Assembly: GCF_900177345.1 (NCBI RefSeq)
Contig: NZ_FWZT01000001.1
Span: 186,001 to 250,000, forward strand
DNA from: Pseudobacteriovorax antillogorgiicola
Lineage (GTDB): Bacteria > Bdellovibrionota_B > Oligoflexia > Oligoflexales > Oligoflexaceae
Direction of reading: 5' to 3'
Length of the DNA: 64,000 nt
Shown here: positions 1-64,000 of the stretch, piece after piece
Layout of the letters: each line of letters opens with the position of its first letter
How positions within the stretch are numbered: the stretch's first letter is position 1
The notes under the pieces: generated by a model
Told to the model about the DNA's origin: nothing
The model's database searches: none
Seen by the model: only the letters and a program-made list of their open reading frames with translations
Position numbers and translations under genes: made by a program

Positions 1-324
1 CCAATCTCCGCATAATAGCTTGATAAAAATCTTCGCTTAGATGACTAAACTCCGCTTTATTATCTTAGTCAAGCCTAGATCACAGACTTTTCAGACAGTC
101 TCATAGGTCACGTTTGGCCTTGTAATCTTCTATAAACTTCGTGCTATTTCGTTTCCGTTTTAATTCAAACTATTAGAGTTTGTCAAATCCTTCTTATGTC
201 TCATTTAATGTCATAAGTTAATTCCTGTAAACTTCGGATTTTTAGATTCTCCTAAGACAAATGGTATCCTGTTTGCTAATGTAGAAAAGAGCAGTCCCAC
301 TTTTAAAATCGAGATGTCAGCGTA
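1..324. other. Non-coding left edge
   Basis: AT-rich stretch with no convincing reading frame on either strand. It must hold the promoter of the TPR gene at 325, but I see no clean -35/-10 pair. No tRNA, repeat or terminator is visible. Confidence 0.5.
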
Positions 325-2538
325 ATGCAATGGTTTGCTGTGATTAAAAAGGCAAGAAACTGCCATTCCAGACAATCTTGGCAATTATTTGTCGAAGAAT
401 TTGGCGAAGATCTATCATCGACCAATGACTCAAAGCCTATTGCTGAAATTTTTAAAATACTAACCGATGATAGCCACTCACTGAAGTACGGGGAGTCCCT
501 GTGGCAATGCCTCCTCTCGGGTTGTATCTCGTCCTGGAATTTGAGTTTGGGCTGTGAAATCGCGAGTTTTGTGGAAAAAATCCCCTCAGCGGCGATCAGA
601 CTTAAAATCGCAGAAATCTTTATGGAAAGCGGACTTCCAAGCCAGGCCCGCAAGGTGTCTCAACGAAGCCTTAGGCTAAAATCCATCAATCAGGCCGACA
701 TCATTTCGTTTCAATTAGTCACATGCAAAAGCTATGTGGAAGAAGGGCGGCATACTATGGCCCGGCGAATGCTGGAGAAGCTGGAAAGCTCGGTAAGTAC
801 AACCAATCTACCCAGCGAAACAAAAGCCGATATGCTGCTTAATATTGCAAGATCGAAGTTTTTCCTTGGCAACTACACCGAAGCAGCCTTCTTGTTTTCT
901 CGCGCCTATAGGATCTATCGATTTCATAAGCGCTGGGAATCTGCAGCTTGCGCCTTATTTAATTCAGCTGCGAGCTATGACAACAGCGGCATGGACTATC
1001 GCGAGAAGGCCATGAGTCTTGTCGCAAAATGCCAACAAATGTCTATTAAACATAGTCTTCCAGGCCCCTTGTCTCATTGTTATGCCTTTCATGCCACATA
1101 CCTTCATCACCGCGGTAGTTTTTCAGAGTCGGTGGATTACTACCGGAAAGCGCTAAGACTGATTCCTTCATCTGAGAATCGTTTTCGCAAGCTTCATATC
1201 ATTTCCATGCTGACGTTTACCCTTTACAAAGCAGGTAAGTTTAAGTTAGCGGCCAAGTATGGCCGCCAAACCCTCAAGCTAGCTGAAGAAGATGAGTCGG
1301 AGCGTTTTAAGATTCGCTACATTACCCTGAAAGCAGAGCTTGATTGGCAAGAAGGGCATGTGATGGAAGCTTATCAACTACTTGCTCAAGCTATTAAACC
1401 CCTAGAAGCAAATGGCATTCATACCCTAGAAGAGCTATCCGCATTAAGTCGGTTTAACATTAAATCAGCTCAGCTCAATACTCCTGTCAACTATTCTGTA
1501 AAGATAGCCCGGAGTCTAAAAAACAACAATGCTACATGGCTTGAGTATCGTATCTCAAAAGCCTTCCAAATGATCGTGAGAGGCGACATCGATGAATCTT
1601 ACCATGAAGCTCGGATGAGCCTGCAAGACGCCCTGGAGCACGGTTTCACCTACTACGAAGCGCAAAGCCTATGTGTGCTCTTGCTAGCTAAGGTAAGAAG
1701 CACTACCTGGGATGACGAGTTTGATCAATTTTGTCAGTCTCTAGAAGGGTTGGCGACCTCAAATGACTTTAAGGTTTTCTTGACTCAGGTATTACTCGCA
1801 AAGGCATCCAGGGCCTATTATGAAGGCGACTTCGAGACCGCAGCCAAGCTTATTTCAGATGCTCTGAGGCTTCCCAGATTATCCATTCAGAAAGACGAAG
1901 TCTTAGGAACTTGGCGACAAACCATTTCTGGCAATGCTCCCCGATTCAATCACGGTTGGAAAGCCCAATTCGTCATAGCAACAACAAAAACCTACTTTAA
2001 GCCCTCATTTCGTTGCTTGGGTACTGCTAAGTATATTGTTAGCGAAAGATACGTAGTTTCATTAGAAGACACCCCGATATTAAATAAACTCACCCAGTAT
2101 CTATTGGGTCAAGAAGGATTTTCGGCCTCACCGGAGGAAATCCAAGTGAATGTCTGGCAACAGAAAACAAATCTCCAAGGTTGGCAACAAAAAATACGAA
2201 ATTCCATAACTCGGCTACGGGCACTCTTTCCCCAAACAATTGCCCCCCTTATTCTCTACGAAGGCAACGCTGTTCGCCTATTTTCTGAGGCCATAGAGAT
2301 TCAACCAATCGCCGAGAAGGCAAACTACGATCAAAAAATCTTAGAGCTTCTCCAAAAAGGACCACAATCATCCATTCAACTTGCCAACAGCATTCAAGTT
2401 TCTCAATCAACCACCAAGCGGATACTGAGAAAGCTCGTGGATGGGAGGCAAGTAACTCAGTCAAAGGTTGGTCGCAAAGTACTGTACTCAAGGCACGCTT
2501 TCGACTTCAGAGGCCTTAGGTCTTCCGAGTCCTTATAA
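325..2538 (+). CDS. TPR-repeat protein with C-terminal winged-helix region
   Basis: A 737-residue soluble protein without a signal peptide. Residues ~60-560 are a long helical array of TPR-like units (for example YTEAAFLFSRAYRIY and FSESVDYYRKALRL). Residues ~570-650 resemble an OmpR/SARP-type winged helix, with the run IRNSITRLRALFP looking like its recognition helix. The last ~70 residues look like a second helix-turn-helix (SIQLANSIQVSQSTTKRIL) followed by a basic wing. This suggests a transcription factor whose TPR array senses a partner, but no family is recognised with certainty. The ATG at 325 has no strong ribosome site. The 3' end overlaps the convergent permease gene by 23 bases. 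Confidence 0.85.
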   Translation: MQWFAVIKKARNCHSRQSWQLFVEEFGEDLSSTNDSKPIAEIFKILTDDSHSLKYGESLWQCLLSGCISSWNLSLGCEIASFVEKIPSAAIRLKIAEIFMESGLPSQARKVSQRSLRLKSINQADIISFQLVTCKSYVEEGRHTMARRMLEKLESSVSTTNLPSETKADMLLNIARSKFFLGNYTEAAFLFSRAYRIYRFHKRWESAACALFNSAASYDNSGMDYREKAMSLVAKCQQMSIKHSLPGPLSHCYAFHATYLHHRGSFSESVDYYRKALRLIPSSENRFRKLHIISMLTFTLYKAGKFKLAAKYGRQTLKLAEEDESERFKIRYITLKAELDWQEGHVMEAYQLLAQAIKPLEANGIHTLEELSALSRFNIKSAQLNTPVNYSVKIARSLKNNNATWLEYRISKAFQMIVRGDIDESYHEARMSLQDALEHGFTYYEAQSLCVLLLAKVRSTTWDDEFDQFCQSLEGLATSNDFKVFLTQVLLAKASRAYYEGDFETAAKLISDALRLPRLSIQKDEVLGTWRQTISGNAPRFNHGWKAQFVIATTKTYFKPSFRCLGTAKYIVSERYVVSLEDTPILNKLTQYLLGQEGFSASPEEIQVNVWQQKTNLQGWQQKIRNSITRLRALFPQTIAPLILYEGNAVRLFSEAIEIQPIAEKANYDQKILELLQKGPQSSIQLANSIQVSQSTTKRILRKLVDGRQVTQSKVGRKVLYSRHAFDFRGLRSSESL

Positions 2539-3604
2539 TGCTCAGCCAAGACAAACCCAGCACTATGAAATTCGCTGACCAAGCACCAAGAATAGGCGGC
2601 ACCTCTCCCTGCTTGCTCAAAGCTCGCCCCGAGTTAAGGAAAAACCAGTAACTCAAGCCGATACCAAGAGCCAGAAGAATTCCCTTGGCGGTTTCCATGC
2701 TACGCTCCGACTTATAGCCGAACTTAAGCCCTATAAGACTCACCACGAATGAAGCGAAATGAAATGCCATTTTTACATGCATATCGACTCGATAGGAGAG
2801 AATATCCTGACCCGAGCTACTGCCCTTTGAAATGATATCGTTTAACTCGGAAAGACTCAGCTCGTTCGGAAGTCGACGTTCCCGCTTTAGTTTTTTGGGT
2901 TCTGCCGGAATTTCTAAGGATAAAAAGTCTTGCTCCTCTGTATAAGACAAGGTGCCATTGGGCCAAAAATATAGCATCTTTACATGGGAGAGAAGCCAGT
3001 CATTGGACTCTGGGCGGTATACTGCTGTTTCAGCCTCTATTGTTTTCTTTGGCCTGAAACTAGTTCCCATCTCAATCACCCTCACCTTATACATGATGCT
3101 TGTTAGGGGGTCGAAATCCTTAAAATTGAAGAGCCTGCCGTCCTTGCGAACCCACCTTGCTCCTTCAGCTAGTTGATTTACAGAACCTTTCTCGATCTTT
3201 ACTTCTTGAATGTCGTGAACTCTTTGAGCAGTCTTCGGTAGAAGCAGCTCTCCTACTATAAATGACCCTAAGACCAAGATCATACCTCCTACAGCAATTG
3301 GCGCACCAATGCGAAGTGGCCCCATACCTACCGCCCTCATCGCAGTAATCTCGTTGGTCCTGCTTAGCAAAACCATTGTGATCACCGACGCTAGTAGCGA
3401 TGCAATTGGCAACGTCTGAATCACTAGGTTGGGTATTTGGTAAAGGTAGAACTCAATCAGATCTTTTGTTTCAGGATCATAGCGAGGAATATAGCGGGTG
3501 GTTTTATGGATAAAATCGAACAACAAGAATAAGAAGACACATAGCGCTAAGGCACCGAGAACAAACTTAAAAAAGTCTCGTAAGACGTAAAGAAATAAAG
3601 TCAT
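2516..3604 (-). CDS. LptF/LptG-family lipopolysaccharide export permease
   Basis: A 362-residue member of the YjgP/YjgQ family, the inner-membrane permeases that with the LptB ATPase extract lipopolysaccharide and pass it to LptC/LptA. Three membrane helices lie in the first ~120 residues, followed by a periplasmic beta-jellyroll segment (~130-265) and three C-terminal helices; this is the normal architecture and length. The segment LLSRTNEITAMRAVGM is the typical cytoplasmic coupling region that contacts LptB. Only one of the usual pair lies here, so F and G cannot be told apart; the RSNEITAMRA-type sequence leans to LptG. The start ATG overlaps the TGA of the upstream lipoprotein gene (ATGA). 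Confidence 0.9.
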   Translation of the reverse strand: MTLFLYVLRDFFKFVLGALALCVFLFLLFDFIHKTTRYIPRYDPETKDLIEFYLYQIPNLVIQTLPIASLLASVITMVLLSRTNEITAMRAVGMGPLRIGAPIAVGGMILVLGSFIVGELLLPKTAQRVHDIQEVKIEKGSVNQLAEGARWVRKDGRLFNFKDFDPLTSIMYKVRVIEMGTSFRPKKTIEAETAVYRPESNDWLLSHVKMLYFWPNGTLSYTEEQDFLSLEIPAEPKKLKRERRLPNELSLSELNDIISKGSSSGQDILSYRVDMHVKMAFHFASFVVSLIGLKFGYKSERSMETAKGILLALGIGLSYWFFLNSGRALSKQGEVPPILGAWSANFIVLGLSWLSIIRTRKT

Positions 3605-4017
3605 TTAACGTCTTCTTGCGAAATGAGATTCAGCGCTTTTGCTAGGATATAAGGCAAACCCTTCTTTCCCCTCTCCACTGTTCCCAGCACCCTGAGGCGC
3701 TCATAGCTTTCTTCTGCCAGCAATCGATTCGCATCTTCTACATGAGTTAGGACCACTAACATACGCCCAGACTCATCTGATATTACTAGATGGGTATCAT
3801 ACTTTCCCAGTGATTCGATCTTACCTTCAATGATAATTTCGCGCCCCAGAAGGTTTCCTGTGTCGAAATGAATCTCTTTAGTTGTTACCAAGCTAGGCTC
3901 GGAAAATACAGTGCCCCCGCTCCAGCTAAAGCTGCCATGATCGATGCTTTTCTTTAGCTCTTCAACTTCTGTGCAAGAAGATACAAATAGAACTAATAGT
4001 AACGGGAGAATCTTCAT
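3601..4017 (-). CDS. Small predicted lipoprotein with OB-fold-like domain
   Basis: A 138-residue protein with a lipoprotein signal (hydrophobic run, then VSSC at the cleavage site, residues 12-15). The rest has the alternating pattern of a small beta barrel (GREIIIEGKIESLGKYDTH, then LVISDESGRMLVVLT), suggestive of an OB-fold as in CcmE or tRNA-anti-like domains; this is inference. It is translationally coupled to the LptF/LptG-type permease, so an envelope role is likely. It lies just after the ribosomal operon terminator and probably has its own promoter between 4018 and 4070. Confidence 0.8.
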   Translation of the reverse strand: MKILPLLLVLFVSSCTEVEELKKSIDHGSFSWSGGTVFSEPSLVTTKEIHFDTGNLLGREIIIEGKIESLGKYDTHLVISDESGRMLVVLTHVEDANRLLAEESYERLRVLGTVERGKKGLPYILAKALNLISQEDVK

Positions 4018-4070
4018 TGCCTCAACCTGTCTCTAATTAAAAAAAGGACACATTCAAATTATAATCAAAT

Positions 4071-4098
4071 AAAAAAATCCCGCTAGTAACCTAGCAGG
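4071..4098 (-). terminator. Rho-independent terminator of the ribosomal superoperon
   Basis: On the minus strand the arms CCTGCTAG and CTAGCGGG pair over 8 bp (one G-U) with loop GTTA, followed by A and seven U. It lies 26 bases after the rplQ stop, closing the S10-spc-alpha operon. Confidence 0.9.
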
Positions 4099-4123
4099 AC
4101 CTATTGAAATAATTGTAAATTCC

Positions 4124-4501
4124 TTACTCTGACTTTGCTTTTGGTTCAAAATCAACGAATTCAATTGTCGCTAATTTTGCACCATCGCCAAATCGAACTC
4201 CTCTTTTTAGGATACGAAGATAGCCACCAGGACGATCTTTGAATCTAGGAGCCAAGTCTTGGAATACCTTACTAACAGCTGCCTTATCAAAAAGGTAACT
4301 GGCCGCTTGTCTTTGATTGTGTAGACCACCCTTTTTACCAAGAGTAACCATCTTTTCTACGACGCTTCGTAGTTCCTTTGCTTTCGGAAGAGTCGTTGTG
4401 ATGCTTTCATGGGTGATCAATGATGTCGCCATGTTTCTCAACATTGCTCTTCTATGAGCGCTATCTCTTCCAAGTTTTCTATAACCATGCTTATGTCGCA
4501 T
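4124..4501 (-). CDS. rplQ: 50S ribosomal protein L17
   Basis: 125 residues, beginning [20 protein letters not shown], the diagnostic L17 start, and of normal length. It is the last gene of the alpha operon, 26 bases after rpoA and followed by the operon terminator. L17 sits near the exit tunnel of the large subunit. Confidence 0.98.
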
Positions 4502-4527
4502 CGTTTTCTAGCCTCACTATCTAATAG

Positions 4528-5538
4528 TTAATTTGATTCTGATTCTCTCTGTCTGAGCATACTGGGATCAAAACCATCGATCTTCATACCCAATGAAAGA
4601 CCCATTTCCGCTAATATATCTTTGATCTCATTCAGAGACTTTCTACCGAAGTTTTTAGTCTTTAGCATCTCTGCTTCGCTCTTAGTCACAAGCTCGCCAA
4701 TGTACTTGATATTGGCGTTTTCAAGACAGTTTGCAGCCCGAACGCTTAACTCAAGAGAATCCACTGTTTTAAACAAGTTCTCGTTGAGTTGTGGCTTATT
4801 GTCCATCTCGTCTTCGACCGGCCGTGCTTCAACTTCCTCGGTTTCATCGAAGTTGATGAAGATCGTCAGCTGTTCTTTAAGAATCTTGGCCGCATACGCT
4901 AGAGCATCGTCGGGCCTTACCGCGCCGTTCGTCCACACTTCTAAAGTCAACTTGTCGTAGTCAGTCATCTGACCAACACGAGCGTTGGATACGTTATACG
5001 CTACGCGTCTTACTGGCGCAAATATAGAATCAGTGACAATGTATTCTGTGGGGATATCTTCAGTACGATTCATGTCCGCCGAAACATACCCACGACCGTG
5101 CCGTACGATCATCTCCATGTCAAGAGAACCATCTTCACCCACCGTCGCAATATGCTGCTCTGGGTTAAGTATCTCGACATCACTGCTCGCCTGAATATCA
5201 CCAGCAGTTAATACTCCTTCGCCCGTAGACTTAAGAGTAATTCTTGCATCTTGCTCGCCTAGATAGCGAATGTTGACCTGCTTCAGATTAAGGATGATGT
5301 CGGTAACATCTTCCTTCACACCTTGAATCGTACTAAGCTCATGCTCGACGCCAGCAATCCGAACAGCAACGACTGCTGCACCGTTGATGCTTGATAGCAG
5401 TACTCTTCGCAATGAATTGCCAAGAGTTGTACCGTACCCCCGCTCCAGTGGTTTAGCGATAAACTTACCGTATGTATCAGTTAGTGTGGCGATCTCAACA
5501 TTATTTGGGGTTATTAGATCTTGCCAATTACGATGCAT
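4528..5538 (-). CDS. rpoA: RNA polymerase alpha subunit
   Basis: 336 residues, close to the family norm. The N-terminal domain (~1-230), with [17 protein letters not shown] at residues ~34-50, drives alpha dimerisation and assembly of beta/beta'. An acidic linker is followed by the C-terminal domain (~255-325) that contacts UP elements and activators; its helix-hairpin-helix reads [17 protein letters not shown]. The gene is unusual only in its neighbour: rpsK precedes it directly, with 166 non-coding bases where rpsD normally lies. Confidence 0.99.
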
Positions 5539-5704
5539 GAATGCTCTCCGTTGGGCTTCGTTAACTTATCCACTGGTCCAGCGCCAGCTGCCACCTATTT
5601 ATTGTCGAATGATTCGAGTGAGTCCTATTTTACCAATTTATTTGACTTGGTCTATAGAATAACCTTAAAGAGGGCTCAAAGGCACCCCCTTCATGGCTGG
5701 GTTC
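5539..5704 (-). promoter_or_regulatory. rpsK-rpoA spacer, possible internal promoter
   Basis: A 166-base non-coding gap at the place where rpsD is found in most bacteria. No S4-like reading frame or remnant can be read in any frame. On the minus strand an extended -10-like sequence TGGTAAAAT lies in the middle (around 5630), so rpoA-rplQ may have its own promoter. There is no clear -35. Confidence 0.3.
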
Positions 5705-6094
5705 TTACACTCTACGACGTTTAGGCGGCCTACAGCCATTGTGAGGAACCGGAGTGATATCTCGCAACAAGTTAACCTTTAGTCCCGCAGCTGCTAAGGC
5801 TCTAACTGCACTTTCGCGACCTGAGCCTGGCCCTTTCACGAGAACTGAGATGGAGCGCATGCCAACGTCCATCGCCTTACGAGCGGCTTCTTCAGCGGCA
5901 ACCTGAGCTGCGAAAGGAGTACTCTTACGAGATCCCTTAAAGCCCTTGGTTCCTGCTGTACACCAAGAAACAACTTCGCCATTAAGATCTGTGATCGTAA
6001 CGATGGTGTTGTTAAACGTTGATTGGATGTGCGCCACACCCATTGGTACGTTCTTTTTCGTTTTTCTTTTTTTACCAATAGAACCTTTAGCCAT
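5705..6094 (-). CDS. rpsK: 30S ribosomal protein S11
   Basis: 129 residues with the S11 signatures [14 protein letters not shown] (residues ~23-36) and [15 protein letters not shown] at the C-terminus. It lies 32 bases after rpsM. S11 forms the platform of the small subunit near the E site. Confidence 0.99.
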
Positions 6095-6126
6095 CTGGCA
6101 CCTTCCTTCAGCTTGCTATGGGCAGA

Positions 6127-6498
6127 TTACTTCTTCTTGTTCGCGATTGTTTTACGTGGTCCCTTACGGGTTCGAGCGTTCGTCTTTGTTCTCTGCCCTC
6201 TTACTGGAAGACCGCGTCGGTGACGAAGACCTCTGTAGTTACCTAAATCTACAAGACGCTTGATATTAAGAGACACTTCACGACGCAAGTCACCTTCAAC
6301 AAGCAGCCCTTCGGTATCGATCACTTTACGGATGGTGTTCACCTCGTCGCCGCTCAGCTCTCCAGCTTTCTTGTTAGCATCGATTCCAGACTTCTCGACG
6401 ATCAGAACGGATTTTGTTCTTCCGATTCCGTAAATACTTGTAAGAGCTATATCTACTCTCTTGTGAGCGGGCAAATCTACCCCAGCGATACGAGCCAT
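6127..6498 (-). CDS. rpsM: 30S ribosomal protein S13
   Basis: 123 residues, starting [20 protein letters not shown], with the helix-hairpin-helix region and the basic tail ([15 protein letters not shown]) that contacts P-site tRNA. First gene of the alpha-operon block, 15 bases after rpmJ. Confidence 0.99.
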
Positions 6499-6513
6499 TA
6501 TATCTCCTAACCT

Positions 6514-6627
6514 TTAGCCTTGTCTTTGTTTGTGCTTCTTAACTTCGCAGATGACCCTTAGGACGCCTCGTCTACGAATAACCTTACATTTTTCGCAAAT
6601 CGGTTTAACGCTTGCTCTAACTTTCAT
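6514..6627 (-). CDS. rpmJ: 50S ribosomal protein L36 (zinc-binding form)
   Basis: A 37-residue protein read directly from the sequence: [19 protein letters not shown], then [18 protein letters not shown]. It has the C-x2-C...C-x4-H zinc ligands, so it is the C+ form that needs zinc. It lies between infA (20 bases) and rpsM (15 bases), the usual order. L36 stabilises 23S rRNA near the peptidyl-transferase centre. Confidence 0.97.
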
Positions 6628-6647
6628 TGCTAACTCCGAGTGATAAT

Positions 6648-6866
6648 TTATTTAGAGCGGTATACGATGCGGCCTCTACTTAAATCATAGGGTGAAACTT
6701 CCAGTTTGACTTTGTCTCCAGGAAGAATTCGAATGAAGTGCATCCTCATCTTACCGCTGATGTGGGCTAGCACCTCATGCCCGTTCTCCAGTTCCACCTT
6801 GAACATTGCATTCGGTAGAGGTTCTTTTACGACACCTTCCACTTCTATAACATCTTCTTTTGCCAT
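6648..6866 (-). CDS. infA: Translation initiation factor IF-1
   Basis: 72 residues, the exact usual length, an S1-type OB-fold protein that occupies the A site during initiation. The sequence [19 protein letters not shown] and the C-terminal [15 protein letters not shown] are typical. It follows adk after a 135-base gap that may hold a promoter. Confidence 0.98.
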
Positions 6867-6907
6867 ATCTTCCGCTCTAACCTGTTTGAAAATTTAGGAA
6901 AAGACCC

Positions 6908-6950
6908 TATCTTTAATCAGAGCTGCGACACTCTACACCGTTAAAAACGG
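6908..6950 (-). promoter_or_regulatory. Candidate promoter upstream of infA
   Basis: In the 135-base adk-infA gap the minus strand reads TTGCCC, 17 bases, then TAGAGT. The spacer holds a small hairpin (CCGTT/AACGG). Matches to consensus are 4 of 6 at each hexamer, so this is only a plausible internal promoter for infA-rpmJ-rpsM. Confidence 0.3.
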
Positions 6951-7001
6951 ATGGGCAAGCCTTGATTAACAAATTCTATAAGCCACGATTACCGTTGCTA
7001 T

Positions 7002-7640
7002 TTATAGGCTCTGGATCGCTTTGGAGATGCGTTCAAACACCTCTTCAGTAGACCCGTTGCCATCGACCCGAACATAAAGGCCTTCGCCCTGATAAAAGTC
7101 TAGGACCGGCTTCGTCTCATTTTCGTATACATCGAGCCGAACCCGAACCTTCTCCTCGTTATCATCAGGTCTCTGCTGCAGCTGTCCACCGCAGCGATCG
7201 CAAACCCCTTCAACCTTTGGAGGGCTGAAGTTCACATGAAACGAAGCACCACAATTCCCGCACGTCCTTCGGCCACAGAGCCGACTCATGAGAACGTCGC
7301 TATCGACATCCAAGTGAAGCGCAGCTTTTACGGGATACTGCTCTTTCAGAGTCTTGAGTGTTTCTGCCTGACTTAGATTCCTGGGGTAGCCATCCAGAAG
7401 AATCTTCTCCTCTGTAGTTGCAGCTAGCTCAGCCTTCAAAATATCGAGCAGAACATCGTCGGGAACCAGTTTGCCAGCTGACATTAGCTCGCTTGCTTTC
7501 TTCCCAACTTCCGTACCCAACTTGATCTGCCGACGCAATGCGTCGCCAGTTGATATCTTCCGAAACCCCTGCTTCTCTACTAATAGATCTGCTTGGGTTC
7601 CCTTACCAGCACCAGGGGCGCCAGTGATAACTACAATCAT
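7002..7640 (-). CDS. adk: Adenylate kinase
   Basis: 212 residues; catalyses ATP + AMP = 2 ADP in the cytoplasm. The P-loop GAPGAGKGTQ is at residues 7-16. The LID domain carries two CxxC pairs (CGNC and CDRC), so it is the zinc-stabilised long form. The DGYPRNLSQAE segment is the AMP-binding region. Its ATG overlaps the secY TGA by four bases, so the two are translationally coupled, as in many spc operons. Confidence 0.99.
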   Translation of the reverse strand: MIVVITGAPGAGKGTQADLLVEKQGFRKISTGDALRRQIKLGTEVGKKASELMSAGKLVPDDVLLDILKAELAATTEEKILLDGYPRNLSQAETLKTLKEQYPVKAALHLDVDSDVLMSRLCGRRTCGNCGASFHVNFSPPKVEGVCDRCGGQLQQRPDDNEEKVRVRLDVYENETKPVLDFYQGEGLYVRVDGNGSTEEVFERISKAIQSL

Positions 7641-8959
7641 CGTCTCGCACCCCGTCGTCGTGGACTACCCTGCTTCATAAAAGCTTCATACCGTAAGGAC
7701 TGACGATGAGCGTCAATTTGCCTAAAGGTTTCGAGTGCCACCCCAACGATAATCAAAAGACTTGTCCCACCGAAGTAGAACTGCACGTTGAAACGATCTG
7801 TTATGATCGACGGTACCAGACAGATCGCAGCTAGATAGATAGCCCCTGTCAACGTCAACCGGTTTATGACGCGACCCAAAAAGTCTGCAGTCTTAGCCCC
7901 TGGTCGAATACCAGGAATGTAGCCACCGTGCTTCTTAAGGTTCTCAGCTATGTCATCTGGCTTAAATTGAATCGACGTGTAGAAGAACGCGAAGAAGACA
8001 ATCAAAGCAAGGTAAACGACATTATAAAGCCAACCACCCGGGATAAAAACGGTATTTAGAAAATTAGCAACTGGGCTACCCTCTAAAACTTGGGCTGCTG
8101 TAACTGGAATTTGAAGCAAGGAGCTCGCAAAAATTGGTGGAATGACGCCCGCAGTGTTCACTCTGATCGGTAGATGAGAGGTTTGTCCCCCGTAAACTCT
8201 TTTTCCGACCTGCCGCTTTGCGTATTGAATCGGAACTTGCCTTGCGCCTTGCTCAATGAAAACAACCCCAGCTGTTATCACAACGACGATAACCAGAAGG
8301 ATTATGATCTGGAGAGCTTCCATTTCTGCCGTGTTGTACTTGCTATAAGTATTGGTAATTACTGAAGGAAGACCAGCAACGATTCCGGCAAAAATGATTA
8401 GTGAAATGCCGTTGCCGACACCTCGTTCCGTGATCTGCTCACCAATCCACATCACCAAAGCAGTACCTGCAGTAAGACTGAGTGCTGTAAACAGCAACCA
8501 CCCCATTCCTGGGTCCACAACCAGCGAACCACCGCCAAATTCAGCGGTGGATAGCGTTCTTGCGATCATAAAACCCTGAATCACTGCAAGCAAAATTGTC
8601 CCGTAGCGGGTGTACTGAGTGATCTTTTTTCGCCCAGCTTCACCTTCTTTCGAAAGTGCCTCTAAATGAGGGACCACAACTGTCAAGAGCTGGGCTATGA
8701 TGGACGCGGAAATATACGGCATCACTCCCAAGGCGAAAATACTAAACCTCTCGAGGGCTCCACCAGAAAACATGTTGATCATTCCGAAGGCGTTTGCTCC
8801 CTGGCTTTGGAAAAACTCCCCAAGCCTCGCTGCATCAACGCCTGGAATCGGCACGTGAACACCGATTCGGTATAAAGCTAAAAAACCAAGAGTAAAAAGT
8901 ATCTTCTTCTGGAGATGATTCAAGCTCATCTCCTGAAGTGACGACGTCCGCTGTGCCAC
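7637..8959 (-). CDS. secY: Preprotein translocase subunit SecY
   Basis: 440 residues with ten predicted membrane helices, the channel of the Sec translocon (partner SecG is at 48382). The N-terminal RIGVHVPIPGVDAARL and the motif GVIPPIFASSLLQIP (cytoplasmic loop and plug-facing helix) are characteristic. Starts with GTG two bases after rplO and overlaps adk. Confidence 0.99.
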   Translation of the reverse strand: MAQRTSSLQEMSLNHLQKKILFTLGFLALYRIGVHVPIPGVDAARLGEFFQSQGANAFGMINMFSGGALERFSIFALGVMPYISASIIAQLLTVVVPHLEALSKEGEAGRKKITQYTRYGTILLAVIQGFMIARTLSTAEFGGGSLVVDPGMGWLLFTALSLTAGTALVMWIGEQITERGVGNGISLIIFAGIVAGLPSVITNTYSKYNTAEMEALQIIILLVIVVVITAGVVFIEQGARQVPIQYAKRQVGKRVYGGQTSHLPIRVNTAGVIPPIFASSLLQIPVTAAQVLEGSPVANFLNTVFIPGGWLYNVVYLALIVFFAFFYTSIQFKPDDIAENLKKHGGYIPGIRPGAKTADFLGRVINRLTLTGAIYLAAICLVPSIITDRFNVQFYFGGTSLLIIVGVALETFRQIDAHRQSLRYEAFMKQGSPRRRGARR

Positions 8960-8961
8960 GA

Positions 8962-9405
8962 TTAGATCTCCTCGACTTTACCGCCTGCCTTCTCAACTGC
9001 TGCTTTTGCGGAAGCACTGAACTTCTGAACATTAATTGTCAGTGCTTTTTCTAGAGTTCCGCGTCCGAGTAACTTGACGGGACATCCGGGCTTTCGTAAT
9101 AGACCAGCTTTATCTAAAACTTCTGGCGTAATGGTAGACCCGGCCTCAAACCTGTTTAGGCTGTCCAAGTTTATGGGATTATACTCAATTCGGAAAGGGT
9201 TTTTGAACCCTCTCTTAGGCAGACGTCTGTACAAAGGCATTTGACCACCTTCGAAACCAGGAGCAATTCCGCCACCCTTGCGAGCTTTCTGCCCTTTGTG
9301 ACCCTTACCAGCAGTCTTTCCTAGACCGCTACCAGGACCACGCCCGATTCGCTTCTTTTTCTTATTAGAGCCTTTAGCGGGCGATAAATTACTTAAATCT
9401 TTCAT
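8962..9405 (-). CDS. rplO: 50S ribosomal protein L15
   Basis: 147 residues. The glycine-rich basic N-terminal half ([20 protein letters not shown]) and the globular C-terminal half ending KAGGKVEEI are typical L15. Order rpmD-rplO-secY is standard. Confidence 0.99.
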
Positions 9406-9421
9406 TTAACTTGCCTCTTTC

Positions 9422-9607
9422 TTATTCAGAAACCAGCTCATACTCAACAAGGTGCCTCACCTTATTGACCATGCCGCGAGTGCAATTGTTATCCTTGTGC
9501 GTTCTTTCTTGGCCAATCTTACCAAGACCTAAAGCCTTAACAACCTTACGCAGGGATTCGCTGCTTCCGATGAGGCTTTTTTTCTGGCGAACTACAATCT
9601 TTGACAT
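9422..9607 (-). CDS. rpmD: 50S ribosomal protein L30
   Basis: 61 residues, starting MSKIVVRQKKSLIGSSESLR and followed by ALGLGKIGQERTHKDN, the L30 family signature. Small two-layer protein of the large subunit between rpsE and rplO. Confidence 0.97.
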   Translation of the reverse strand: MSKIVVRQKKSLIGSSESLRKVVKALGLGKIGQERTHKDNNCTRGMVNKVRHLVEYELVSE

Positions 9608-9631
9608 TTCTTTCTCCAGTATTTGAGCGAA

Positions 9632-10153
9632 TTAGTTGCTGTGTCTTACTTGAAGAACGTCTGCAGCCTCTTTCCCTCGTCGTGCAGCGTACTGCTCGAT
9701 GTTTTCCAATTGACTTAGACCATCGACTACAGCCCGAACTACGTTCTGCTGGTTACGCGTACCGTGAACCTTACAGACAATGTCCTCGATTCCCGCGAGT
9801 TCGCAGATAATACGAACGGCGCCACCAGCGATGATTCCCTTACCTTTTTTAGCTGGGTACATAAGAACCCGAGCTGATCCATAACGACCAACAACTTCGA
9901 AGGGAATTGAACCACCGTTTTTACGGACTGTGATCAAGCTTTTCTTAGCTTGCTCAGATCCTTTGCGAATCGCATCAGGAACTTCGTTTGCCTTACCTAA
10001 ACCGAAACCTACTTTGTTCTTGCTGTCTCCAACAACAACTAGGGCGCTAAAACTAAAACGACGACCGCCCTTTACAACTTTAGCGACACGCGCGATGTTT
10101 ACAACGCGGTCCTGAAAATTATCGTCTCTTTTTTCACGTTGCTCTTTAGCCAC
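9632..10153 (-). CDS. rpsE: 30S ribosomal protein S5
   Basis: 173 residues, GTG start. The dsRNA-binding-like N-terminal domain carries VAKVVKGGRRFSFSALVVVG, and the C-terminal domain has the usual GSARVLMYPAKKGKGIIAGG. S5 contributes to mRNA unwinding and decoding accuracy. Confidence 0.99.
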   Translation of the reverse strand: MAKEQREKRDDNFQDRVVNIARVAKVVKGGRRFSFSALVVVGDSKNKVGFGLGKANEVPDAIRKGSEQAKKSLITVRKNGGSIPFEVVGRYGSARVLMYPAKKGKGIIAGGAVRIICELAGIEDIVCKVHGTRNQQNVVRAVVDGLSQLENIEQYAARRGKEAADVLQVRHSN

Positions 10154-10171
10154 GGAAGCCTCCCAATTGAG

Positions 10172-10528
10172 CTAGAATTGTAAACCGCCTTCACGCGCGC
10201 CACTAGCAAATGCTTCGACTCGTCCGTGGAAAGCATATCCGTTCTTATCAAATACGACTTTCTCGATGTTTTTGCTTTTGCAAGCTTCAGCGAGTTGCTT
10301 ACCAAGTTCAGTACAAAGGTCTTTGTTGGCTCGGGCGTTGCTACCTTTTTTGTAGCTATTTACCGATGCCAAGGTAACACCAGTCTCATCGTTAATAACT
10401 TGAGCATAGATGTGCCTTGCTGAGCGGAACAAAGAAAGTCTTGGTCTCTCGCCAGTACCTGAGAGCTTCTTGCGAATTCTCTTTTTTCGCTTAAGTCTCA
10501 ACAAGTTTTTCTTGTTAGTGTTCGACAT
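10172..10528 (-). CDS. rplR: 50S ribosomal protein L18
   Basis: 118 residues. The basic N-terminus KRKKRIRKKLSGTGERPRLS and the C-terminal YAFHGRVEAFASGAREGGLQF-like tail (FHGRVEA then REGGL) identify L18, which binds 5S rRNA with L5. Confidence 0.99.
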   Translation of the reverse strand: MSNTNKKNLLRLKRKKRIRKKLSGTGERPRLSLFRSARHIYAQVINDETGVTLASVNSYKKGSNARANKDLCTELGKQLAEACKSKNIEKVVFDKNGYAFHGRVEAFASGAREGGLQF

Positions 10529-10552
10529 TTTATTCTTCCTACAAGCTATCGA

Positions 10553-11095
10553 TTATTTTTTACCCGCAGCCTTACCGACTTTTGTAGCGATATGCTCATT
10601 TTCGTAACGAACGCCTTTACCGTGATACGGTTCAGGTGGACGCAGTGCACGAATCTTAGCAGCAGTTTCGCCAACGTCTTCCTTAGAAGCACCAGTCACG
10701 ATGATGGTCGTTTGCTTATCTACATTCAGATCGATACCTGCAACGGCTTCGAAGAGAATGGGGTGACTGTATCCAAGAGTAAAGTTAAGAGCGTTGCCTT
10801 GCTTTGCAGCACGGTAACCAACACCAATCAACTTCAGACGCTTTTCGAAGCCTTTCGAGCAGCCCTCAACCATGTTCGCAAGGAGAGTCCGGCTTAAGCC
10901 ATGAAATTTCTTGCTTTCGCTATCGTCAACCACAGGAGAAACTGTGATCTCGGAACCTTCTTGTACCAGCTTTACAGCGCTATGTAATGTTCTCTCTAGA
11001 GAACCTTTAGGGCCTTTAACCTTGACGTGGTTTCCGTCAATCTTAACTTCCACTCCTGAAGGAATGGCTACAGGCCTCTTTCCGATACGAGACAT
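10553..11095 (-). CDS. rplF: 50S ribosomal protein L6
   Basis: 180 residues with two repeated L6 domains. MSRIGKRPVAIPSGVEV opens the protein, and the C-terminal PPEPYHGKGVRYENEHI is the diagnostic motif. It lies near the factor-binding site of the large subunit. Confidence 0.99.
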   Translation of the reverse strand: MSRIGKRPVAIPSGVEVKIDGNHVKVKGPKGSLERTLHSAVKLVQEGSEITVSPVVDDSESKKFHGLSRTLLANMVEGCSKGFEKRLKLIGVGYRAAKQGNALNFTLGYSHPILFEAVAGIDLNVDKQTTIIVTGASKEDVGETAAKIRALRPPEPYHGKGVRYENEHIATKVGKAAGKK

Positions 11096-11110
11096 ATGAT
11101 TAACCTCTAA

Positions 11111-11509
11111 TTAGAATACCGAGCAAATGTACTCGCCACCAACATGATTCTTACGAGCTTCGCGATCAGTCATGATACCTTTCGACGTAGAAAGAATCGC
11201 TGTTCCGAAACCATTCTTTACATATGGTAGCTTGTCTGCACCAACAAAGTGACGCCTTGACGGCCGGCTTACTCGGCGAATGTTCTTAATAATGCCTTTT
11301 CCGCTTTCGTCGTAAGCAAGTGCAATCTTTAGGATACCTTGCTTACTATCACGGATACACTTGTAGTTTCTTACGAAGCCTTCTTCACGAAGAACGTGAG
11401 TGATGGCAATCTTAATCTTACTAGCTGGAACCGAGATAACTTCGTGACCAGCTTTTTGTCCATTTCTGACTCGTGTCAGAAGATCAGCAATAGGATCTGT
11501 GATATTCAT
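11111..11509 (-). CDS. rpsH: 30S ribosomal protein S8
   Basis: 132 residues, starting MNITDPIADLLTRVRNG. The C-terminal signature GTAILSTSKGIMTDREAR is present. In E. coli S8 is the autogenous repressor of the spc operon by binding mRNA near rplE; whether this holds here is not shown. Confidence 0.99.
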   Translation of the reverse strand: MNITDPIADLLTRVRNGQKAGHEVISVPASKIKIAITHVLREEGFVRNYKCIRDSKQGILKIALAYDESGKGIIKNIRRVSRPSRRHFVGADKLPYVKNGFGTAILSTSKGIMTDREARKNHVGGEYICSVF

Positions 11510-11538
11510 TAATATGAATCCTTAAACAAAATCGTTTA

Positions 11539-11724
11539 TTACCAGGAAGCCTTGGTCACACCCGCTAGCATTCCATTGGAAGCCAAGTCACGGAAGCAAA
11601 TACGACACACTCCAAAACGTCTATAAACGGCCTTAGGTCTGCCACATCGATTGCATCGTGTGTAAGCTCTCGTTGAGAACTTTGGCTTTCTTTTAGCTTT
11701 TTCAATCAGTGCTTTCTTAGCCAT
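11539..11724 (-). CDS. rpsN: 30S ribosomal protein S14, zinc-binding type
   Basis: 61 residues, the short C+ type with two CxxC pairs ([20 protein letters not shown]). This form needs zinc, unlike the ~100-residue form of enteric bacteria. With L36 and Adk it shows that three products of this operon use zinc ligands. Confidence 0.98.
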
Positions 11725-11741
11725 GATATCTCCTCAAGACC

Positions 11742-12296
11742 TTAGTTTTTACGAAATGGAAAGTTGAACTTGTCCATGAGTGCCTTCGCCTGAATGTCAT
11801 TTTCAGCCGACGTCACGATGGTTATACCCAATCCACGAATTCGATCAACTTTATCGTAGTCAATCTCGGGGAAGATAATCTGTTCTTTCACACCGAGAGT
11901 GTAGTTACCACGTCCGTCAAAAGCTTTTGGAGAGAATCCTCTAAAGTCACGGATACGAGGGATTGACACGTTGATAAGACGATCAAGGAACTCGTACATG
12001 CGCTGCTTGCGAAGAGTAACACTACAACCGATAGGCATTCCTTCACGAAGCTTAAAACCAGCGATAGACTTGCGAGCACGGGTCATGACTGGCTTTTGCC
12101 CAGTAACAGCTTCAAGATCTCTCATTGCACCTTCAAGAATCTTGATGTTCTGAACAGCATCGCCCTGACCAATATTGACCACGACTTTTTCGATCTTAGG
12201 AACTTGGTTGGGGTTCTTCAAGCCAAGCTCTTTAATTAGATCAGCCTTCACACTGCTATAATGCTCTTGAAGCCTGGGGACATATCCCATTTTCAT
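11742..12296 (-). CDS. rplE: 50S ribosomal protein L5
   Basis: 184 residues. The sequence [20 protein letters not shown] (residues ~29-48) is typical L5, and the C-terminal [19 protein letters not shown] completes it. L5 binds 5S rRNA. The upstream neighbour is rplN with only 31 bases between; rplX is missing from this position. Confidence 0.99.
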
Positions 12297-12327
12297 TCAC
12301 CTTATACTTAATTTAGTTTACCAAGTC

Positions 12328-12699
12328 TTACAGTACTTCAGGTGCAAGCGATGCAATCCGCATATACCCTTTGTTTCTAACTTCCCTTGCAACTGGGCCA
12401 AAGATACGCGTTCCAACTGGATCGCTGTCCTTACCCTTTACGAGTACTGCTGCATTTTCGTCAAAGCGAATCGTCGTTCCGTCTGGTCTTAGAATTTCTT
12501 TTTTAGTCCGAACGATAACAGCTTTGTGAACACTACCTTTTTTAACTTTACTGTTGGGAATTGCTTCTTTAACCGAAACAACGATCGTATCGCCAACAGT
12601 CGCAAAGCGCTTCTTGCTGCCGCCAAGTACTTTGAAGCACTTGAGGACTTTCGCGCCTGAGTTGTCTCCACTTTGGAGAACTGATTCCATCTGGATCAT
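12328..12699 (-). CDS. rplN: 50S ribosomal protein L14
   Basis: 123 residues, starting [20 protein letters not shown], with the conserved [20 protein letters not shown] end. L14 forms the B5/B8 intersubunit bridges. Confidence 0.99.
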
Positions 12700-12716
12700 T
12701 ACGGTTCCCTCTAATA

Positions 12717-12989
12717 CTAAGCTTTAGCTGTTTCAACGACTTTCAAAAGATCGAATCTCTTGCGTGCGCTGTGTGGCCGTGATGGGATGATGAGAACCGA
12801 ATCACCGACTTTGCACTGGTTCTTCTCATCGTGAAACATGATTTTTGTTCTGCGCTTCACGTACTTGCCGTAGCGTGTGTGACGAACCATGCGCTCGACC
12901 GTACAAACGCCAGCCTTGTCCATCTTGTCGCTAGTAACGACCCCTTGCAGAGGCTTCGACTTTTTTACATTTGCATCTTGTACCGACAT
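12717..12989 (-). CDS. rpsQ: 30S ribosomal protein S17
   Basis: 90 residues with an OB-fold. [20 protein letters not shown] near the start and the [18 protein letters not shown] segment are the family signatures. Located between rpmC and rplN as usual. Confidence 0.98.
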
Positions 12990-13000
12990 ACTTTCTTACC

Positions 13001-13216
13001 TTAACCGTTAGTAGCACGCGCTTTTTCAGTCTGTACTGTCTTGATACGTGCTAGAGTTTTGCGAAGCTTACGAATTGTTCCAACACTGTTACCGGCTGCG
13101 GAGTAAATGTCCATCTTGAGCTCGGCCAATTGCTTACGAACATCTTCTTCAGCCGTGCGAAGATCCTTCGCCTCGGCTCCTCTTAACTCTTCTGTTGTAA
13201 CTTTTAAAACGTCCAT
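13001..13216 (-). CDS. rpmC: 50S ribosomal protein L29
   Basis: 71 residues from the ATG at 13216 ([19 protein letters not shown]). This start overlaps the rplP stop as TAATG and is preferred to a TTG nine bases upstream. Two long helices typical of L29 (RIKTVQTEKA at the C-terminus). L29 borders the exit tunnel and helps dock trigger factor and SRP. Confidence 0.97.
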   Translation of the reverse strand: MDVLKVTTEELRGAEAKDLRTAEEDVRKQLAELKMDIYSAAGNSVGTIRKLRKTLARIKTVQTEKARATNG

Positions 13217-13638
13217 TATGACCAAAGATCCTCCGATTTCATCAAAAGCTTCGTGCGTACAGGAAGCTTTGCGGCAGCGAGTTTGAGCGCCTCGGTAGCT
13301 ACTTCAGGAGCAACGCCGTCCATTTCATATAGAACACGGCCTGGCTTCACGTAAGCAACGTAATGGTCCACTGAACCTTTACCTTTACCCATACGCACTT
13401 CAAGTGGCTTCTTAGTAACAGGTCGATCAGGGAAGATCTTGATCCAAACTTTACCACCACGTTTGATGTGGCGAGTCATCGCGATACGAGCTGCTTCAAT
13501 CTGTCGAGAGGTGATTTTACCGCTTTCAATCGCCTGGATACCATAGTCACCAAACGCAAGGTGTGTCCCGCGCTGTGCCTTACCCTTGATACGACCTTTG
13601 TGTTGTTTTCTAAACTTTAGTCGTTTTGGAGTTAACAT
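13216..13638 (-). CDS. rplP: 50S ribosomal protein L16
   Basis: 140 residues. [19 protein letters not shown] and the central [20 protein letters not shown] are diagnostic. L16 organises the A-site region of the large subunit. Its stop overlaps the rpmC start. Confidence 0.99.
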
Positions 13639-13669
13639 TTATCCATCCTTTATCCAAAGCTTGAGGATA

Positions 13670-14308
13670 TTAACCCTCAAGTTTTTCACCTTTAAAGATC
13701 CAAACTTTGATGCCAATGATTCCGTATGTGGTCAGAGCTTCAGAAGTACCATAGTCGATGTCAGCTCTTAGCGTGTGCAAAGGAACTCGTCCTTCACGGT
13801 AACGCTCAGTTCGTGACATGTCAGCACCACCAAGGCGACCTGAACAGCTTACACGGATACCTTTAGCACCGGCTTTGATTGCTGCGCCGATAGACTTTTT
13901 CATTGCGCGACGGAAAGAAACCCGGCGTTGCAACTGCTGCTTGATACTTTGAGCTACAAGACTAGCATCAAGATCTGGCTTAGGAACCTCGTATACATTG
14001 ACACTCGGATCACCAGAATCAATCTTGCAGATCTTCACAAGCTGCTCTTTAAGACTTTCAGCACCAGCACCCTTCTTACCAATGATAATACCGGGGCGGC
14101 TGGAGTAGATGTTCACTCTCATATTTGCTGCAGCACGCTCAATCTCTACGCGAGAAACGCCTGCGCTATCGAACTTCTTCTCAATGTACTCACGGATACG
14201 CATGTCTTCTTGAAGAAACTTTGCATAATCGTGACGCGCATACCAACGTGAAGCCCACGGTCTACTAATGCCAGTTCTAAAACCAATTGGATTGACTTTC
14301 TGTCCCAC
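13670..14308 (-). CDS. rpsC: 30S ribosomal protein S3
   Basis: 212 residues, GTG start ([20 protein letters not shown]). The KH RNA-binding motif [17 protein letters not shown] and the C-terminal [20 protein letters not shown] are present. S3 lines the mRNA entry tunnel. Confidence 0.99.
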
Positions 14309-14326
14309 GAATCTCCCTTTCTCGAC

Positions 14327-14665
14327 TTAGAGCTCAGCGAGCTTCACTGTTATATGTGATGAGCGCTTCCGGATAGGAGTTGCTCGACCCTGTGCCCGAG
14401 GTAGGTAGCGCTTAAGAGTCGCACCTTCATCAACGAATACCTCTGACACAACCAAACGATCCACATCAACAGTTGCAGAGCTAGTGGCATTCGCCATAGC
14501 AGACTGGATCAATTTGGAAACCAAGGGAGCCGCTTTTCTGTTTGTCAACTTTAGGGTATCCAAAGCGACTGATACGGGCTTACCTCTAACCATATCTACG
14601 ACAAGTCTTGCTTTGCGAGCAGAGATTCGCGTATTTTTCAATATTGCTTTAAATTGCTGTTCCAA
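14327..14665 (-). CDS. rplV: 50S ribosomal protein L22
   Basis: 112 residues. The conserved RISARKARLVVDMVRGKPV near the start and the long beta-hairpin segment (GATLKRYLPRAQGRATPIRK) that lines the exit tunnel identify it. The start is TTG, preceded by a GGGAG ribosome site; I see no upstream ATG in frame. Confidence 0.98.
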   Translation of the reverse strand: MEQQFKAILKNTRISARKARLVVDMVRGKPVSVALDTLKLTNRKAAPLVSKLIQSAMANATSSATVDVDRLVVSEVFVDEGATLKRYLPRAQGRATPIRKRSSHITVKLAEL

Positions 14666-14676
14666 AACGGAGCTCC

Positions 14677-14946
14677 CTATCTCTTACCTTTTTTATCGGC
14701 TGTATGTCCGTAGTATGTACGACTTGGCGAAAACTCACCCAGCTTATGACCAACCATGTTCTCAGTGACGAATACTGGAACAAATTTCTTGCCGTTATGA
14801 ACCAAGAAGTTTAGGCCAACAAATTCAGGAACAATAGTTGAGCGACGGCTCCAAGTCTTAATAGGCTTCTTATCTTGGGCGGCCTGGTCAGCTTTTTTAA
14901 ATAAATAGCTGTCTACAAATGGGCCTTTTTTAATAGAACGAGCCAC
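14677..14946 (-). CDS. rpsS: 30S ribosomal protein S19
   Basis: 89 residues, GTG start ([18 protein letters not shown]). The sequence [18 protein letters not shown] near the C-terminus is the family signature. S19 sits in the head of the small subunit with S13. Confidence 0.99.
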
Positions 14947-14960
14947 TTAGCATCCTCCCT

Positions 14961-15788
14961 TTATTTCTTTTTGCGACGTCTGATAATGTCTTTATCAGTG
15001 CGCTTATTTCGACGAGTTTTATGACCTTTAGTTGGCACAGCCCAAGGAGATACTGGGTGACGACCACCTGAAGTACGTCCTTCACCACCACCATGAGGGT
15101 GATCAACCGGGTTCATGGCAACACCACGAACAGTAGGCCTGACGCCTTTCCAACGCTTACGACCAGCCTTCCCAAGATCGATATTGAAATGATCTGAGTT
15201 ACTAACTGAACCAACAGTTGCGTAGCACTCTTCGCGTACGCGTCTCATTTCACCACTTGGAAGCTTGAGCTGAGCATATCCATCTACTCGTCCAACCAAC
15301 TGAGCCGAAGAACCAGCACTACGAGCCATTTGGCCGCCTTTACCAGCTTTCATTTCAATATTGTGGACTACAGTACCAAGGGGCAAATTCTTAAGAGCAG
15401 TTGCATTACCAGGCTTCACATCTACTTTTTCCGATGTGATGACTTGGTCACCTTTCTTAAGGCCATCTGGAGCCAAAATGTATCGACGCTCACCATCAAC
15501 AAAAAGAATTCGAGCGATGAATGCCGTTCTATTCGGGTCGTATTCGATATACTCTACCTTGCCAGGTATGTCAATCTTGTTACGCTTAAAATCGATCATT
15601 CGGTAGTGTTGCCTTGCACCGCCACCCTTATGACGAACAGTGATACGACCCGTATTGTTACGACCACCGTTACGACTTTTAGCCACTGTAAGAGGACCGA
15701 AAGGTGCAACTTTGTCTAGGTCTCTATAAGAAACTACAGAGGCTCCTCGTCGAGAAGGAGATGTAGGTTTAAATTGCTTAATTGCCAT
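14961..15788 (-). CDS. rplB: 50S ribosomal protein L2
   Basis: 275 residues. The conserved tail [20 protein letters not shown] carries the histidine of the peptidyl-transferase-proximal loop, and [17 protein letters not shown] identifies the N-terminal half. Confidence 0.99.
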
Positions 15789-15805
15789 GACGCTAAAGTC
15801 CTTTC

Positions 15806-16093
15806 TTATTGCTCTTCAAACAATGGAAGCTTGGCGCCTTCAGCTAAGGTGACCACAGCTTTTTTTGTTTTCGTAGGCTTGCTAAAGTTCATTCCTCGAC
15901 GCTTGATTTTGCCGCGTGTGATGAGAGTTTGAACCTTCGCTACTTTGACATCCCATAATTTAGAGACAGCCTTCTTTACGTCTTCCTTAGTCGCGTCGCG
16001 ACGGATTACAAAGGTGTACTTGCCTTCATTTTCGCGTACGTCGTTACTTTTTTCAGAAAGGACAGGCTTAATGATGACGCTATATGGATGCAT
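15806..16093 (-). CDS. rplW: 50S ribosomal protein L23
   Basis: 95 residues; [20 protein letters not shown] is the typical opening. L23 sits at the exit tunnel and docks trigger factor and SRP. Its ATG overlaps the rplD stop by one base (TAATG), so the two are coupled. Confidence 0.98.
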
Positions 16094-16719
16094 TACTCAG
16101 CTCCTCCCAATCTTTTGTTAAGAGCTTCAAGAGCCTGCTCAGAGATAACAAAGTTCTCGTAGCGCAACACATCTTCAACGTTAAGTTCAGCAGTTGTCTT
16201 TGCTGCCGCACCGTTGATATTGCGAGTCGACTTGTAAAGGAAGTCTGCAGCTACGTTATCTGCTAGAAGTGCATGACTAGCTTCTAGAGCAGAAAGAGCA
16301 CCAACAACTTTCTTTGTGCTGTAAGACTCAACAGAGAAGTTATCAACAACCACAAATTTACCGTGGCGAACTTTGTCAGAAAGAGCGACTTTCAAAGCAA
16401 GCGCTTTTGTCTTTCTATTTACTTTTTGTGTGTAGTCTCTTGGCTGAGGGCCGTGAGAAACCGCACCACCTGGGTAATGAGGAGAACGACTAGTACCTTG
16501 ACGAGCGTTACCTGTTCCCTTTTGTCTAAAAGGCTTCTTACCACCACCGTTTACCGTTGAACGTGTCTTGGTTGCATGAGTTCCTTGACGACGGTTCGCT
16601 CGGTAGGCTTTAACCACATGATGAAGCACGTGATCGTTAAGCTCGAGGCCGTAGATAGCTTCTGGCAAGTCAATCGACTTAACTTGCTTTCCGGTAATAT
16701 CTTTAACTGCTACTTGCAT
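16093..16719 (-). CDS. rplD: 50S ribosomal protein L4
   Basis: 208 residues. The extended loop with GGGKKPFRQKGTGNARQGTS is the L4 hallmark and reaches into the exit tunnel. In E. coli L4 represses the S10 operon through its leader; whether the leader here folds similarly cannot be judged by eye. Confidence 0.99.
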   Translation of the reverse strand: MQVAVKDITGKQVKSIDLPEAIYGLELNDHVLHHVVKAYRANRRQGTHATKTRSTVNGGGKKPFRQKGTGNARQGTSRSPHYPGGAVSHGPQPRDYTQKVNRKTKALALKVALSDKVRHGKFVVVDNFSVESYSTKKVVGALSALEASHALLADNVAADFLYKSTRNINGAAAKTTAELNVEDVLRYENFVISEQALEALNKRLGGAE

Positions 16720-16745
16720 TTCTTAAATCTCCCTCGAGAGCCAAA

Positions 16746-17387
16746 TTACTTGGACTCTTTTAGCTTGGTAGATGGTTTAACAATTACAAACCCGTCTCTG
16801 TGACCAGGAACAGAGCCCTTAAGAGCAATTACGTTCGCTTCAACATCCACATCTACCACTTTGAGATTCTGAATTGTTCTTTGAGCAGAACCCATGTGCC
16901 CAGGCATTTCTTTGTTCTTGTAAACGCGACCGGGAGTCGTTCTTTGACCAAGTGAACCAGGTCTTCTATGAAAGTGAGAACCATGAGTTCTTCGGCCAGT
17001 CTTGTGTCCCCAGCGTGTAATCGAGCCCTCGAAACCGTGACCCTTAGTTACACCAGTGACATCAACTGCTTTTACTTCTGCAAGAAGATCAGCACTTAGC
17101 TTTGACCCTAACTCAAGCTCAACAGCTGAGTCGAATCGGTATTCTTTGAAGCGTGTGAAATTCGCTTCGATTCCACCTTTTCTTAGTCTTGTAAGATCCG
17201 GCTTATTTAGCTTTCTTTCCGGCTTCTGGTAGTAGCCGACTTGAATTCCGTGATATCCATCGCGATCAACAGTTAGAATTTTTGTGATTTGTTGATCTTC
17301 AACCTTCAACAAGGTTACTGGTATCATTTGACCTTGCTCATCGAGAACTCTGGTCATTCCTACTTTCTTTGCGATCAGTCCCTGCAT
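16746..17387 (-). CDS. rplC: 50S ribosomal protein L3
   Basis: 213 residues, starting MQGLIAKKVGMTRVLDEQGQ, with the central GHGFEGSITRWGHKTGRRTHG-like extension (read as FEGSITRWGHKTGRRTHGSH) that approaches the peptidyl-transferase centre. A 77-base gap separates it from rpsJ. Confidence 0.99.
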   Translation of the reverse strand: MQGLIAKKVGMTRVLDEQGQMIPVTLLKVEDQQITKILTVDRDGYHGIQVGYYQKPERKLNKPDLTRLRKGGIEANFTRFKEYRFDSAVELELGSKLSADLLAEVKAVDVTGVTKGHGFEGSITRWGHKTGRRTHGSHFHRRPGSLGQRTTPGRVYKNKEMPGHMGSAQRTIQNLKVVDVDVEANVIALKGSVPGHRDGFVIVKPSTKLKESK

Positions 17388-17464
17388 TGCTATGACTTTC
17401 GTTGATTCTAGTTGTTACGTCCATCAAACAAGCGACAGTTTCTCATGCTAAAACTGACGTTACC

Positions 17465-17776
17465 CTAATAAAGTTTAATTTCGACATCGACACCGGCAGC
17501 TAAGTCTAGCTTCATGAGTGCGTCGATTGTCTGCGCCTTGGCATCCATGATGTCCAAGACACGCTTGTGAGTTCTAACTTCGAATTGCTCACGAGACTTT
17601 TTGTTTACATGTGGGCTACGTAGTACCGTGTATCGATTGATAGCTGTCGGAAGCGGGATAGGACCTGCAACGCGAGCACCGGTTCTTTTGGCACGCTCTA
17701 CAATTTCGACCGCAGACTGATCCAACAATCTATGATCGTAACCCTTTAAACGAATACGAATATTTTGGCTGCTCAT
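17465..17776 (-). CDS. rpsJ: 30S ribosomal protein S10
   Basis: 103 residues, first gene of the superoperon. [20 protein letters not shown] and the loop [17 protein letters not shown] are typical. S10 is also NusE, the partner of NusB/NusG in antitermination. Confidence 0.99.
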
Positions 17777-18089
17777 TATCTAAAACCCTACAAGTTTAAC
17801 AATGGGTCATCGAAAACTCGTTACAGGAAAGCTAGCTGGTGAGATATACCAAGACTAAACAGAAGGCATTGGCTTGCTCGGTGCAGGCTTACCTGTAGCG
17901 TGGAAGCCGATAGATATACCAAACAAACCGGGGTGTCAAGTCATTTGGACAAATAGATCAGATTTATTTTGTCTCAGGCAAGCTAGCACAATAGCTTCTC
18001 ATTTCAGAGCTGATTGTCCTTATCATAAAGTTCTTGTCGAAAGTTCCGAAGGCATAGTTAACCATTAGAGATCTGAAGAGAGAAACCCC
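17777..18089. other. S10 operon leader and divergent intergenic region
   Basis: A 313-base non-coding gap between divergent rpsJ and the HD-GYP gene. It holds the predicted S10 promoter (17913-17939), so the leader would be ~130 bases. The 11-base sequence AGATATACCAA occurs twice on the plus strand (17842-17852 and 17912-17922); in minus-strand reading each is TTGGTATATCT. No convincing gene lies here. I see no clear promoter for the HD-GYP gene. Confidence 0.6.
17913..17939 (-). promoter_or_regulatory. Candidate promoter of the S10 superoperon
   Basis: Minus strand: perfect -35 TTGACA (17939-17934), 15-base spacer, TATATC (17918-17913) preceded by TGG, an extended -10 arrangement. The spacer is short for sigma-70, which the extended -10 could offset. 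Position ~135 bases before rpsJ fits. Confidence 0.5.
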
Positions 18090-19049
18090 ATGAATATAGA
18101 TCTTTACCCGCAGACAAGAAATAGTTACGACGTATTTTCAGTCGATCGGATTACCGATAACTCTGTCACTGATTTCGACCTCTTCCTGGACCTTTCAGAA
18201 ACCATCATACTTTACGCGGCTTCAGGATACAAATGGCTCAAGGATGAACTTGAGTCACTCTTGAAAAACGGCTACGGGGAGTTTCTCATCCGTAAGAAGG
18301 ACTCTCGCAAGGCTGGGATGTATTGCCAGCTTAATAAAATTCCCAAGATAGACAATGAGCTTCCTCCGTATGAACGAATTAAGTCCATCGAACAGGTTGG
18401 TTCTCAGTTCGTGCAATGCCTCTACGACGGAGAAATCACTGAAGCTTGTATCGGCAAGGCAGAAACCATCGCTAGGAGCATCGCCAACTGCGTAGGCGAA
18501 GACAAAAGTTGTATCAAGGCTATTTCTGGGCTAGCGGATCATGACTATTATACTTATTTCCATAGTATCCGGGTATCCACCTATGCCGTAGCAATTGCTA
18601 CGGAAATGGGCCTCACGGACGAAGCAAAGATTCAGGAGATCGCCATCGGAGGAATTTTCCATGACATTGGCAAGAAGGATGTAGGCCTCGATATTGTTAA
18701 TAAAAGCGGTGCATTAACTGACGAGGAGTGGACCAAAATGAGATCTCATCCGCAATACGGGCACGAATCAATCCGGGACTCTGCCCTGGAATTCGTCCCA
18801 CAAGAAATCATTCTCCACCATCATGAAAAGCTAGACGGCAGCGGTTATCCCCACGGCATGGACAAGAAAAACCTGCTTCCCGAAGTACAGATAGCAACCT
18901 TAGCCGATGTATTTGACGCTCTCACATCGACGCGCTCGTACCAGAACAAACGATCTCGATTCGAAGCTCTCGACTTCATGAAACACAAGATGATAGGGGC
19001 AAAGCTTCCCGTAGAACCATTTAAGGCCCTAATATCCTGCCTTAAATAA
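18090..19049 (+). CDS. HD-GYP domain cyclic-di-GMP phosphodiesterase
   Basis: 319 residues. Residues ~150-310 are a canonical HD-GYP domain: HSIRV helix, FHDIGKKDV metal motif, KMRSHPQYGHESI, HHHEKLDGSGYPHGM signature and ADVFDALTSTRSY. All expected metal and substrate residues are intact, so hydrolysis of cyclic-di-GMP is likely. The N-terminal ~140 residues match no domain I recognise; they carry no membrane segment or receiver phospho-acceptor. The gene lies before a porin and a large exported protein on the same strand, 76 bases apart, so co-transcription is possible. The same genome region has a type IV pilus motor, a common target of cyclic-di-GMP control (inference). Confidence 0.93.
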   Translation: MNIDLYPQTRNSYDVFSVDRITDNSVTDFDLFLDLSETIILYAASGYKWLKDELESLLKNGYGEFLIRKKDSRKAGMYCQLNKIPKIDNELPPYERIKSIEQVGSQFVQCLYDGEITEACIGKAETIARSIANCVGEDKSCIKAISGLADHDYYTYFHSIRVSTYAVAIATEMGLTDEAKIQEIAIGGIFHDIGKKDVGLDIVNKSGALTDEEWTKMRSHPQYGHESIRDSALEFVPQEIILHHHEKLDGSGYPHGMDKKNLLPEVQIATLADVFDALTSTRSYQNKRSRFEALDFMKHKMIGAKLPVEPFKALISCLK

Positions 19050-19080
19050 TACGCAAACATTGCATCCCTAGATCATTCGT

Positions 19081-19125
19081 AGGAGAATAAGCTCTTAAGG
19101 CAAACATCAGCAAAGAGCTTATTGG
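19081..19125 (+). promoter_or_regulatory. Hairpin between ribosome site and start of the porin gene
   Basis: AGGAG (19081-19085) is followed at once by an 11-bp perfect inverted repeat: AATAAGCTCTT (19086-19096) and AAGAGCTTATT (19113-19123), with a 16-base loop. The ATG follows two bases later at 19126. There is no U-run, so it is not a terminator. Folding would either bring AGGAG next to the ATG or hide the weak AAGAG site in the 3' arm. Confidence 0.7.
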
Positions 19126-20178
19126 ATGCACGCTCGCACCCGACCTTACATCCCTTTTATTGCCAAATTGGTCGCCATAGGTAGCACTCTTGGCCTCACA
19201 ACAGGGGTTTCAGCTCGAATCTATACCGGGACTTGCCAGCTTGCACAGGAACCTATTCCGAAAAACTACAGCCAAATCTGGCCCAATATCTGCATTCGCA
19301 ATCACCTTGGAGTTCACTATCTCAACGGAGCCCACCTCAATATGGAAGATCACCGTTTTGAAGATGAGGAGGCAGAAAGCCTGTTTTTCGGGCGCAGCTA
19401 CCTGGGTTTAAATTTTTGGCACTCCGTGACCATGCATTTCCAAGGCCTCGCCAAATCGCGACAAGATCTCGAACATAGCGATTCCCCAAATTTCGACCAG
19501 AAAATCACTGAGTACGCCTTCCTCCAGCTGGGAAACCCGACCCTCTCACCGATCCAGGCATCTGTTGGAAAGATCGATTTACCCTTTGGTCTTAATGATC
19601 GCCCCTTGGAGACCCTTATGGACCATGTGAAGAGGAACTACTGGCCAAGGAGGAAGTGGGGTTTACAGCTGAGCAAGAAAAACAACAACCAAACTCGCTA
19701 CGAAATTGGTGTATCCCTCAAAGACGTCGAAGGCTGGCAAGACACCTTAGAACAAGGAGAACTGGATCAAGCCAGCGCTCGGGCTAGCATCGACCTAGCA
19801 GCCCTCGAAGGCACCAAACTGATTGCCTCCTTTCTCACTGATGCTGATAGGCTCGACCACTACAGCATGGCCATCCTAAACAGAAGCCAAGGTGCCTTTA
19901 TCTCTTTGGAATGGGTCCGGCAGCTTCTACCAGAGGGCTCAAACTACTGGTTTCACCAACTATTTAGGCTTAACTATCTTAGCAAACGGGCCAAATTCAG
20001 TCAGTGGCTCATTCAGTTTGAAGACGATCGCAAGAACGCGTGGCTGTTGACGGGACAATGGCGCCTGTTTCCTACTAGCTTCTCCACCTTGATGTTGACT
20101 GTGAGTCATCGGAGAAGTTTTCAAGCAGGGGAAAAGTCCAAGTGGTTTGCCTTCTTCGGCACCGAAGTCAATCTTTAG
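19126..20178 (+). CDS. Predicted outer-membrane beta-barrel (porin-like) protein
   Basis: 350 residues with an N-terminal signal peptide (basic start, LVAIGSTLGLTTGVSA as hydrophobic core and cleavage region, residues ~15-30). The body shows alternating polar/hydrophobic strands rich in aromatic residues, such as SYLGLNFWHSVTMHFQGLA and ASVGKIDLPFGLNDRP. The latter phrase resembles the conserved GKI-PFG segment of phosphate-selective (OprO/OprP) and related porins. The C-terminus FFGTEVNL lacks the usual terminal phenylalanine, so barrel assignment is inference. The 880-residue exported protein follows 14 bases later and probably shares its mRNA. Confidence 0.7.
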   Translation: MHARTRPYIPFIAKLVAIGSTLGLTTGVSARIYTGTCQLAQEPIPKNYSQIWPNICIRNHLGVHYLNGAHLNMEDHRFEDEEAESLFFGRSYLGLNFWHSVTMHFQGLAKSRQDLEHSDSPNFDQKITEYAFLQLGNPTLSPIQASVGKIDLPFGLNDRPLETLMDHVKRNYWPRRKWGLQLSKKNNNQTRYEIGVSLKDVEGWQDTLEQGELDQASARASIDLAALEGTKLIASFLTDADRLDHYSMAILNRSQGAFISLEWVRQLLPEGSNYWFHQLFRLNYLSKRAKFSQWLIQFEDDRKNAWLLTGQWRLFPTSFSTLMLTVSHRRSFQAGEKSKWFAFFGTEVNL

Positions 20179-20192
20179 GGGGCGTTTCAAAA

Positions 20193-22835
20193 ATGAAATC
20201 GACCCTAATCCTTCTGATGCTCGTGAACGCCATAACCAAGGCACAAGGGAAGCCCTTGCGATCAGCTAGCAAGATGTTGGAAGCTGAAGAGCAAAAACGA
20301 TCCCAATACGAAAGCGTTCAAAGGGTTGTAAAGAACCCAACCCTTGCTTCCGGTCTCACCAGCGGTGCAAAGTCGATCAACCAAACTGTTGATACCCTAA
20401 TGGAAACTATTTTTTATAGCATCATGGATCAAACCTTCGATATCGAGTTCACAGCTGACTTAGACCTTGAAACGAACTTCTCCCGAGATGTGAATGAAAC
20501 CTCGGTGGGAACCTATATCGTCACAGACCAGTTTCGCATTGGCCCCAAATACCAAAAAGAAATCAATCGCATCGGGAACATTCCTATCAACCTAGGATCT
20601 GATGGCTATCTGTTTGTTCGCAATATTTATCACCGTACCGATGCGATTCGAGCCTTTGAACGCCGCAACCTTCCCCTCTGGCGAACCCTATTCAATCACT
20701 GGTTTGGCATTCTACCTATTTTGGCAAACATACTACCTCCTTCTTTCAATCAGGAAGAACTCTATGACCCTCTAACCTATCTTCAAACGCCGCTCATGAT
20801 TCCCAGCAACTCCGAACAGGCGTCTAAAATCCCCATTGGTAGCATTAGGCAATACGGGATATCCGGAGGAATAAATTTGTCTTTCGACCCGCTGCGAAAA
20901 AGCTTGCTAAGGCTTCAGGATGAGATCAACTCCGAAAACCTGAATGTAGACGTGCCATTTACCGTGTTCAAAACAGGCAATCACACCATCAGCGTTCTTA
21001 GAAAAAGCCAATATATTTATTGGGTCCTTGTCACCGACGGACGCACCCAGGGAGTTAAGGTCGAGAGCATCTTAGCCACGAGTTTTAAGTTTTTCACGAA
21101 GCTCATCCCCCAGTGGAGTGGCGTGAAAGCTCCATTCTCGCCTATCGATGTTCTCTTATCGAAAGCTAAACTCTCGTCTATCGAGCAACTCTATACCTTT
21201 GACTTTCGCTACCCGGTAGCAAGGAAAGCCTATGAAAAAGCCACCCGCGGCGATTTAGCACCAGCATTCCGGGCCCATAGCCGCGGGGTAAAGCAGAAAT
21301 CTGATTTCACTGGCGTCAGCTTTGAGTTCAACAAGGTGACCTTTGCTCACCAGGAAGGAACGCAGACAGAGCGAAACTTCTTCGTGCAACAGCTGAAACA
21401 TGCCAACCAGATTACTAGTTCCGAAATTGAAATTCATGACCCCTCGGGGGAAACCAACATCCTGGAAGCAGAGCAAGTCTGGGAGAACTTAGACTGGGAT
21501 GTACTCGTGGGTGCAGAGAACATCAAGATGAATAATCGCGTTGAAATGAAAGTCAAAAAAGCTAGTAGCTACAGCAAGAAGAACCCTCGTTACCTCTTTG
21601 ACCCTTATATGAAATCTCCTATCAATATATTTTCAAGTTTGAATATAACCGATCGGTTCACAGACGCCCGCGAGTTCCAAAAGGTTATCAATCTTATGCG
21701 TTACTATCTGGCATTGCCTTTGAGAGAGGTACCGACAATACCGGTGTACTCCCATCAACGGCAGCTTCAGTACAAACTCGATAACACGCTCATGAACCCC
21801 ATGGATGATATTCGCAATATTAAAGTCAGCCCCACATATCTAGGGAAGATGAGTTTAAACGCCCACATTTCTTTTCCCAGCCAATACCTAAAGCATATGT
21901 CTCAGAAAAAGCCCTTTCAGATCAGACGAGCTATGGCCCTAGCCTATGGCATGGATGCTAACTACTGGGCTCAGAAGCAGCTTCGTGAGAGATGGAGTTG
22001 GATGTTCCAATATATGGGTTGGGTCACTGTGCAACCACTTAAGCTAATCAACTTCAAGGTTCCCGACTTCGAATTCATCAATGAAACAAAGCGCACCGTC
22101 GATGCGTTTGAAATGCTCAACCAGGCTGTGACGCCCATGGAACACCTGAACGCTTTCAGCACCCTATTCGATTCTGCCTACCCGGTTCAGCTCATACGAG
22201 CCCTATGTTTACTCGGGGACTATAGGCGGCTGCCACGCCTGCTATCCTTTAGCACCCAGGCCAAGCACAAACCCCTTGATACAGGTGACATGAAGCGCGC
22301 GAAAAACACCTTTGCCAAGCTCAACCATAAGGTTATCAAGTCACGCACCAAGTTTCCCAAGTCCTTTACGTTCAAAACAATCGATCGTAAATTGGCAGCA
22401 TTCGATCCCAACAACTTTATCGATAATCGCGCCCGGCCACAGCTTAGCAAGATTAGAATCACTCCCATTAAACGCAAGGATATCGAGTATCTTGTAGACC
22501 TAAACCTCAACCTTACCAATAGTGAGCGAAAGACAGTTTATGTGTATATCAAACTAGAGCAGAGTGGTTCAGTTAACTTCGGGCGATTTGTCTTATTCGA
22601 CCAAGTGATCAAGCTGTCAACAACCAGCAATCGGTCTACAAAAAGAGCCAATGCTCGGACGAGCTTCTATATCAACGGCAAATCGAGCCCATTTGGCTCA
22701 CCTTTGTCGGATCTGATTATCGGTCTCGGAGGAACATTTAATATTCACATCAGCCTGTCCGAAGATACGCAAACTTGGAGCGATTCCCGTTTTATACAAA
22801 CTGAGCTCGGTGAGTCTGGGGTAAAAATTCTCTAA
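20193..22835 (+). CDS. Large exported protein of unknown function
   Basis: 880 residues from the ATG at 20193, chosen because a GGGGGCG ribosome site lies just upstream and the reading then starts with a signal peptide (MKSTLILLMLVNAITKAQG). A longer form from 20142 would bury that signal. The mature part is mixed alpha/beta with aromatic-rich strands, nearly cysteine-free, with a basic coiled region near residues ~690-740 (MKRAKNTFAKLNHKVIKSR). I recognise no domain. Its coupling with the barrel protein suggests a joint role at the outer membrane or in secretion, but this is a guess from position. Confidence 0.75.
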   Translation: MKSTLILLMLVNAITKAQGKPLRSASKMLEAEEQKRSQYESVQRVVKNPTLASGLTSGAKSINQTVDTLMETIFYSIMDQTFDIEFTADLDLETNFSRDVNETSVGTYIVTDQFRIGPKYQKEINRIGNIPINLGSDGYLFVRNIYHRTDAIRAFERRNLPLWRTLFNHWFGILPILANILPPSFNQEELYDPLTYLQTPLMIPSNSEQASKIPIGSIRQYGISGGINLSFDPLRKSLLRLQDEINSENLNVDVPFTVFKTGNHTISVLRKSQYIYWVLVTDGRTQGVKVESILATSFKFFTKLIPQWSGVKAPFSPIDVLLSKAKLSSIEQLYTFDFRYPVARKAYEKATRGDLAPAFRAHSRGVKQKSDFTGVSFEFNKVTFAHQEGTQTERNFFVQQLKHANQITSSEIEIHDPSGETNILEAEQVWENLDWDVLVGAENIKMNNRVEMKVKKASSYSKKNPRYLFDPYMKSPINIFSSLNITDRFTDAREFQKVINLMRYYLALPLREVPTIPVYSHQRQLQYKLDNTLMNPMDDIRNIKVSPTYLGKMSLNAHISFPSQYLKHMSQKKPFQIRRAMALAYGMDANYWAQKQLRERWSWMFQYMGWVTVQPLKLINFKVPDFEFINETKRTVDAFEMLNQAVTPMEHLNAFSTLFDSAYPVQLIRALCLLGDYRRLPRLLSFSTQAKHKPLDTGDMKRAKNTFAKLNHKVIKSRTKFPKSFTFKTIDRKLAAFDPNNFIDNRARPQLSKIRITPIKRKDIEYLVDLNLNLTNSERKTVYVYIKLEQSGSVNFGRFVLFDQVIKLSTTSNRSTKRANARTSFYINGKSSPFGSPLSDLIIGLGGTFNIHISLSEDTQTWSDSRFIQTELGESGVKIL

Positions 22836-22859
22836 ACGAGGTGAGTCTCCAAATTACTG

Positions 22860-22888
22860 TTGACATAAATCTCAGAATGAGCAAAAAC
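22860..22888 (+). promoter_or_regulatory. Candidate tRNA-His promoter
   Basis: Perfect -35 TTGACA (22860-22865), 17-base spacer and a degenerate -10 AAAAAC (22883-22888). Transcription would begin ~8 bases before the tRNA. Only three of six bases match at -10. Confidence 0.4.
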
Positions 22889-22903
22889 TGAGCCTCACTT
22901 CTG

Positions 22904-22979
22904 GTGGCTATGGCGAAGTGGTTAACGCATCGGATTGTGATTCCGACATACGTGGGTTCGATCCCCACTAGCCACCCCA
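22904..22979 (+). tRNA. tRNA-His (GTG)
   Basis: Full cloverleaf: acceptor GTGGCTA/TAGCCAC, anticodon stem TCGGA/TCCGA with loop TTGTGAT (anticodon GTG), T arm GTGGG TTCGATC CCCAC, encoded CCA. The base before it (22903) is G and position 73 is C, so the extra G-1:C73 pair of tRNA-His is encoded. Confidence 0.98.
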
Positions 22980-23129
22980 CTTTATTTTCCCCCTTTAGAA
23001 TTCCTAACTGTTTTTTTGATCTACGAACAGACAGGCTCCATGGCATTCAAGTGACGAATGGCTTGTGTGATAATTCTTTGATGCGGCGACATCAACCTAA
23101 ATCAAAAGTCGGGCTGGATTTTTTTGAGT

Positions 23130-23156
23130 AAAAAAAGACCGGGAAAACCCGGCCTT
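23130..23156 (-). terminator. Terminator of the mfd-ppiC-surA operon
   Basis: Minus strand: AAGGCCGGG, loop TTTT, CCCGGTCTT (9 bp with one G-U), continuing into a run of U. It starts a few bases after the surA-like stop. Confidence 0.92.
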
Positions 23157-23161
23157 AGTAT

Positions 23162-24148
23162 CTAGTCGATGATCTTTATTTCTGAGCGCCGCCGCTGATT
23201 CTCGATCCACTTCATGGTTTGATCTCCAATCTGCTCCTGGCGTAAACGCTGACCAAGCTGTCCTTTAACCTTGCGGAACTCATCATTTCCAGCAAATTCC
23301 TTTTTCTCTAGATAGAAGAAATAAGCACCCGGACCAACTTTTACAGGTGCTGTGAACTGCTTTTCATCCAAACCTTCGATGGCCTGACGAAAAACCGGTG
23401 CTAGGTCCTTCAAGAGAACAGGAGGCATCTTCCCACCGTTCTCACGCCCGCTTTCACTATCAGAATAAACGCGCACCGCTTTCGAAAAGTCGAGACCATC
23501 TTTAAGTTCGCTATAGACGCGATCGACAATTTCCTCTTTGCCTTTTTTCACACTGTCTGGACCAGAACTGGGAATGCGAATAAAAAGCTGTCTTAGCGTC
23601 AGCTTAATGCTCTCTCCGCTGGCACCAGTTTGCTGGAGATAGTAGATTTCAACATCCTTATCCGTAATCTTCACAGACGGCAAAATCTCACGTCCTTGAA
23701 ACTGAGAGATTAACATCTGCTTACGCCAGTCTCGGCGATACTGCTCATAGGTCATCCCTTCTTGAGCGAGTGCCTGACGCAAAGAGTCTCGCGTGAGATT
23801 TCGACGCTTAATGAACTTGTCGATCTCAATTTCTAACTCCTCGTCGCTAATCTCTAGGTCGAGTTCCTCGGCCTTCTGAAGAATCAGCTTAAGATTGATC
23901 GAATCCTGAAGGGCGATGGTGAATTCATCATCATCTTTGGTGGCGGGATAAGGGGAGACCTCCACAAGGACTTTTTTGCGCACTTTCTCCTGAACTTCGC
24001 TGTAGGTAATCGGCTCTCCATTAACTTCAGCGACCACACGATCGATTAACTCTTCTCCAAATGCAACTGATTGAAAGAAAAAATATGATAATATTACAAT
24101 GGCTTGGGCGATTCTACGGGAACCGCACTGAGTGCCAATTCTACCCAT
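23162..24148 (-). CDS. SurA-like periplasmic peptidyl-prolyl isomerase/chaperone
   Basis: 328 residues. After a signal peptide (hydrophobic core IAQAIVILSYFFFQSVA, residues ~13-29) comes a SurA N-terminal chaperone domain (DRVVAEVNGEPITYSEVQEK). A single parvulin-type rotamase domain follows at residues ~180-290 (LTLRQLFIRIPSS, ENGGKMPPVLLKDL, GPGAYFFYLEKKE). E. coli SurA has two such domains. Family role: folding outer-membrane proteins in the periplasm. The ATG at 24148 lies 55 bases inside the upstream ppiC-like gene; it is the only normal start before the signal peptide and has AAGGAA upstream. Confidence 0.9.
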   Translation of the reverse strand: MGRIGTQCGSRRIAQAIVILSYFFFQSVAFGEELIDRVVAEVNGEPITYSEVQEKVRKKVLVEVSPYPATKDDDEFTIALQDSINLKLILQKAEELDLEISDEELEIEIDKFIKRRNLTRDSLRQALAQEGMTYEQYRRDWRKQMLISQFQGREILPSVKITDKDVEIYYLQQTGASGESIKLTLRQLFIRIPSSGPDSVKKGKEEIVDRVYSELKDGLDFSKAVRVYSDSESGRENGGKMPPVLLKDLAPVFRQAIEGLDEKQFTAPVKVGPGAYFFYLEKKEFAGNDEFRKVKGQLGQRLRQEQIGDQTMKWIENQRRRSEIKIID

Positions 24149-25089
24149 TTCTGGTATTCCTTTTCCTGCTTTTGCTTGCGCAATTCTAATTCGATCTTAG
24201 GCCTTGCCTCTCCTAGGCTCAGTTTGGACTTTGGGAGTTTTTTTTCAAGCTTTATTATATGGAAACCATAGGTCGATTTGAGGATGCCTCTAATTTCTCC
24301 CCGGCGCATGGAAAAAGCTACATCAAAGATACGTGGCATATCCCCCTTGGCAAATGGCCCTAGCAGACCGCCATTCTCTGCTTCTGGTGTGATCGACATT
24401 TCACGAGCGTAACGCTCGAAATTATGGACCCGCACCCGGTGCCGTACTCGCTTGGCCTCGTTCTCTGAAGCCAAAACAATTTGACGTATCACAACCCGCT
24501 TAGGAAACTCGAAGCTCTTAATATTGGCAGAGTAATAATCAGCAACCTCCTTGTCCGTGACCTCAACCTGGGCAAAGATCCTTTCATTCAGGTACTGAAG
24601 AATGATATCCCGCTCGCAAAGCCTATTTTTAAGCCTTTCTTTGTCAGTTGCTGCCAAGAAAAATTCGTTGTTCTGATCGATCGTTTTCTGCCAATCACCG
24701 ACACAATCTGTGTAACGCGCAGGATCTGAAAGGTTAAAATCGCTGTCTTGCTCGATGAACTCAAAGAGAAGCTTGCGTTCGATCAAGTTTGCAACCAAGC
24801 GCTCTCTTAGAGCTTTTAGCTGCTCCTCGCGGTTATACACTTCAGGAATGGATGTTAGGTCGCTATCGTCGATGAGACCCTGGGTAAGAAGGTTATACTC
24901 CCACTCAACATCGTCATATGTGATCGCCTTATCGCCAACCACAAGCAAATTTTTGTTATTCGCAAATCGATCGTAGGAGAGATCGTCGGAATCGGGAATA
25001 TAGATCCCAGTATTTAAAATTTTCCAAAAATAGACCCCAAAACCAAAGAAAAGAATGGTGATCGAGCCGTAAAGATACTTTTTTAACAT
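24094..25089 (-). CDS. Membrane-anchored PpiC-type peptidyl-prolyl isomerase
   Basis: 331 residues from the ATG at 25089, preferred over a TTG six bases upstream because AAGG is then well spaced. A single N-terminal anchor (YLYGSITILFFGFGVYFW) would tether it to the inner membrane facing the periplasm. Residues ~60-190 are a SurA/PrsA-like helical domain, and ~195-305 a parvulin domain (FPKRVVIRQIVLASE, GGLLGPFAKGDMPRIF, STYGFHIIKLEKK). It lies between mfd (11 bases) and the SurA-like gene (55-base overlap), so two different foldases come from one mRNA. Confidence 0.88.
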   Translation of the reverse strand: MLKKYLYGSITILFFGFGVYFWKILNTGIYIPDSDDLSYDRFANNKNLLVVGDKAITYDDVEWEYNLLTQGLIDDSDLTSIPEVYNREEQLKALRERLVANLIERKLLFEFIEQDSDFNLSDPARYTDCVGDWQKTIDQNNEFFLAATDKERLKNRLCERDIILQYLNERIFAQVEVTDKEVADYYSANIKSFEFPKRVVIRQIVLASENEAKRVRHRVRVHNFERYAREMSITPEAENGGLLGPFAKGDMPRIFDVAFSMRRGEIRGILKSTYGFHIIKLEKKLPKSKLSLGEARPKIELELRKQKQEKEYQKWVELALSAVPVESPKPL

Positions 25090-25100
25090 AGCCAAAGCCT

Positions 25101-28100
25101 TCAGTATTTCGTCAGCATATCCAGGGCATAGATAAGCCCGTCGAGACCTTGAAAGGCCTCGTCCAACGCTTCTACTGTCACTATCATACTGTAGTCAGGA
25201 TTGATCTTAAAAACATCTGGCCTTTTTTCGCTGGCTTTGAGTAGCCTTTTGATATGCTCCTTTTCCAAAGATCCAAAAGTTAGCTCGTATTTGCTGTCAG
25301 AAACTCGCGACAACGTTACGGCTCTTTGGGTTCTAAGCATCAACTTCAGGCGAGCAACCTGAAATATGGCCCCGCCATCTGCTGGCAATGGTCCATAGCG
25401 ATCCTGGACTTCAGATTTGATCTCTTCTAGCTCTTCAATCTCAAGGCTAGAGAAGATTCTCTTGTAAATGTTCAGGCGCTGAGACTCAGCATCAATATAT
25501 GTGGGAGGTAGCGAAGCTTTGATGTCGATTTTGATTTCCGGGTCGATCTCGAACCGCTGTGGACCACCTTGTGACTTGCGAATCTCATCTTCCAAAAGTT
25601 GAGTATACATATCAATACCCACGTCACTGATATGCCCCGACTGCGCTCCTCCAAGCAAGTCTCCCGCACCGCGCATTTCAAGATCGTAGTTAGCAATATA
25701 GAACCCAGCACCAAGCTCTTGGTGAGCTGCGAGAACCTGGAGTCTCTGCTCTGCGTCCGGTGTCATCATCATATGGGCTTTGGTTAAAAAGTAGGCATAA
25801 GACTGACGGCTAGACCGCCCGACTCGCCCTCGCATCTGATAGAGTTGCGACAAACCAAACCGATCAGCACGATTAACAAGGATAGTATTGACATTAGGCA
25901 TGTCAATCCCAGACTCGATGATGGTAGTGCAAAGCAGCACTGAGAACTTTTGCTCTAGAAAGTCGACAATTACCCTCTCAAGCTCCTGTTCCGTCATCTG
26001 CCCATGACCTACCCGAATATCAACTCCTGGGACCAGATCAGACAGGTACGATCTTAATTCTAGGATATCCTCGACTCGATTGTGAACAAAGAACACCTGC
26101 CCACCCCGAGCCACCTCTTTTTCGATGGCAGCTTTGATAATACTATCGTCCCATTGAACCACATAGGTTTTTACTTCTAGCCTTTCCGTCGGAGGCGTCA
26201 TGATCGTAGAGATGTCGCGGAGACCTAGCAAAGACATGTGAAGTGAACGAGGGATCGGGGTTGCTGTTAGCGTAAGAATATCCGATGAGGCTTTCAGAGC
26301 CTTTAATTTCTCCTTGTGCCCGACTCCAAAGCGTTGTTCCTCATCGACCACAATCAAACCAAGGTTGCGAGCCTTGACATCCTTGCTCAACACGCGATGA
26401 GTGCCGACTAGAACATCAATACGGCCCTGATTGAATTTATCAATCACATCCTTCGCTGCCTTCGCTTTCACAAATCGATTTAATAGGGCTACCACGACAC
26501 CATATTTCTCAAAGCGCTTTTGAAAGGTATTGAAGTGCTGGTAGCTAAGAACAGTAGTTGGGGCCAAGACCATAACTTGGAAGCCATCTATGACAACCCT
26601 CATGGCAGCTCTAATGGCAACCTCAGTTTTTCCAAAACCAACATCACCACAGATTAGTCGATCCATCGGATGCGCGGAACTCAAGTCAGCGTTAACCTCA
26701 TCTATACAACGCAACTGATCATCGGTTTCCTCGTAGGGAAAATCAGCTTCTAATTGAAAGTATAGATCATTGGGGTTTGAAAAAGCCGTACCTGGGCTTG
26801 TCTTTCGCTGGGCATGTATTTTAAGTAGCTCATCAGCCATATCCTTAACAGCTTTTTTAACTCGCTGCTTTTTCTTGGTCCAGCCTTGGCTTTTAAGGCG
26901 ATCTAAATGAGGTGACGAGCTGCTACCGCCAGAGTATTTCTGTAATTGCTCCAATTTATCGACCGGCAGATAGATCCGATCGCCACCGGCATATTCAATC
27001 ACCAAAAATTCTGAGGAAAGGCCTGCGACCGAAATATTTTTCATTCCACAGTAGCGGCCAATCCCGTGCTCAATATGAACAACAAGTGAGCCTTCTTTAA
27101 GATCGCGAAACGAGCTTAGAACAGCCTTCAAGGACTTCTTGGTTGACATAGCTCTTCGCTTTGGTTCACCAAAGAATGCATGCTCTGGGATGATCAAACA
27201 TTGATGAAGATCAAGATAAACAGGCTGTGATAGATCCCCCCTAAGGATAGTCACGGACTGATCTTCATAAACATGGCGAAGACATGCCATAACGGGTTTC
27301 TTTGACTCTTGCCAAGAAATGTTATGAGCATCAAAAACACTAGAGACTCTCTGCTGCTGAGATTTCGATTGAACAAGTACAAAAACCCTCTGCCCCTCTT
27401 GGAGAGTTTCAGCAATCAAGCGCACAGAAGTGTCTAGGTTAAGCGGCCCTAACGTTCGCGACTGCCCGTCCCAAATCTTTGGACCCTCGCGGAAGGGGTT
27501 ACCAAACTCGATCAGTGGCTGACTAGGTTCTGGCAGTGGCGCAGAAAAGTGCTCTTCTGGAGGGTAGCTCGCCTTGCCGCTTTCTAGGTCCGACTTAAAA
27601 GCATTCCTGATATTTTTGGTAAATGAACCATAGTCGTCAACATGCCGTGGCCACGATCCATGTGACAGAATGGGAACACCCTCAATTTGATCCCAAAGTG
27701 ACCGTTGGCCACTGCTCCGCCGCAACAGAGGAAAAAACAGTGGTAAGGTAGGAAAACGAAAACCTTTTAGAAGAGCATCTACCATGCCCTGGCGTTCGTG
27801 ACGATCCAAACGTTCATTCGTTAAAAGGAATGTGTGTAAGTCTTGGCTATAGGCTCGATGATTTGAGTGATGAAAGTCAAGTTCAAGGGCAGGCGGGATG
27901 AGGCACTCGTTGATTTCTCCTGTGGATCTTTGACTGACGGGATCGAAAGTCCTCATAGTGCTCAGTGTATCTGCGATGAATTCAATGCGTACCGGTTGAT
28001 CTTGATGAAGCGTGAAGATATCAAGAATACCTCCTCTCTGGGAGTAAAACCCGGGTTCAGTCACCACATCACTTTCCTGGTAGCCTAGATCCCCAATCCT

Positions 28101-28592
28101 ATCGAGTAATTCATCTGAATCGAACTCATCTCCTCTTTTCAGCGGAATGGTTAGCTTTCTCAGTTCGGAGAGTTCAAGCGTAGCTTGCATCAACCCTGGG
28201 AAACTAGCTAAAACAACTTTGAACCCTTGTCCTTGCGCTAGCTGACTCAAAGCGTTCATACGCTGGTGCAAAATACGAGCTTGGTTTGCGTAGCGATCAC
28301 TTCCCCAAAACTGACTTGCAGAAAGCTCAAAGGTTTTGACAGCACCATGAAAGTTCTCGGCGATCAACTCATGCCAGCGCTTGAACTCACGACTATGTGG
28401 TAAAAGCACTACAATAGTGCCCTGCCCGTCGCTGCCACGAAACTCTTCCTCAATGGCAACCAAGGTTAAAAACTCAACCTGGACCGGCTGAGCCCCAAGA
28501 ATATTCAATACCGAATTGTCATAACTTGAGGCATCAAGGCCTTTCAGGTAAGGCTCTAGGGCCACTACTACAGACTTTTTGACACTTTCCAT
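25101..28592 (-). CDS. mfd: Transcription-repair coupling factor Mfd
   Basis: 1163 residues, normal length. It removes RNA polymerase stalled at DNA damage and recruits UvrA. Order of parts: UvrB-like N-terminal region (~1-330), RNA-polymerase-interacting CarD-like domain around residues ~485-560 (LVVHIEHGIGRYCGM), then translocase motors with Walker A DVGFGKTEVA, DEEQ box VVDEEQRFG, TATPIPRSLHMSL, and RecG-like QMRGRVGRSSRQSYAYF. The C-terminal TRCF domain closes the protein. First gene of an operon with two periplasmic foldases, an unexpected partnership. Start ATG at 28592. Confidence 0.98.
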   Translation of the reverse strand: MESVKKSVVVALEPYLKGLDASSYDNSVLNILGAQPVQVEFLTLVAIEEEFRGSDGQGTIVVLLPHSREFKRWHELIAENFHGAVKTFELSASQFWGSDRYANQARILHQRMNALSQLAQGQGFKVVLASFPGLMQATLELSELRKLTIPLKRGDEFDSDELLDRIGDLGYQESDVVTEPGFYSQRGGILDIFTLHQDQPVRIEFIADTLSTMRTFDPVSQRSTGEINECLIPPALELDFHHSNHRAYSQDLHTFLLTNERLDRHERQGMVDALLKGFRFPTLPLFFPLLRRSSGQRSLWDQIEGVPILSHGSWPRHVDDYGSFTKNIRNAFKSDLESGKASYPPEEHFSAPLPEPSQPLIEFGNPFREGPKIWDGQSRTLGPLNLDTSVRLIAETLQEGQRVFVLVQSKSQQQRVSSVFDAHNISWQESKKPVMACLRHVYEDQSVTILRGDLSQPVYLDLHQCLIIPEHAFFGEPKRRAMSTKKSLKAVLSSFRDLKEGSLVVHIEHGIGRYCGMKNISVAGLSSEFLVIEYAGGDRIYLPVDKLEQLQKYSGGSSSSPHLDRLKSQGWTKKKQRVKKAVKDMADELLKIHAQRKTSPGTAFSNPNDLYFQLEADFPYEETDDQLRCIDEVNADLSSAHPMDRLICGDVGFGKTEVAIRAAMRVVIDGFQVMVLAPTTVLSYQHFNTFQKRFEKYGVVVALLNRFVKAKAAKDVIDKFNQGRIDVLVGTHRVLSKDVKARNLGLIVVDEEQRFGVGHKEKLKALKASSDILTLTATPIPRSLHMSLLGLRDISTIMTPPTERLEVKTYVVQWDDSIIKAAIEKEVARGGQVFFVHNRVEDILELRSYLSDLVPGVDIRVGHGQMTEQELERVIVDFLEQKFSVLLCTTIIESGIDMPNVNTILVNRADRFGLSQLYQMRGRVGRSSRQSYAYFLTKAHMMMTPDAEQRLQVLAAHQELGAGFYIANYDLEMRGAGDLLGGAQSGHISDVGIDMYTQLLEDEIRKSQGGPQRFEIDPEIKIDIKASLPPTYIDAESQRLNIYKRIFSSLEIEELEEIKSEVQDRYGPLPADGGAIFQVARLKLMLRTQRAVTLSRVSDSKYELTFGSLEKEHIKRLLKASEKRPDVFKINPDYSMIVTVEALDEAFQGLDGLIYALDMLTKY

Positions 28593-28801
28593 AATCCACT
28601 ACCTACAGATCTTTCGCCAGAATTCCATGTTTTCCTAGGTGCCGCTTGTGACCCCATCGTTTTTCCTATAAAAGGAGACGTACATCTTCGTAAATGCGGG
28701 TCTTCCTGTAAATAATCTACCAAAAAGTTGCTGGTATTCGTTCCGCAAAGTCAAAAGATCTCACAGGAAGTAGGAATTATCCGACAGTATAGGGGAAGAG
28801 A
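28593..28801. promoter_or_regulatory. Divergent mfd/pyc intergenic region
   Basis: 209 non-coding bases between divergent genes. On the plus strand TTGTGA, 15 bases, TATAAA is a possible promoter near 28648-28674. An 8-base inverted repeat (CTTCCTGT and ACAGGAAG) spans ~28704-28769. The pyc ribosome site is GGGGAAGAG just before its ATG. None of these is decisive. Confidence 0.35.
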
Positions 28802-31800
28802 ATGGAACTAAAGTCTCGCGTCGTTGCAAATAAAAGACTGCTGGTCGCTAACCGAGGCGAAATCGCAACCCGAATTTTTCGTGCAGCCACCGAACTCAAT
28901 ATGCAAACAATCGCTATTTACAGCCATGAAGATCGCTTTTCAGTCCATCGCTTCAAAGCTGACGAAGCTTATAAAGTGGGGCAAAAGGGAGCTCCTCTTG
29001 AAGCCTATCTAAACTGGCAAGAGATTGTGGAACTCGCTGTAGATAAAAAGATCGACGCCATTCATCCCGGCTACGGATTTCTTTCTGAGAACGATGAATT
29101 TGCAAAGGCCTGCGAAGACAATGACATTCTATTCTGCGGCCCAAATTCAACGATACTAAAAGCATTTGGAGACAAACTCACGGCCAAAAAAGTGGCACTC
29201 GATGCTGGTCTGCCTGTCATTCCAGGCACACAAAACCCCGTTGAAACCCTTGAAGAAGCCAAAATCAAGGCCCAAGAGATTGGCTACCCAATCACCCTAA
29301 AGGCTCTCTCAGGAGGAGGTGGCAAAGGAATTCGAATCGTCAAAGACGAACCCGAGTTGATCGAAGCCTTCAATCGTGCTCGCTCCGAAGCTATGAGTTC
29401 CTTTGGCAAAGCAGATGTCTACTTAGAAAAAAATATTCAAAACCCCAAGCATATCGAAGTTCAGATTGCTGGTGATTGCCATGGTCAAGTGATCCATCTC
29501 TTCGAGCGTGATTGCTCGATCCAAAGACGCCATCAGAAGGTCGTTGAACTAGCCCCAGCCATCGGGATCTCTACTGAGACTCGAAGCCAGGTCCTAAAGT
29601 ACGCCGTGGACGTGGCCAAAAGCGTTGATTATGTTGGTATAGGAACGGTTGAGTTTCTCGTCGATCAAGATGGAAAACCATATTTTCTTGAAGTTAATCC
29701 ACGAATCCAGGTGGAGCACACAGTTACAGAGATGATTACGGGTGTCGACCTGGTTCAGATGTCCATCCTGATGGCTGCGGGCCGGAAGATGAATCACCCA
29801 GCGATTGGCATTGATGGCCAGGAAAGTATCAAAGCCCGCGGCGTAGCCATCCAATGCAGGATTACAACAGAAAATCCTCAAAACGACTTTGCTCCAGATA
29901 CGGGTGTAATCCTTGCTTATCGACCAGCTCAAGGGTTTGGAATTCGTTTGGACGAAGGCCTAGGTACCTCAGGCGGCCTTGTAACACCTTACTATGACTC
30001 CCTTCTAGTGAAGGTCACGGCCCATAGCTTCGACCTCTATGGCGCAGCTCGAAAAATGTCACGGGCTTTGAAAGAGTTCCGCATTCGGGGTGTAAAGCAT
30101 AATATTCCGCTGTTGATCAATATCCTTGAGCACCCAAACTTTTTGGAAAGTTCAATAGACACAAGCTTCTTATCCAGCCATCCTGAGCTATTCCAATTTA
30201 AGCAACCTAGAGATCGAGCGACGCGCCTACTCAAGTTTATCGCTAATACAACGGTCAATAACCCTCATAATTTAAGCTCTAAAAACCGGATCGCAGTCGG
30301 GGAAAGCTACTCCTTGCCAAAGACTTCGGAGTTTGAAAAGGACTCAGCCGTCACTGCCAAGAAGATCCTGGAGCAAGCGGGCCCAAGCGGGCTCCAGAGC
30401 TGGGTCAAAGAACAAAAGTCCCTGCTGTTGACAGATACTACAATGCGAGACGCCCATCAGTCTCTGTTCGCCACGCGATTGCGAAACTACGATATCTTGC
30501 AAGCTTCGGATTACTATCGCACCCATGCTGATCAGTTTTTCTCATTGGAAGTGTGGGGTGGAGCAACGTTCGATACCTGCATGCGCTTTCTAAAAGAAGA
30601 TCCCTGGGAGCGTCTTGCCATCCTTCGTGAGAAGATTCCAAACATCATGCTTCAGATGCTGTTCCGGGGCTCCAATGCAGTAGGATACACCAACTATCCT
30701 GAATGGGTCGTTCGTGACTTTGTGCGACTGACCTGTGAAGCAGGATTGGATGTATTCCGCATTTTCGATTGTTTGAACAATGCTACTCAGATGGTCACAG
30801 CCATTGAAGAAGTCAAAAAGCATGGAAAAGTTGCTGAGGCCTGCGTTTGCTACACAGGAAATATTCTCGATCCTAGCAAGACCAAGTACACTCTTGATTA
30901 TTTTGTCAAGGTTGCCAAAGAACTAGAGACTATGGGTGCTGATATCCTGTGTATCAAGGATATGGCTGGCTTGCTCCGCCCCAAGGCTGCGGAAGTTTTG
31001 ATCAAAGAGCTCAAGAACAGTATCGACCTACCAATTCACTTGCATACCCATGCCAGCTCAGGATCATCGGAAGCCATGTTGCTCGCGGCGGCGGGAGCCG
31101 GCTGTGACATCGTCGATGGGGCCGTAAGCTCCATGTCCGGTTTAACATCACAGCCAAGCCTGAATGCTACGATCTCATCTTTAGAAGGGCAAGACAATTG
31201 CCCCACCGTACCTCTCAAGGTTCTCGACGAACTCAGCCGCTATTGGGGCAGCGTTCGAGAGAAATACCATGCTTTCGATCCTGGTTTGAAAGCGACATCA
31301 ACGGATGTCTACGAGCATGAAATCCCTGGTGGCCAATATTCAAACCTCGTGGATCAAGCTCGAAGAGTCGGAGTCAGCCCGAACGAGTTTTACCAGCTGA
31401 CCCTTCGCTACAAAGAGGTCAATCAACTCCTCGGTGATATTGTTAAAGTGACCCCATCTTCCAAGGTCGTCGGCGACATGGCCCTATTGCTCCAAAAACA
31501 TGGACTTACCGGAGAGACATTCCTCAAAGAGAAGCCGAAGTTAGACTACCCCGATTCCGCTATTAGCTTCTTCAAAGGTCACATGGGAGTTCCCTACGGC
31601 GGCTTTAACGAAGAGGTTCGCGCGATGGTCTTGGGAGACAACCCACCACCACCATGCGCTCCCCCTGTGGCAAACGACGATAGCCTTGAAAAGGCCCGCC
31701 AAGAGCTTGAATCAAAATTCAAACGTTCTATGTCTGATCGCGATGTCTTGTCCTATCGCCTTTACCCAAAGGTCTGGCAAGACTTCATGCAGCACAAGGA

Positions 31801-32269
31801 GCAGTATGGACGGGTCGAAAAGGTCCCAACTGACCTATTTTTCTATGGATTAGAACCAAACCGAGAGGTTGAAATTGAGCTTGAGATGGGCAAAACCCTT
31901 TATGTCAGCCTTTCTGGAATGACAGAGCCCAACGAACAAGGTATTCGGCGCTTGTTTTTCCAGCTTAACGGTTTCCCACGGGCCCTTGAAATCGAAGATG
32001 AATCTGCCAACCAAGGATCAACTAAGCGAGAAAAAGCCGACAGCTTTAATACTGGCCACGTTCCCTCACCGATGCCAGGCAAAATCCTAGAGGTGAACAT
32101 CGTCCCTGGAGATACTGTTAAAAAAGGCCAGGCACTTATCGTGATGGAAGCGATGAAGATGGAGTATATTATCACAGCCAAGGTTGATGGAAAGGCTGAA
32201 CGAATTCTTGTGAACAAAGGTGATCAAGTGGAAGAGGCTGACTTGCTCGTTGAAATAATAGATGCCTAA
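28802..32269 (+). CDS. pyc: Pyruvate carboxylase
   Basis: 1155 residues, the full single-chain form: biotin carboxylase (~10-460, ATP-grasp loop KALSGGGGKGIRIV, FLEVNPRIQVEH), carboxyltransferase (~540-820, TLL/TMRDAHQSLFATR start, FRIFDCLN, HLHTHASSGSS), central allosteric/tetramerisation segment and C-terminal biotinyl domain (VMEAMKMEY, biotin on lysine 1119). It converts pyruvate and bicarbonate to oxaloacetate, refilling the TCA cycle and feeding gluconeogenesis. It stands alone, with its own promoter region, and ends one base before the convergent membrane-protein gene. Confidence 0.98.
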   Translation: MELKSRVVANKRLLVANRGEIATRIFRAATELNMQTIAIYSHEDRFSVHRFKADEAYKVGQKGAPLEAYLNWQEIVELAVDKKIDAIHPGYGFLSENDEFAKACEDNDILFCGPNSTILKAFGDKLTAKKVALDAGLPVIPGTQNPVETLEEAKIKAQEIGYPITLKALSGGGGKGIRIVKDEPELIEAFNRARSEAMSSFGKADVYLEKNIQNPKHIEVQIAGDCHGQVIHLFERDCSIQRRHQKVVELAPAIGISTETRSQVLKYAVDVAKSVDYVGIGTVEFLVDQDGKPYFLEVNPRIQVEHTVTEMITGVDLVQMSILMAAGRKMNHPAIGIDGQESIKARGVAIQCRITTENPQNDFAPDTGVILAYRPAQGFGIRLDEGLGTSGGLVTPYYDSLLVKVTAHSFDLYGAARKMSRALKEFRIRGVKHNIPLLINILEHPNFLESSIDTSFLSSHPELFQFKQPRDRATRLLKFIANTTVNNPHNLSSKNRIAVGESYSLPKTSEFEKDSAVTAKKILEQAGPSGLQSWVKEQKSLLLTDTTMRDAHQSLFATRLRNYDILQASDYYRTHADQFFSLEVWGGATFDTCMRFLKEDPWERLAILREKIPNIMLQMLFRGSNAVGYTNYPEWVVRDFVRLTCEAGLDVFRIFDCLNNATQMVTAIEEVKKHGKVAEACVCYTGNILDPSKTKYTLDYFVKVAKELETMGADILCIKDMAGLLRPKAAEVLIKELKNSIDLPIHLHTHASSGSSEAMLLAAAGAGCDIVDGAVSSMSGLTSQPSLNATISSLEGQDNCPTVPLKVLDELSRYWGSVREKYHAFDPGLKATSTDVYEHEIPGGQYSNLVDQARRVGVSPNEFYQLTLRYKEVNQLLGDIVKVTPSSKVVGDMALLLQKHGLTGETFLKEKPKLDYPDSAISFFKGHMGVPYGGFNEEVRAMVLGDNPPPPCAPPVANDDSLEKARQELESKFKRSMSDRDVLSYRLYPKVWQDFMQHKEQYGRVEKVPTDLFFYGLEPNREVEIELEMGKTLYVSLSGMTEPNEQGIRRLFFQLNGFPRALEIEDESANQGSTKREKADSFNTGHVPSPMPGKILEVNIVPGDTVKKGQALIVMEAMKMEYIITAKVDGKAERILVNKGDQVEEADLLVEIIDA

Positions 32270-32270
32270 A

Positions 32271-33191
32271 CTATGGTTTCAGGAGCCAGTATATTTTCGA
32301 AGTTCGATAGATCAGCGGAAAACTGGCTAAGATGATCAATCCATTGATAACAATAGTTTGATTTATTGAGGCGGCCTGACCGGCTGCCTCTATCGTGTAC
32401 AAACTCACAGCAATGGGTACTATCACAATTGCCCATAATCCTAGCCCCTGCCTCTGGCTGAGACTGCCTCTGTGATCAAAAGATAAAAAGCCATCGGCAT
32501 CTGGCAGACAAGACTTAGGGAAACTTGCCAAAGCGAGCAAAATGGGAGCTAACGCACTCTGCTGAGGAAAGAACAGACCCAAAGCAATCCCTAGAAGACC
32601 GGTAACGAACAAATTTAGATATGCCTGCGCACGATTGAGGTTCGACTGAGGGAGTATCAAAAGAGCACTTACGAATAGCGTCATCATCCCTAGCCATAAC
32701 CCAGGTACAAACGATACTCCTGTGTTCAGCAGAGAAAAGATCCAGCACAGGCGATAGACAAAGGAAAACCATAGTCCCACGAGGGGGGAACTAGCATCCA
32801 TATGATCCACCCAGGCACGATGCATCGGGAATAACCCTAGCTTCAATGCCAAACCGAGGATCAGGAGTAAGTCCCGAGCAGGGTCTGATAGAAGATTGAA
32901 CGAAAGAATATGGCTTATTAGGATAAGCGTTCCTAAACTCTGGAATATTTGGAACTTAATAAGCGCTTCCACACGACGATGGCTAGCCTCAATACTACCA
33001 AACATCATACCCAATGCCAGCAGGTCGATCACGAGCAGACGCAGGATATCTTGCTCCAAAAACACTGCTATAAAAGCAAGGCTGGAAGTCACCAGCCATA
33101 AAAAGCGCTGCCTAACGCTGGCTCGAACGCTAAAGGGCAGTACGAGCAGCCCTAAGAGACTTAACCAAGCTTCCAAAGGGATAGTCGTCAT
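32271..33191 (-). CDS. Compact NuoN/NuoM-like antiporter-type membrane protein
   Basis: 306 residues from the ATG at 33191, which overlaps the upstream TGA (ATGA). About nine membrane helices. Two stretches match the proton-antiporter core shared by NuoL/M/N and Mrp proteins: SIEASHRRVEALIKFQIFQ (compare S-EA--KY in NuoN) and LALKLGLFPMHRAWVDHMDA followed by SSPLVG (compare KLSLFPFH-W-PD---AP-P). These include the key membrane lysine and histidine. Normal subunits have ~14 helices and ~480 residues, so this is a shortened version. No NADH- or hydrogenase-type catalytic gene is nearby. Function unknown. Confidence 0.75.
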   Translation of the reverse strand: MTTIPLEAWLSLLGLLVLPFSVRASVRQRFLWLVTSSLAFIAVFLEQDILRLLVIDLLALGMMFGSIEASHRRVEALIKFQIFQSLGTLILISHILSFNLLSDPARDLLLILGLALKLGLFPMHRAWVDHMDASSPLVGLWFSFVYRLCWIFSLLNTGVSFVPGLWLGMMTLFVSALLILPQSNLNRAQAYLNLFVTGLLGIALGLFFPQQSALAPILLALASFPKSCLPDADGFLSFDHRGSLSQRQGLGLWAIVIVPIAVSLYTIEAAGQAASINQTIVINGLIILASFPLIYRTSKIYWLLKP

Positions 33192-33436
33192 AAGTTTCTC
33201 GCCAAGGTGATGAGTAAACAAATCACAAGGCCTGAAACCAAAGTCTTGGTGAAGCGAGGTGCTTGTTTTACTGATAGCACCGAACCAAGAATCTCAAGCC
33301 ATGAGTATAGGGCTGGCCCCCCTAAGGCGGTCTCACCTAATTCAAACGATGTCGATCGAGACCAACGTTGACGCCTGAGCCCAGCACTTAGCAATGAGAA
33401 AAATAGGATAGTGAGCAAACAAAGTAAGGAAATCAA
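33188..33436 (-). CDS. Small membrane protein in the antiporter-like cassette
   Basis: 82 residues, TTG start with GAGAGG nine bases upstream, three bases after the 196-residue gene. One hydrophobic helix at each end (ISLLCLLTILFFSLLSAGL and TLVSGLVICLLITLARNL). The middle ETALGGPALYSWLEILGSVL faintly recalls the E-SGP-LALLEW segment in the C-terminal part of NuoH/HycD-type subunits; that is a weak, unproven likeness. It could be a reduced subunit or unrelated. Confidence 0.55.
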   Translation of the reverse strand: MISLLCLLTILFFSLLSAGLRRQRWSRSTSFELGETALGGPALYSWLEILGSVLSVKQAPRFTKTLVSGLVICLLITLARNL

Positions 33437-33439
33437 TAA

Positions 33440-34030
33440 CTAGCCTCTCAGTATTTCAAGGTATTTGAAGTCGCCCACGGCCTTTTTCACAGTTTTTCCT
33501 AGAAAACCTACCACCAACCACTTCACAGCTTCCTTTAACCCTAAAACAGCAATTAGGAAGGAGCCTTCCTTACCCTGGTGAATGGCCAGAAGCAACACTG
33601 CCACTACAACGAGCTCCAGAGCTTCCAAGCAGCGACGGAACGAAACCGCGAAAGCTAACGTAAGAAAACCATAGGCCATGACAAGCACTGTGATCTCATG
33701 GATAGAGGATTCTGTGTATTGGATCAATAGCGCCATTCCTACAAGCAATAAGCCTTGACTAGCCTTCCAACTATCATCATGGCGTACCAAGAACAGCATA
33801 ACCGAACTTAGCTGGAACAGCATTACCAGCACAAATAGCAGTAAATGTTCCACATTTCCCAAATCTAGGGAGGTAACAAGCAAAAGTCCACTTGAGATCA
33901 TTAGGCCCCCTAGCCTAATATAGCCTCCTTTTGTCAGCGCACTGGTCAGGAATACGGCTAATATTGCGTAGAAGACCACCATACTGGATTCAAACACGGT
34001 TGCTCCCGAAAACGAATTCACAGTGAGCAT
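33440..34030 (-). CDS. HyfE-like multi-spanning membrane protein
   Basis: 196 residues with six or seven hydrophobic helices and no signal for export beyond the membrane. Size, helix count and the C-terminal stretch VLGLKEAVKWLVVGFLGKTV recall HyfE, the NuoK-related subunit of hydrogenase-4-type complexes; the identification is tentative. It is the first gene of the three-gene membrane cassette, starting only 56 bases from gpsA on the other strand, so the promoters of both must overlap in that gap. Confidence 0.6.
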   Translation of the reverse strand: MLTVNSFSGATVFESSMVVFYAILAVFLTSALTKGGYIRLGGLMISSGLLLVTSLDLGNVEHLLLFVLVMLFQLSSVMLFLVRHDDSWKASQGLLLVGMALLIQYTESSIHEITVLVMAYGFLTLAFAVSFRRCLEALELVVVAVLLLAIHQGKEGSFLIAVLGLKEAVKWLVVGFLGKTVKKAVGDFKYLEILRG

Positions 34031-34086
34031 TTTTTATGACTGAGCGCGGATGGAAGAGCAAGAGGATTCACGGGGGAGGGTTAACA

Positions 34087-35106
34087 ATGTCAAATTCGCA
34101 GGTACTAGTTCTAGGAGCAGGAAATTTCGGAACTGCACTAGCTCATCATTTAGCAAAGAAGGGCGAAACCACTACCTTGTGGGCTCGTCGCCAGGAAATC
34201 GCAAACGCCATCAATCAAACCCACCAAAACCCTTTCTATCTAAAGTCCGTAACTTTGAGCCCTGATCTTAAGGCGACAGCTACCCTATCCTCTGATCTTG
34301 TCAACAATTCCGAGGTCATTGTTATTGCGGTTCCAACCCAATATATGCGGCAGGCGCTGGAGCCTATTGCTCAGCATATTAGCCCTAATACTCGGCTAGT
34401 TTGCGCCTCAAAAGGCATTGAAATGGGAACCTTAAAGATGCCCATTGCCATCGTTGAAGAGTTGGTACCACAGACATCAAAAGAAAATATTGCGATTCTG
34501 TCCGGCCCCAGCTTTGCTATCGAAGTTGCCCAAGATGCACCTACAGCGGTGTCCATCGCATCTCACGATGAAAAGACCGCCGAATTCATACAAACACTAT
34601 TTCACACAGGAGCCTTTCGGGCATATACCAGCAATGACCCGATCGGCCTTGAAGTTGCAGGAGCACTCAAGAATGTGATCGCTCTCGCATCCGGTGCAGC
34701 ACGAGGAATGGGGTTGCAGAACAATGCCTGGGCCGCACTTCTCACCAGAGGTTTGGCAGAGATCACAAGAGTTGGGATGGCCATGGGCTCAAACCCCATT
34801 ACATTCAACGGCCTGGGAGGTGTTGGCGATTTATTTCTCACCTGCACCTCTGAAAAAAGCCGGAACTACAAAGTTGGATTTCAAATTGGACAAGGCAAGC
34901 AACTTGCTGATGTTCTCGATCAGCTCGGCTCCGTCGCCGAAGGTGTGACAACAGCTCAGTCAGCCTTTCAACTAAGCCAAAAGCTTAATGTTGATGCTCC
35001 GATTACCAAAGTTGTTTATGAGGTTATTTACACGAAAAAGCCACTGCAACAAGCAGTGGCTGATCTTCTTGGAAGGGATAAAAAGGCGGAAGTCACCTAC
35101 CCTTGA
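34087..35106 (+). CDS. gpsA: Glycerol-3-phosphate dehydrogenase [NAD(P)+]
   Basis: 339 residues from the ATG at 34087, chosen because GGGGGAGGG lies 7-15 bases upstream and the dinucleotide motif GAGNFGTALA then falls at the usual place. A longer form from 34036 is unlikely. It makes sn-glycerol 3-phosphate for phospholipids. Conserved parts: ASKGIEMGTLKMP, LSGPSFAIEVAQ, LKNVIALASGAARGMG (catalytic lysine) and FNGLGGVGDLFLTCTSEKSRN. The 3' end overlaps the opposing DUF4340 gene by 10 bases and contains that operon's terminator. Confidence 0.97.
   Translation: MSNSQVLVLGAGNFGTALAHHLAKKGETTTLWARRQEIANAINQTHQNPFYLKSVTLSPDLKATATLSSDLVNNSEVIVIAVPTQYMRQALEPIAQHISPNTRLVCASKGIEMGTLKMPIAIVEELVPQTSKENIAILSGPSFAIEVAQDAPTAVSIASHDEKTAEFIQTLFHTGAFRAYTSNDPIGLEVAGALKNVIALASGAARGMGLQNNAWAALLTRGLAEITRVGMAMGSNPITFNGLGGVGDLFLTCTSEKSRNYKVGFQIGQGKQLADVLDQLGSVAEGVTTAQSAFQLSQKLNVDAPITKVVYEVIYTKKPLQQAVADLLGRDKKAEVTYP
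35035..35060 (-). terminator. Antisense terminator inside gpsA
   Basis: Minus strand: GCCACTGC, loop TTGTT, GCAGTGGC (8 perfect bp), then five U. It lies ~40 bases after the DUF4340 stop, inside gpsA codons, and would end the Gld-like operon transcript. Read on the plus strand it has no U-run. Confidence 0.85.
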
Positions 35107-36434
35107 GATTCAAGGGGGGCTTCGTCATCCTCAACTTCGCTTGCGACGAAATTTTCTAAAATAGAGTCTTCTGTGATGTAAAACTTGGATGATTCATGCT
35201 CTTTTCGAATTATCGCTTCGCCCTCATTCTCAGGGTGTTGCCAAACTGAAATTTTGAGCACACCACCATCATTCATGGTGATCTCAGCTCGGTGAAGGGG
35301 TTCACCCAAGTCCCATTCTTTCTCAATGATAGAGATCGCTCGTCCATACTCAAGATCGACAAGGAGAAGCCTGGGATGCTCCACAGAGACTTCCTCCTTC
35401 CCAGCCTCATTCCAAACTCCATTCTCGGATTTGATAAAAGACGTGCCATCGATAAGCACAGACTTAACGCTATTAGAATCGAAGCTAACAAGCCGCTTGT
35501 CTTGGAAATCCCAAAGGGTCTTTTCTAGCTCTGAGCGCAGTTCGTCACTAAGCTTTAGGTAGCCCTGTTGATCATTGAGTTTACCGTACAAGCTTTCATT
35601 GTTGCTAAGAATCAGTAAGCTAGATCGCTGACCCTGGAAGTCCGTCCAGGCGACATTTCCTAAGTTTTCAGTACCATTCTGACCAATCTTGAGGGCCTCC
35701 ATCAGCTCCGTCGATGGTTCGTCGATAAACTCTTCAACAATTGATCCGGAAAAGGCTGAAACACTTTTCCGCAAGGCTTCCTCATCGAGGCTTTGGTTCG
35801 TCACAGGGCTCTCAAACACCCAACCTTGATCCTTTCTTGCAAAGGCAAACTGCTGTTCTGGAAGGTTCAGCTCCCAACGATCCAGTCGGGATAGCTTAGG
35901 AAGCCCCAGGGTTTTGTCCCGAAAGTCATCAAACTTCTTGTCTAGGCTAGTAAAAATATAGTGGTTTCCAAGAAAAACGGCATCATTATCAGCCAGCTTC
36001 AAATAGCTACTAAAGCCCACCGGACTTTTATTGCCGATCATAAGGCTTGTTGTCTTGTCGCCATGGGTGATTATGACTTTCACCTTCGGCTCCTCAAGAC
36101 CATAGCCATCATCCTTTTGGGCCCCAAGATCTCGTTCGTACTTGTAGTCTACAAGAGACTTCACCAGAGACGATAGCTTGTCTTGATCAGCACGAGCCGA
36201 ACGCGGCTTAACTAAATGCCAAACCGCATCTCGCTTTTCAGCTACAATCAAGCCCTTATCTTGCGACTGAATGGAAATTTTTGATACATCCTCAGCCTTC
36301 AGGTCCGTGAATAGAAGATTCTTCTTATCACTTGCATCCTTGTCTTGTTTGGTTTGCCACTCATCCCAGTATCCAACACCTGCAAGGGCTGCGATGATGA
36401 CAAGAAGGATGAGGGGGGTTTTTAGTGACTTCAT
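35097..36434 (-). CDS. DUF4340 family protein of the Gld-like ABC operon
   Basis: 445 residues: one N-terminal membrane helix (TPLILLVIIAALAGVGYW, residues ~6-23) and a large extracytoplasmic region made of repeated beta-rich units, of the type seen in DUF4340 (for example SLMIGNKSPVGFSSYLKLAD and GSIVEEFIDEP). DUF4340 proteins commonly accompany GldF/GldG-like ABC systems. Its ATG overlaps the stop of the GldG-like gene (ATGA), so they are made together. Exact role unknown. Confidence 0.85.
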   Translation of the reverse strand: MKSLKTPLILLVIIAALAGVGYWDEWQTKQDKDASDKKNLLFTDLKAEDVSKISIQSQDKGLIVAEKRDAVWHLVKPRSARADQDKLSSLVKSLVDYKYERDLGAQKDDGYGLEEPKVKVIITHGDKTTSLMIGNKSPVGFSSYLKLADNDAVFLGNHYIFTSLDKKFDDFRDKTLGLPKLSRLDRWELNLPEQQFAFARKDQGWVFESPVTNQSLDEEALRKSVSAFSGSIVEEFIDEPSTELMEALKIGQNGTENLGNVAWTDFQGQRSSLLILSNNESLYGKLNDQQGYLKLSDELRSELEKTLWDFQDKRLVSFDSNSVKSVLIDGTSFIKSENGVWNEAGKEEVSVEHPRLLLVDLEYGRAISIIEKEWDLGEPLHRAEITMNDGGVLKISVWQHPENEGEAIIRKEHESSKFYITEDSILENFVASEVEDDEAPLESQG

Positions 36435-38062
36435 GCACGCCTCCTTCTAACCCAGTAGAAGATACCCCCACCCAAGAACACTGTGGGGTAGATGTACGCA
36501 AAGAACAGTAAAAGTAGTTGGCTCGATGCACTCGAAACATCGAGGCGCGACTCGGTTAGATCTTTAGGGCGGATCGAAATAAAGTCTTCATCTTGAAGCA
36601 GATAGTTCACCATATTCAAAAACATATCCACATTTTCTCCGCGCTGCACACCTAAATTCGTCACAAGGTCGGACGACCCTACTACTCCGACTCTCAGCTC
36701 CTTGGCTGCCTTGCCAAGCTTGTCATTGCCGACATCCTTAGCTTCTGTGGATTCGCTCTTGCGACTATTTTCGGCAATTTCTTCACCTCCAATTTGACCA
36801 ACAGCAACTCCAAGCACAGCGAACGGACCACCTACAATTCTATCTGGACCAATATCTTCCAAGTCTTGCGGCTTAGTAACCTTGTCGACGGCAATAATGA
36901 TGTCGGCTGTCTTCGCCACTAGAGTCGGCTTCATGCCCTTGTCGTTATCCACAGACTCTGAGATAGATCGGGAGTTCGCAGCAACGAGGGTTACCGCTCC
37001 TTTGGCTGCTAGGTCTTTCGTTGCGGGAGAGAATTCATCAAACTCTGTGATCAGGGCGTTGTTCTGCCCTAAAAGCTGAGCCCTGGGATCATCGGGTCTC
37101 AAAATCAGCATATTATTATCGACTTTCAAACCATAGTTTTCCATAAGCTTTTGTAAGTTTGGAACGTTGGTCATAGCGTCAACGAGAACTAGAACTGGCT
37201 TCGCTGCTGCGAGGTGAGCGTCTAGTAGGGCGATTTCTGTTTCCCTGAAATCGTATTTTGGACCCGCAACCACCACAATATCAGCATCATCCGGAACCTT
37301 ACCAGCTTCTAGAAGATTTACCGTGGCTACTTCGTAACGTTCAGAGACTAGCTCATCTTTGATCAAGCGGTAGCCTTCAGCCTCTTGATTCTCCAAGTCT
37401 CGCTCACCATGACCCAGGGTGAAATAGACCTTTTTACTATCTTGCTTTAATAGTTTTAGGAATCCATTGGTCAATTTCTCTTCTGTGAAGTCTGTCAGAC
37501 GATTATTCTGATCTGCTAGCTTCAAAATAACCGTATCAACGGTGGTAACATTCTCCGCAAGGGCTCGCGTCGGCTCTGCTTTGGGGTCGATATGTTCAAC
37601 TTGTGCGGGAAGCCCAGCCCCAAGATAAAGATCCAACAACTGCGTGAATTCTGTTTTTTTCATGTCGTCGTCGAAAAATGTCAGCACGGTAATGGGATTG
37701 GATTCATCAAACTTTTCAATCATTTTGAGAGATTGATCGGAAAGGGTATTGATCCCGTCCCGAGTGACATCAAAAGATTGATTGAAACGTGCCCGAGTTG
37801 ATAGGAAGCCTACCCCAACAATAATGACTAAACCCAGGACTACAGTCAGCCCTGTGCTCATACCATAGCGAGCACCTTTAACGGCAAACGATTGCTGGAT
37901 ACTGTCTTTTTCCGCCACAATCCACGCTGCTATCAGCGCTGCTGCCAGCCCCCAAAGGCTATGAGACAGCCACGGGATATCGCTCATGGTACTACCGACC
38001 AAAACCGCCATAGCTACAGAGAAAATCGACAAAAATGGAAGAATTAATAGTTTTGATTTCAT
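36431..38062 (-). CDS. GldG-like ABC transporter auxiliary protein
   Basis: 543 residues. Two or three membrane helices at the N-terminus, a long periplasmic domain beginning with NQSFDVTRDGINTLSDQSLK (the typical start of the GldG/ABC-auxiliary domain), the segment KKVYFTLGHGERDLENQEA, and a final membrane helix before the RRRRA-like tail. In Flavobacterium GldG pairs with GldF and GldA in gliding motility; related sets in other phyla have unproved roles. It lies 4 bases after the permease gene and is coupled to the DUF4340 gene. Confidence 0.9.
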   Translation of the reverse strand: MKSKLLILPFLSIFSVAMAVLVGSTMSDIPWLSHSLWGLAAALIAAWIVAEKDSIQQSFAVKGARYGMSTGLTVVLGLVIIVGVGFLSTRARFNQSFDVTRDGINTLSDQSLKMIEKFDESNPITVLTFFDDDMKKTEFTQLLDLYLGAGLPAQVEHIDPKAEPTRALAENVTTVDTVILKLADQNNRLTDFTEEKLTNGFLKLLKQDSKKVYFTLGHGERDLENQEAEGYRLIKDELVSERYEVATVNLLEAGKVPDDADIVVVAGPKYDFRETEIALLDAHLAAAKPVLVLVDAMTNVPNLQKLMENYGLKVDNNMLILRPDDPRAQLLGQNNALITEFDEFSPATKDLAAKGAVTLVAANSRSISESVDNDKGMKPTLVAKTADIIIAVDKVTKPQDLEDIGPDRIVGGPFAVLGVAVGQIGGEEIAENSRKSESTEAKDVGNDKLGKAAKELRVGVVGSSDLVTNLGVQRGENVDMFLNMVNYLLQDEDFISIRPKDLTESRLDVSSASSQLLLLFFAYIYPTVFLGGGIFYWVRRRRA

Positions 38063-38066
38063 GGCA

Positions 38067-38831
38067 CTACCTCCAACGCTGGGAATCTAGAGAAACATGA
38101 GCAAAGAGCAGAAATGTCGCTGTAAACAATGCGAAGTACACTAGATCCGCAACGGTAATCAGACCCTTAAAAAAGTTATCAAGGTGCGTAGTCGATGCTA
38201 AGTATTTGACAAACTCCTCAGCGCCCCCTGAACTGGTAATGTTTGGAGCAATCCAGTTTAGAATCAAAAGCAGGAATAGGCCAAACATCGTGAATACGAA
38301 GGCGATGAACTGATTGCTTGTCATGGAGGAAATCCAAATTCCTAAGGCCACCTGGGAACTCATCAAGAGGAAAACACCAAGGTAAGAGGAAGCGATCGCT
38401 CCGATGTCTGCGTTGCCATAAATCATCGTATAGGCTGGAAATACCATCGAGGCTATGAGCACAAGGGTTAGAACTCCAATACTGGCAAAAAACTTGCCAA
38501 GGACAATCTGAAGCATCGTAACTGGCGAAGTTCGAAGCAGACGATCCACTTGGGTGCGCTTCTCCTCTGCAAACGAAGCCATGGTTACAGCTGGCACAAT
38601 GAGTAGCAAAATGAAATGTAAGTTGTGAAAGATAGCAGTTAAAAGCTGACTTAAAGTTGGTCCGCCTCCGCCATAGCCCGCGGATTGCGCCTGATATTCA
38701 ACAAAGGTGAATACAAATGAATGAAAAAAGAAACCCATGAATATCAGAAAGAACCAAAAGATGATCGATCCTTTAAGAGAATGGAAGTAGGACACTAGGT
38801 CCCGCTTAGCAATTAAGAAAACACTGGACAT
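38067..38831 (-). CDS. ABC-2 type permease (GldF-like)
   Basis: 254 residues with six membrane helices. The long first extracytoplasmic loop is rich in glycine (YGGGGPTLSQLLTAI), followed by FAEEKRTQVDRLLRTSPVTM, the ABC-2 coupling signature. It would form the membrane channel for the ATPase encoded 11 bases upstream. Substrate unknown. Confidence 0.92.
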   Translation of the reverse strand: MSSVFLIAKRDLVSYFHSLKGSIIFWFFLIFMGFFFHSFVFTFVEYQAQSAGYGGGGPTLSQLLTAIFHNLHFILLLIVPAVTMASFAEEKRTQVDRLLRTSPVTMLQIVLGKFFASIGVLTLVLIASMVFPAYTMIYGNADIGAIASSYLGVFLLMSSQVALGIWISSMTSNQFIAFVFTMFGLFLLLILNWIAPNITSSGGAEEFVKYLASTTHLDNFFKGLITVADLVYFALFTATFLLFAHVSLDSQRWR

Positions 38832-38842
38832 AGTTCACTCCT

Positions 38843-39766
38843 TCAGTGTCGCGTCAGTTGGTGGAAGACATCTTCAAGACTCGCCGATTTTTGAGAAATT
38901 TCGAGCAAGCCAAATTTCCCTTCTAGCACTGCAGCTGCCACATCATCGACAACATCGTCACGGCCCGAAGCATGAAAACTAATGCGACTCTGATTTTGGG
39001 GATCTACTGCAACGTGAGTCAAGCCTTCGATGCCCTGGAGCTTATCACATAAGGCGCTTGCACCCTGCCTTACCACAAGTTCATAAGAGCGCTCCCCTTG
39101 AAATTTCTTGACGATCTCTTCATACGTGCCCTGTTCCACAATCTCACCGTCGTTAATGATGATCAGGCGATCACAGAGAGACTGTACTTCCGACAAGATA
39201 TGAGAGCTGAAGAGAATAGTGTGATCTCCTTTGAGAGACAGAATCAGCTCACGAATCTGAATAATCTGATTTGGGTCCAAGCCTTCAGTGGGTTCATCGA
39301 GGATGAGAATTGGTGGGTTATGCACTAAGGCTTGAGCCAGACCAACCCGTTGCCGATAGCCTTTCGATAGGTTCGCCACGAGTCTCGATTGCATGTGAGT
39401 CAAGGAGAGTTTTTCCAGAGTTTCATCTACCCTTTGTGGCACTTGGCCGACAGGGACTTTACGGAGCTTTGCCACATAGGTGACAAACTCTCTAACAGTC
39501 ATTTCGCCATGGATGGGAGGTTCGTCTGGCAGATATCCAATGCGAGCCTTGGCCTCTATTGGATTCTCAGTAATGTCAAAGTCACATATCTTAACATGCC
39601 CTGAATCAGCGCCAATGCACCCACAGAGGATGTCCATGGTCGTTGTTTTTCCCGCACCATTTGCCCCTAGAAAACCAATGATCTGCCCCTTATCAACTTT
39701 AAAAGACACATCTTTCAAGGCTACGACTTCGCCGAAGCGCTTACTGATCCCCGAGATTTCTATCAT
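38843..39766 (-). CDS. ABC transporter ATP-binding protein (GldA-like)
   Basis: 307 residues. Walker A GANGAGKTT (residues ~34-42), signature NLSKGYRQRVGLAQAL, Walker B ILILDEPTEGLDP and switch histidine in LFSSHIL are intact. The ~80-residue C-terminal extension is typical of ABC-2 drug/polysaccharide/Gld-type ATPases. First gene of the four-gene operon; a promoter should lie in 39767-39860, where ATAAAAT-like sequence is present on the minus strand. Confidence 0.95.
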   Translation of the reverse strand: MIEISGISKRFGEVVALKDVSFKVDKGQIIGFLGANGAGKTTTMDILCGCIGADSGHVKICDFDITENPIEAKARIGYLPDEPPIHGEMTVREFVTYVAKLRKVPVGQVPQRVDETLEKLSLTHMQSRLVANLSKGYRQRVGLAQALVHNPPILILDEPTEGLDPNQIIQIRELILSLKGDHTILFSSHILSEVQSLCDRLIIINDGEIVEQGTYEEIVKKFQGERSYELVVRQGASALCDKLQGIEGLTHVAVDPQNQSRISFHASGRDDVVDDVAAAVLEGKFGLLEISQKSASLEDVFHQLTRH

Positions 39767-40077
39767 TCACCATCTCCTATGGGTTGTCTCGAACAACTTT
39801 TGAAATGAATTCAACATATTTTATATTCGGATTAGGGCAAGTCAAGGGAGACTCACCTCAATTATCGGGCCGAAAGCCTGCACCAAACCTCATGAGAAAA
39901 AGCTTATAATCGACATTGTACCCCTCGAAATCCCCCTTGACCCTGAAACTATTAAAAAAATTTTCTCCAGCTTCTTCTCGAAACACAATGAACCTGCTAA
40001 TATACTTAGGTAAGTTCGGAATTTTCCGATTCCACATGTGAACCAGGGGCGAGGATTCAGATCCAGGAGGAAATAGC
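39767..40077. other. Divergent intergenic region before the IHF-like gene
   Basis: 311 non-coding bases. Near the right end TAATAT (around 39998) is a possible -10 for the plus-strand gene, followed by the inverted repeat TCGGAA-TT-TTCCGA (40016-40029), which may be an operator. The IHF-like gene has a strong AGGAGG. A minus-strand frame that runs through this gap and into the IHF gene has no recognisable product. Confidence 0.4.
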
Positions 40078-40377
40078 ATGTCAACTCTTACGAAAGATGT
40101 ATTGGTCGAGATGATCCGAGATAAGGTGGGATACCCGGTTAAAGAAGCCAAAGAAATTCTTGAGATCATTTTGGAAGAAATCAAACTCAGGCTAGAAGAC
40201 GGCAAGGATGTGAAGATCTCGGGTTTTGGCAAGTGGACAGTGAAAGAGAAGCGCGCTCGTCCAGGGCGTAACCCCCATACCGGTGAAAAGATCGAAATTT
40301 CAGCCCGCCGTGTGGTGACCTTTCACCCTAGCGACAAAATGCGTGATCAAGTGAATCGAAACCAAAGCAATGATTAA
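40078..40377 (+). CDS. Integration host factor alpha-like DNA-bending protein
   Basis: 99 residues of the HU/IHF family. The DNA-contact arm reads ARPGRNPHTGEKIEISARRV, containing the RNP-TG motif whose proline intercalates in DNA. The N-terminal MSTLTKDVLVEMIRDKVGY and length of 99 favour the IHF-alpha side over HU (~90), but separation from HU needs a tree. AGGAGG lies six bases before the ATG. Confidence 0.9.
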   Translation: MSTLTKDVLVEMIRDKVGYPVKEAKEILEIILEEIKLRLEDGKDVKISGFGKWTVKEKRARPGRNPHTGEKIEISARRVVTFHPSDKMRDQVNRNQSND

Positions 40378-40413
40378 ATAATAAGACTTGGACATCTCCG
40401 CCGTTATGCTCTC

Positions 40414-40442
40414 TTGGAGACCTCTCATTCTTGCTTTACATT
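40414..40442 (+). promoter_or_regulatory. Candidate promoter of the cobalamin adenosyltransferase operon
   Basis: TTGGAG (40414-40419), 17-base spacer, TACATT (40437-40442), four of six matches at each. Start would be ~20 bases before the AAGGAGGAAG ribosome site of the next gene. No cobalamin riboswitch is seen. Confidence 0.4.
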
Positions 40443-40468
40443 AGACCAGCTCAGAATAAGGAGGAAGA

Positions 40469-41044
40469 ATGAGGCTCTCAAAGATATATACCAAGACGGG
40501 CGACAAAGGGGAAACAAGGCTAGCGGATGGTAGCTCAATCGCCAAAACACACCCTCGCCTAGAAGCTTATGGTACCGTAGACGAATTGAATGCAGCTGTT
40601 GGTTGGCTCAAGGACACCCTTACAGCCTACCCTGAGCTTAATCATATTGACGCCCAACTCGCTCAGATCCAAAACGAGCTATTCGATATTGGCGGTGAAT
40701 TCGCATCACCTCAGAGTATGGTTGAATCCCGTAAATCGGCTCTGATCAATGATCGCGACGTTGAGCGCTTAGAGCAAGAGATGGATCGTTACAATGACGA
40801 GCTTGAACCATTGGCAAATTTCGTCCTTCCCGGGGGCCACCCTGGCAACTCCGCAGCTCATATTTGTCGTACCATCTGTCGTCGTGCCGAGCGTTTCGCG
40901 ATACAATTAAAGGCATCCGAAGCGATCCGAGACGAGCCGATTCGTTATTTGAATCGCTTGAGCGATTGGTTCTTTATTTTAAGTCGACACATAAGTCATA
41001 CACTTGGCGTTCCGGAGTTGATTTGGAACCAAAAGAAGCCATGA
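40469..41044 (+). CDS. Cob(I)alamin adenosyltransferase, PduO type
   Basis: 191 residues. KIYTKTGDKGETRLADGS (residues ~5-22) is the ATP-binding signature of the PduO family, and FVLPGGHPGNSAAHICRT with ICRRAER the second conserved region. It transfers adenosyl from ATP to cob(I)alamin to make coenzyme B12. It leads a run of plus-strand genes that ends with pilB-pilT-pilC; its TGA overlaps the next ATG. Confidence 0.96.
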   Translation: MRLSKIYTKTGDKGETRLADGSSIAKTHPRLEAYGTVDELNAAVGWLKDTLTAYPELNHIDAQLAQIQNELFDIGGEFASPQSMVESRKSALINDRDVERLEQEMDRYNDELEPLANFVLPGGHPGNSAAHICRTICRRAERFAIQLKASEAIRDEPIRYLNRLSDWFFILSRHISHTLGVPELIWNQKKP

Positions 41045-41436
41045 AGTTTAAGTTATCTAAATCAGATGCCCTCCACTATTTGTGGATTCTAGCATCGTTC
41101 ATCCCTCTATGTGCTGCCTGCTATAGCACGACCCAGCCTTCACTCCAGGCATTGGCCGCTAGCCACGCACTAGAATCTCTCGCTGAAGATGAGGCTTTTT
41201 CCAGCCTCCCAAGAACAGCCGGAAAGCGTAAAATTCAGCGACACTATTTAGATTATGGCATTTATATCCCGATCGATGACATAATATTAGATCTAGAAGG
41301 AGGTACCAATATTGCTCAGCTTAAGATGCTTCGTAAAGCCTGTGGAGCTGGTCAAACCTTCGTCTGGATTCCTCTTAGATTCCGATTTCCAATGCTAGGT
41401 GAAAAGGTGTTCGAATGGTGTCTGACAATGAAATAG
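41041..41436 (+). CDS. Small exported protein of unknown function
   Basis: 131 residues from the ATG at 41041, which overlaps the preceding stop as ATGA; a longer form reading into the adenosyltransferase gene is an artefact. N-terminal hydrophobic segment LHYLWILASFIPLCAAC could be a signal peptide, possibly a lipoprotein signal though cysteine at -3 is atypical. The C-terminal half contains YGIYIPIDDIILDLEGGT. No family recognised. It overlaps the next gene by 22 bases. Confidence 0.65.
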   Translation: MKFKLSKSDALHYLWILASFIPLCAACYSTTQPSLQALAASHALESLAEDEAFSSLPRTAGKRKIQRHYLDYGIYIPIDDIILDLEGGTNIAQLKMLRKACGAGQTFVWIPLRFRFPMLGEKVFEWCLTMK

Positions 41437-42122
41437 ACCAGGGCAGTAGTAACATCATTGCGGTAGCGATCGATGACTCATTAGGGGGCCACAAGTCTTC
41501 TATCGAAGAAGCGATCGAAAAGATCTTACTCTGGGCTCACAGCAAGATAGGGGCTGAGCAGCTCGTTCAAGCCAAAGAGCAATTCTATTGGAAAACAGGA
41601 AAGTTTTTTCCAGACGATATATTTTATGTAAATAGAATTAGCTACTTTATTGATTACTTTATATTTGAACGACCGCTAGAAACATCGAATCAGTTTTCTG
41701 GCAAAACTCCGTTTGAATGTTACCAGGACTTGAAAGACGACCATCAAATTCAAGATTTTCATCACTCGGTATTTTCGGTCCACAAGATCTCAGATGTCGG
41801 GATCATTTTGAAGGACATGATTCACAAGACAAGATATAAGATCTCGGCGCGATCGACAGAACGTTTTGATGGAATCCTAAAAAATGATATTTTCCAAGGC
41901 TTCATCTACCAGATACAAGATCAGTACTGGCTGAGCCGAGGACTCATCTTCCATCCACATAAAGCGTACCGCAGCATTCGCAAAAGCGTTAAAAAAGAGC
42001 TAAAAAAAGAAGATCTTCAGGTGAATATCGTCCTACAAAAGTTGGCTCGCCAGCAGCTTAGGCACCTACGGCACGAACACGTGAATCCCCGGGTGTTCTA
42101 CCTAGAAGAAAGCGCCAGTTAA
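41415..42122 (+). CDS. Unknown soluble protein upstream of pilB
   Basis: 235 residues, no signal or membrane helix. Conspicuous aromatic segment EQFYWKTGKFFPDDIFYVNR then SYFIDYFIFERPL (residues ~55-85), and a basic C-terminal part (YRSIRKSVKKELKKEDLQ) suited to nucleic-acid or membrane contact. I do not recognise the family. Its place between the adenosyltransferase operon and pilB, with tight overlaps, suggests a role linked to one of them, but the sequence does not say which. Confidence 0.75.
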   Translation: MVSDNEIDQGSSNIIAVAIDDSLGGHKSSIEEAIEKILLWAHSKIGAEQLVQAKEQFYWKTGKFFPDDIFYVNRISYFIDYFIFERPLETSNQFSGKTPFECYQDLKDDHQIQDFHHSVFSVHKISDVGIILKDMIHKTRYKISARSTERFDGILKNDIFQGFIYQIQDQYWLSRGLIFHPHKAYRSIRKSVKKELKKEDLQVNIVLQKLARQQLRHLRHEHVNPRVFYLEESAS

Positions 42123-42177
42123 GAATTTCTCTTAGAATCCGACAAGGCTATATCCCGAAAATGTTTCAGGAATAGCT

Positions 42178-43905
42178 TTGAGCAACTCGTTTAAAGATAT
42201 TATCACGCACAAACTAAAGGTTCCCTCCGACGTCTATGCTAAGGCTGAGGCGCTTGCGAAAGAAAAGGGGATCCTCCTTGTTCATGCCTTAATACGCTTA
42301 AAGTCTGCTGACCCCAAGGTCCTCCTTGCTGCATACTCCCACTGCTATAAAATCAAAGTTGCTGATCTCGATGCCATGGATATACCCAATAACATCATCA
42401 GCCTGGTCCCCCCAGAAATTGCACGAAAAAGTCGGATCATCCCTCTCGATCGGGTGGGTAATAATATCATTGTGGCACTCGAAAACCCTCAAAACCTGAA
42501 ACAAATCGACCTACTCCGCTTCAAAACTGGATTCTCAGCAAAAACTGTGCTGGCTGGTGAAGAGCAAATTTCAAGGGCAATCGAGCGATACTACCCTGTA
42601 AAAAGCATGGACATTGATCAACTTTCAAAGCAAAAGGCTGGCACTCTAAAGCACACTAATGCCGGACGGGCAGAAAAACGCGCGACGATCAATGAAGGGG
42701 TTTCCGAAGAGTCGGGACCAGTTATCCAGATCGTGGATCAGATTCTTCTCCAGTGCGTTTCCAGGGGAGCATCTGATATTCACATTGAACCATACGAAAA
42801 TTTTCTTCGTGTCCGGCTTCGTATTGATGGTGCCCTGCATGAGATTGCCCGACCTCCAGCGCAATTCAAACCCCCGATCACATCACGATTCAAGATTATG
42901 GCTGGACTCAATATTGCTGAAAAAAGACTGCCCCAGGATGGAAATATTTCAGTCACCATTCTTAATCGCCCGATCGACTTTCGTGTAAACACGCTACCCA
43001 CTGTTTTTGGTGAGAAGATCGTTCTTCGAATTCTGGATAAATCTGCCCTTAATGTTGACCTAACCAAACTTGGCTTCGAGCCAGATGACTTTGAGCGTTT
43101 TAAAAAGAGCATACATCAACCTTTTGGAATGGTGCTTGTCACAGGGCCCACTGGCTCCGGTAAAACGACGACACTCTATTCAGCACTCGCAGACCTCAAT
43201 AAGGTGACTGAAAATATTATGACCGCCGAAGATCCTGTGGAATTCACCATCGATGGGATCAATCAAGTCCACATCAATGCTCAGATCGGAATGACATTCG
43301 CATCTGCGCTTCGGGCATTTCTTCGACAAGATCCAGACATCATCATGCTTGGTGAGATTCGTGACCTAGAAACTGGCGAAATTGCAATCAAAGCGGCTCT
43401 CACAGGCCATTTGGTTCTCTCTACCTTACATACTAATAGTGCCGCAGATACCATCGTCCGTTTGCAAAATATGGGTATCGAGTCATTCAACCTCATATCC
43501 GCACTAAATGCCATTGTTGCCCAGCGCTTGGCTCGCAAAATCTGTGACGGCTGCCGCATCCACGACCAATCTGTTAAACCAGAGTATCTCATTGAACTCG
43601 GAATTCCTCACCAGGAAGTTCACAAAGTAAAAGCCTATAAAGGAGCTGGATGCGATAAGTGCTCCGGAGCTGGAACACGGGGTCGCGTCGCCATTCACGA
43701 AGTGATGACTGTTTCTGACGAGTTAAGATCGTCTATCATGAAGGGCGATCCAGCTATGATTCTGAAAGATATCGCCATGGAAGACGGCATGAGAACCCTG
43801 CGACAAAATGCTCTCCGAAAAATGGCTCGCGGAGAGATCGATGTGGTAGAAGTGGTCAAATCCACGGCCTCTGACTCAGCAACAGAGGAGGAGGGAGCGG
43901 CCTGA
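42178..43905 (+). CDS. pilB: Type IV pilus assembly ATPase PilB
   Basis: 575 residues, TTG start preceded by CAGGA. MshEN-type N-terminal domain (~1-150) then a GspE/PilB motor: Walker A VTGPTGSGKTTTLYS, Asp box and Walker B DPDIIMLGEIRDLETGEIA, His box LVLSTLHTNSA. The tetracysteine zinc finger (CDGC ... CDKC, residues ~460-500) that marks PilB/GspE extension ATPases is present. It powers pilus extension from the cytoplasmic face. Co-oriented with pilT and pilC; stop and next start overlap (TGATG). Confidence 0.96.
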   Translation: MSNSFKDIITHKLKVPSDVYAKAEALAKEKGILLVHALIRLKSADPKVLLAAYSHCYKIKVADLDAMDIPNNIISLVPPEIARKSRIIPLDRVGNNIIVALENPQNLKQIDLLRFKTGFSAKTVLAGEEQISRAIERYYPVKSMDIDQLSKQKAGTLKHTNAGRAEKRATINEGVSEESGPVIQIVDQILLQCVSRGASDIHIEPYENFLRVRLRIDGALHEIARPPAQFKPPITSRFKIMAGLNIAEKRLPQDGNISVTILNRPIDFRVNTLPTVFGEKIVLRILDKSALNVDLTKLGFEPDDFERFKKSIHQPFGMVLVTGPTGSGKTTTLYSALADLNKVTENIMTAEDPVEFTIDGINQVHINAQIGMTFASALRAFLRQDPDIIMLGEIRDLETGEIAIKAALTGHLVLSTLHTNSAADTIVRLQNMGIESFNLISALNAIVAQRLARKICDGCRIHDQSVKPEYLIELGIPHQEVHKVKAYKGAGCDKCSGAGTRGRVAIHEVMTVSDELRSSIMKGDPAMILKDIAMEDGMRTLRQNALRKMARGEIDVVEVVKSTASDSATEEEGAA

Positions 43906-45008
43906 TGGAATACACCCTGCCTCAGCTATTCAAAACACTGTTGGATCAAGGCGCCAGCGACTTGCACATCTCTGCTGGGAGCCCTCCAAGGCTCAGAATC
44001 GATGGTCAAATCGTACCTTTGAACCTTCCCCCACTGACCCCCAATGAGTCTGCCGAGCTTTGCTATAGCGTCCTAGCGGAATCTCAAAAGAAAGATTTTG
44101 AACGAGAAAGAGAGATTGACTTATCATTCTCCGTCCGTAACTTGGCTCGCTTTCGAGCTAACATTTATTATGAATCCAGCGCTGTGGCGGGAGCATTTCG
44201 AGTCATTCCATTCAAGGTATTTACCTTACAGGAACTTGGTGTACCTCGGGTTTTGGAAAACCTCTGCTCGCTAAAACGCGGGCTTGTTCTGGTTACCGGC
44301 CCTACTGGATCCGGTAAATCAACAACACTTGCCGCCATGATCAATCACATCAATGAAACTCGCTACGATCACATAGTAACCATCGAAGACCCTATTGAAT
44401 TTGTTCACAACCACAAGAATAGTATCGTCAATCAACGAGAGATTGGAGGCGATACCAACAGCTTTGCCAGAGCCATGAAAAGTGTTCTACGGCAAGATCC
44501 AGATGTCATTATGGTTGGCGAGTTAAGGGATTTGGAAACTATTTCCTCAGCTTTGACCCTTGCTGAAACAGGCCACTTGGTTTTTGGTACGCTGCATACC
44601 AACACCGCAGTCTCAAGTATCAACCGTATGGTAGATGCCTTTCCCCCTCACCAACAATCACAGATAAGAACTCAACTTTCCATGACTCTTGAGTCTGTAA
44701 TCAGCCAGACTCTCTTACCAACTCCACAAGGAGGTCGTGTGCTAGCTATGGAGATCATGCTAGCAACTCAGGCGATTCGAGCCTTGGTGAATGAAGGTAA
44801 AATTCATCAGATATATTCTTCGATTCAGTCAGGTCAGGCTGATAGCGGGATGCAGACCATGAATCAAGCGCTGTTCTCGCTTTTCAATCGACGACTGATC
44901 ACAAAGGATGTAGCCATCAGTAATAGCCCAAACCCCGATGAGTTCATGGATGCTATCTCGAATCGCTCATCTAGCACGAACTCTAACGCTAAGAAGCCTA
45001 GGAGATAG
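43905..45008 (+). CDS. pilT: Twitching motility ATPase PilT
   Basis: 367 residues, the retraction motor. LLDQGASDLHISAGSPPRLR at the N-terminus, Walker A LVTGPTGSGKSTTLAAM, Walker B VIMVGELRDLETISSAL, and the PilT-specific AIRALVNEGKIHQIYS near the C-terminus (compare AIRNLIRE-K--QI). The family AIRNLIRE motif is AIRALVNE here. Confidence 0.97.
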   Translation: MEYTLPQLFKTLLDQGASDLHISAGSPPRLRIDGQIVPLNLPPLTPNESAELCYSVLAESQKKDFEREREIDLSFSVRNLARFRANIYYESSAVAGAFRVIPFKVFTLQELGVPRVLENLCSLKRGLVLVTGPTGSGKSTTLAAMINHINETRYDHIVTIEDPIEFVHNHKNSIVNQREIGGDTNSFARAMKSVLRQDPDVIMVGELRDLETISSALTLAETGHLVFGTLHTNTAVSSINRMVDAFPPHQQSQIRTQLSMTLESVISQTLLPTPQGGRVLAMEIMLATQAIRALVNEGKIHQIYSSIQSGQADSGMQTMNQALFSLFNRRLITKDVAISNSPNPDEFMDAISNRSSSTNSNAKKPRR

Positions 45009-45010
45009 GG

Positions 45011-46276
45011 ATGCCCAAATTCTCCTACCGCGCCAAAAACAGGGAAGGCAAAACGATCAATGGTGAGATCACAGCGGAATCCAAGGCGCGCGCAAAAAAT
45101 ATGCTCGCGAACAAAGGGCTTCGTCCCCTTAAAGTGGTTGCTGTTGCTGCAGGTGAAGATAACGACGATATGCGTACCGGCATCAGCCGATTCATTTACA
45201 AAGACAAGCAAGGTAATATCCAGATTCAACTGGGAGAGGAGCTTCCGACAACAAAGGAACTTGCACTCTTCACCAAGCAATTTTCCCTTATGATTGAAAA
45301 CGGTATTCCGATGCTCCAAGCGCTTCAACTGCTGCGAGAGCAACAGAAGAAGGCCACGTTTTCAGAGATCATTGGTAAGATTTATCACTCCATAGAGCAG
45401 GGTTCCAACTTAAGCGATGCTCTCGAACCATACCCCAGAGTCTTCGACTCCTTGTATGTTGCCATGACTCGGGCAGGCGAAGCTTCAGGGCGTCTAGATA
45501 TCATCCTCAAGCAGCTGGTGAAGTACATTGAAAAAGCAGCTAAGTTGAAGGGACAGATCAAGTCTGCACTCGCTTACCCATCGATTATTGTTGTGGTGTC
45601 AATCGGCGTCATTGCGGTTCTTTTAGTTTTCGTCGTTCCATCTTTTGCCCAGCAATTTGCTGATAGTGGCAATGAATTACCAGGCCTTACCCAGATGGTC
45701 ATCGATATGTCCGATGCGTTAGTCAACAACTGGGATGCGATACTCCTCGTATTTATCGCTTGCGTCCTTGGTTTGCGCTACTGGTACAACACCGATAAAG
45801 GTCGCATGATATTTGATGAGTACATACTTAAAGCCCCGGTACTAGGGGATGTAATGACCAAAATCGCAATTGGTCGGTTCTGCTCTACCATGTCCACCAT
45901 GCTTAATTCAGGAGTTTCTATTCTGGAAGCCTTAGAAATCTGTGCAGCATCATCAGGGAATGCTAAGATCGAGCAGTTCGTGCTTCACGTCAAAGAAGAG
46001 ATTAGCAAGGGACAAAATTTTTCCGACCCATTGCAAGAATCACCCTTATTTCCCAAAATGGTTAGTTCAATGGTTGCCGTAGGTGAATCAACTGGTACCC
46101 TCGATGAAACACTCAGTAAGGTTACCGATATTTATGAGGATGAGGTGGACAATGCGATCACTGCTATGATGTCGATGATCGAACCAGCTATGATCGTCAT
46201 TATAGGAGGAATTGTGGGCTTTATCTTAATCGCTATGTATCTGCCGATCTTCGACATGGCCAACAACGTAGGCTAA
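45011..46276 (+). CDS. pilC: Type IV pilus inner-membrane platform protein PilC
   Basis: 421 residues: two repeated GspF-type helical domains (residues ~85-210 and ~290-410), each ending in membrane helices, three in total. LALFTKQFSLMIENGIPMLQ opens the first domain, and STMSTMLNSGVSILEALEIC the second. PilC links the PilB/PilT motors to the growing pilus. It lies two bases after pilT. No pilin, PilM-Q or PilS/PilR genes follow. Confidence 0.96.
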   Translation: MPKFSYRAKNREGKTINGEITAESKARAKNMLANKGLRPLKVVAVAAGEDNDDMRTGISRFIYKDKQGNIQIQLGEELPTTKELALFTKQFSLMIENGIPMLQALQLLREQQKKATFSEIIGKIYHSIEQGSNLSDALEPYPRVFDSLYVAMTRAGEASGRLDIILKQLVKYIEKAAKLKGQIKSALAYPSIIVVVSIGVIAVLLVFVVPSFAQQFADSGNELPGLTQMVIDMSDALVNNWDAILLVFIACVLGLRYWYNTDKGRMIFDEYILKAPVLGDVMTKIAIGRFCSTMSTMLNSGVSILEALEICAASSGNAKIEQFVLHVKEEISKGQNFSDPLQESPLFPKMVSSMVAVGESTGTLDETLSKVTDIYEDEVDNAITAMMSMIEPAMIVIIGGIVGFILIAMYLPIFDMANNVG

Positions 46277-46292
46277 TCCCCTGTAAGAAATG

Positions 46293-46511
46293 TTACGCTG
46301 CTGTCCAGTTGTAGAGACAGTCTTTGCAACTGTATTTGACCTTGCCGCTCTCATCATATCCGATGGCATCGGGCCCCTTCGACTGGCAACGTGGACACGG
46401 CACGTCTTCGTGATTGAACGAGCACAGGGAGTTTCGACAGACAATTTTGCCATCCACTTCTTTCGTTGGGCCCTGGCATACATCACAACGCTGCTGAGAA
46501 CGACGATCCAA
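46293..46511 (-). CDS. Small double zinc-ribbon protein
   Basis: 72 residues, TTG start with AAGGAG six bases upstream. Cysteine pairs CDVC, CRNSLC, CPRC and CKDC give two four-cysteine zinc sites; the second resembles TFIIS/RPB9-type or transposase-type ribbons (YSCKDCLYNW). No enzyme domain. It lies three bases after the VTT gene and is probably co-transcribed. Function unknown. Confidence 0.75.
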   Translation of the reverse strand: MDRRSQQRCDVCQGPTKEVDGKIVCRNSLCSFNHEDVPCPRCQSKGPDAIGYDESGKVKYSCKDCLYNWTAA

Positions 46512-46514
46512 GAT

Positions 46515-47207
46515 CTACTCCTTACTGAGTCTGGGCCTCAGGAGACCCACCAGTTTCTTAGCGATAATCGGGAAGACGCCAAGCAACACAAAAGACCCAA
46601 TCAACTCAATTGATAGGATATCTCTAACTGCTTCGATCTGCGCAAGCTGTGTTCCCGCATTTACATAAACAATAGTACCAGGGAGCATGCCGATCTGTGA
46701 CACAAAAAAGAAAACTACCGTACGAATAGGCGTGATCCCCATCACAAGGTTGATCACAAAAAACGGAAAGGCCGGCACCAATCTAAGAGTAAAGAGGTAA
46801 AAGGCCCCCTCCTCTTGGATCCCTTGATTAATTTTCTTCAGCTTATCACCAAATTTTTCTTGAACCGCCCCTTGCAAAAGATATCGGGAAACTAGAAAAG
46901 CACAGGTTGCACCGATCGTGCTGGCAAACGAAACCACCACAGTCCCCAAAGCCACCCCAAAAACGGCTCCTCCAGCTAGAGTTAATATTGCGGCTCCTGG
47001 GAGCGACAGAGAGGTCACTAAAATATAGCCTACGGCATATGCAGCGAACGTCATCGCCCTATTGTTTTCATAGAACTCCGCAAAATTATCTTTCTGTGAT
47101 TTAAGATAATCAAGGGTTAGATATTCAGTGGCACCTGAGTAAAAGAATCCAACGACTAGCGCAACCAGCACTGCGACCAATGCAATTTTCGACCACGACT
47201 TGTTCAT
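46515..47207 (-). CDS. VTT-domain (TVP38/TMEM64) membrane protein
   Basis: 230 residues with five or six membrane helices. The VTT/DedA-like core is visible: SLPGAAILTLAGGAVFGVAL, ISTIGAT-like FASTIGATCAFLVSRYLL, and RLVPAFPFFVINLVMGITPI. Family members act in lipid scrambling and membrane homeostasis; bacterial substrates vary. An independent gene with its zinc-ribbon partner downstream. Confidence 0.93.
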   Translation of the reverse strand: MNKSWSKIALVAVLVALVVGFFYSGATEYLTLDYLKSQKDNFAEFYENNRAMTFAAYAVGYILVTSLSLPGAAILTLAGGAVFGVALGTVVVSFASTIGATCAFLVSRYLLQGAVQEKFGDKLKKINQGIQEEGAFYLFTLRLVPAFPFFVINLVMGITPIRTVVFFFVSQIGMLPGTIVYVNAGTQLAQIEAVRDILSIELIGSFVLLGVFPIIAKKLVGLLRPRLSKE

Positions 47208-47265
47208 CTTGCCCTCTTGATAAAAAATTATGAAAAGGAATGCGTTCGCACCTCAGTATAACATA

Positions 47266-48126
47266 CTAAGAGAAACGATTATCTTCCCGTTTGAGTTCCT
47301 TAGCTTGGTGCCATAGAGGGAGTAAGGATCTTATGAGAGAGCTAGCTTGCTCAATCGATAGTTGCGTCGCTGCATCGCTCTTCGCCTTGGCTGGCTCTGG
47401 ATGAACCTCGATAAATAGGCCTTGCAGATATCCAGTTGCTACTGCGGCTCGCGCTAAGACCGGAGCAAACTCTCTCAGCCCCCCTGAAACCTCGCCGGAC
47501 TTACCACCAGTAGACGGGAGCTGCAGTGAATGGGTTACATCAAAAATTGTGGCAGCTCCCGTGTCACTCATGATCTTGAGGCCGCGCATGTCCACTACCA
47601 AATTACCATAGCCAAATGAGCTACCCCGTTCAGTCAGTGCCAAGTTCTCCTTTAGGTGCCGAGATTCGCAAACAGCGCGTACCTTTTTCGTAATATGATT
47701 GGTACTTTGGGGGTCTAAAAACTGCCCCTTCTTGACGTTGACAGCTCTCCCTGTTTCAACTGCAGCCACAAGCAAATCAGTTTGCCTGCAAAGGAAAGCC
47801 GGGATTTGGAGCACATCACAGACTTCCGCGACAGCAGAAACCTGAGGTGTTTCATGGATATCCGTAAGCGCCGAAACTCCAAGGCGGTCGCGAATTCCTT
47901 CGAACCACGGGCGCGCTAGGTGCCAGCCAGGGCCTCGATCGCTGGTGATTGACGTGCGATTTGCCTTGTCAAAGCTAGCCTTAAAGACATATTCGAAGTC
48001 TAATTCATCAGCTAGTTCCTTCATGCGATTGGCAACCTCGTCTACCAGCTCCTTAGATTCAGCCATGCATGGACCAGCTATTATGACTGGTTTATCGCCA
48101 TTCTGTTCGAATTGAAGTTGCGACAT
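47266..48126 (-). CDS. kdsA: 3-deoxy-8-phosphooctulonate synthase
   Basis: 286 residues from the ATG at 48126, which has AGAGGA in good spacing; a start 51 bases upstream would add an unrelated tail. Condenses phosphoenolpyruvate with arabinose 5-phosphate to KDO 8-phosphate, needed for the LPS inner core. IIAGPCMAES, FKASFDKANRTSI and RGSSFGYGNLVVDMRGL are family motifs. It supports a Gram-negative envelope with KDO. Confidence 0.97.
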   Translation of the reverse strand: MSQLQFEQNGDKPVIIAGPCMAESKELVDEVANRMKELADELDFEYVFKASFDKANRTSITSDRGPGWHLARPWFEGIRDRLGVSALTDIHETPQVSAVAEVCDVLQIPAFLCRQTDLLVAAVETGRAVNVKKGQFLDPQSTNHITKKVRAVCESRHLKENLALTERGSSFGYGNLVVDMRGLKIMSDTGAATIFDVTHSLQLPSTGGKSGEVSGGLREFAPVLARAAVATGYLQGLFIEVHPEPAKAKSDAATQLSIEQASSLIRSLLPLWHQAKELKREDNRFS

Positions 48127-48283
48127 TGTAGTCCTCTTTGCGATATGAGTTGTTCGTCTTTGAAAGTTGAAATACACTTTGTCGTACTGAGACCTTACAA
48201 GTCAATAAAATGAGTTTTTTTTTGCAATCAGGTATTGACTTCAGAAGGCCAAAGCATTAGTTATCTAACTCCCATCGGGAAGT

Positions 48284-48359
48284 GGCTCTTTAGCTCAGTC
48301 GGTAGAGCAGAGGATTGAAAATCCTCGTGTCCCCAGTTCGATTCTGGGAGGAGCCACCA
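48284..48359 (+). tRNA. tRNA-Phe (GAA)
   Basis: 76 bases with encoded CCA. Acceptor GGCTCTT/AGGAGCC (one G-T), D arm, anticodon stem AGGAT/ATCCT with loop TGAAA containing anticodon GAA, T arm CCCAG TTCGATT CTGGG. TTGACT ~55 bases upstream may be its -35. Confidence 0.98.
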
Positions 48360-48381
48360 TCTTTCTTTTTTGGTGAGCAGC

Positions 48382-48714
48382 ATGGAAACACTAATAACAG
48401 TCATTCATGTACTAGCAGCACTCTTCATGATCCTTGTGATCATAATCCAGGGTGGAAACTCTGGTGGCGTAGGAGCTGCGTTCGGCGGAGGAAACTCTCA
48501 AGGAGTTTTTGGCGCGTCCGGTGCTCAGTCATTCCTTGGCAAAGTCACTTATGCCGTTGCCGCGATCTTCATGGTAACGAGTATCTCTCTTTCAGTTATC
48601 CAAGGCAGTTCTGGCAAAACAGGTCTTTCTGAGCGTCTTGAGCAGCAAGCAGCTGACCAGGGAGCTGAGGAAAGCACGACTCCGGAAGCAGCACCTCAGG
48701 AAGAGCAGAAGTAG
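48382..48714 (+). CDS. secG: Preprotein translocase subunit SecG
   Basis: 110 residues from the ATG at 48382 (GTG or TTG starts a few codons upstream are possible). Two membrane helices (LITVIHVLAALFMILVIIIQ and VTYAVAAIFMVTSISLSVIQ) flank the conserved GGGNSQGVFGASGAQSFLGK. An acidic glutamine-rich tail follows. It completes the SecYEG channel. The following tRNA-Leu(GAG) repeats the secG-tRNA-Leu order known from enteric bacteria. Confidence 0.95.
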   Translation: METLITVIHVLAALFMILVIIIQGGNSGGVGAAFGGGNSQGVFGASGAQSFLGKVTYAVAAIFMVTSISLSVIQGSSGKTGLSERLEQQAADQGAEESTTPEAAPQEEQK

Positions 48715-48731
48715 TACATATCAAGCCTAAT

Positions 48732-48816
48732 GCGAGGGTGGTGGAATTGGTAGACACGCTAGTTTGAGGGACTAGTGGCGCGAGCCGTGCGGGTTCAAGT
48801 CCCGCCCCCCGCACCA
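48732..48816 (+). tRNA. tRNA-Leu (GAG)
   Basis: 85 bases with a long variable arm (class II) and encoded CCA. Anticodon stem CTAGT/ACTAG, loop TTGAGGG (anticodon GAG), T arm GCGGG TTCAAGT CCCGC. The acceptor GCGAGGG/CCCCCGC has an A4-C69 mismatch. Confidence 0.96.
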
Positions 48817-48861
48817 TTTATATCCAATTCACAGCATCTCTTATTTTCTCCACACTTTATG

Positions 48862-49923
48862 TTACCTATCACAAGATAATTCAGCTCTAATCTGCTTAAT
48901 CGTATCTCGAAGCACACCATTCTGTTCGTTGTCTCGCTCGATCATCCCGATTGCTGAATCTAAGCGTTCATCCTGAGTCACAAATAAGGCAATAAGAGCA
49001 TTACGCTGCAATCCAACTCTTTTTGCGCGGGTCATCGGTGACCCCCCAAAAGTTGCTTCGTAGAATCCTTGATCCATGGTAGCGACCTGGAAAAGATCAA
49101 GATCAGCTAGCTGAGACTTAAGAGGCAGCTGGATGTTGATACTAGCCTTTCGGTTATAGGGGCAGGCCAGCTGACAGATGTCACAGCCATACCAATACTT
49201 CGCAAACCATGGCCAGAATTTGGTTGGAACAAGCCCGCGATGCTCGATAGTCCAGTAAGACAGGCAAAGCTTTGCATCAAGGGTGTAGTCCTCATCCAAA
49301 GCACCAGTGGGGCAGTTAACTTGGCAACGCTTGCAGGTTCCACAGCCTCCCTCCTCTGATCTCTGCTGTGGGTCAACAACGGCGGGCTTATCAAAGGGAA
49401 ACAGTTGCTGATTCAGGTGCAACTCTCCTAGCAAATAGAAACTGCCCTCACGTGGCAGGATAAAACAAGTATTCTTGCCAATAAATCCAGATTGGCTACG
49501 ACTTGCCAGCGCACGCTCCAATAATGGCGCACTATCGATCGTCACTCGACCCTCAAGCTGGGGTATAGACTCGCTTAGCTGACCCAGAAGCTTCTGTGCC
49601 TTTTTCCTAAGCAGTTTATGGTAGTCTTGAAATCTTGCATACTGTGCAACCCGGGTATTGGAGGAATGAAGCCGATCACCCTGGTAGTAGTTCAAACCAA
49701 AGACCAGGCTCGATTGCAAGCCTTCTTGCAAAAGCCTCGGATCGCGACGAATCGCTCGATGATTCTCCATGAAGCTCATACCCGCATGGTGGCCACGGGA
49801 AAGCCATTGCTCGAACCGTGAAAAGTGCCTATCATCACCCACCAAAGGGACGTGACCAATCAGCAAGAGCCCTTGCTCTGCAAATAACTCGCTGAAATAA
49901 TTTCGATCTTTTAGCTTGGCCAT
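48862..49923 (-). CDS. queG: Epoxyqueuosine reductase QueG
   Basis: 353 residues from the ATG at 49923 with GAGG upstream; a GTG two codons earlier is less likely. Reduces epoxyqueuosine to queuosine in tRNA, using cobalamin and two [4Fe-4S] clusters. Cluster cysteines: CGTCKRCQVNCPTGAL and CDICQLACPYNR. The presence of a cobalamin adenosyltransferase at 40469 is not directly related but shows B12 use. Queuosine is made in tRNAs such as His, one of which is in this window. Confidence 0.96.
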   Translation of the reverse strand: MAKLKDRNYFSELFAEQGLLLIGHVPLVGDDRHFSRFEQWLSRGHHAGMSFMENHRAIRRDPRLLQEGLQSSLVFGLNYYQGDRLHSSNTRVAQYARFQDYHKLLRKKAQKLLGQLSESIPQLEGRVTIDSAPLLERALASRSQSGFIGKNTCFILPREGSFYLLGELHLNQQLFPFDKPAVVDPQQRSEEGGCGTCKRCQVNCPTGALDEDYTLDAKLCLSYWTIEHRGLVPTKFWPWFAKYWYGCDICQLACPYNRKASINIQLPLKSQLADLDLFQVATMDQGFYEATFGGSPMTRAKRVGLQRNALIALFVTQDERLDSAIGMIERDNEQNGVLRDTIKQIRAELSCDR

Positions 49924-49970
49924 GCCCACCTCGTAACTTGTAATCCTCCGCTATACCATAAAGGACTACT

Positions 49971-50396
49971 ATGACTAAAGGGTTTTCTATAAAGGGCCTT
50001 AATCACCTTGGCATCATCGTTTCCGACATCGAATTAGCAAAAGAGTGGTTTCTCGAAACCCTTGGTTTCAAGCTAATTGAAGACCGAGGCGAGCTTTTCT
50101 TTTTTATGTGTGGCAACGACGTTCTAGCAGCCAAGACACCAGCCATGGCTGTTAGCAAGCCGGAACATGGCGCAGAGCGAGAGTGGCAAGACAAAGCTGG
50201 ATGGCAAACTTTAGATCATTACGGGTTCTACGCTGCTGGCCCCGAAGAAGTCGATAAATTTGCAGAGTACGTCGCGACTAAGGGGGCATCGATACTAAAG
50301 GGGCCTTACGATCGTAGTGACGGCCGCAGCGTCTATTTTCGAGACCCGCTAGGGATGGTGGGAGAGTATTTGTACTTTTTCCCTAAGAAAGCTTAG
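49971..50396 (+). CDS. VOC-family (glyoxalase-like) protein
   Basis: 141 residues, one vicinal-oxygen-chelate unit pair: LNHLGIIVSDIELAKEWFLE opens the first beta-alpha-beta half, and GRSVYFRDPLGMVGEYLYF closes the second. Metal-ligand positions (His near the start, Glu in the final GEYLYF) are present. Substrate unknown; family includes dioxygenases and antibiotic-resistance proteins. Overlaps the convergent aroE by 14 bases. Confidence 0.88.
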   Translation: MTKGFSIKGLNHLGIIVSDIELAKEWFLETLGFKLIEDRGELFFFMCGNDVLAAKTPAMAVSKPEHGAEREWQDKAGWQTLDHYGFYAAGPEEVDKFAEYVATKGASILKGPYDRSDGRSVYFRDPLGMVGEYLYFFPKKA

Positions 50397-51243
50397 ATCG
50401 AAGAAAGTCTTCAAGTTCGTCAAAATCGGCACTTTGCTGCCACCAGTATCGCTGAGACAGCAAGGCTTGGCCGATAAGCATGCCTAAGCCATCCATTGCA
50501 GGAATTGCAAGCAGTTGTGCCTTAGGAAGCAGGGCACTCACAGTTTCGCCATAGAGCATATCCACAAAGGCTCCCTTGAGCATGTCCATGGCCGGACAAA
50601 GCGATTGCAAATCATCCCCATGAAGAGGCGCACTAGAACCTTGGACCAACAAAGCTCGGGGGTATTTTTGGAGCACCCCTTGAAGGGATTTTACAGAAAA
50701 GCTTTCAAACCTGAGCCTGCGACCCAAGGCTTGTTCAAACAACCTATCCTTTTTGCTATTCCGACGGAGCACCACAAGAGGCATCTCAGGAAAGGTGCGA
50801 TGCCATTCAGTGAGGACTGCATAAGCCGCGCCCCCGTTGCCTAACATCACAAACGCATCGAAGCTACTCGCTTCGACCTGACGATTTACAGCGCTTATAA
50901 AACCATTGCCGTCCGTGGAAGCAACCTGCCACCAACTATCCCCACGGTATAGAGTATTCACACTTGTAAGCCCACTGCTTGGAAAAAGCTCGGCAACCGT
51001 TTCCTTAAATGGAACAGTGACATTCAGACCAACAAAGCCTAGGTGCCAAAGGCTGTCGAGCAAGCTCTTGAGGTCAACACCTTGAAACTCTAAAGGCACA
51101 TAGCAACAGTTGATTCCAAGCTGCTCGGCAGAGTAATTATGGATAGCTGGTGATTTGGTATGTTGTATAGGGTTACCTAGAACCCCAAGTAGTTTCGTTT
51201 GCCCGTTTATTTTCAACACAGCCTCGCTTCCCTCAATGATCAA
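50383..51243 (-). CDS. aroE: Shikimate dehydrogenase
   Basis: 286 residues as drawn. NADPH-dependent reduction of 3-dehydroshikimate in aromatic amino-acid synthesis. GNPIQHTKSPAIHN is the shikimate-binding segment, VPFKE holds the catalytic lysine and STDGNGF the partner aspartate; the NADP loop is MLGNGGAAYAVL. The start is uncertain: TTG at 51243 overlaps the previous stop (TTGA), but GTG at 51219, with GAGGGAA upstream, would put the first residues closer to the family norm. Confidence 0.92.
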   Translation of the reverse strand: MIIEGSEAVLKINGQTKLLGVLGNPIQHTKSPAIHNYSAEQLGINCCYVPLEFQGVDLKSLLDSLWHLGFVGLNVTVPFKETVAELFPSSGLTSVNTLYRGDSWWQVASTDGNGFISAVNRQVEASSFDAFVMLGNGGAAYAVLTEWHRTFPEMPLVVLRRNSKKDRLFEQALGRRLRFESFSVKSLQGVLQKYPRALLVQGSSAPLHGDDLQSLCPAMDMLKGAFVDMLYGETVSALLPKAQLLAIPAMDGLGMLIGQALLSQRYWWQQSADFDELEDFLRSKLS

Positions 51244-51674
51244 GCTTCACCAGAAACTGCCTTAGGATCGAGAGCGACCGTTAACAACCAACTGCCTTGG
51301 CCGCGATGAAACTTGGTCGATTTAATAACCTTGCCCCGAACCTGCCGTCGGTCGAAACCTAGCACAGGCTCTAAGTCGATGGAAAGAAGGGTTCCCTTGT
51401 GGTGCTGGCCACGAACGACCAAGGTTAGCCGTTGTTCTGAGATGGAGCGAAGATATCCCTGGTTCAAGTCGTGGCTCGGTTGGCCGTCAACAGCATAACC
51501 AATGGTCGTGAACTGCTGATCGAGGCTGTTAGCCTCACCTTCGTTGCGACTTGAGCGTTTGATGAACCACTGTATCACTAGGCTAAACGTAAAGATAACC
51601 AGTAATGAGATCAGTCCAATTGTCGATAGTTCTAAGTTTTCGACCCAATCCAAAGTACTTATCTCTTTTGCCAA
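51240..51674 (-). CDS. Membrane-anchored small protein of unknown function
   Basis: 144 residues. One N-terminal membrane helix (TIGLISLLVIFTFSLVIQWF, residues ~18-37), a short linker, and a beta-rich cytoplasmic domain (~60-140: RLTLVVRGQHHKGTLLSIDL, VLGFDRRQVRGKVIKST). The beta domain loosely recalls PilZ-like folds but lacks the RxxxR and D/NxSxxG motifs, so no cyclic-di-GMP claim is made. TTG start with weak ribosome site; an internal TTG at 51653 is an alternative. Coupled to aroE downstream. Confidence 0.65.
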   Translation of the reverse strand: MAKEISTLDWVENLELSTIGLISLLVIFTFSLVIQWFIKRSSRNEGEANSLDQQFTTIGYAVDGQPSHDLNQGYLRSISEQRLTLVVRGQHHKGTLLSIDLEPVLGFDRRQVRGKVIKSTKFHRGQGSWLLTVALDPKAVSGEA

Positions 51675-51848
51675 GACAGATTTGAACTCAACAGTATTAA
51701 AGCCTGTGGCGCCTAAGAAAGGCCTAAGTCATTGCTTCCCATCAAGCAATAGGGTAAAAAATTAGCTTCCTTTAATACGCCACGAATACCAGTCTGATAG
51801 TATACATTAAGGGAAAGTCACAAAGAAAACAAACCTCTGAACGATAGG

Positions 51849-52841
51849 ATGACATTTTTGAAGGTTTTTGATCATATCCAGGCTGCATCCCTCGACGAAT
51901 CTCTCGCAAGCGGCACGACAATTTGTATCGGAAACTTCGATGGCTGTCATTTAGGGCACCAAAAACTCATCCAAAACGTCATTGAGCGCAGTCAAGAGCT
52001 TGGGACACCCAGTATTATTTTAACTTTCGAGCCAAGCCCGAAAGTTTTTTTTGATCCACATCAAGCTCAGAGACAGCTCGTCTCCCAAGAGCAGAAACTC
52101 GCTAGCTTTCGCGAGCTTGGTGTAGATATCGTCATCCAACACCCATTCGATGCATCTTTTAGCCAGATTTCCCCTGAAAGCTTCGTCGACTTACTAAAAG
52201 ACACCCTTCATTGTCGTCACCTATATGTTGGCAAAAATTTTCACTTTGGCAAAAATCGTAGCGGCAACACAGATTTTCTTAAGAGATATGTCGAGCACTT
52301 CGAAGTTTGTGATTTGCCAATTGAACCTTTTGCCGGTGAACATATTAGCAGCACACGGATTCGATCATGCCTAGAAGAAGGCGATGCAGCACTCGCTCAT
52401 CGCCTACTGGGTAGGCCCTACGCCCTTTTAGGAAGTATCAAAAAAGGCCAGCAACTAGGCCGAACCTTGGCGTTCCCCACCGCGAACTTGCAGACAACAA
52501 ACCAGCTGATCCCCAAGTTTGGAGTTTACGCTGGTTTCGTATGGCTCGATGGGGAGGGTTCGCCCCCCACAGAACTTAGACCAGACTTGAGTCTGCTCCA
52601 CCCTACAGTCTTCAACATTGGTGTTAAGCCCACTGTAGACGGTGATCATAGCCCTTCAGTCGAAGGACACATCCTCGACAAAAAGTGGCAAGCAGATGAA
52701 CTTTACCAACAACAAGCCCGTTACTATCTCACAAATTTTATACGGGATGAAATCAAGTTCCCGTCGCTAGACGCGCTTCGGGAACAGATAGGCAAGGACT
52801 GTGAAACTGCTAGGATGCTTACTCATCCTTGGGAACGTTAG
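51849..52841 (+). CDS. ribF: Bifunctional riboflavin kinase/FAD synthetase
   Basis: 330 residues. N-terminal FMN adenylyltransferase (~1-185) with TICIGNFDGCHLGHQKLI, the nucleotidyl-transferase signature, and ISSTRIRSCL. C-terminal riboflavin kinase (~190-320): GRTLAFPTANLQ, FGVYAGFV, PTVFNIGVKPT. Makes FMN and then FAD. Its 174-base upstream region shows no FMN riboswitch; TATACATT may be part of a -10. Overlaps the convergent lipoprotein gene by 23 bases. Confidence 0.96.
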   Translation: MTFLKVFDHIQAASLDESLASGTTICIGNFDGCHLGHQKLIQNVIERSQELGTPSIILTFEPSPKVFFDPHQAQRQLVSQEQKLASFRELGVDIVIQHPFDASFSQISPESFVDLLKDTLHCRHLYVGKNFHFGKNRSGNTDFLKRYVEHFEVCDLPIEPFAGEHISSTRIRSCLEEGDAALAHRLLGRPYALLGSIKKGQQLGRTLAFPTANLQTTNQLIPKFGVYAGFVWLDGEGSPPTELRPDLSLLHPTVFNIGVKPTVDGDHSPSVEGHILDKKWQADELYQQQARYYLTNFIRDEIKFPSLDALREQIGKDCETARMLTHPWER

Positions 52842-54252
52842 CAGAGATAGCCTTAACTTCTTGCGAGCTGATATTAGCATCAGTTTTTACTGCGTCATTA
52901 TCTTCTTCGAGGCTAGCCACTGTAAATCTTGCGTAGTATATCTCTCCGTCACCACCATCCCAGCCTTCGTACACCATGAAGAAGGTATTCTCATCCTGTT
53001 TTCGGATTCTGAACGACCGTATTTCTCTTTCGAAAGGTTGTAAAAGCTGATCGGTATTCTCTACAAAGTGCTCACAAGCTTGCACAACCAGTGTTTCCGA
53101 GACCCTGGTATCTGCATTTGTTTTCACATAGAGAGGCACCACCGCCCCTGTACTCGCATTGTAGATCAAGATTGTGGAGAGGAATGACGAACCCTTGGTG
53201 CAGATCACAGGGTCGCCACCTAGCACAGCAAAAAGATTGTCACCCAATGATTGTAGGCCATAGATGTCACTTGGTTCGTAGAGGAGAAAGTTCTCTCCTG
53301 TGAATGTAGTAGGGTTCGAATCTGTCGTTAACGGCTCACTAGCGATTTCATTGCGGAGGTAAATGTAGTTCCGAGCGCTTTTGTTATCGTCTCCGGGCGC
53401 AACGTCGCCGATTCGTTCTTTCAACCTTGCTGTATCTCGCTCACGAAGGACGTAAATCCCACTCCCATCGACTTCCACAGGTTCATCTTGGATGCTAATA
53501 CTAGCAGTCGTCGACTTTAATGAGCTTAATGTTGGAGCACCAGTATCGTCAATTTGATATGTTGAAAAAGAACTTTGAAATTGATCGTTCAAACTTCTTA
53601 CAACGAGATACTCAGTACTCCCGCTTGAAGTCAGACGTGGCTGCCAGGAGTCTGCAATCGTAGCGCTAGTCTGCACTGAGAGCGTGTTATCTGTTTCCAC
53701 AAGCTTTGCAAAACCGGTGACATACTGCTCCGTACCATCATTGGATACTAGACCAGAGTAAGCTAGGCCAGCATTGTCATCAGCAAACACCACTTCATCC
53801 CATCGAACTAAGCCAGTAGGCGCTGTGATCTCAACACGAGAGCTGTTATCCCACTTCTCTACAAAAAGCTGGTAGGCACCTTCGGTATTTTGGGTAATGA
53901 AGGCTACGTAGGCTCCATTGGAGCTGATTTTTACGTCAAGTTCGTGATGAAAGGTATCATCTGAGTGAAAGCGGCTAGGGTCTGTGCTCGCGGAATCATA
54001 CTTGTATATTTTGGCTACGTTTTCCCCATCTGTATCGGTGTCGCGATAGCTTACAAACACGATACGATAGTCCAACTCTGTGGCACTGCCAGCATTCGCC
54101 ACATCCGGTCGCACGTCCTGATAACGTAGTTCAGCGGCACTTGTCGTATTGGTTGAACCGCTATTGGTGACTTCGTTGAGGCTCGAATTACCACAACCGA
54201 CTAGAAGGGAGCTAGCCACTAGCAGTTTTATATTTCTTAGCTTTTTCTTCAT
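52819..54252 (-). CDS. Large predicted lipoprotein, beta-propeller-like
   Basis: 477 residues. Lipoprotein signal with SLLVGC at residues ~15-20. A serine/threonine/asparagine-rich linker follows, then repeated beta-strand units of the PD40/TolB kind (VAKIYKYDSAS, KISSNGAYVAFITQN, NAGLAYSGLVSNDG). This suggests a six- or seven-bladed propeller, displayed in the periplasm or on the outer membrane. No enzyme motif. Single gene, divergent from ppk. Confidence 0.75.
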   Translation of the reverse strand: MKKKLRNIKLLVASSLLVGCGNSSLNEVTNSGSTNTTSAAELRYQDVRPDVANAGSATELDYRIVFVSYRDTDTDGENVAKIYKYDSASTDPSRFHSDDTFHHELDVKISSNGAYVAFITQNTEGAYQLFVEKWDNSSRVEITAPTGLVRWDEVVFADDNAGLAYSGLVSNDGTEQYVTGFAKLVETDNTLSVQTSATIADSWQPRLTSSGSTEYLVVRSLNDQFQSSFSTYQIDDTGAPTLSSLKSTTASISIQDEPVEVDGSGIYVLRERDTARLKERIGDVAPGDDNKSARNYIYLRNEIASEPLTTDSNPTTFTGENFLLYEPSDIYGLQSLGDNLFAVLGGDPVICTKGSSFLSTILIYNASTGAVVPLYVKTNADTRVSETLVVQACEHFVENTDQLLQPFEREIRSFRIRKQDENTFFMVYEGWDGGDGEIYYARFTVASLEEDNDAVKTDANISSQEVKAISANVPKDE

Positions 54253-54353
54253 GAGAACTCCTTATATCAAACCAGGCAGGAATTTCAGTGGGTTTAACCT
54301 GCCCTGTGCTTTATCTTTAGACTAAGTCTCAATAGACTAGGAAGTGCAAAAAT
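54253..54353. promoter_or_regulatory. Divergent lipoprotein/ppk control region
   Basis: 101 bases. TAGACTA occurs twice with a 15-base period (54318-54324 and 54333-54339); the first is within AGACT-A-AGTCT (54319-54329). GGCAGG and CCTGCC form an inverted repeat further left. No classical Pho box is visible. These are candidate operator elements only. Confidence 0.3.
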
Positions 54354-56594
54354 ATGAAATCTGAAGTCAAGGTCATTCCAAACGACTCACAAAACAACTA
54401 CTTCAACCGCGAGATCAGTTGGCTTCACTTCAATCGGCGTGTCTTGCAGGAAGCGCAAAGCGAAACTACACCCATATTAGAGAAACTGAAGTTTTTAGCC
54501 ATCACTTATAGCAACCTCGACGAGTTTTTCATGGTCCGCGTGGCTGGAAAACGACGTGCGGCAAAGGAACGCCTTTTTACCGGAGACAGCCCCGACTCTA
54601 CCCCTTATGGCGAGATTCTGACCCAGATCCGCGAGATATCGACCCAACTTCTCAATGACCTTTATGACACCTATCATCAAGTGGTCAAGGAACTCGGCGA
54701 GTTCGGTGTTCAGATCAGAACCTACGAAGACTTAGACAAGGCTGAGATTGCAAAACTCGAAGACTACTATCACTCCTCGGTGCACCCGACGCTCACTCCG
54801 TTGGCTGTAGATCCAGCTCATCCGTTTCCATTTCTGACAAATCTTGGCCTCTATCTTCTCATTGAGTTTAAAACTCAAGGGGTAGAACCTGAAATGCCTG
54901 CGATTGCCTTTGTTGAGATTCCTCATGTGCTGGAGCGCTTTGTTAATATCAGAGACTTTCACTACATCCTCCTCGAAGACGTGGTTGCCAAGCACTTGGA
55001 AAAGCTCTTTTGGGGCCTTGAAATTAAGGATATCTATCAGGTGCGCGTCACCCGTGATCTCGACTATAGCCTTTTGGAAAACGAGGTCGTGGATCTCCTG
55101 CAATCGGTACAAAATCAAGTTCGGGCCAGAGAGCAAGCAAAAGCAGTAAAACTCGAAGTTTCAGAGAACCTACCCAACCACATTCTTGACTTTGTCCTAA
55201 AACACCTAAAACTTGGTCGCGAAGACGTATACTTTGCCCGAGGCCCCTTGTCGATGAAAGACTACTTCTCCCTTTCATCACTGCCGTTTGAGTCTCTCAA
55301 GTTTGATGCTTTTAACCCCAGAATCCCTCCTCAGCTGAAGAACAATCGTAATATTTTTTCCATTATTAAAGATGCAGATATCCTACTCCACCATCCCTTC
55401 GAGAGCTTCTACACGGTGATTGAGTTTCTGCGCAAGGCAGCTACCGACCCAGAGGTCTTGGCGATTAAGCAAACCCTCTACCGCACATCGGGCGATTCTC
55501 CCATCATCGACTCGCTGATTGAAGCCGCAGAAAACGGCAAGCAAGTGACCGCCGTGGTGGAGCTAAAAGCAAGATTTGACGAAAAGAACAACATTATCTG
55601 GGCAAGGCAGCTGGAGCGATCTGGTGTAAATGTCGTCTATGGCTTTATCGGCTTGAAAACCCATGCAAAGGCCACCCTTGTAATCCGCAGGGAGGATCGC
55701 GGCATCAAGCGCTATGTGCATCTTTCTACAGGCAATTACAATAGCACTACAGCCAAAATTTATACTGACATCGGCTTGATGTCTGCTGATGATGACATTG
55801 GTCACGACATATCAGACCTATTTAACCTTTTGACTGGATTTAACCTTTTTACCACAGACCACAGCTATCGAGCTGCGGTCTATCCTACGTTCCGACGCAT
55901 TATGGCGGCACCTGTAGACTTACGCGATAAGGTTATCGACATGGTCGATCGGGAGATCGAGAATGTCCGTCAGGGCGGCAAGGGCTTCATTATGATCAAG
56001 GCTAATGCCTTGGTGGATAAGGCTGTCATCGATAAGTTCTATGAAGCTTCCCAAGCTGGCGTTTCCATCCGTCTACTCATTCGCGGTATCTGTTGCCTAA
56101 AGCCTGGCCATCCTGGGTTAAGCGAATCCATCGAAGTCCGCTCAGTCGTGGACCGCTTCCTGGAACATAGCCGGATCTACTACTTCCACAATAATGGTGA
56201 GAATGACACCTTTCTTAGCTCTGCCGATTTGATGCCACGCAATATGGATCGCAGAATCGAGATCATGTTCCCCATTCTCAATGACTTAGCAAAAGCTCGT
56301 ATCATCAACGAAGTTCTTGAGGTCTATTGGCAGGACAATACCAAGGCTCGGCGGCTCTTGCCCGATGGCAACTATGAGTTTGTTCCCCTTGAGAAAAGTG
56401 CAAAAAAAGTCCATTCTCAGCAGAAGCTGATCGAGCTGGCCCGAGAACAAGGACTCAAGTCCCTCCCTTATGAGAAAGCTATCTGGCACAACACCAAAGG
56501 TCGCGGCCGCCCGATTGCGAAACGAGAATCAAAATCGGTACTTAAGCTAAAGGGAAAACGACATAAAAACGATAGCAAAGAGCATAAGTCCTAG
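54354..56594 (+). CDS. ppk: Polyphosphate kinase 1
   Basis: 746 residues, somewhat longer than E. coli Ppk (688) owing to a basic C-terminal tail. Reversibly polymerises ATP gamma-phosphate into polyphosphate. N-terminal NREISWLHFNRRVLQEA, then two phospholipase-D-like catalytic domains: LKTHAKATLVIRRE carries the phospho-accepting histidine, and the second has RLLIRGICCLKPG and MPRNMDRRIEIMFP. The last codons overlap the open frame of ppx. The pair makes and degrades polyphosphate. Confidence 0.98.
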   Translation: MKSEVKVIPNDSQNNYFNREISWLHFNRRVLQEAQSETTPILEKLKFLAITYSNLDEFFMVRVAGKRRAAKERLFTGDSPDSTPYGEILTQIREISTQLLNDLYDTYHQVVKELGEFGVQIRTYEDLDKAEIAKLEDYYHSSVHPTLTPLAVDPAHPFPFLTNLGLYLLIEFKTQGVEPEMPAIAFVEIPHVLERFVNIRDFHYILLEDVVAKHLEKLFWGLEIKDIYQVRVTRDLDYSLLENEVVDLLQSVQNQVRAREQAKAVKLEVSENLPNHILDFVLKHLKLGREDVYFARGPLSMKDYFSLSSLPFESLKFDAFNPRIPPQLKNNRNIFSIIKDADILLHHPFESFYTVIEFLRKAATDPEVLAIKQTLYRTSGDSPIIDSLIEAAENGKQVTAVVELKARFDEKNNIIWARQLERSGVNVVYGFIGLKTHAKATLVIRREDRGIKRYVHLSTGNYNSTTAKIYTDIGLMSADDDIGHDISDLFNLLTGFNLFTTDHSYRAAVYPTFRRIMAAPVDLRDKVIDMVDREIENVRQGGKGFIMIKANALVDKAVIDKFYEASQAGVSIRLLIRGICCLKPGHPGLSESIEVRSVVDRFLEHSRIYYFHNNGENDTFLSSADLMPRNMDRRIEIMFPILNDLAKARIINEVLEVYWQDNTKARRLLPDGNYEFVPLEKSAKKVHSQQKLIELAREQGLKSLPYEKAIWHNTKGRGRPIAKRESKSVLKLKGKRHKNDSKEHKS

Positions 56595-56622
56595 TCAGTA
56601 TCCGGCCATTGCGGCCATCGAT

Positions 56623-58173
56623 ATGGGCACTAACTCCTTTCACCTTCTCGTGGCTCGGGCCGACCAAAAAGGCTATCTTCACGTGCTGGATGCTCACAAA
56701 GAGTCTGTCCGGCTTGGTGAGGCATTGAGTGAACACGGAGCCTTGCCGAAAGCCAAGCTCGATGAAGCGGTGGCAGCTCTCAAAAGAATGAAAGACATCG
56801 CCAACAAACACCAGCCTGTATTTCGTGTCATGGCGACCCAGGCGACGCGTGCTGCCAAAAATTACCAGGAGATTCTTGAAAGAATCGATCGAGACGTCGG
56901 TCTTAAAGTAGAAATCATCGATGGCCTAGAAGAAGCCCGCCTTACCTATCTGGGGATGCAGTACTGCCACGAGTCCACGTCAGACGTCACCTTAGGGCTC
57001 GATATCGGCGGTGGCTCAACCGAGGTTGTCATCGGCAAGGGTGAGAGGATCCTGTTTATGACCTCTCTCAAGCTTGGAGCCTTGACGAGCACCAAACGCT
57101 TTTTTCAAATGAAAGATCCCAGCCCAGCGCAGATCAAGAACCTAAAAGACTACATCCTGACACGACTTGCACCTTTAGGACAGGACGCCAAGACCTATAA
57201 GATCACCCGTGCCTTCGCCACATCTGGAACGGCCAAAGCAATTGGTCGCCTTCATCATTTAGAGACACAAGGCGAAGCACTTGATCAAGCCAATGGCTAC
57301 AAGTTTCTATCTGAAGAGCTAGGTGCTGTAGAGCAGCGCCTATGTGATCTCGCCAGCCCCACTGAAATTAAGTCCTACTACGAGATAGATTCCCGTCGGG
57401 CCGAAATAATTTTGGCTGGAACCTTGATATTTTCTAAGGTAACAGAGATCTTCGGCGTTCCTGACTGGACAGTGTCCACCTATGGCATCCGCGAAGGGAT
57501 AATACTAGACACATACGGCCGCCTAAACATTCAGCTCAATGCCGAATCGGCCAACCAGCAATGGAAAAGCATGGAGAGCTTCGCTCAACGTTTACATTTA
57601 GACCTCGATTTTGCCAACCAGCTTAGAGGTTTTTCCCTTGAGATTTTTGATCAGTGCCTTGCCGCATTTCCCAAATCTCAACTACCTAGCAAGATCGTCC
57701 AATATCGGCCACTTCTCGAAGCAGCTGCGTATCTTAACGAGTCAGGCAAGTTTATAAATTTTGTTTCTTACCACAAGCACAGCTACTACTTGATTTCTCA
57801 GGCCAACCTTTTAGGTTTTTCTCAGGAAGAAAAGCATGTGGTAGCCTTAATCAATCGCTTTGCTCGTAAGAAGATGGCCAGTGAGCAAAAGGCTGACGAA
57901 TACCCTTACCTCAAGGGTAAGATCGATATTGTTAATTTTCTCAGCGCATGCATTCGCGTCGCGAAAGGCATCAACCGCAGCCGATCCCACAAGATCACCG
58001 AAACCAAGATTAACTGGGCCAAGGGCAAGGCTTCTCTGGAACTCGGCTACAAAAAAGGCAGCAACGTGGATGCCGAAATTCAGGCACTACGTAAAGAAGA
58101 AAAATCGATTGCCCGTGGGTGGGGTGTTGATGTTGAGCTAAAGTTTAGCCCGAGAAAGGCTCCCAAGGCTTGA
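56623..58173 (+). CDS. ppx: Exopolyphosphatase (Ppx/GppA family)
   Basis: 516 residues from the first canonical start. Actin-like fold: LGLDIGGGSTEVVIGKG is the phosphate-2 loop, FATSGTAKAIGR and EIILAGTLIF further ATPase motifs; an HD-type C-terminal domain follows (~320-515). The conserved phosphate-1 motif IAAIDMGTNSFH begins upstream of the ATG: reading back in frame gives PAIAAID before it, open to 56551, but with no ATG, GTG or TTG. ATA at 56563 (AGGGAA six bases before) and ATT at 56608 are possible odd starts. It hydrolyses polyphosphate, opposing ppk. Confidence 0.93.
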   Translation: MGTNSFHLLVARADQKGYLHVLDAHKESVRLGEALSEHGALPKAKLDEAVAALKRMKDIANKHQPVFRVMATQATRAAKNYQEILERIDRDVGLKVEIIDGLEEARLTYLGMQYCHESTSDVTLGLDIGGGSTEVVIGKGERILFMTSLKLGALTSTKRFFQMKDPSPAQIKNLKDYILTRLAPLGQDAKTYKITRAFATSGTAKAIGRLHHLETQGEALDQANGYKFLSEELGAVEQRLCDLASPTEIKSYYEIDSRRAEIILAGTLIFSKVTEIFGVPDWTVSTYGIREGIILDTYGRLNIQLNAESANQQWKSMESFAQRLHLDLDFANQLRGFSLEIFDQCLAAFPKSQLPSKIVQYRPLLEAAAYLNESGKFINFVSYHKHSYYLISQANLLGFSQEEKHVVALINRFARKKMASEQKADEYPYLKGKIDIVNFLSACIRVAKGINRSRSHKITETKINWAKGKASLELGYKKGSNVDAEIQALRKEEKSIARGWGVDVELKFSPRKAPKA

Positions 58174-59174
58174 AGAAAAATAATCTCACCTATAAGCACT
58201 TTATCGAGGCCCTCAAGGAAGCGTCGAAAGCCGATAGCCCTAAGTTATTGGCAGTTCATGGGCCCTCAAACTACCTTAAGATTAAGGTAGAGGAATGGTT
58301 CACCAAACAAGCCGCAGGACGACCAGTAGAGAAACGTGGTTTTGATGGCCTAATAAAGGCTGACTACGAAGACATGCTATTTCAGGACTCCATCTTCGAC
58401 CCAGAGTCATACTATGTCGTTCGCGATGTAGACAAGAAAGGGGAGCTAACGCAGGCCCTAAGGGGAACAAAAAGCCAAGATAGTATTCGTAACCATGTAC
58501 TTCTGCTAGCTAAAGGGAAGTCGTTCAATCCTAGCCTTAATAAGGAGCTCCAGCGACTGCAAGTAAAGACAATCCCGTGCTTTGAGCCAAACCCTTATGA
58601 GATGTCGACGTTTACCGTTTCATTGGCGAAAAAGTTTCAGCTTAAAATCGCTCCCCCTACCGCCAAGCTTGTTATCGATGCCGTGGGCACCGACCTTTTC
58701 AAGCTAGAGAATGAGCTGCGTAAACTGAGCCTTATTTTTGCAGAAGAACCGGGGGAAATATCAGTCGATCATCTCAAGCCCTATTTGGAAGTTCTTCGCG
58801 AGGAACACGCCTTTAAAATTGATCAGTGCATCATGAGTGGTCACGCCGCTCAAGGCCAAGCTCTGCTTCACAACCTTCTAAAACGTGGCGAAAGTCATTT
58901 GGCTATTCTAGGGATTCTCACGCATCACTGTCGCAAGGCCCTGCTAATCAAGCAACTCGCAAAGGAGGGCAAGCAAGTTAAGGAAATGAGCCAAGCACTA
59001 GGCTTACCTTTTGGGGTTGTCAAAAACTTCATCCCCTACGCAAGGCGATCTTCGGCAGCCAAATTTAAGTCTGCTTTATTCCAGTGCCAAGAAGCTGATA
59101 TGATATTCAAGTCATCGCGTATCCAAAGCGAGCTTATTTTAAGCGATATCTTGGCCACCCTAGCCCAGGACTAA
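58170..59174 (+). CDS. holA: DNA polymerase III delta subunit
   Basis: 334 residues, TTG start overlapping the ppx stop (TTGA). The clamp-loader wrench subunit. Weakly conserved family, recognised by overall architecture: an N-terminal AAA-like region with VHGPSNYLKIKVEEW, RDVDKKGEL, then the helical lid AKLVIDAVGTDLFKLENELR and the collar with LGILTHHCRKALLIKQLA. Delta lacks a functional P-loop in the family, and none is seen here. Confidence 0.92.
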   Translation: MKKNNLTYKHFIEALKEASKADSPKLLAVHGPSNYLKIKVEEWFTKQAAGRPVEKRGFDGLIKADYEDMLFQDSIFDPESYYVVRDVDKKGELTQALRGTKSQDSIRNHVLLLAKGKSFNPSLNKELQRLQVKTIPCFEPNPYEMSTFTVSLAKKFQLKIAPPTAKLVIDAVGTDLFKLENELRKLSLIFAEEPGEISVDHLKPYLEVLREEHAFKIDQCIMSGHAAQGQALLHNLLKRGESHLAILGILTHHCRKALLIKQLAKEGKQVKEMSQALGLPFGVVKNFIPYARRSSAAKFKSALFQCQEADMIFKSSRIQSELILSDILATLAQD

Positions 59175-59176
59175 AC

Positions 59177-60166
59177 TTGCTTAGAGGCTATTTTAATAGA
59201 CTAAGGTCGAGGCTTGGCAAAGCAAATAGAGACAAAGAGCTTGGGCTTTGCAAACAAGTTCTCAAGTATCTTCTTATATATTGCCTAACCAGTCCTTGCC
59301 TAGGCCTCAGCCTGGCAAGGCCGCTAAGGATGAAGCCATACCAAGAAACCTTGGTAGCTCGTGATGCTCCACTGGCACACGTGCAGTGGGATGAGCAGAA
59401 CAACAATTTACTGTTTCAAGGCAAAGAATTTCTTTGGCGATGGAACCTAACATCCATGAAGTTGCAACGTTTGCCATTACCTCGATCTGAGGGAAATCGA
59501 TACTCCGCGATGATCGGCCACACTCTCTGGCTCGGCCAGGGCTTGCTGCTACTGGAAATCGATGGTTTGTCCATGGCAAGCAAGAGCTACTCTATGGAAA
59601 AATTTGGTTCCATCAAAGGACTCGATGTAATCGATGAGAAACTCCAAATTGCGACGGAGCAGAAGGTGCTCACCCTAAGCCCTCGGTCACGGCAAATCAA
59701 GGTCCTGGACAGCATCCAAATCAGCAGTCCGGCTATCTTTTTCGCTGGACAGATTTGGTCTTTCTACAATGGTCTTAAGCGCTACGATACTGAAGACGGA
59801 TGGCTCAATGTCCTTCCTTGCCCGGGGAACCAACAACCCCCTCATATCAGTCGCGACAGCCTCTTGACTTACTGCAATGATAAAGTTTATCGATTTGATG
59901 CAACGGGTAAACTCTTACAGGTTCTTGCTAACCGCTCCCCCCACCTTGTGCATGCTTGGGCTGCCAATACTCGATTCCATTCCTATATGTTCGAAAATGG
60001 CACCCTTGAGGTATATGACTTACAAGAGAAGCAACAGGCTAGCTACAGGCTCACGACAGCTTTAGATTCACTCTTAGTGAGTCCATCCGTGATTGTGGGT
60101 ATCACAAAAAACTTTCCCGTTGTGTACCCTAGGAAAGAAGCCAGCTATCGTCATCAGTTTCACTAG
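59177..60166 (+). CDS. Exported protein of unknown function, beta-rich
   Basis: 329 residues, TTG start with AGGA seven bases upstream, two bases after holA. A basic start precedes a hydrophobic segment (VLKYLLIYCLTSPCLGLSLA, residues ~27-46), either a signal peptide or an anchor. The rest is regular beta (NNLLFQGKEFLWRWNLTSMK, VYRFDATGKLLQVL, GTLEVYDLQEKQQASY), reminiscent of a beta-propeller with short blades. No family recognised. The 3' end overlaps the opposing yacG gene by 38 bases. Confidence 0.7.
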   Translation: MLRGYFNRLRSRLGKANRDKELGLCKQVLKYLLIYCLTSPCLGLSLARPLRMKPYQETLVARDAPLAHVQWDEQNNNLLFQGKEFLWRWNLTSMKLQRLPLPRSEGNRYSAMIGHTLWLGQGLLLLEIDGLSMASKSYSMEKFGSIKGLDVIDEKLQIATEQKVLTLSPRSRQIKVLDSIQISSPAIFFAGQIWSFYNGLKRYDTEDGWLNVLPCPGNQQPPHISRDSLLTYCNDKVYRFDATGKLLQVLANRSPHLVHAWAANTRFHSYMFENGTLEVYDLQEKQQASYRLTTALDSLLVSPSVIVGITKNFPVVYPRKEASYRHQFH

Positions 60167-60317
60167 GCATTGCTAGCTCTTGCGTGGGAATCCGATACTC
60201 TTCCTCAGCCCAAGCCGCAGTATCCATAGTTTGACAACGCTTGGAGCAAAAGGGGCGGAATAGATTTTCAGGGCTATAAATAGTCATATTCTTGCAGCAT
60301 GGACATTTAATATTCAT
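60129..60317 (-). CDS. yacG: DNA gyrase inhibitor YacG
   Basis: 62 residues. Zinc finger of CPCC ... CSKRCQ type (residues ~5-33) followed by the acidic helix DTAAWAEEEYRIP, the YacG family pattern. It binds gyrase in E. coli. The ATG overlaps the stop of the FAD oxidoreductase gene (ATGA). Confidence 0.93.
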   Translation of the reverse strand: MNIKCPCCKNMTIYSPENLFRPFCSKRCQTMDTAAWAEEEYRIPTQELAMPSETDDDSWLLS

Positions 60318-61429
60318 TGTTCTCCCAGTGATCGTAGCCTTTCAGGCCAAAGAATTCGCGGTAGCTTGGGAGCCTTCCCCTGATCCACTATATCTGCCAG
60401 AGATCGCCCTGCTGCGAAGCCAAGGGCTAGACCTTGGCCCATGAAGCCTGTCGCGAGCAGGCTTCTCTGCCTGCCGAAAATTGGGCCTATCAATGGCAAT
60501 TCGTCGCATGGCCGGCAACCTAGCATCTCTTGATCGTGTATTTTTTGCAGATTTTCGACACCTAACGTGCTCTGTGCCTGCTTCGTCAACTCGCTCGCGA
60601 CTGCCTCTGAATAGCTAGCTTCCAAGTCGCCAATCCCTGCATTTTTCCTGAGGAATCGTGCCCCAGAAATTCTGATTCGGCAGCCGTCAAGCAAGCATAG
60701 CTGGAAGTGCTTGTACTTCCAAAACAGAGTCGATCCTGGTTCAATCTCAGAGATTTCGCAAGGGCTTTGCAGTTCCTGCCACTGATCCGCATATGGCACC
60801 AAGGCTCCTTCTGGCAAACCCAGCAAGCCTTGATTGGCAAGGTGTGCGCCACCAATAACCATTTCAGCCGAGAGTTCACCTTCATCTGTTTCGAGGTAGA
60901 TAGCGTCACTTCTCTCCTCGACTAGGGTGACATGCCTTACCAATCTTGTCACACTTTCAAGGAGGGCTTGCAAAAGCCCCGTTTGATTCAAGATCATACT
61001 AGCCTTTGGAATCCTAAGACTGTAACGCCCACCAAAGCGGCTATCGATCAGACTGGCTTTGGTCCCTGGATAGACCTTCTCCATAACCTGACACACCTTC
61101 TCAAGCTCTTGTTGCTCATACGGATCCGTTGACAGAAACAGCAGGTCACCCTTAGCTTCTACAAAACCTTTTGGCCTACAGAACTGCTCCAACTCTTGAA
61201 ATCCCCTAGCCACAAATCCCAAGAGTTCCTCAGCTACAGGCTGTCCCCGAGCATGTTCGACCCGTGTAATCAAGTCAGCCATATCTGCCTGGACAGCCCC
61301 CATGCATCTCCTTGTTGCTGAGTCTTCTTGGGATAGGACTAGGACGCGATATCCCTTTTGTGATAAGAAGTAAGACGTAGAGGCTCCAACAATGCCTCCA
61401 CCAATAACAATTACGTCATAATGATCCAT
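60314..61429 (-). CDS. FAD-dependent amino-acid oxidase/glycine oxidase-like protein
   Basis: 371 residues of the DAO superfamily. The FAD Rossmann motif VIVIGGGIVGASTSYFLSQ is at residues ~5-23, and the C-terminal FAD loop reads ATGFMGQGLALGFAAGR. CRPCDELPLIG before it is typical. Substrate could be an amino acid, sarcosine or glycerol 3-phosphate-like amine; the sequence alone does not decide. Likely co-transcribed with yacG. Confidence 0.9.
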   Translation of the reverse strand: MDHYDVIVIGGGIVGASTSYFLSQKGYRVLVLSQEDSATRRCMGAVQADMADLITRVEHARGQPVAEELLGFVARGFQELEQFCRPKGFVEAKGDLLFLSTDPYEQQELEKVCQVMEKVYPGTKASLIDSRFGGRYSLRIPKASMILNQTGLLQALLESVTRLVRHVTLVEERSDAIYLETDEGELSAEMVIGGAHLANQGLLGLPEGALVPYADQWQELQSPCEISEIEPGSTLFWKYKHFQLCLLDGCRIRISGARFLRKNAGIGDLEASYSEAVASELTKQAQSTLGVENLQKIHDQEMLGCRPCDELPLIGPIFGRQRSLLATGFMGQGLALGFAAGRSLADIVDQGKAPKLPRILWPERLRSLGEQ

Positions 61430-61447
61430 TTACTCTCCAAGTTCTTC

Positions 61448-61476
61448 TTGGCAGTCAAAAGATGGTCGCCTATAAG
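61448..61476 (+). promoter_or_regulatory. Promoter of map
   Basis: TTGGCA (61448-61453), 17-base spacer, TATAAG (61471-61476): five of six matches at each hexamer. The predicted start is ~61483, ~108 bases before the gene. The inverted repeat GATGG-A-CCATC (61490-61500) lies just downstream of it and may be an operator. Confidence 0.6.
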
Positions 61477-61590
61477 TTAGGACTTATTCGATGGACCATC
61501 CATGGAAAATTTGACGAGGTTTTCTTAGGCAACTCCCTGTAAAAGGCAGCAAAGCAAGTAGACCATGATATCCAAGAGAAAGGAAGCACC

Positions 61591-62361
61591 TTGATTTACT
61601 TAAAAAGCGATGCAGAAATCGATGATATGAAGGAAGCTGGCGGACTCGCCGCTAAACTCTTGGAGCTTGTCGAAGAGCACATCAAACCAGGGATCACAAC
61701 CCTTGAGCTGAACGATCTTTGTCACGACTTCACAATGTCTTACGGAGCGATCTCAGCCCCACTGAACTACAAAGGCTTCCCGAAATCTATCTGCACCAGC
61801 ATCAACGATGTGGTTTGCCACGGGATACCAAGCGCAAAAGCCAAGCTAAAGGATGGCGATATCATCAATGTCGACGTCACTCCCATTGTCAATGGCTTTC
61901 ACGGCGATACGTCCAAAACCTTCCTCGTTGGCAACGTGTCGCCAAAGCGACAAAAGCTAGTCAAGGTTGCTAAGGAATGCCTCGATAAGGGTATACAGGT
62001 CGTCGAGCCAGGTGTACGGGTGGGCGACATTGGTGCTGCCATCCAAAAGCACGCGGAAGCTCAAAAGTTTTCTGTCGTTCGCGAATTTGTAGGCCATGGT
62101 ATCGGTCGCAACTTTCACGAGGACCCTCAAGTCACCCACTATGGTCAACCTGGAACGGGTAAGCGCTTAGAACCTGGAATGGTATTCACCATTGAGCCGA
62201 TGATTAATGAGGGGCACTGGAAAACTAAGATTAAAAAGGATAAGTGGACAGCTGTAACCATTGATGGCGGCGATAGTGCTCAATTCGAGCATACCATCGC
62301 CATCCGTTCCAACGGCACCGTGGAAATCCTAACCCTAATAGAAAACTACCGAGGCAATTAG
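61591..62361 (+). CDS. map: Methionine aminopeptidase, type I
   Basis: 256 residues, TTG start with AAAGGA upstream. Removes the N-terminal methionine from nascent proteins. The five metal ligands are in place: IINVDVT and FHGDTSKTF aspartates, GHGIGRNFHE histidine, FTIEPM and FEHTIAI glutamates. In many bacteria map sits in the spc operon near adk and secY; here it is separate with its own promoter. Confidence 0.97.
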   Translation: MIYLKSDAEIDDMKEAGGLAAKLLELVEEHIKPGITTLELNDLCHDFTMSYGAISAPLNYKGFPKSICTSINDVVCHGIPSAKAKLKDGDIINVDVTPIVNGFHGDTSKTFLVGNVSPKRQKLVKVAKECLDKGIQVVEPGVRVGDIGAAIQKHAEAQKFSVVREFVGHGIGRNFHEDPQVTHYGQPGTGKRLEPGMVFTIEPMINEGHWKTKIKKDKWTAVTIDGGDSAQFEHTIAIRSNGTVEILTLIENYRGN

Positions 62362-62660
62362 CCTTCCTCTGGATTCGCAAGCAGCTCTAGGTATAGCTCC
62401 AATTCATCGGAGTAAACCGTTTCAGGAGCTGCAAGGCGCTCATCAATCACAGATAGTTTGCATTGCAACTCAGCCAAAATGTCTTTTTGGTAGCTAAGAC
62501 GCTCAGAGCTCTTTAAAGCTCCCATCCCAACCAATGATTCTAACGTCGATCCAATCTCTTCTATCTGTTTTGAAAGAACATCCTTGCGCAATCGTCTTAA
62601 CTCGCCAATTGCATGAATGGTTTCAGGAGCGAAATCACAATCGAAAATTACAGTAGCCAT
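62358..62660 (-). CDS. Small coiled-coil-like protein of unknown function
   Basis: 100 residues from the ATG at 62660, which has GGAGAAT seven bases upstream; a longer start at 62705 is less likely. Mostly helical, charged (RRLRKDVLSKQIEEIGSTLE and RLSYQKDILAELQCKL), suggesting a helical hairpin, with a short beta start (ATVIFDCDF). No family recognised. Its stop overlaps that of map by four bases. Confidence 0.6.
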   Translation of the reverse strand: MATVIFDCDFAPETIHAIGELRRLRKDVLSKQIEEIGSTLESLVGMGALKSSERLSYQKDILAELQCKLSVIDERLAAPETVYSDELELYLELLANPEEG

Positions 62661-62796
62661 AGAAAAATTCTCCAACATCCGCAGGTAACAGCTCAGCTTG
62701 ATCAACAGGGAAACAGCCCTGCATTGCTGCTACGAGCAAGAGGCGTACCAATCACGAGGTTTATAAAATCAGCATATTAGAGAATAGAGAGCGCGT

Positions 62797-62858
62797 ATGG
62801 CTCGGACGGGTGTAGACAGGCTAGCTTACCGAAAGCGGTGATGCCCAGGCCTAGCCGA
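62797..62858 (-). other. Structured inverted repeats after the NifU-like gene
   Basis: On the minus strand GGCTAG and CTAGCC pair around a smaller hairpin ACCG-CTTT-CGGT. GCTCGG/CCGAGC further out can extend the fold. The structure begins at the stop of the NifU-like gene and has no U-run. It may be a 3'-end stabiliser; function unknown. Confidence 0.3.
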
Positions 62859-63072
62859 GCACCACATCTTTGATATCAGGAATTTTTTCTTTTAAAATCG
62901 GCACAATACCGTTAAATAGCGTGATCTGCGAGGATGGACACCCAGAGCACCCACCGTATAGTCGCAGAGTAACAATGCCATCGTCTACATCTAGAAGCTC
63001 ACAGCCTCCGGCATGCAGCTCAAGCTGTGGGTTGATGTCTTGCTCGATAATTTGCTTAATCTCTTCAATCAT
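62851..63072 (-). CDS. NifU C-terminal-type iron-sulfur scaffold
   Basis: 73 residues, the free-standing NifU C-terminal domain (Nfu). CSGCPSS at residues ~42-48 holds the two cysteines that bind a labile cluster between two chains. Passes [4Fe-4S] clusters to apo-enzymes; QueG here is one possible client. Good ribosome site AAGGGGTG. Lies 38 bases after the dehydrogenase gene. Confidence 0.94.
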   Translation of the reverse strand: MIEEIKQIIEQDINPQLELHAGGCELLDVDDGIVTLRLYGGCSGCPSSQITLFNGIVPILKEKIPDIKDVVLG

Positions 63073-63110
63073 ACGTCACCCCTTAGGTGGGAAAATCTAC
63101 GATTAAATCT

Positions 63111-64000
63111 TTACCGATCTAGTAGGATTTTTTCAACCCCATTCAGAGCAGCTTGCCCCATCTTCCATACCGCTTCGCGGCTATTGCCTGCGATATGGGC
63201 AGTGCCAACAAAATTATCTAGTGAATACAAATCCTTGTCCAAGCAAGGTTCCTCCTCAAAAACATCCAGCGCGGCACCAGCTAATGGACCCGTTTTGAGG
63301 CAGTGCTTGAGAGACTCCTGATCCACCACTTCACCACGACACGTATTCACCAAGAAAGAGCCTGGCTTCATGCCTTCCAGTTGGCGCTCTCCGACGAATT
63401 TCAAGGTCTTATCGGTTAAGGGCACGTGGAGCGTTAGAAAGTCACTACTTTGTAAAGCATTCTCGAAGGATACCTGTTTAGCGCCAATGCTCGCAGCAAA
63501 GGCTGCTTTGTCTAATATATCGCAAATGAGCACTTCACACTGGAATGCTCTGGCAAGTGTAGCCACTTTGGAGCCTACATGACCACAGCCAATCACACTA
63601 ACCACCTTACCAGTAAAGTTAACGCCACCATTTTTAACCCAGCGATCAGCCTTCATCTGCTCAGACGAGTAAAACAGCTTACGACTCATACCAATCATCA
63701 TAGCAATGGCCTGCTCAGCGACCTCTTGGCTATTCACTCCAGACTCAAAGTAAACAGGCAACTGGCGGGCATGGCAGGCTTCAAAGTCGATATTATCGAG
63801 ACCGACTCCGTACTTGGTAATCCCGTTTAGCTGAGGCAGCTGGCTTAGGCAAGCCTTGGTCACGGGTTCTTTGCCAACAAGCCATAGATCGGCACCTTGT
63901 AGGAACTGTAAAAGACTTGCGGACGTCCAGGGTATGCCTGGATTACAAAAGCGAAATTCGAAATGAGGAAAACGCTCCGCAGCCGAACGACGGAGCCTCT
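63111..64000 (-). CDS. D-2-hydroxyacid dehydrogenase, probably 3-phosphoglycerate dehydrogenase-like (partial)
   Basis: The frame is open from its stop at 63111 to the window edge, so the N-terminus lies outside; an internal GTG at 63863 is not the true start. NAD-binding domain with VSVIGCGHVGSKVATLA, catalytic arginine in VNTCRGEVVDQ, glutamate in DVFEEEP and histidine in GTAHIAGNS. GITKYGVGLDNID at the hinge favours the SerA-like branch. No C-terminal ACT domain is present, so it would be a short form. Exact substrate unproved. Confidence 0.88.
   Translation of the reverse strand, partial: RLRRSAAERFPHFEFRFCNPGIPWTSASLLQFLQGADLWLVGKEPVTKACLSQLPQLNGITKYGVGLDNIDFEACHARQLPVYFESGVNSQEVAEQAIAMMIGMSRKLFYSSEQMKADRWVKNGGVNFTGKVVSVIGCGHVGSKVATLARAFQCEVLICDILDKAAFAASIGAKQVSFENALQSSDFLTLHVPLTDKTLKFVGERQLEGMKPGSFLVNTCRGEVVDQESLKHCLKTGPLAGAALDVFEEEPCLDKDLYSLDNFVGTAHIAGNSREAVWKMGQAALNGVEKILLDR

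Follow-up and report, generated by a model that had tools for sequence, protein, structure and literature searches.

How would a ribosome reach the start codon of a gene whose strong Shine-Dalgarno sequence lies 40 nt away, on the far side of a perfect hairpin? The leader of a porin-like gene in Pseudobacteriovorax antillogorgiicola, a relative of predatory bacteria, raises this question, and we have analysed it within a window of 64,000 nucleotides, the whole stretch of DNA considered here, in which the leader, the porin-like gene and the gene upstream of it lie on the + strand. Read directly, the leader runs TAGGAG, an 11-bp perfect stem around a 16-nt loop, GG, and ATG. The strong Shine-Dalgarno sequence AGGAG (19081..19085), the distal half of a proposed split site, is followed by the 5' arm of the stem, AATAAGCTCTT (19086..19096), the loop AAGGCAAACATCAGCA (19097..19112) and the 3' arm AAGAGCTTATT (19113..19123), all recovered by a stem scan as well, with the start codon (19126..19128) two bases past the stem. 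An earlier note on this DNA had placed an 11-bp hairpin exactly between Shine-Dalgarno sequence and start, and the sequence agrees with it base for base; its observation that the hairpin shrinks the gap between the two signals holds equally, as the last G of AGGAG and the A of ATG are separated by 40 nt unfolded and by 2 nt folded.

Both ends of this arrangement appear sound. The 16S 3' end of the same genome reads ...GGATCACCTCCTT, which makes AGGAG a good Shine-Dalgarno sequence, and the duplex between AGGAG and this tail is calculated at -7.3 kcal/mol; the genome does use such signals, 551 of 743 starts carrying a match of at least four bases. At the other end, an in-frame TAA (19096-98) is followed by no ATG, GTG or TTG of the same frame ahead of ATG 19126, and the next in-frame methionine lies deep in the protein, beyond the signal peptide. 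Judged by sequence, ATG 19126 is therefore secure as the only possible start. Downstream of AGGAG, the earliest potential start is an out-of-frame TTG at 19122, followed by ATG 19126 itself; since the sequence read holds no ATG, GTG or TTG at normal spacing from AGGAG, there would be no leader peptide competing for it, and AGGAG appears to have no other obvious client.

The gene itself (19126..20178) encodes 350 amino acids with a signal peptide and a probable beta-barrel, as judged from the open reading frame and a homologue profile. Searches of the protein against Pfam and NCBIfam returned no match, and a structure predicted from the one sequence was of unusable quality (pLDDT 35). A profile built from 24 homologues matches the structure of the EstA autotransporter at residues 410-487 (E 2.1e-4), the part of EstA that forms its beta-barrel; with the signal peptide, this match suggests an outer-membrane barrel, for which the label 'porin' is plausible but unproven. 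Upstream lies an HD-GYP-type gene of 319 amino acids (18090..19049; Pfam HD_5 1.4e-21, HD 1.1e-17, with an HHEKLDGSGYP motif in its translation), whose stop codon (19047-19049) falls 76 nt before the porin-like start. Downstream lies a gene for an 880-aa protein (20193-22835) with no Pfam match, and this trio is retained across much of the order. The 880-aa protein (25-38% identical) adjoins the porin-like gene across the order, and the two proteins may form a functional pair.

The hairpin was predicted in each sequence context tried, with a probability of 0.87-0.97 across nine contexts of 91 to 801 nt. Measured against shuffled sequences, the leader's folding z-score is -3.6 at 111 nt and -4.2 at 53 nt, though only -2.0 at 141 nt. 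The AUG is itself predicted to be paired (0.65-0.97), either upstream with TGCATC (19061..19066), a possible outer-helix strand for 19125-19130, or, in shorter folds, downstream with CATCC (19149..19153), an alternative partner for GGATG (19124-19128); this outer pairing depends on context, the TGCATC helix ranging in probability from 0.00 to 0.85, and must be regarded as uncertain.

Such extensive pairing raises the possibility that the hairpin hides the true ribosome-binding site rather than bridging a distant one, the weak AAGAG/GAG of the 3' arm and the AUG staying shut until a protein, a small RNA or an upstream ribosome opens the structure. The 3' arm is paired at 0.96 in the predicted folds, the AUG is paired in all of them, and the 15 nt ahead of the start rank third highest in pairing among 743 starts; moreover, the genome contains another 11-bp hairpin that holds a Shine-Dalgarno sequence, GAGGGAG, and that stops 3 nt short of the ATG in a sensor-like gene. 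Set against this, the local signal, a GAG at 19115..19117, 8 nt before the ATG, is very weak (duplex -2.1 kcal/mol), and no equivalent hairpin is conserved in homologues (see below). The leader also shows no thermometer behaviour: the predicted probability of the stem declines only from 0.98 at 20 C through 0.93 at 50 C to 0.81 at 70 C, so that it does not melt over the physiological range and would stay folded up to about 60-70 C, and an Rfam search of the leader gave no match up to E 5. Like known RNA thermometers, this is a hairpin in the 5' leader of an outer-membrane protein gene; unlike them, its stem is perfect, thermally stable by prediction and free of any family match, and the RNA thermometer offered by the earlier note is accordingly one candidate that we set aside. 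We likewise set aside the idea that the AUG is freed when a ribosome completes translation of the upstream gene, as forbidding pairing over 19030-19064 opened neither the stem nor the AUG in the predicted fold. A ligand or protein switch is conceivable but finds no positive support, the leader having no Rfam match. Overall, we regard a masked site as improbable here.

The other hairpin named above is worth describing in its own right. Located in G000 C6 at about 145152 (+; L209), it consists of a perfect 11-bp stem, ATCTCCCTCAT/ATGAGGGAGAT, with GAGGGAG in its 3' arm, and it precedes the gene of a sensor-like protein with a signal peptide. From its sequence, it would fit a masked ribosome site more cleanly than the porin-like leader does.

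Our best reading of the porin-like leader, held tentatively and at slightly less than an even chance, is a split ribosome-binding site like those of T4 genes 38 and 25, specific to this lineage. Under this model, the 16S tail would pair with AGGAG (19081-85) while the 11-bp hairpin would stay folded and looped out, allowing the AUG two bases beyond it to reach the P site. Complete folding would leave a spacing of just 2 nt, shorter than the 4-10 nt usual in this genome, so that two to three basal pairs would need to open; the stem base, rich in A-U pairs (AATAA/TTATT), probably frays by this much on the 30S subunit, which would bring the spacing to 6-8 nt. The outcome would be modest yet usable translation of the porin-like gene, at a level set by hairpin stability. 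The sequence anatomy and the genome's own anti-Shine-Dalgarno sequence are read directly and the fold is predicted from them; the use of AGGAG, the fraying of the stem base and any regulation are inferred.

Energetic estimates point in the same direction. Opening one basal A-U pair costs about 1.1-1.4 kcal/mol. Initiation by the local GAG would require melting of the whole stem, at 16-19 kcal/mol, against a Shine-Dalgarno pairing worth -2.1 kcal/mol, whereas the split route, in which just 2-3 basal pairs open (6-8 nt) and the rest of the stem survives, would cost 13-15.5 kcal/mol against -7.3. The net cost is therefore about +5.6 to +8 kcal/mol for the split site versus +14 to +17 kcal/mol for the weak GAG after melting, a net preference of ~8 kcal/mol that is approximate, since the costs are not taken over identical opened bases; the earlier suggestion that the masked AAGAG is the real site loses ground by this amount. 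In a sample of 743 starts from the genome, start costs have a median of 3.0 and a 90th percentile of 8.6, and on this scale the local-GAG reading would be the 16th worst of 743 starts and the split reading within range, with the same caveat that the costs do not cover identical opened bases. Counting against the split site are the pairing of the AUG in the folds, the 2-nt folded spacing and the fact that none of 28 homologues has the structure.

The comparison with phage T4 is instructive in both directions. In T4 gene 38 a hairpin shortens the distance between Shine-Dalgarno sequence and start from 22 to 5 nt, and in gene 25 from 27 to 11 nt, as established experimentally, and mutations that destabilise these hairpins reduce translation (PMC3014915). 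As in those genes, the porin-like leader has a strong Shine-Dalgarno sequence too distant (40 nt) to act directly and a hairpin, predicted to be stable, that lies entirely within the gap and cuts the distance on folding; unlike them, it goes from 40 to 2 nt, belongs to a bacterial gene and is predicted from sequence. The likeness to gene 38 that had been drawn earlier survives in part: the strong Shine-Dalgarno sequence, the stem wholly inside the gap, the weak local GAG and the energetic preference speak for it, but a 2-nt spacing is below those of the T4 genes and below the usual range of this genome. For the same four reasons, this is the better of the two readings that had been proposed, plausible if unproven. 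The hairpins of T4 gene e and I-TevI, which sequester a Shine-Dalgarno sequence (PMC3014915), offer a second comparison, as here too the stem covers a possible Shine-Dalgarno sequence and abuts the start; the porin-like leader differs in having a stronger, partly exposed second Shine-Dalgarno sequence outside the stem, the masked one being weak.

It is also possible, if less so than a split site, that the stem is an incidental intergenic inverted repeat, that AGGAG is coincidental, and that the gene is poorly translated or is translated after transient opening of the stem. Taken by itself, the stem hardly exceeds chance: the 64-kb window contains two perfect stems of at least 11 bp, and eight shuffles of it contain 0-2. 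In a genome sample of 2.06 Mb, in which 1681 starts were called, perfect stems of at least 9 bp end at -9..-1 in 10 genes, compared with 5-10 in each of the other upstream 9-nt bins, so that stems show no attraction to starts; those of at least 11 bp end within 9 nt of the start in two of the 1681 genes. A genome-wide class of start-abutting hairpins (11 cases versus ~2 in shuffles) was likewise rejected, other upstream positions being equally dense. What a chance origin explains less readily is that a five-base strong Shine-Dalgarno sequence, with no other client, sits exactly against the stem, and that the start, lacking a good local signal, would rank among the worst of the sample. We searched for the order Shine-Dalgarno sequence, stem, start, allowing gaps of 0-3 nt and 0-8 nt respectively, in a test framed after this case had been seen. 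At a stem length of at least 8 bp, one of the 1681 genes in the 2.06 Mb shows this order, namely the porin-like leader, while sixty shuffles averaged 0.083 cases per sample for stems of 8 bp and 0.017 for stems of 9 bp, with no case among longer ones. As real intergenic DNA has several-fold more stems than the shuffles and the test is post hoc, this uniqueness is supportive, not conclusive.

A comparable stem abuts the start of trmFO (G000 C1:344854-346194, -; L159), where a perfect 10-bp hairpin, AAGGCCTTCC/GGAAGGCCTT, ends 1 nt before the ATG. It was considered as a conserved second case and dropped, being absent from the trmFO leaders of relatives, and in this absence it resembles the porin-like stem, which counts in favour of the incidental reading.

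Relatives give the incidental reading further weight. Of 43 genomes from the order, 29 carry the porin-like gene, the source genome among them, and none of the 28 homologues has an equivalent leader hairpin; as these proteins are 17-31% identical and their leaders not alignable, no covariation can be counted. Some homologues do have stems of their own, specifically a perfect 11-bp stem over the start in G010 (L006), a perfect 13-bp stem at -85..-46 in G019 (L013) and 8-bp stems in the leaders of G039 and G013, which we do not count as conservation because their positions and sequences differ from those of the source leader. A DNA search with the leader across 56 genomes returned chance-level matches only, apart from the window itself, and among named genomes there were no related loci for the porin-like gene and distant relatives only for the HD gene. 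The best named relative of the neighbouring gene comes from a MAG labelled Pseudobacteriovorax, which fits a probable Oligoflexia/Bdellovibrionota placement. In the window (19049-22904), the porin-like and 880-aa genes sit between the HD gene and tRNA-His, while in the nearest sister genus (G001, C45; L035, L114) both are missing and the HD gene adjoins tRNA-His; as the three genes commonly occur together elsewhere in the order, this absence looks like loss. If it has a function, the hairpin would be restricted to the source lineage, much as the structure of T4 gene 25 occurs only in close T-even phages (PMC3014915).

In five loci of one genus (L023, L024, L025, L108, L109), TCCTGACGA occurs just past the HD stop codon, with a TTTGRTA-like stretch ~10 nt beyond it; together they look like a putative promoter for the porin-like gene, and this motif is absent from the window. 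A further explanation of the hairpin is that it acts at the level of DNA or mRNA stability, as an operator dyad or as a hairpin protecting or processing a 5' end, and abuts the start incidentally. A perfect dyad inside the 76-bp gap between two co-directional genes would suit such a role, but the 7.28-Mb genome contains a single copy of the dyad and no second match to the 136-bp leader, and no promoter is called nearby. Neither strand has a T-run after the stem, which excludes an intrinsic terminator, and the stem is absent from a terminator scan. We consider this explanation highly improbable.

At present, the porin-like leader is a single well-placed hairpin without evolutionary support. We think it doubtful, though conceivable, that translation of this cellular gene depends on the hairpin to link the distal Shine-Dalgarno sequence to the AUG, the A-U-rich base serving as an adjustable spacer that tunes the output of an outer-membrane protein. 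The split ribosome-binding sites cited here come from T4-related phages (PMC3014915); if the split-site reading is true, this bacterial case would mean that ordinary genes are able to use a T4-type split site, and that genes of this sort are misjudged when start sites are scored by linear spacing.
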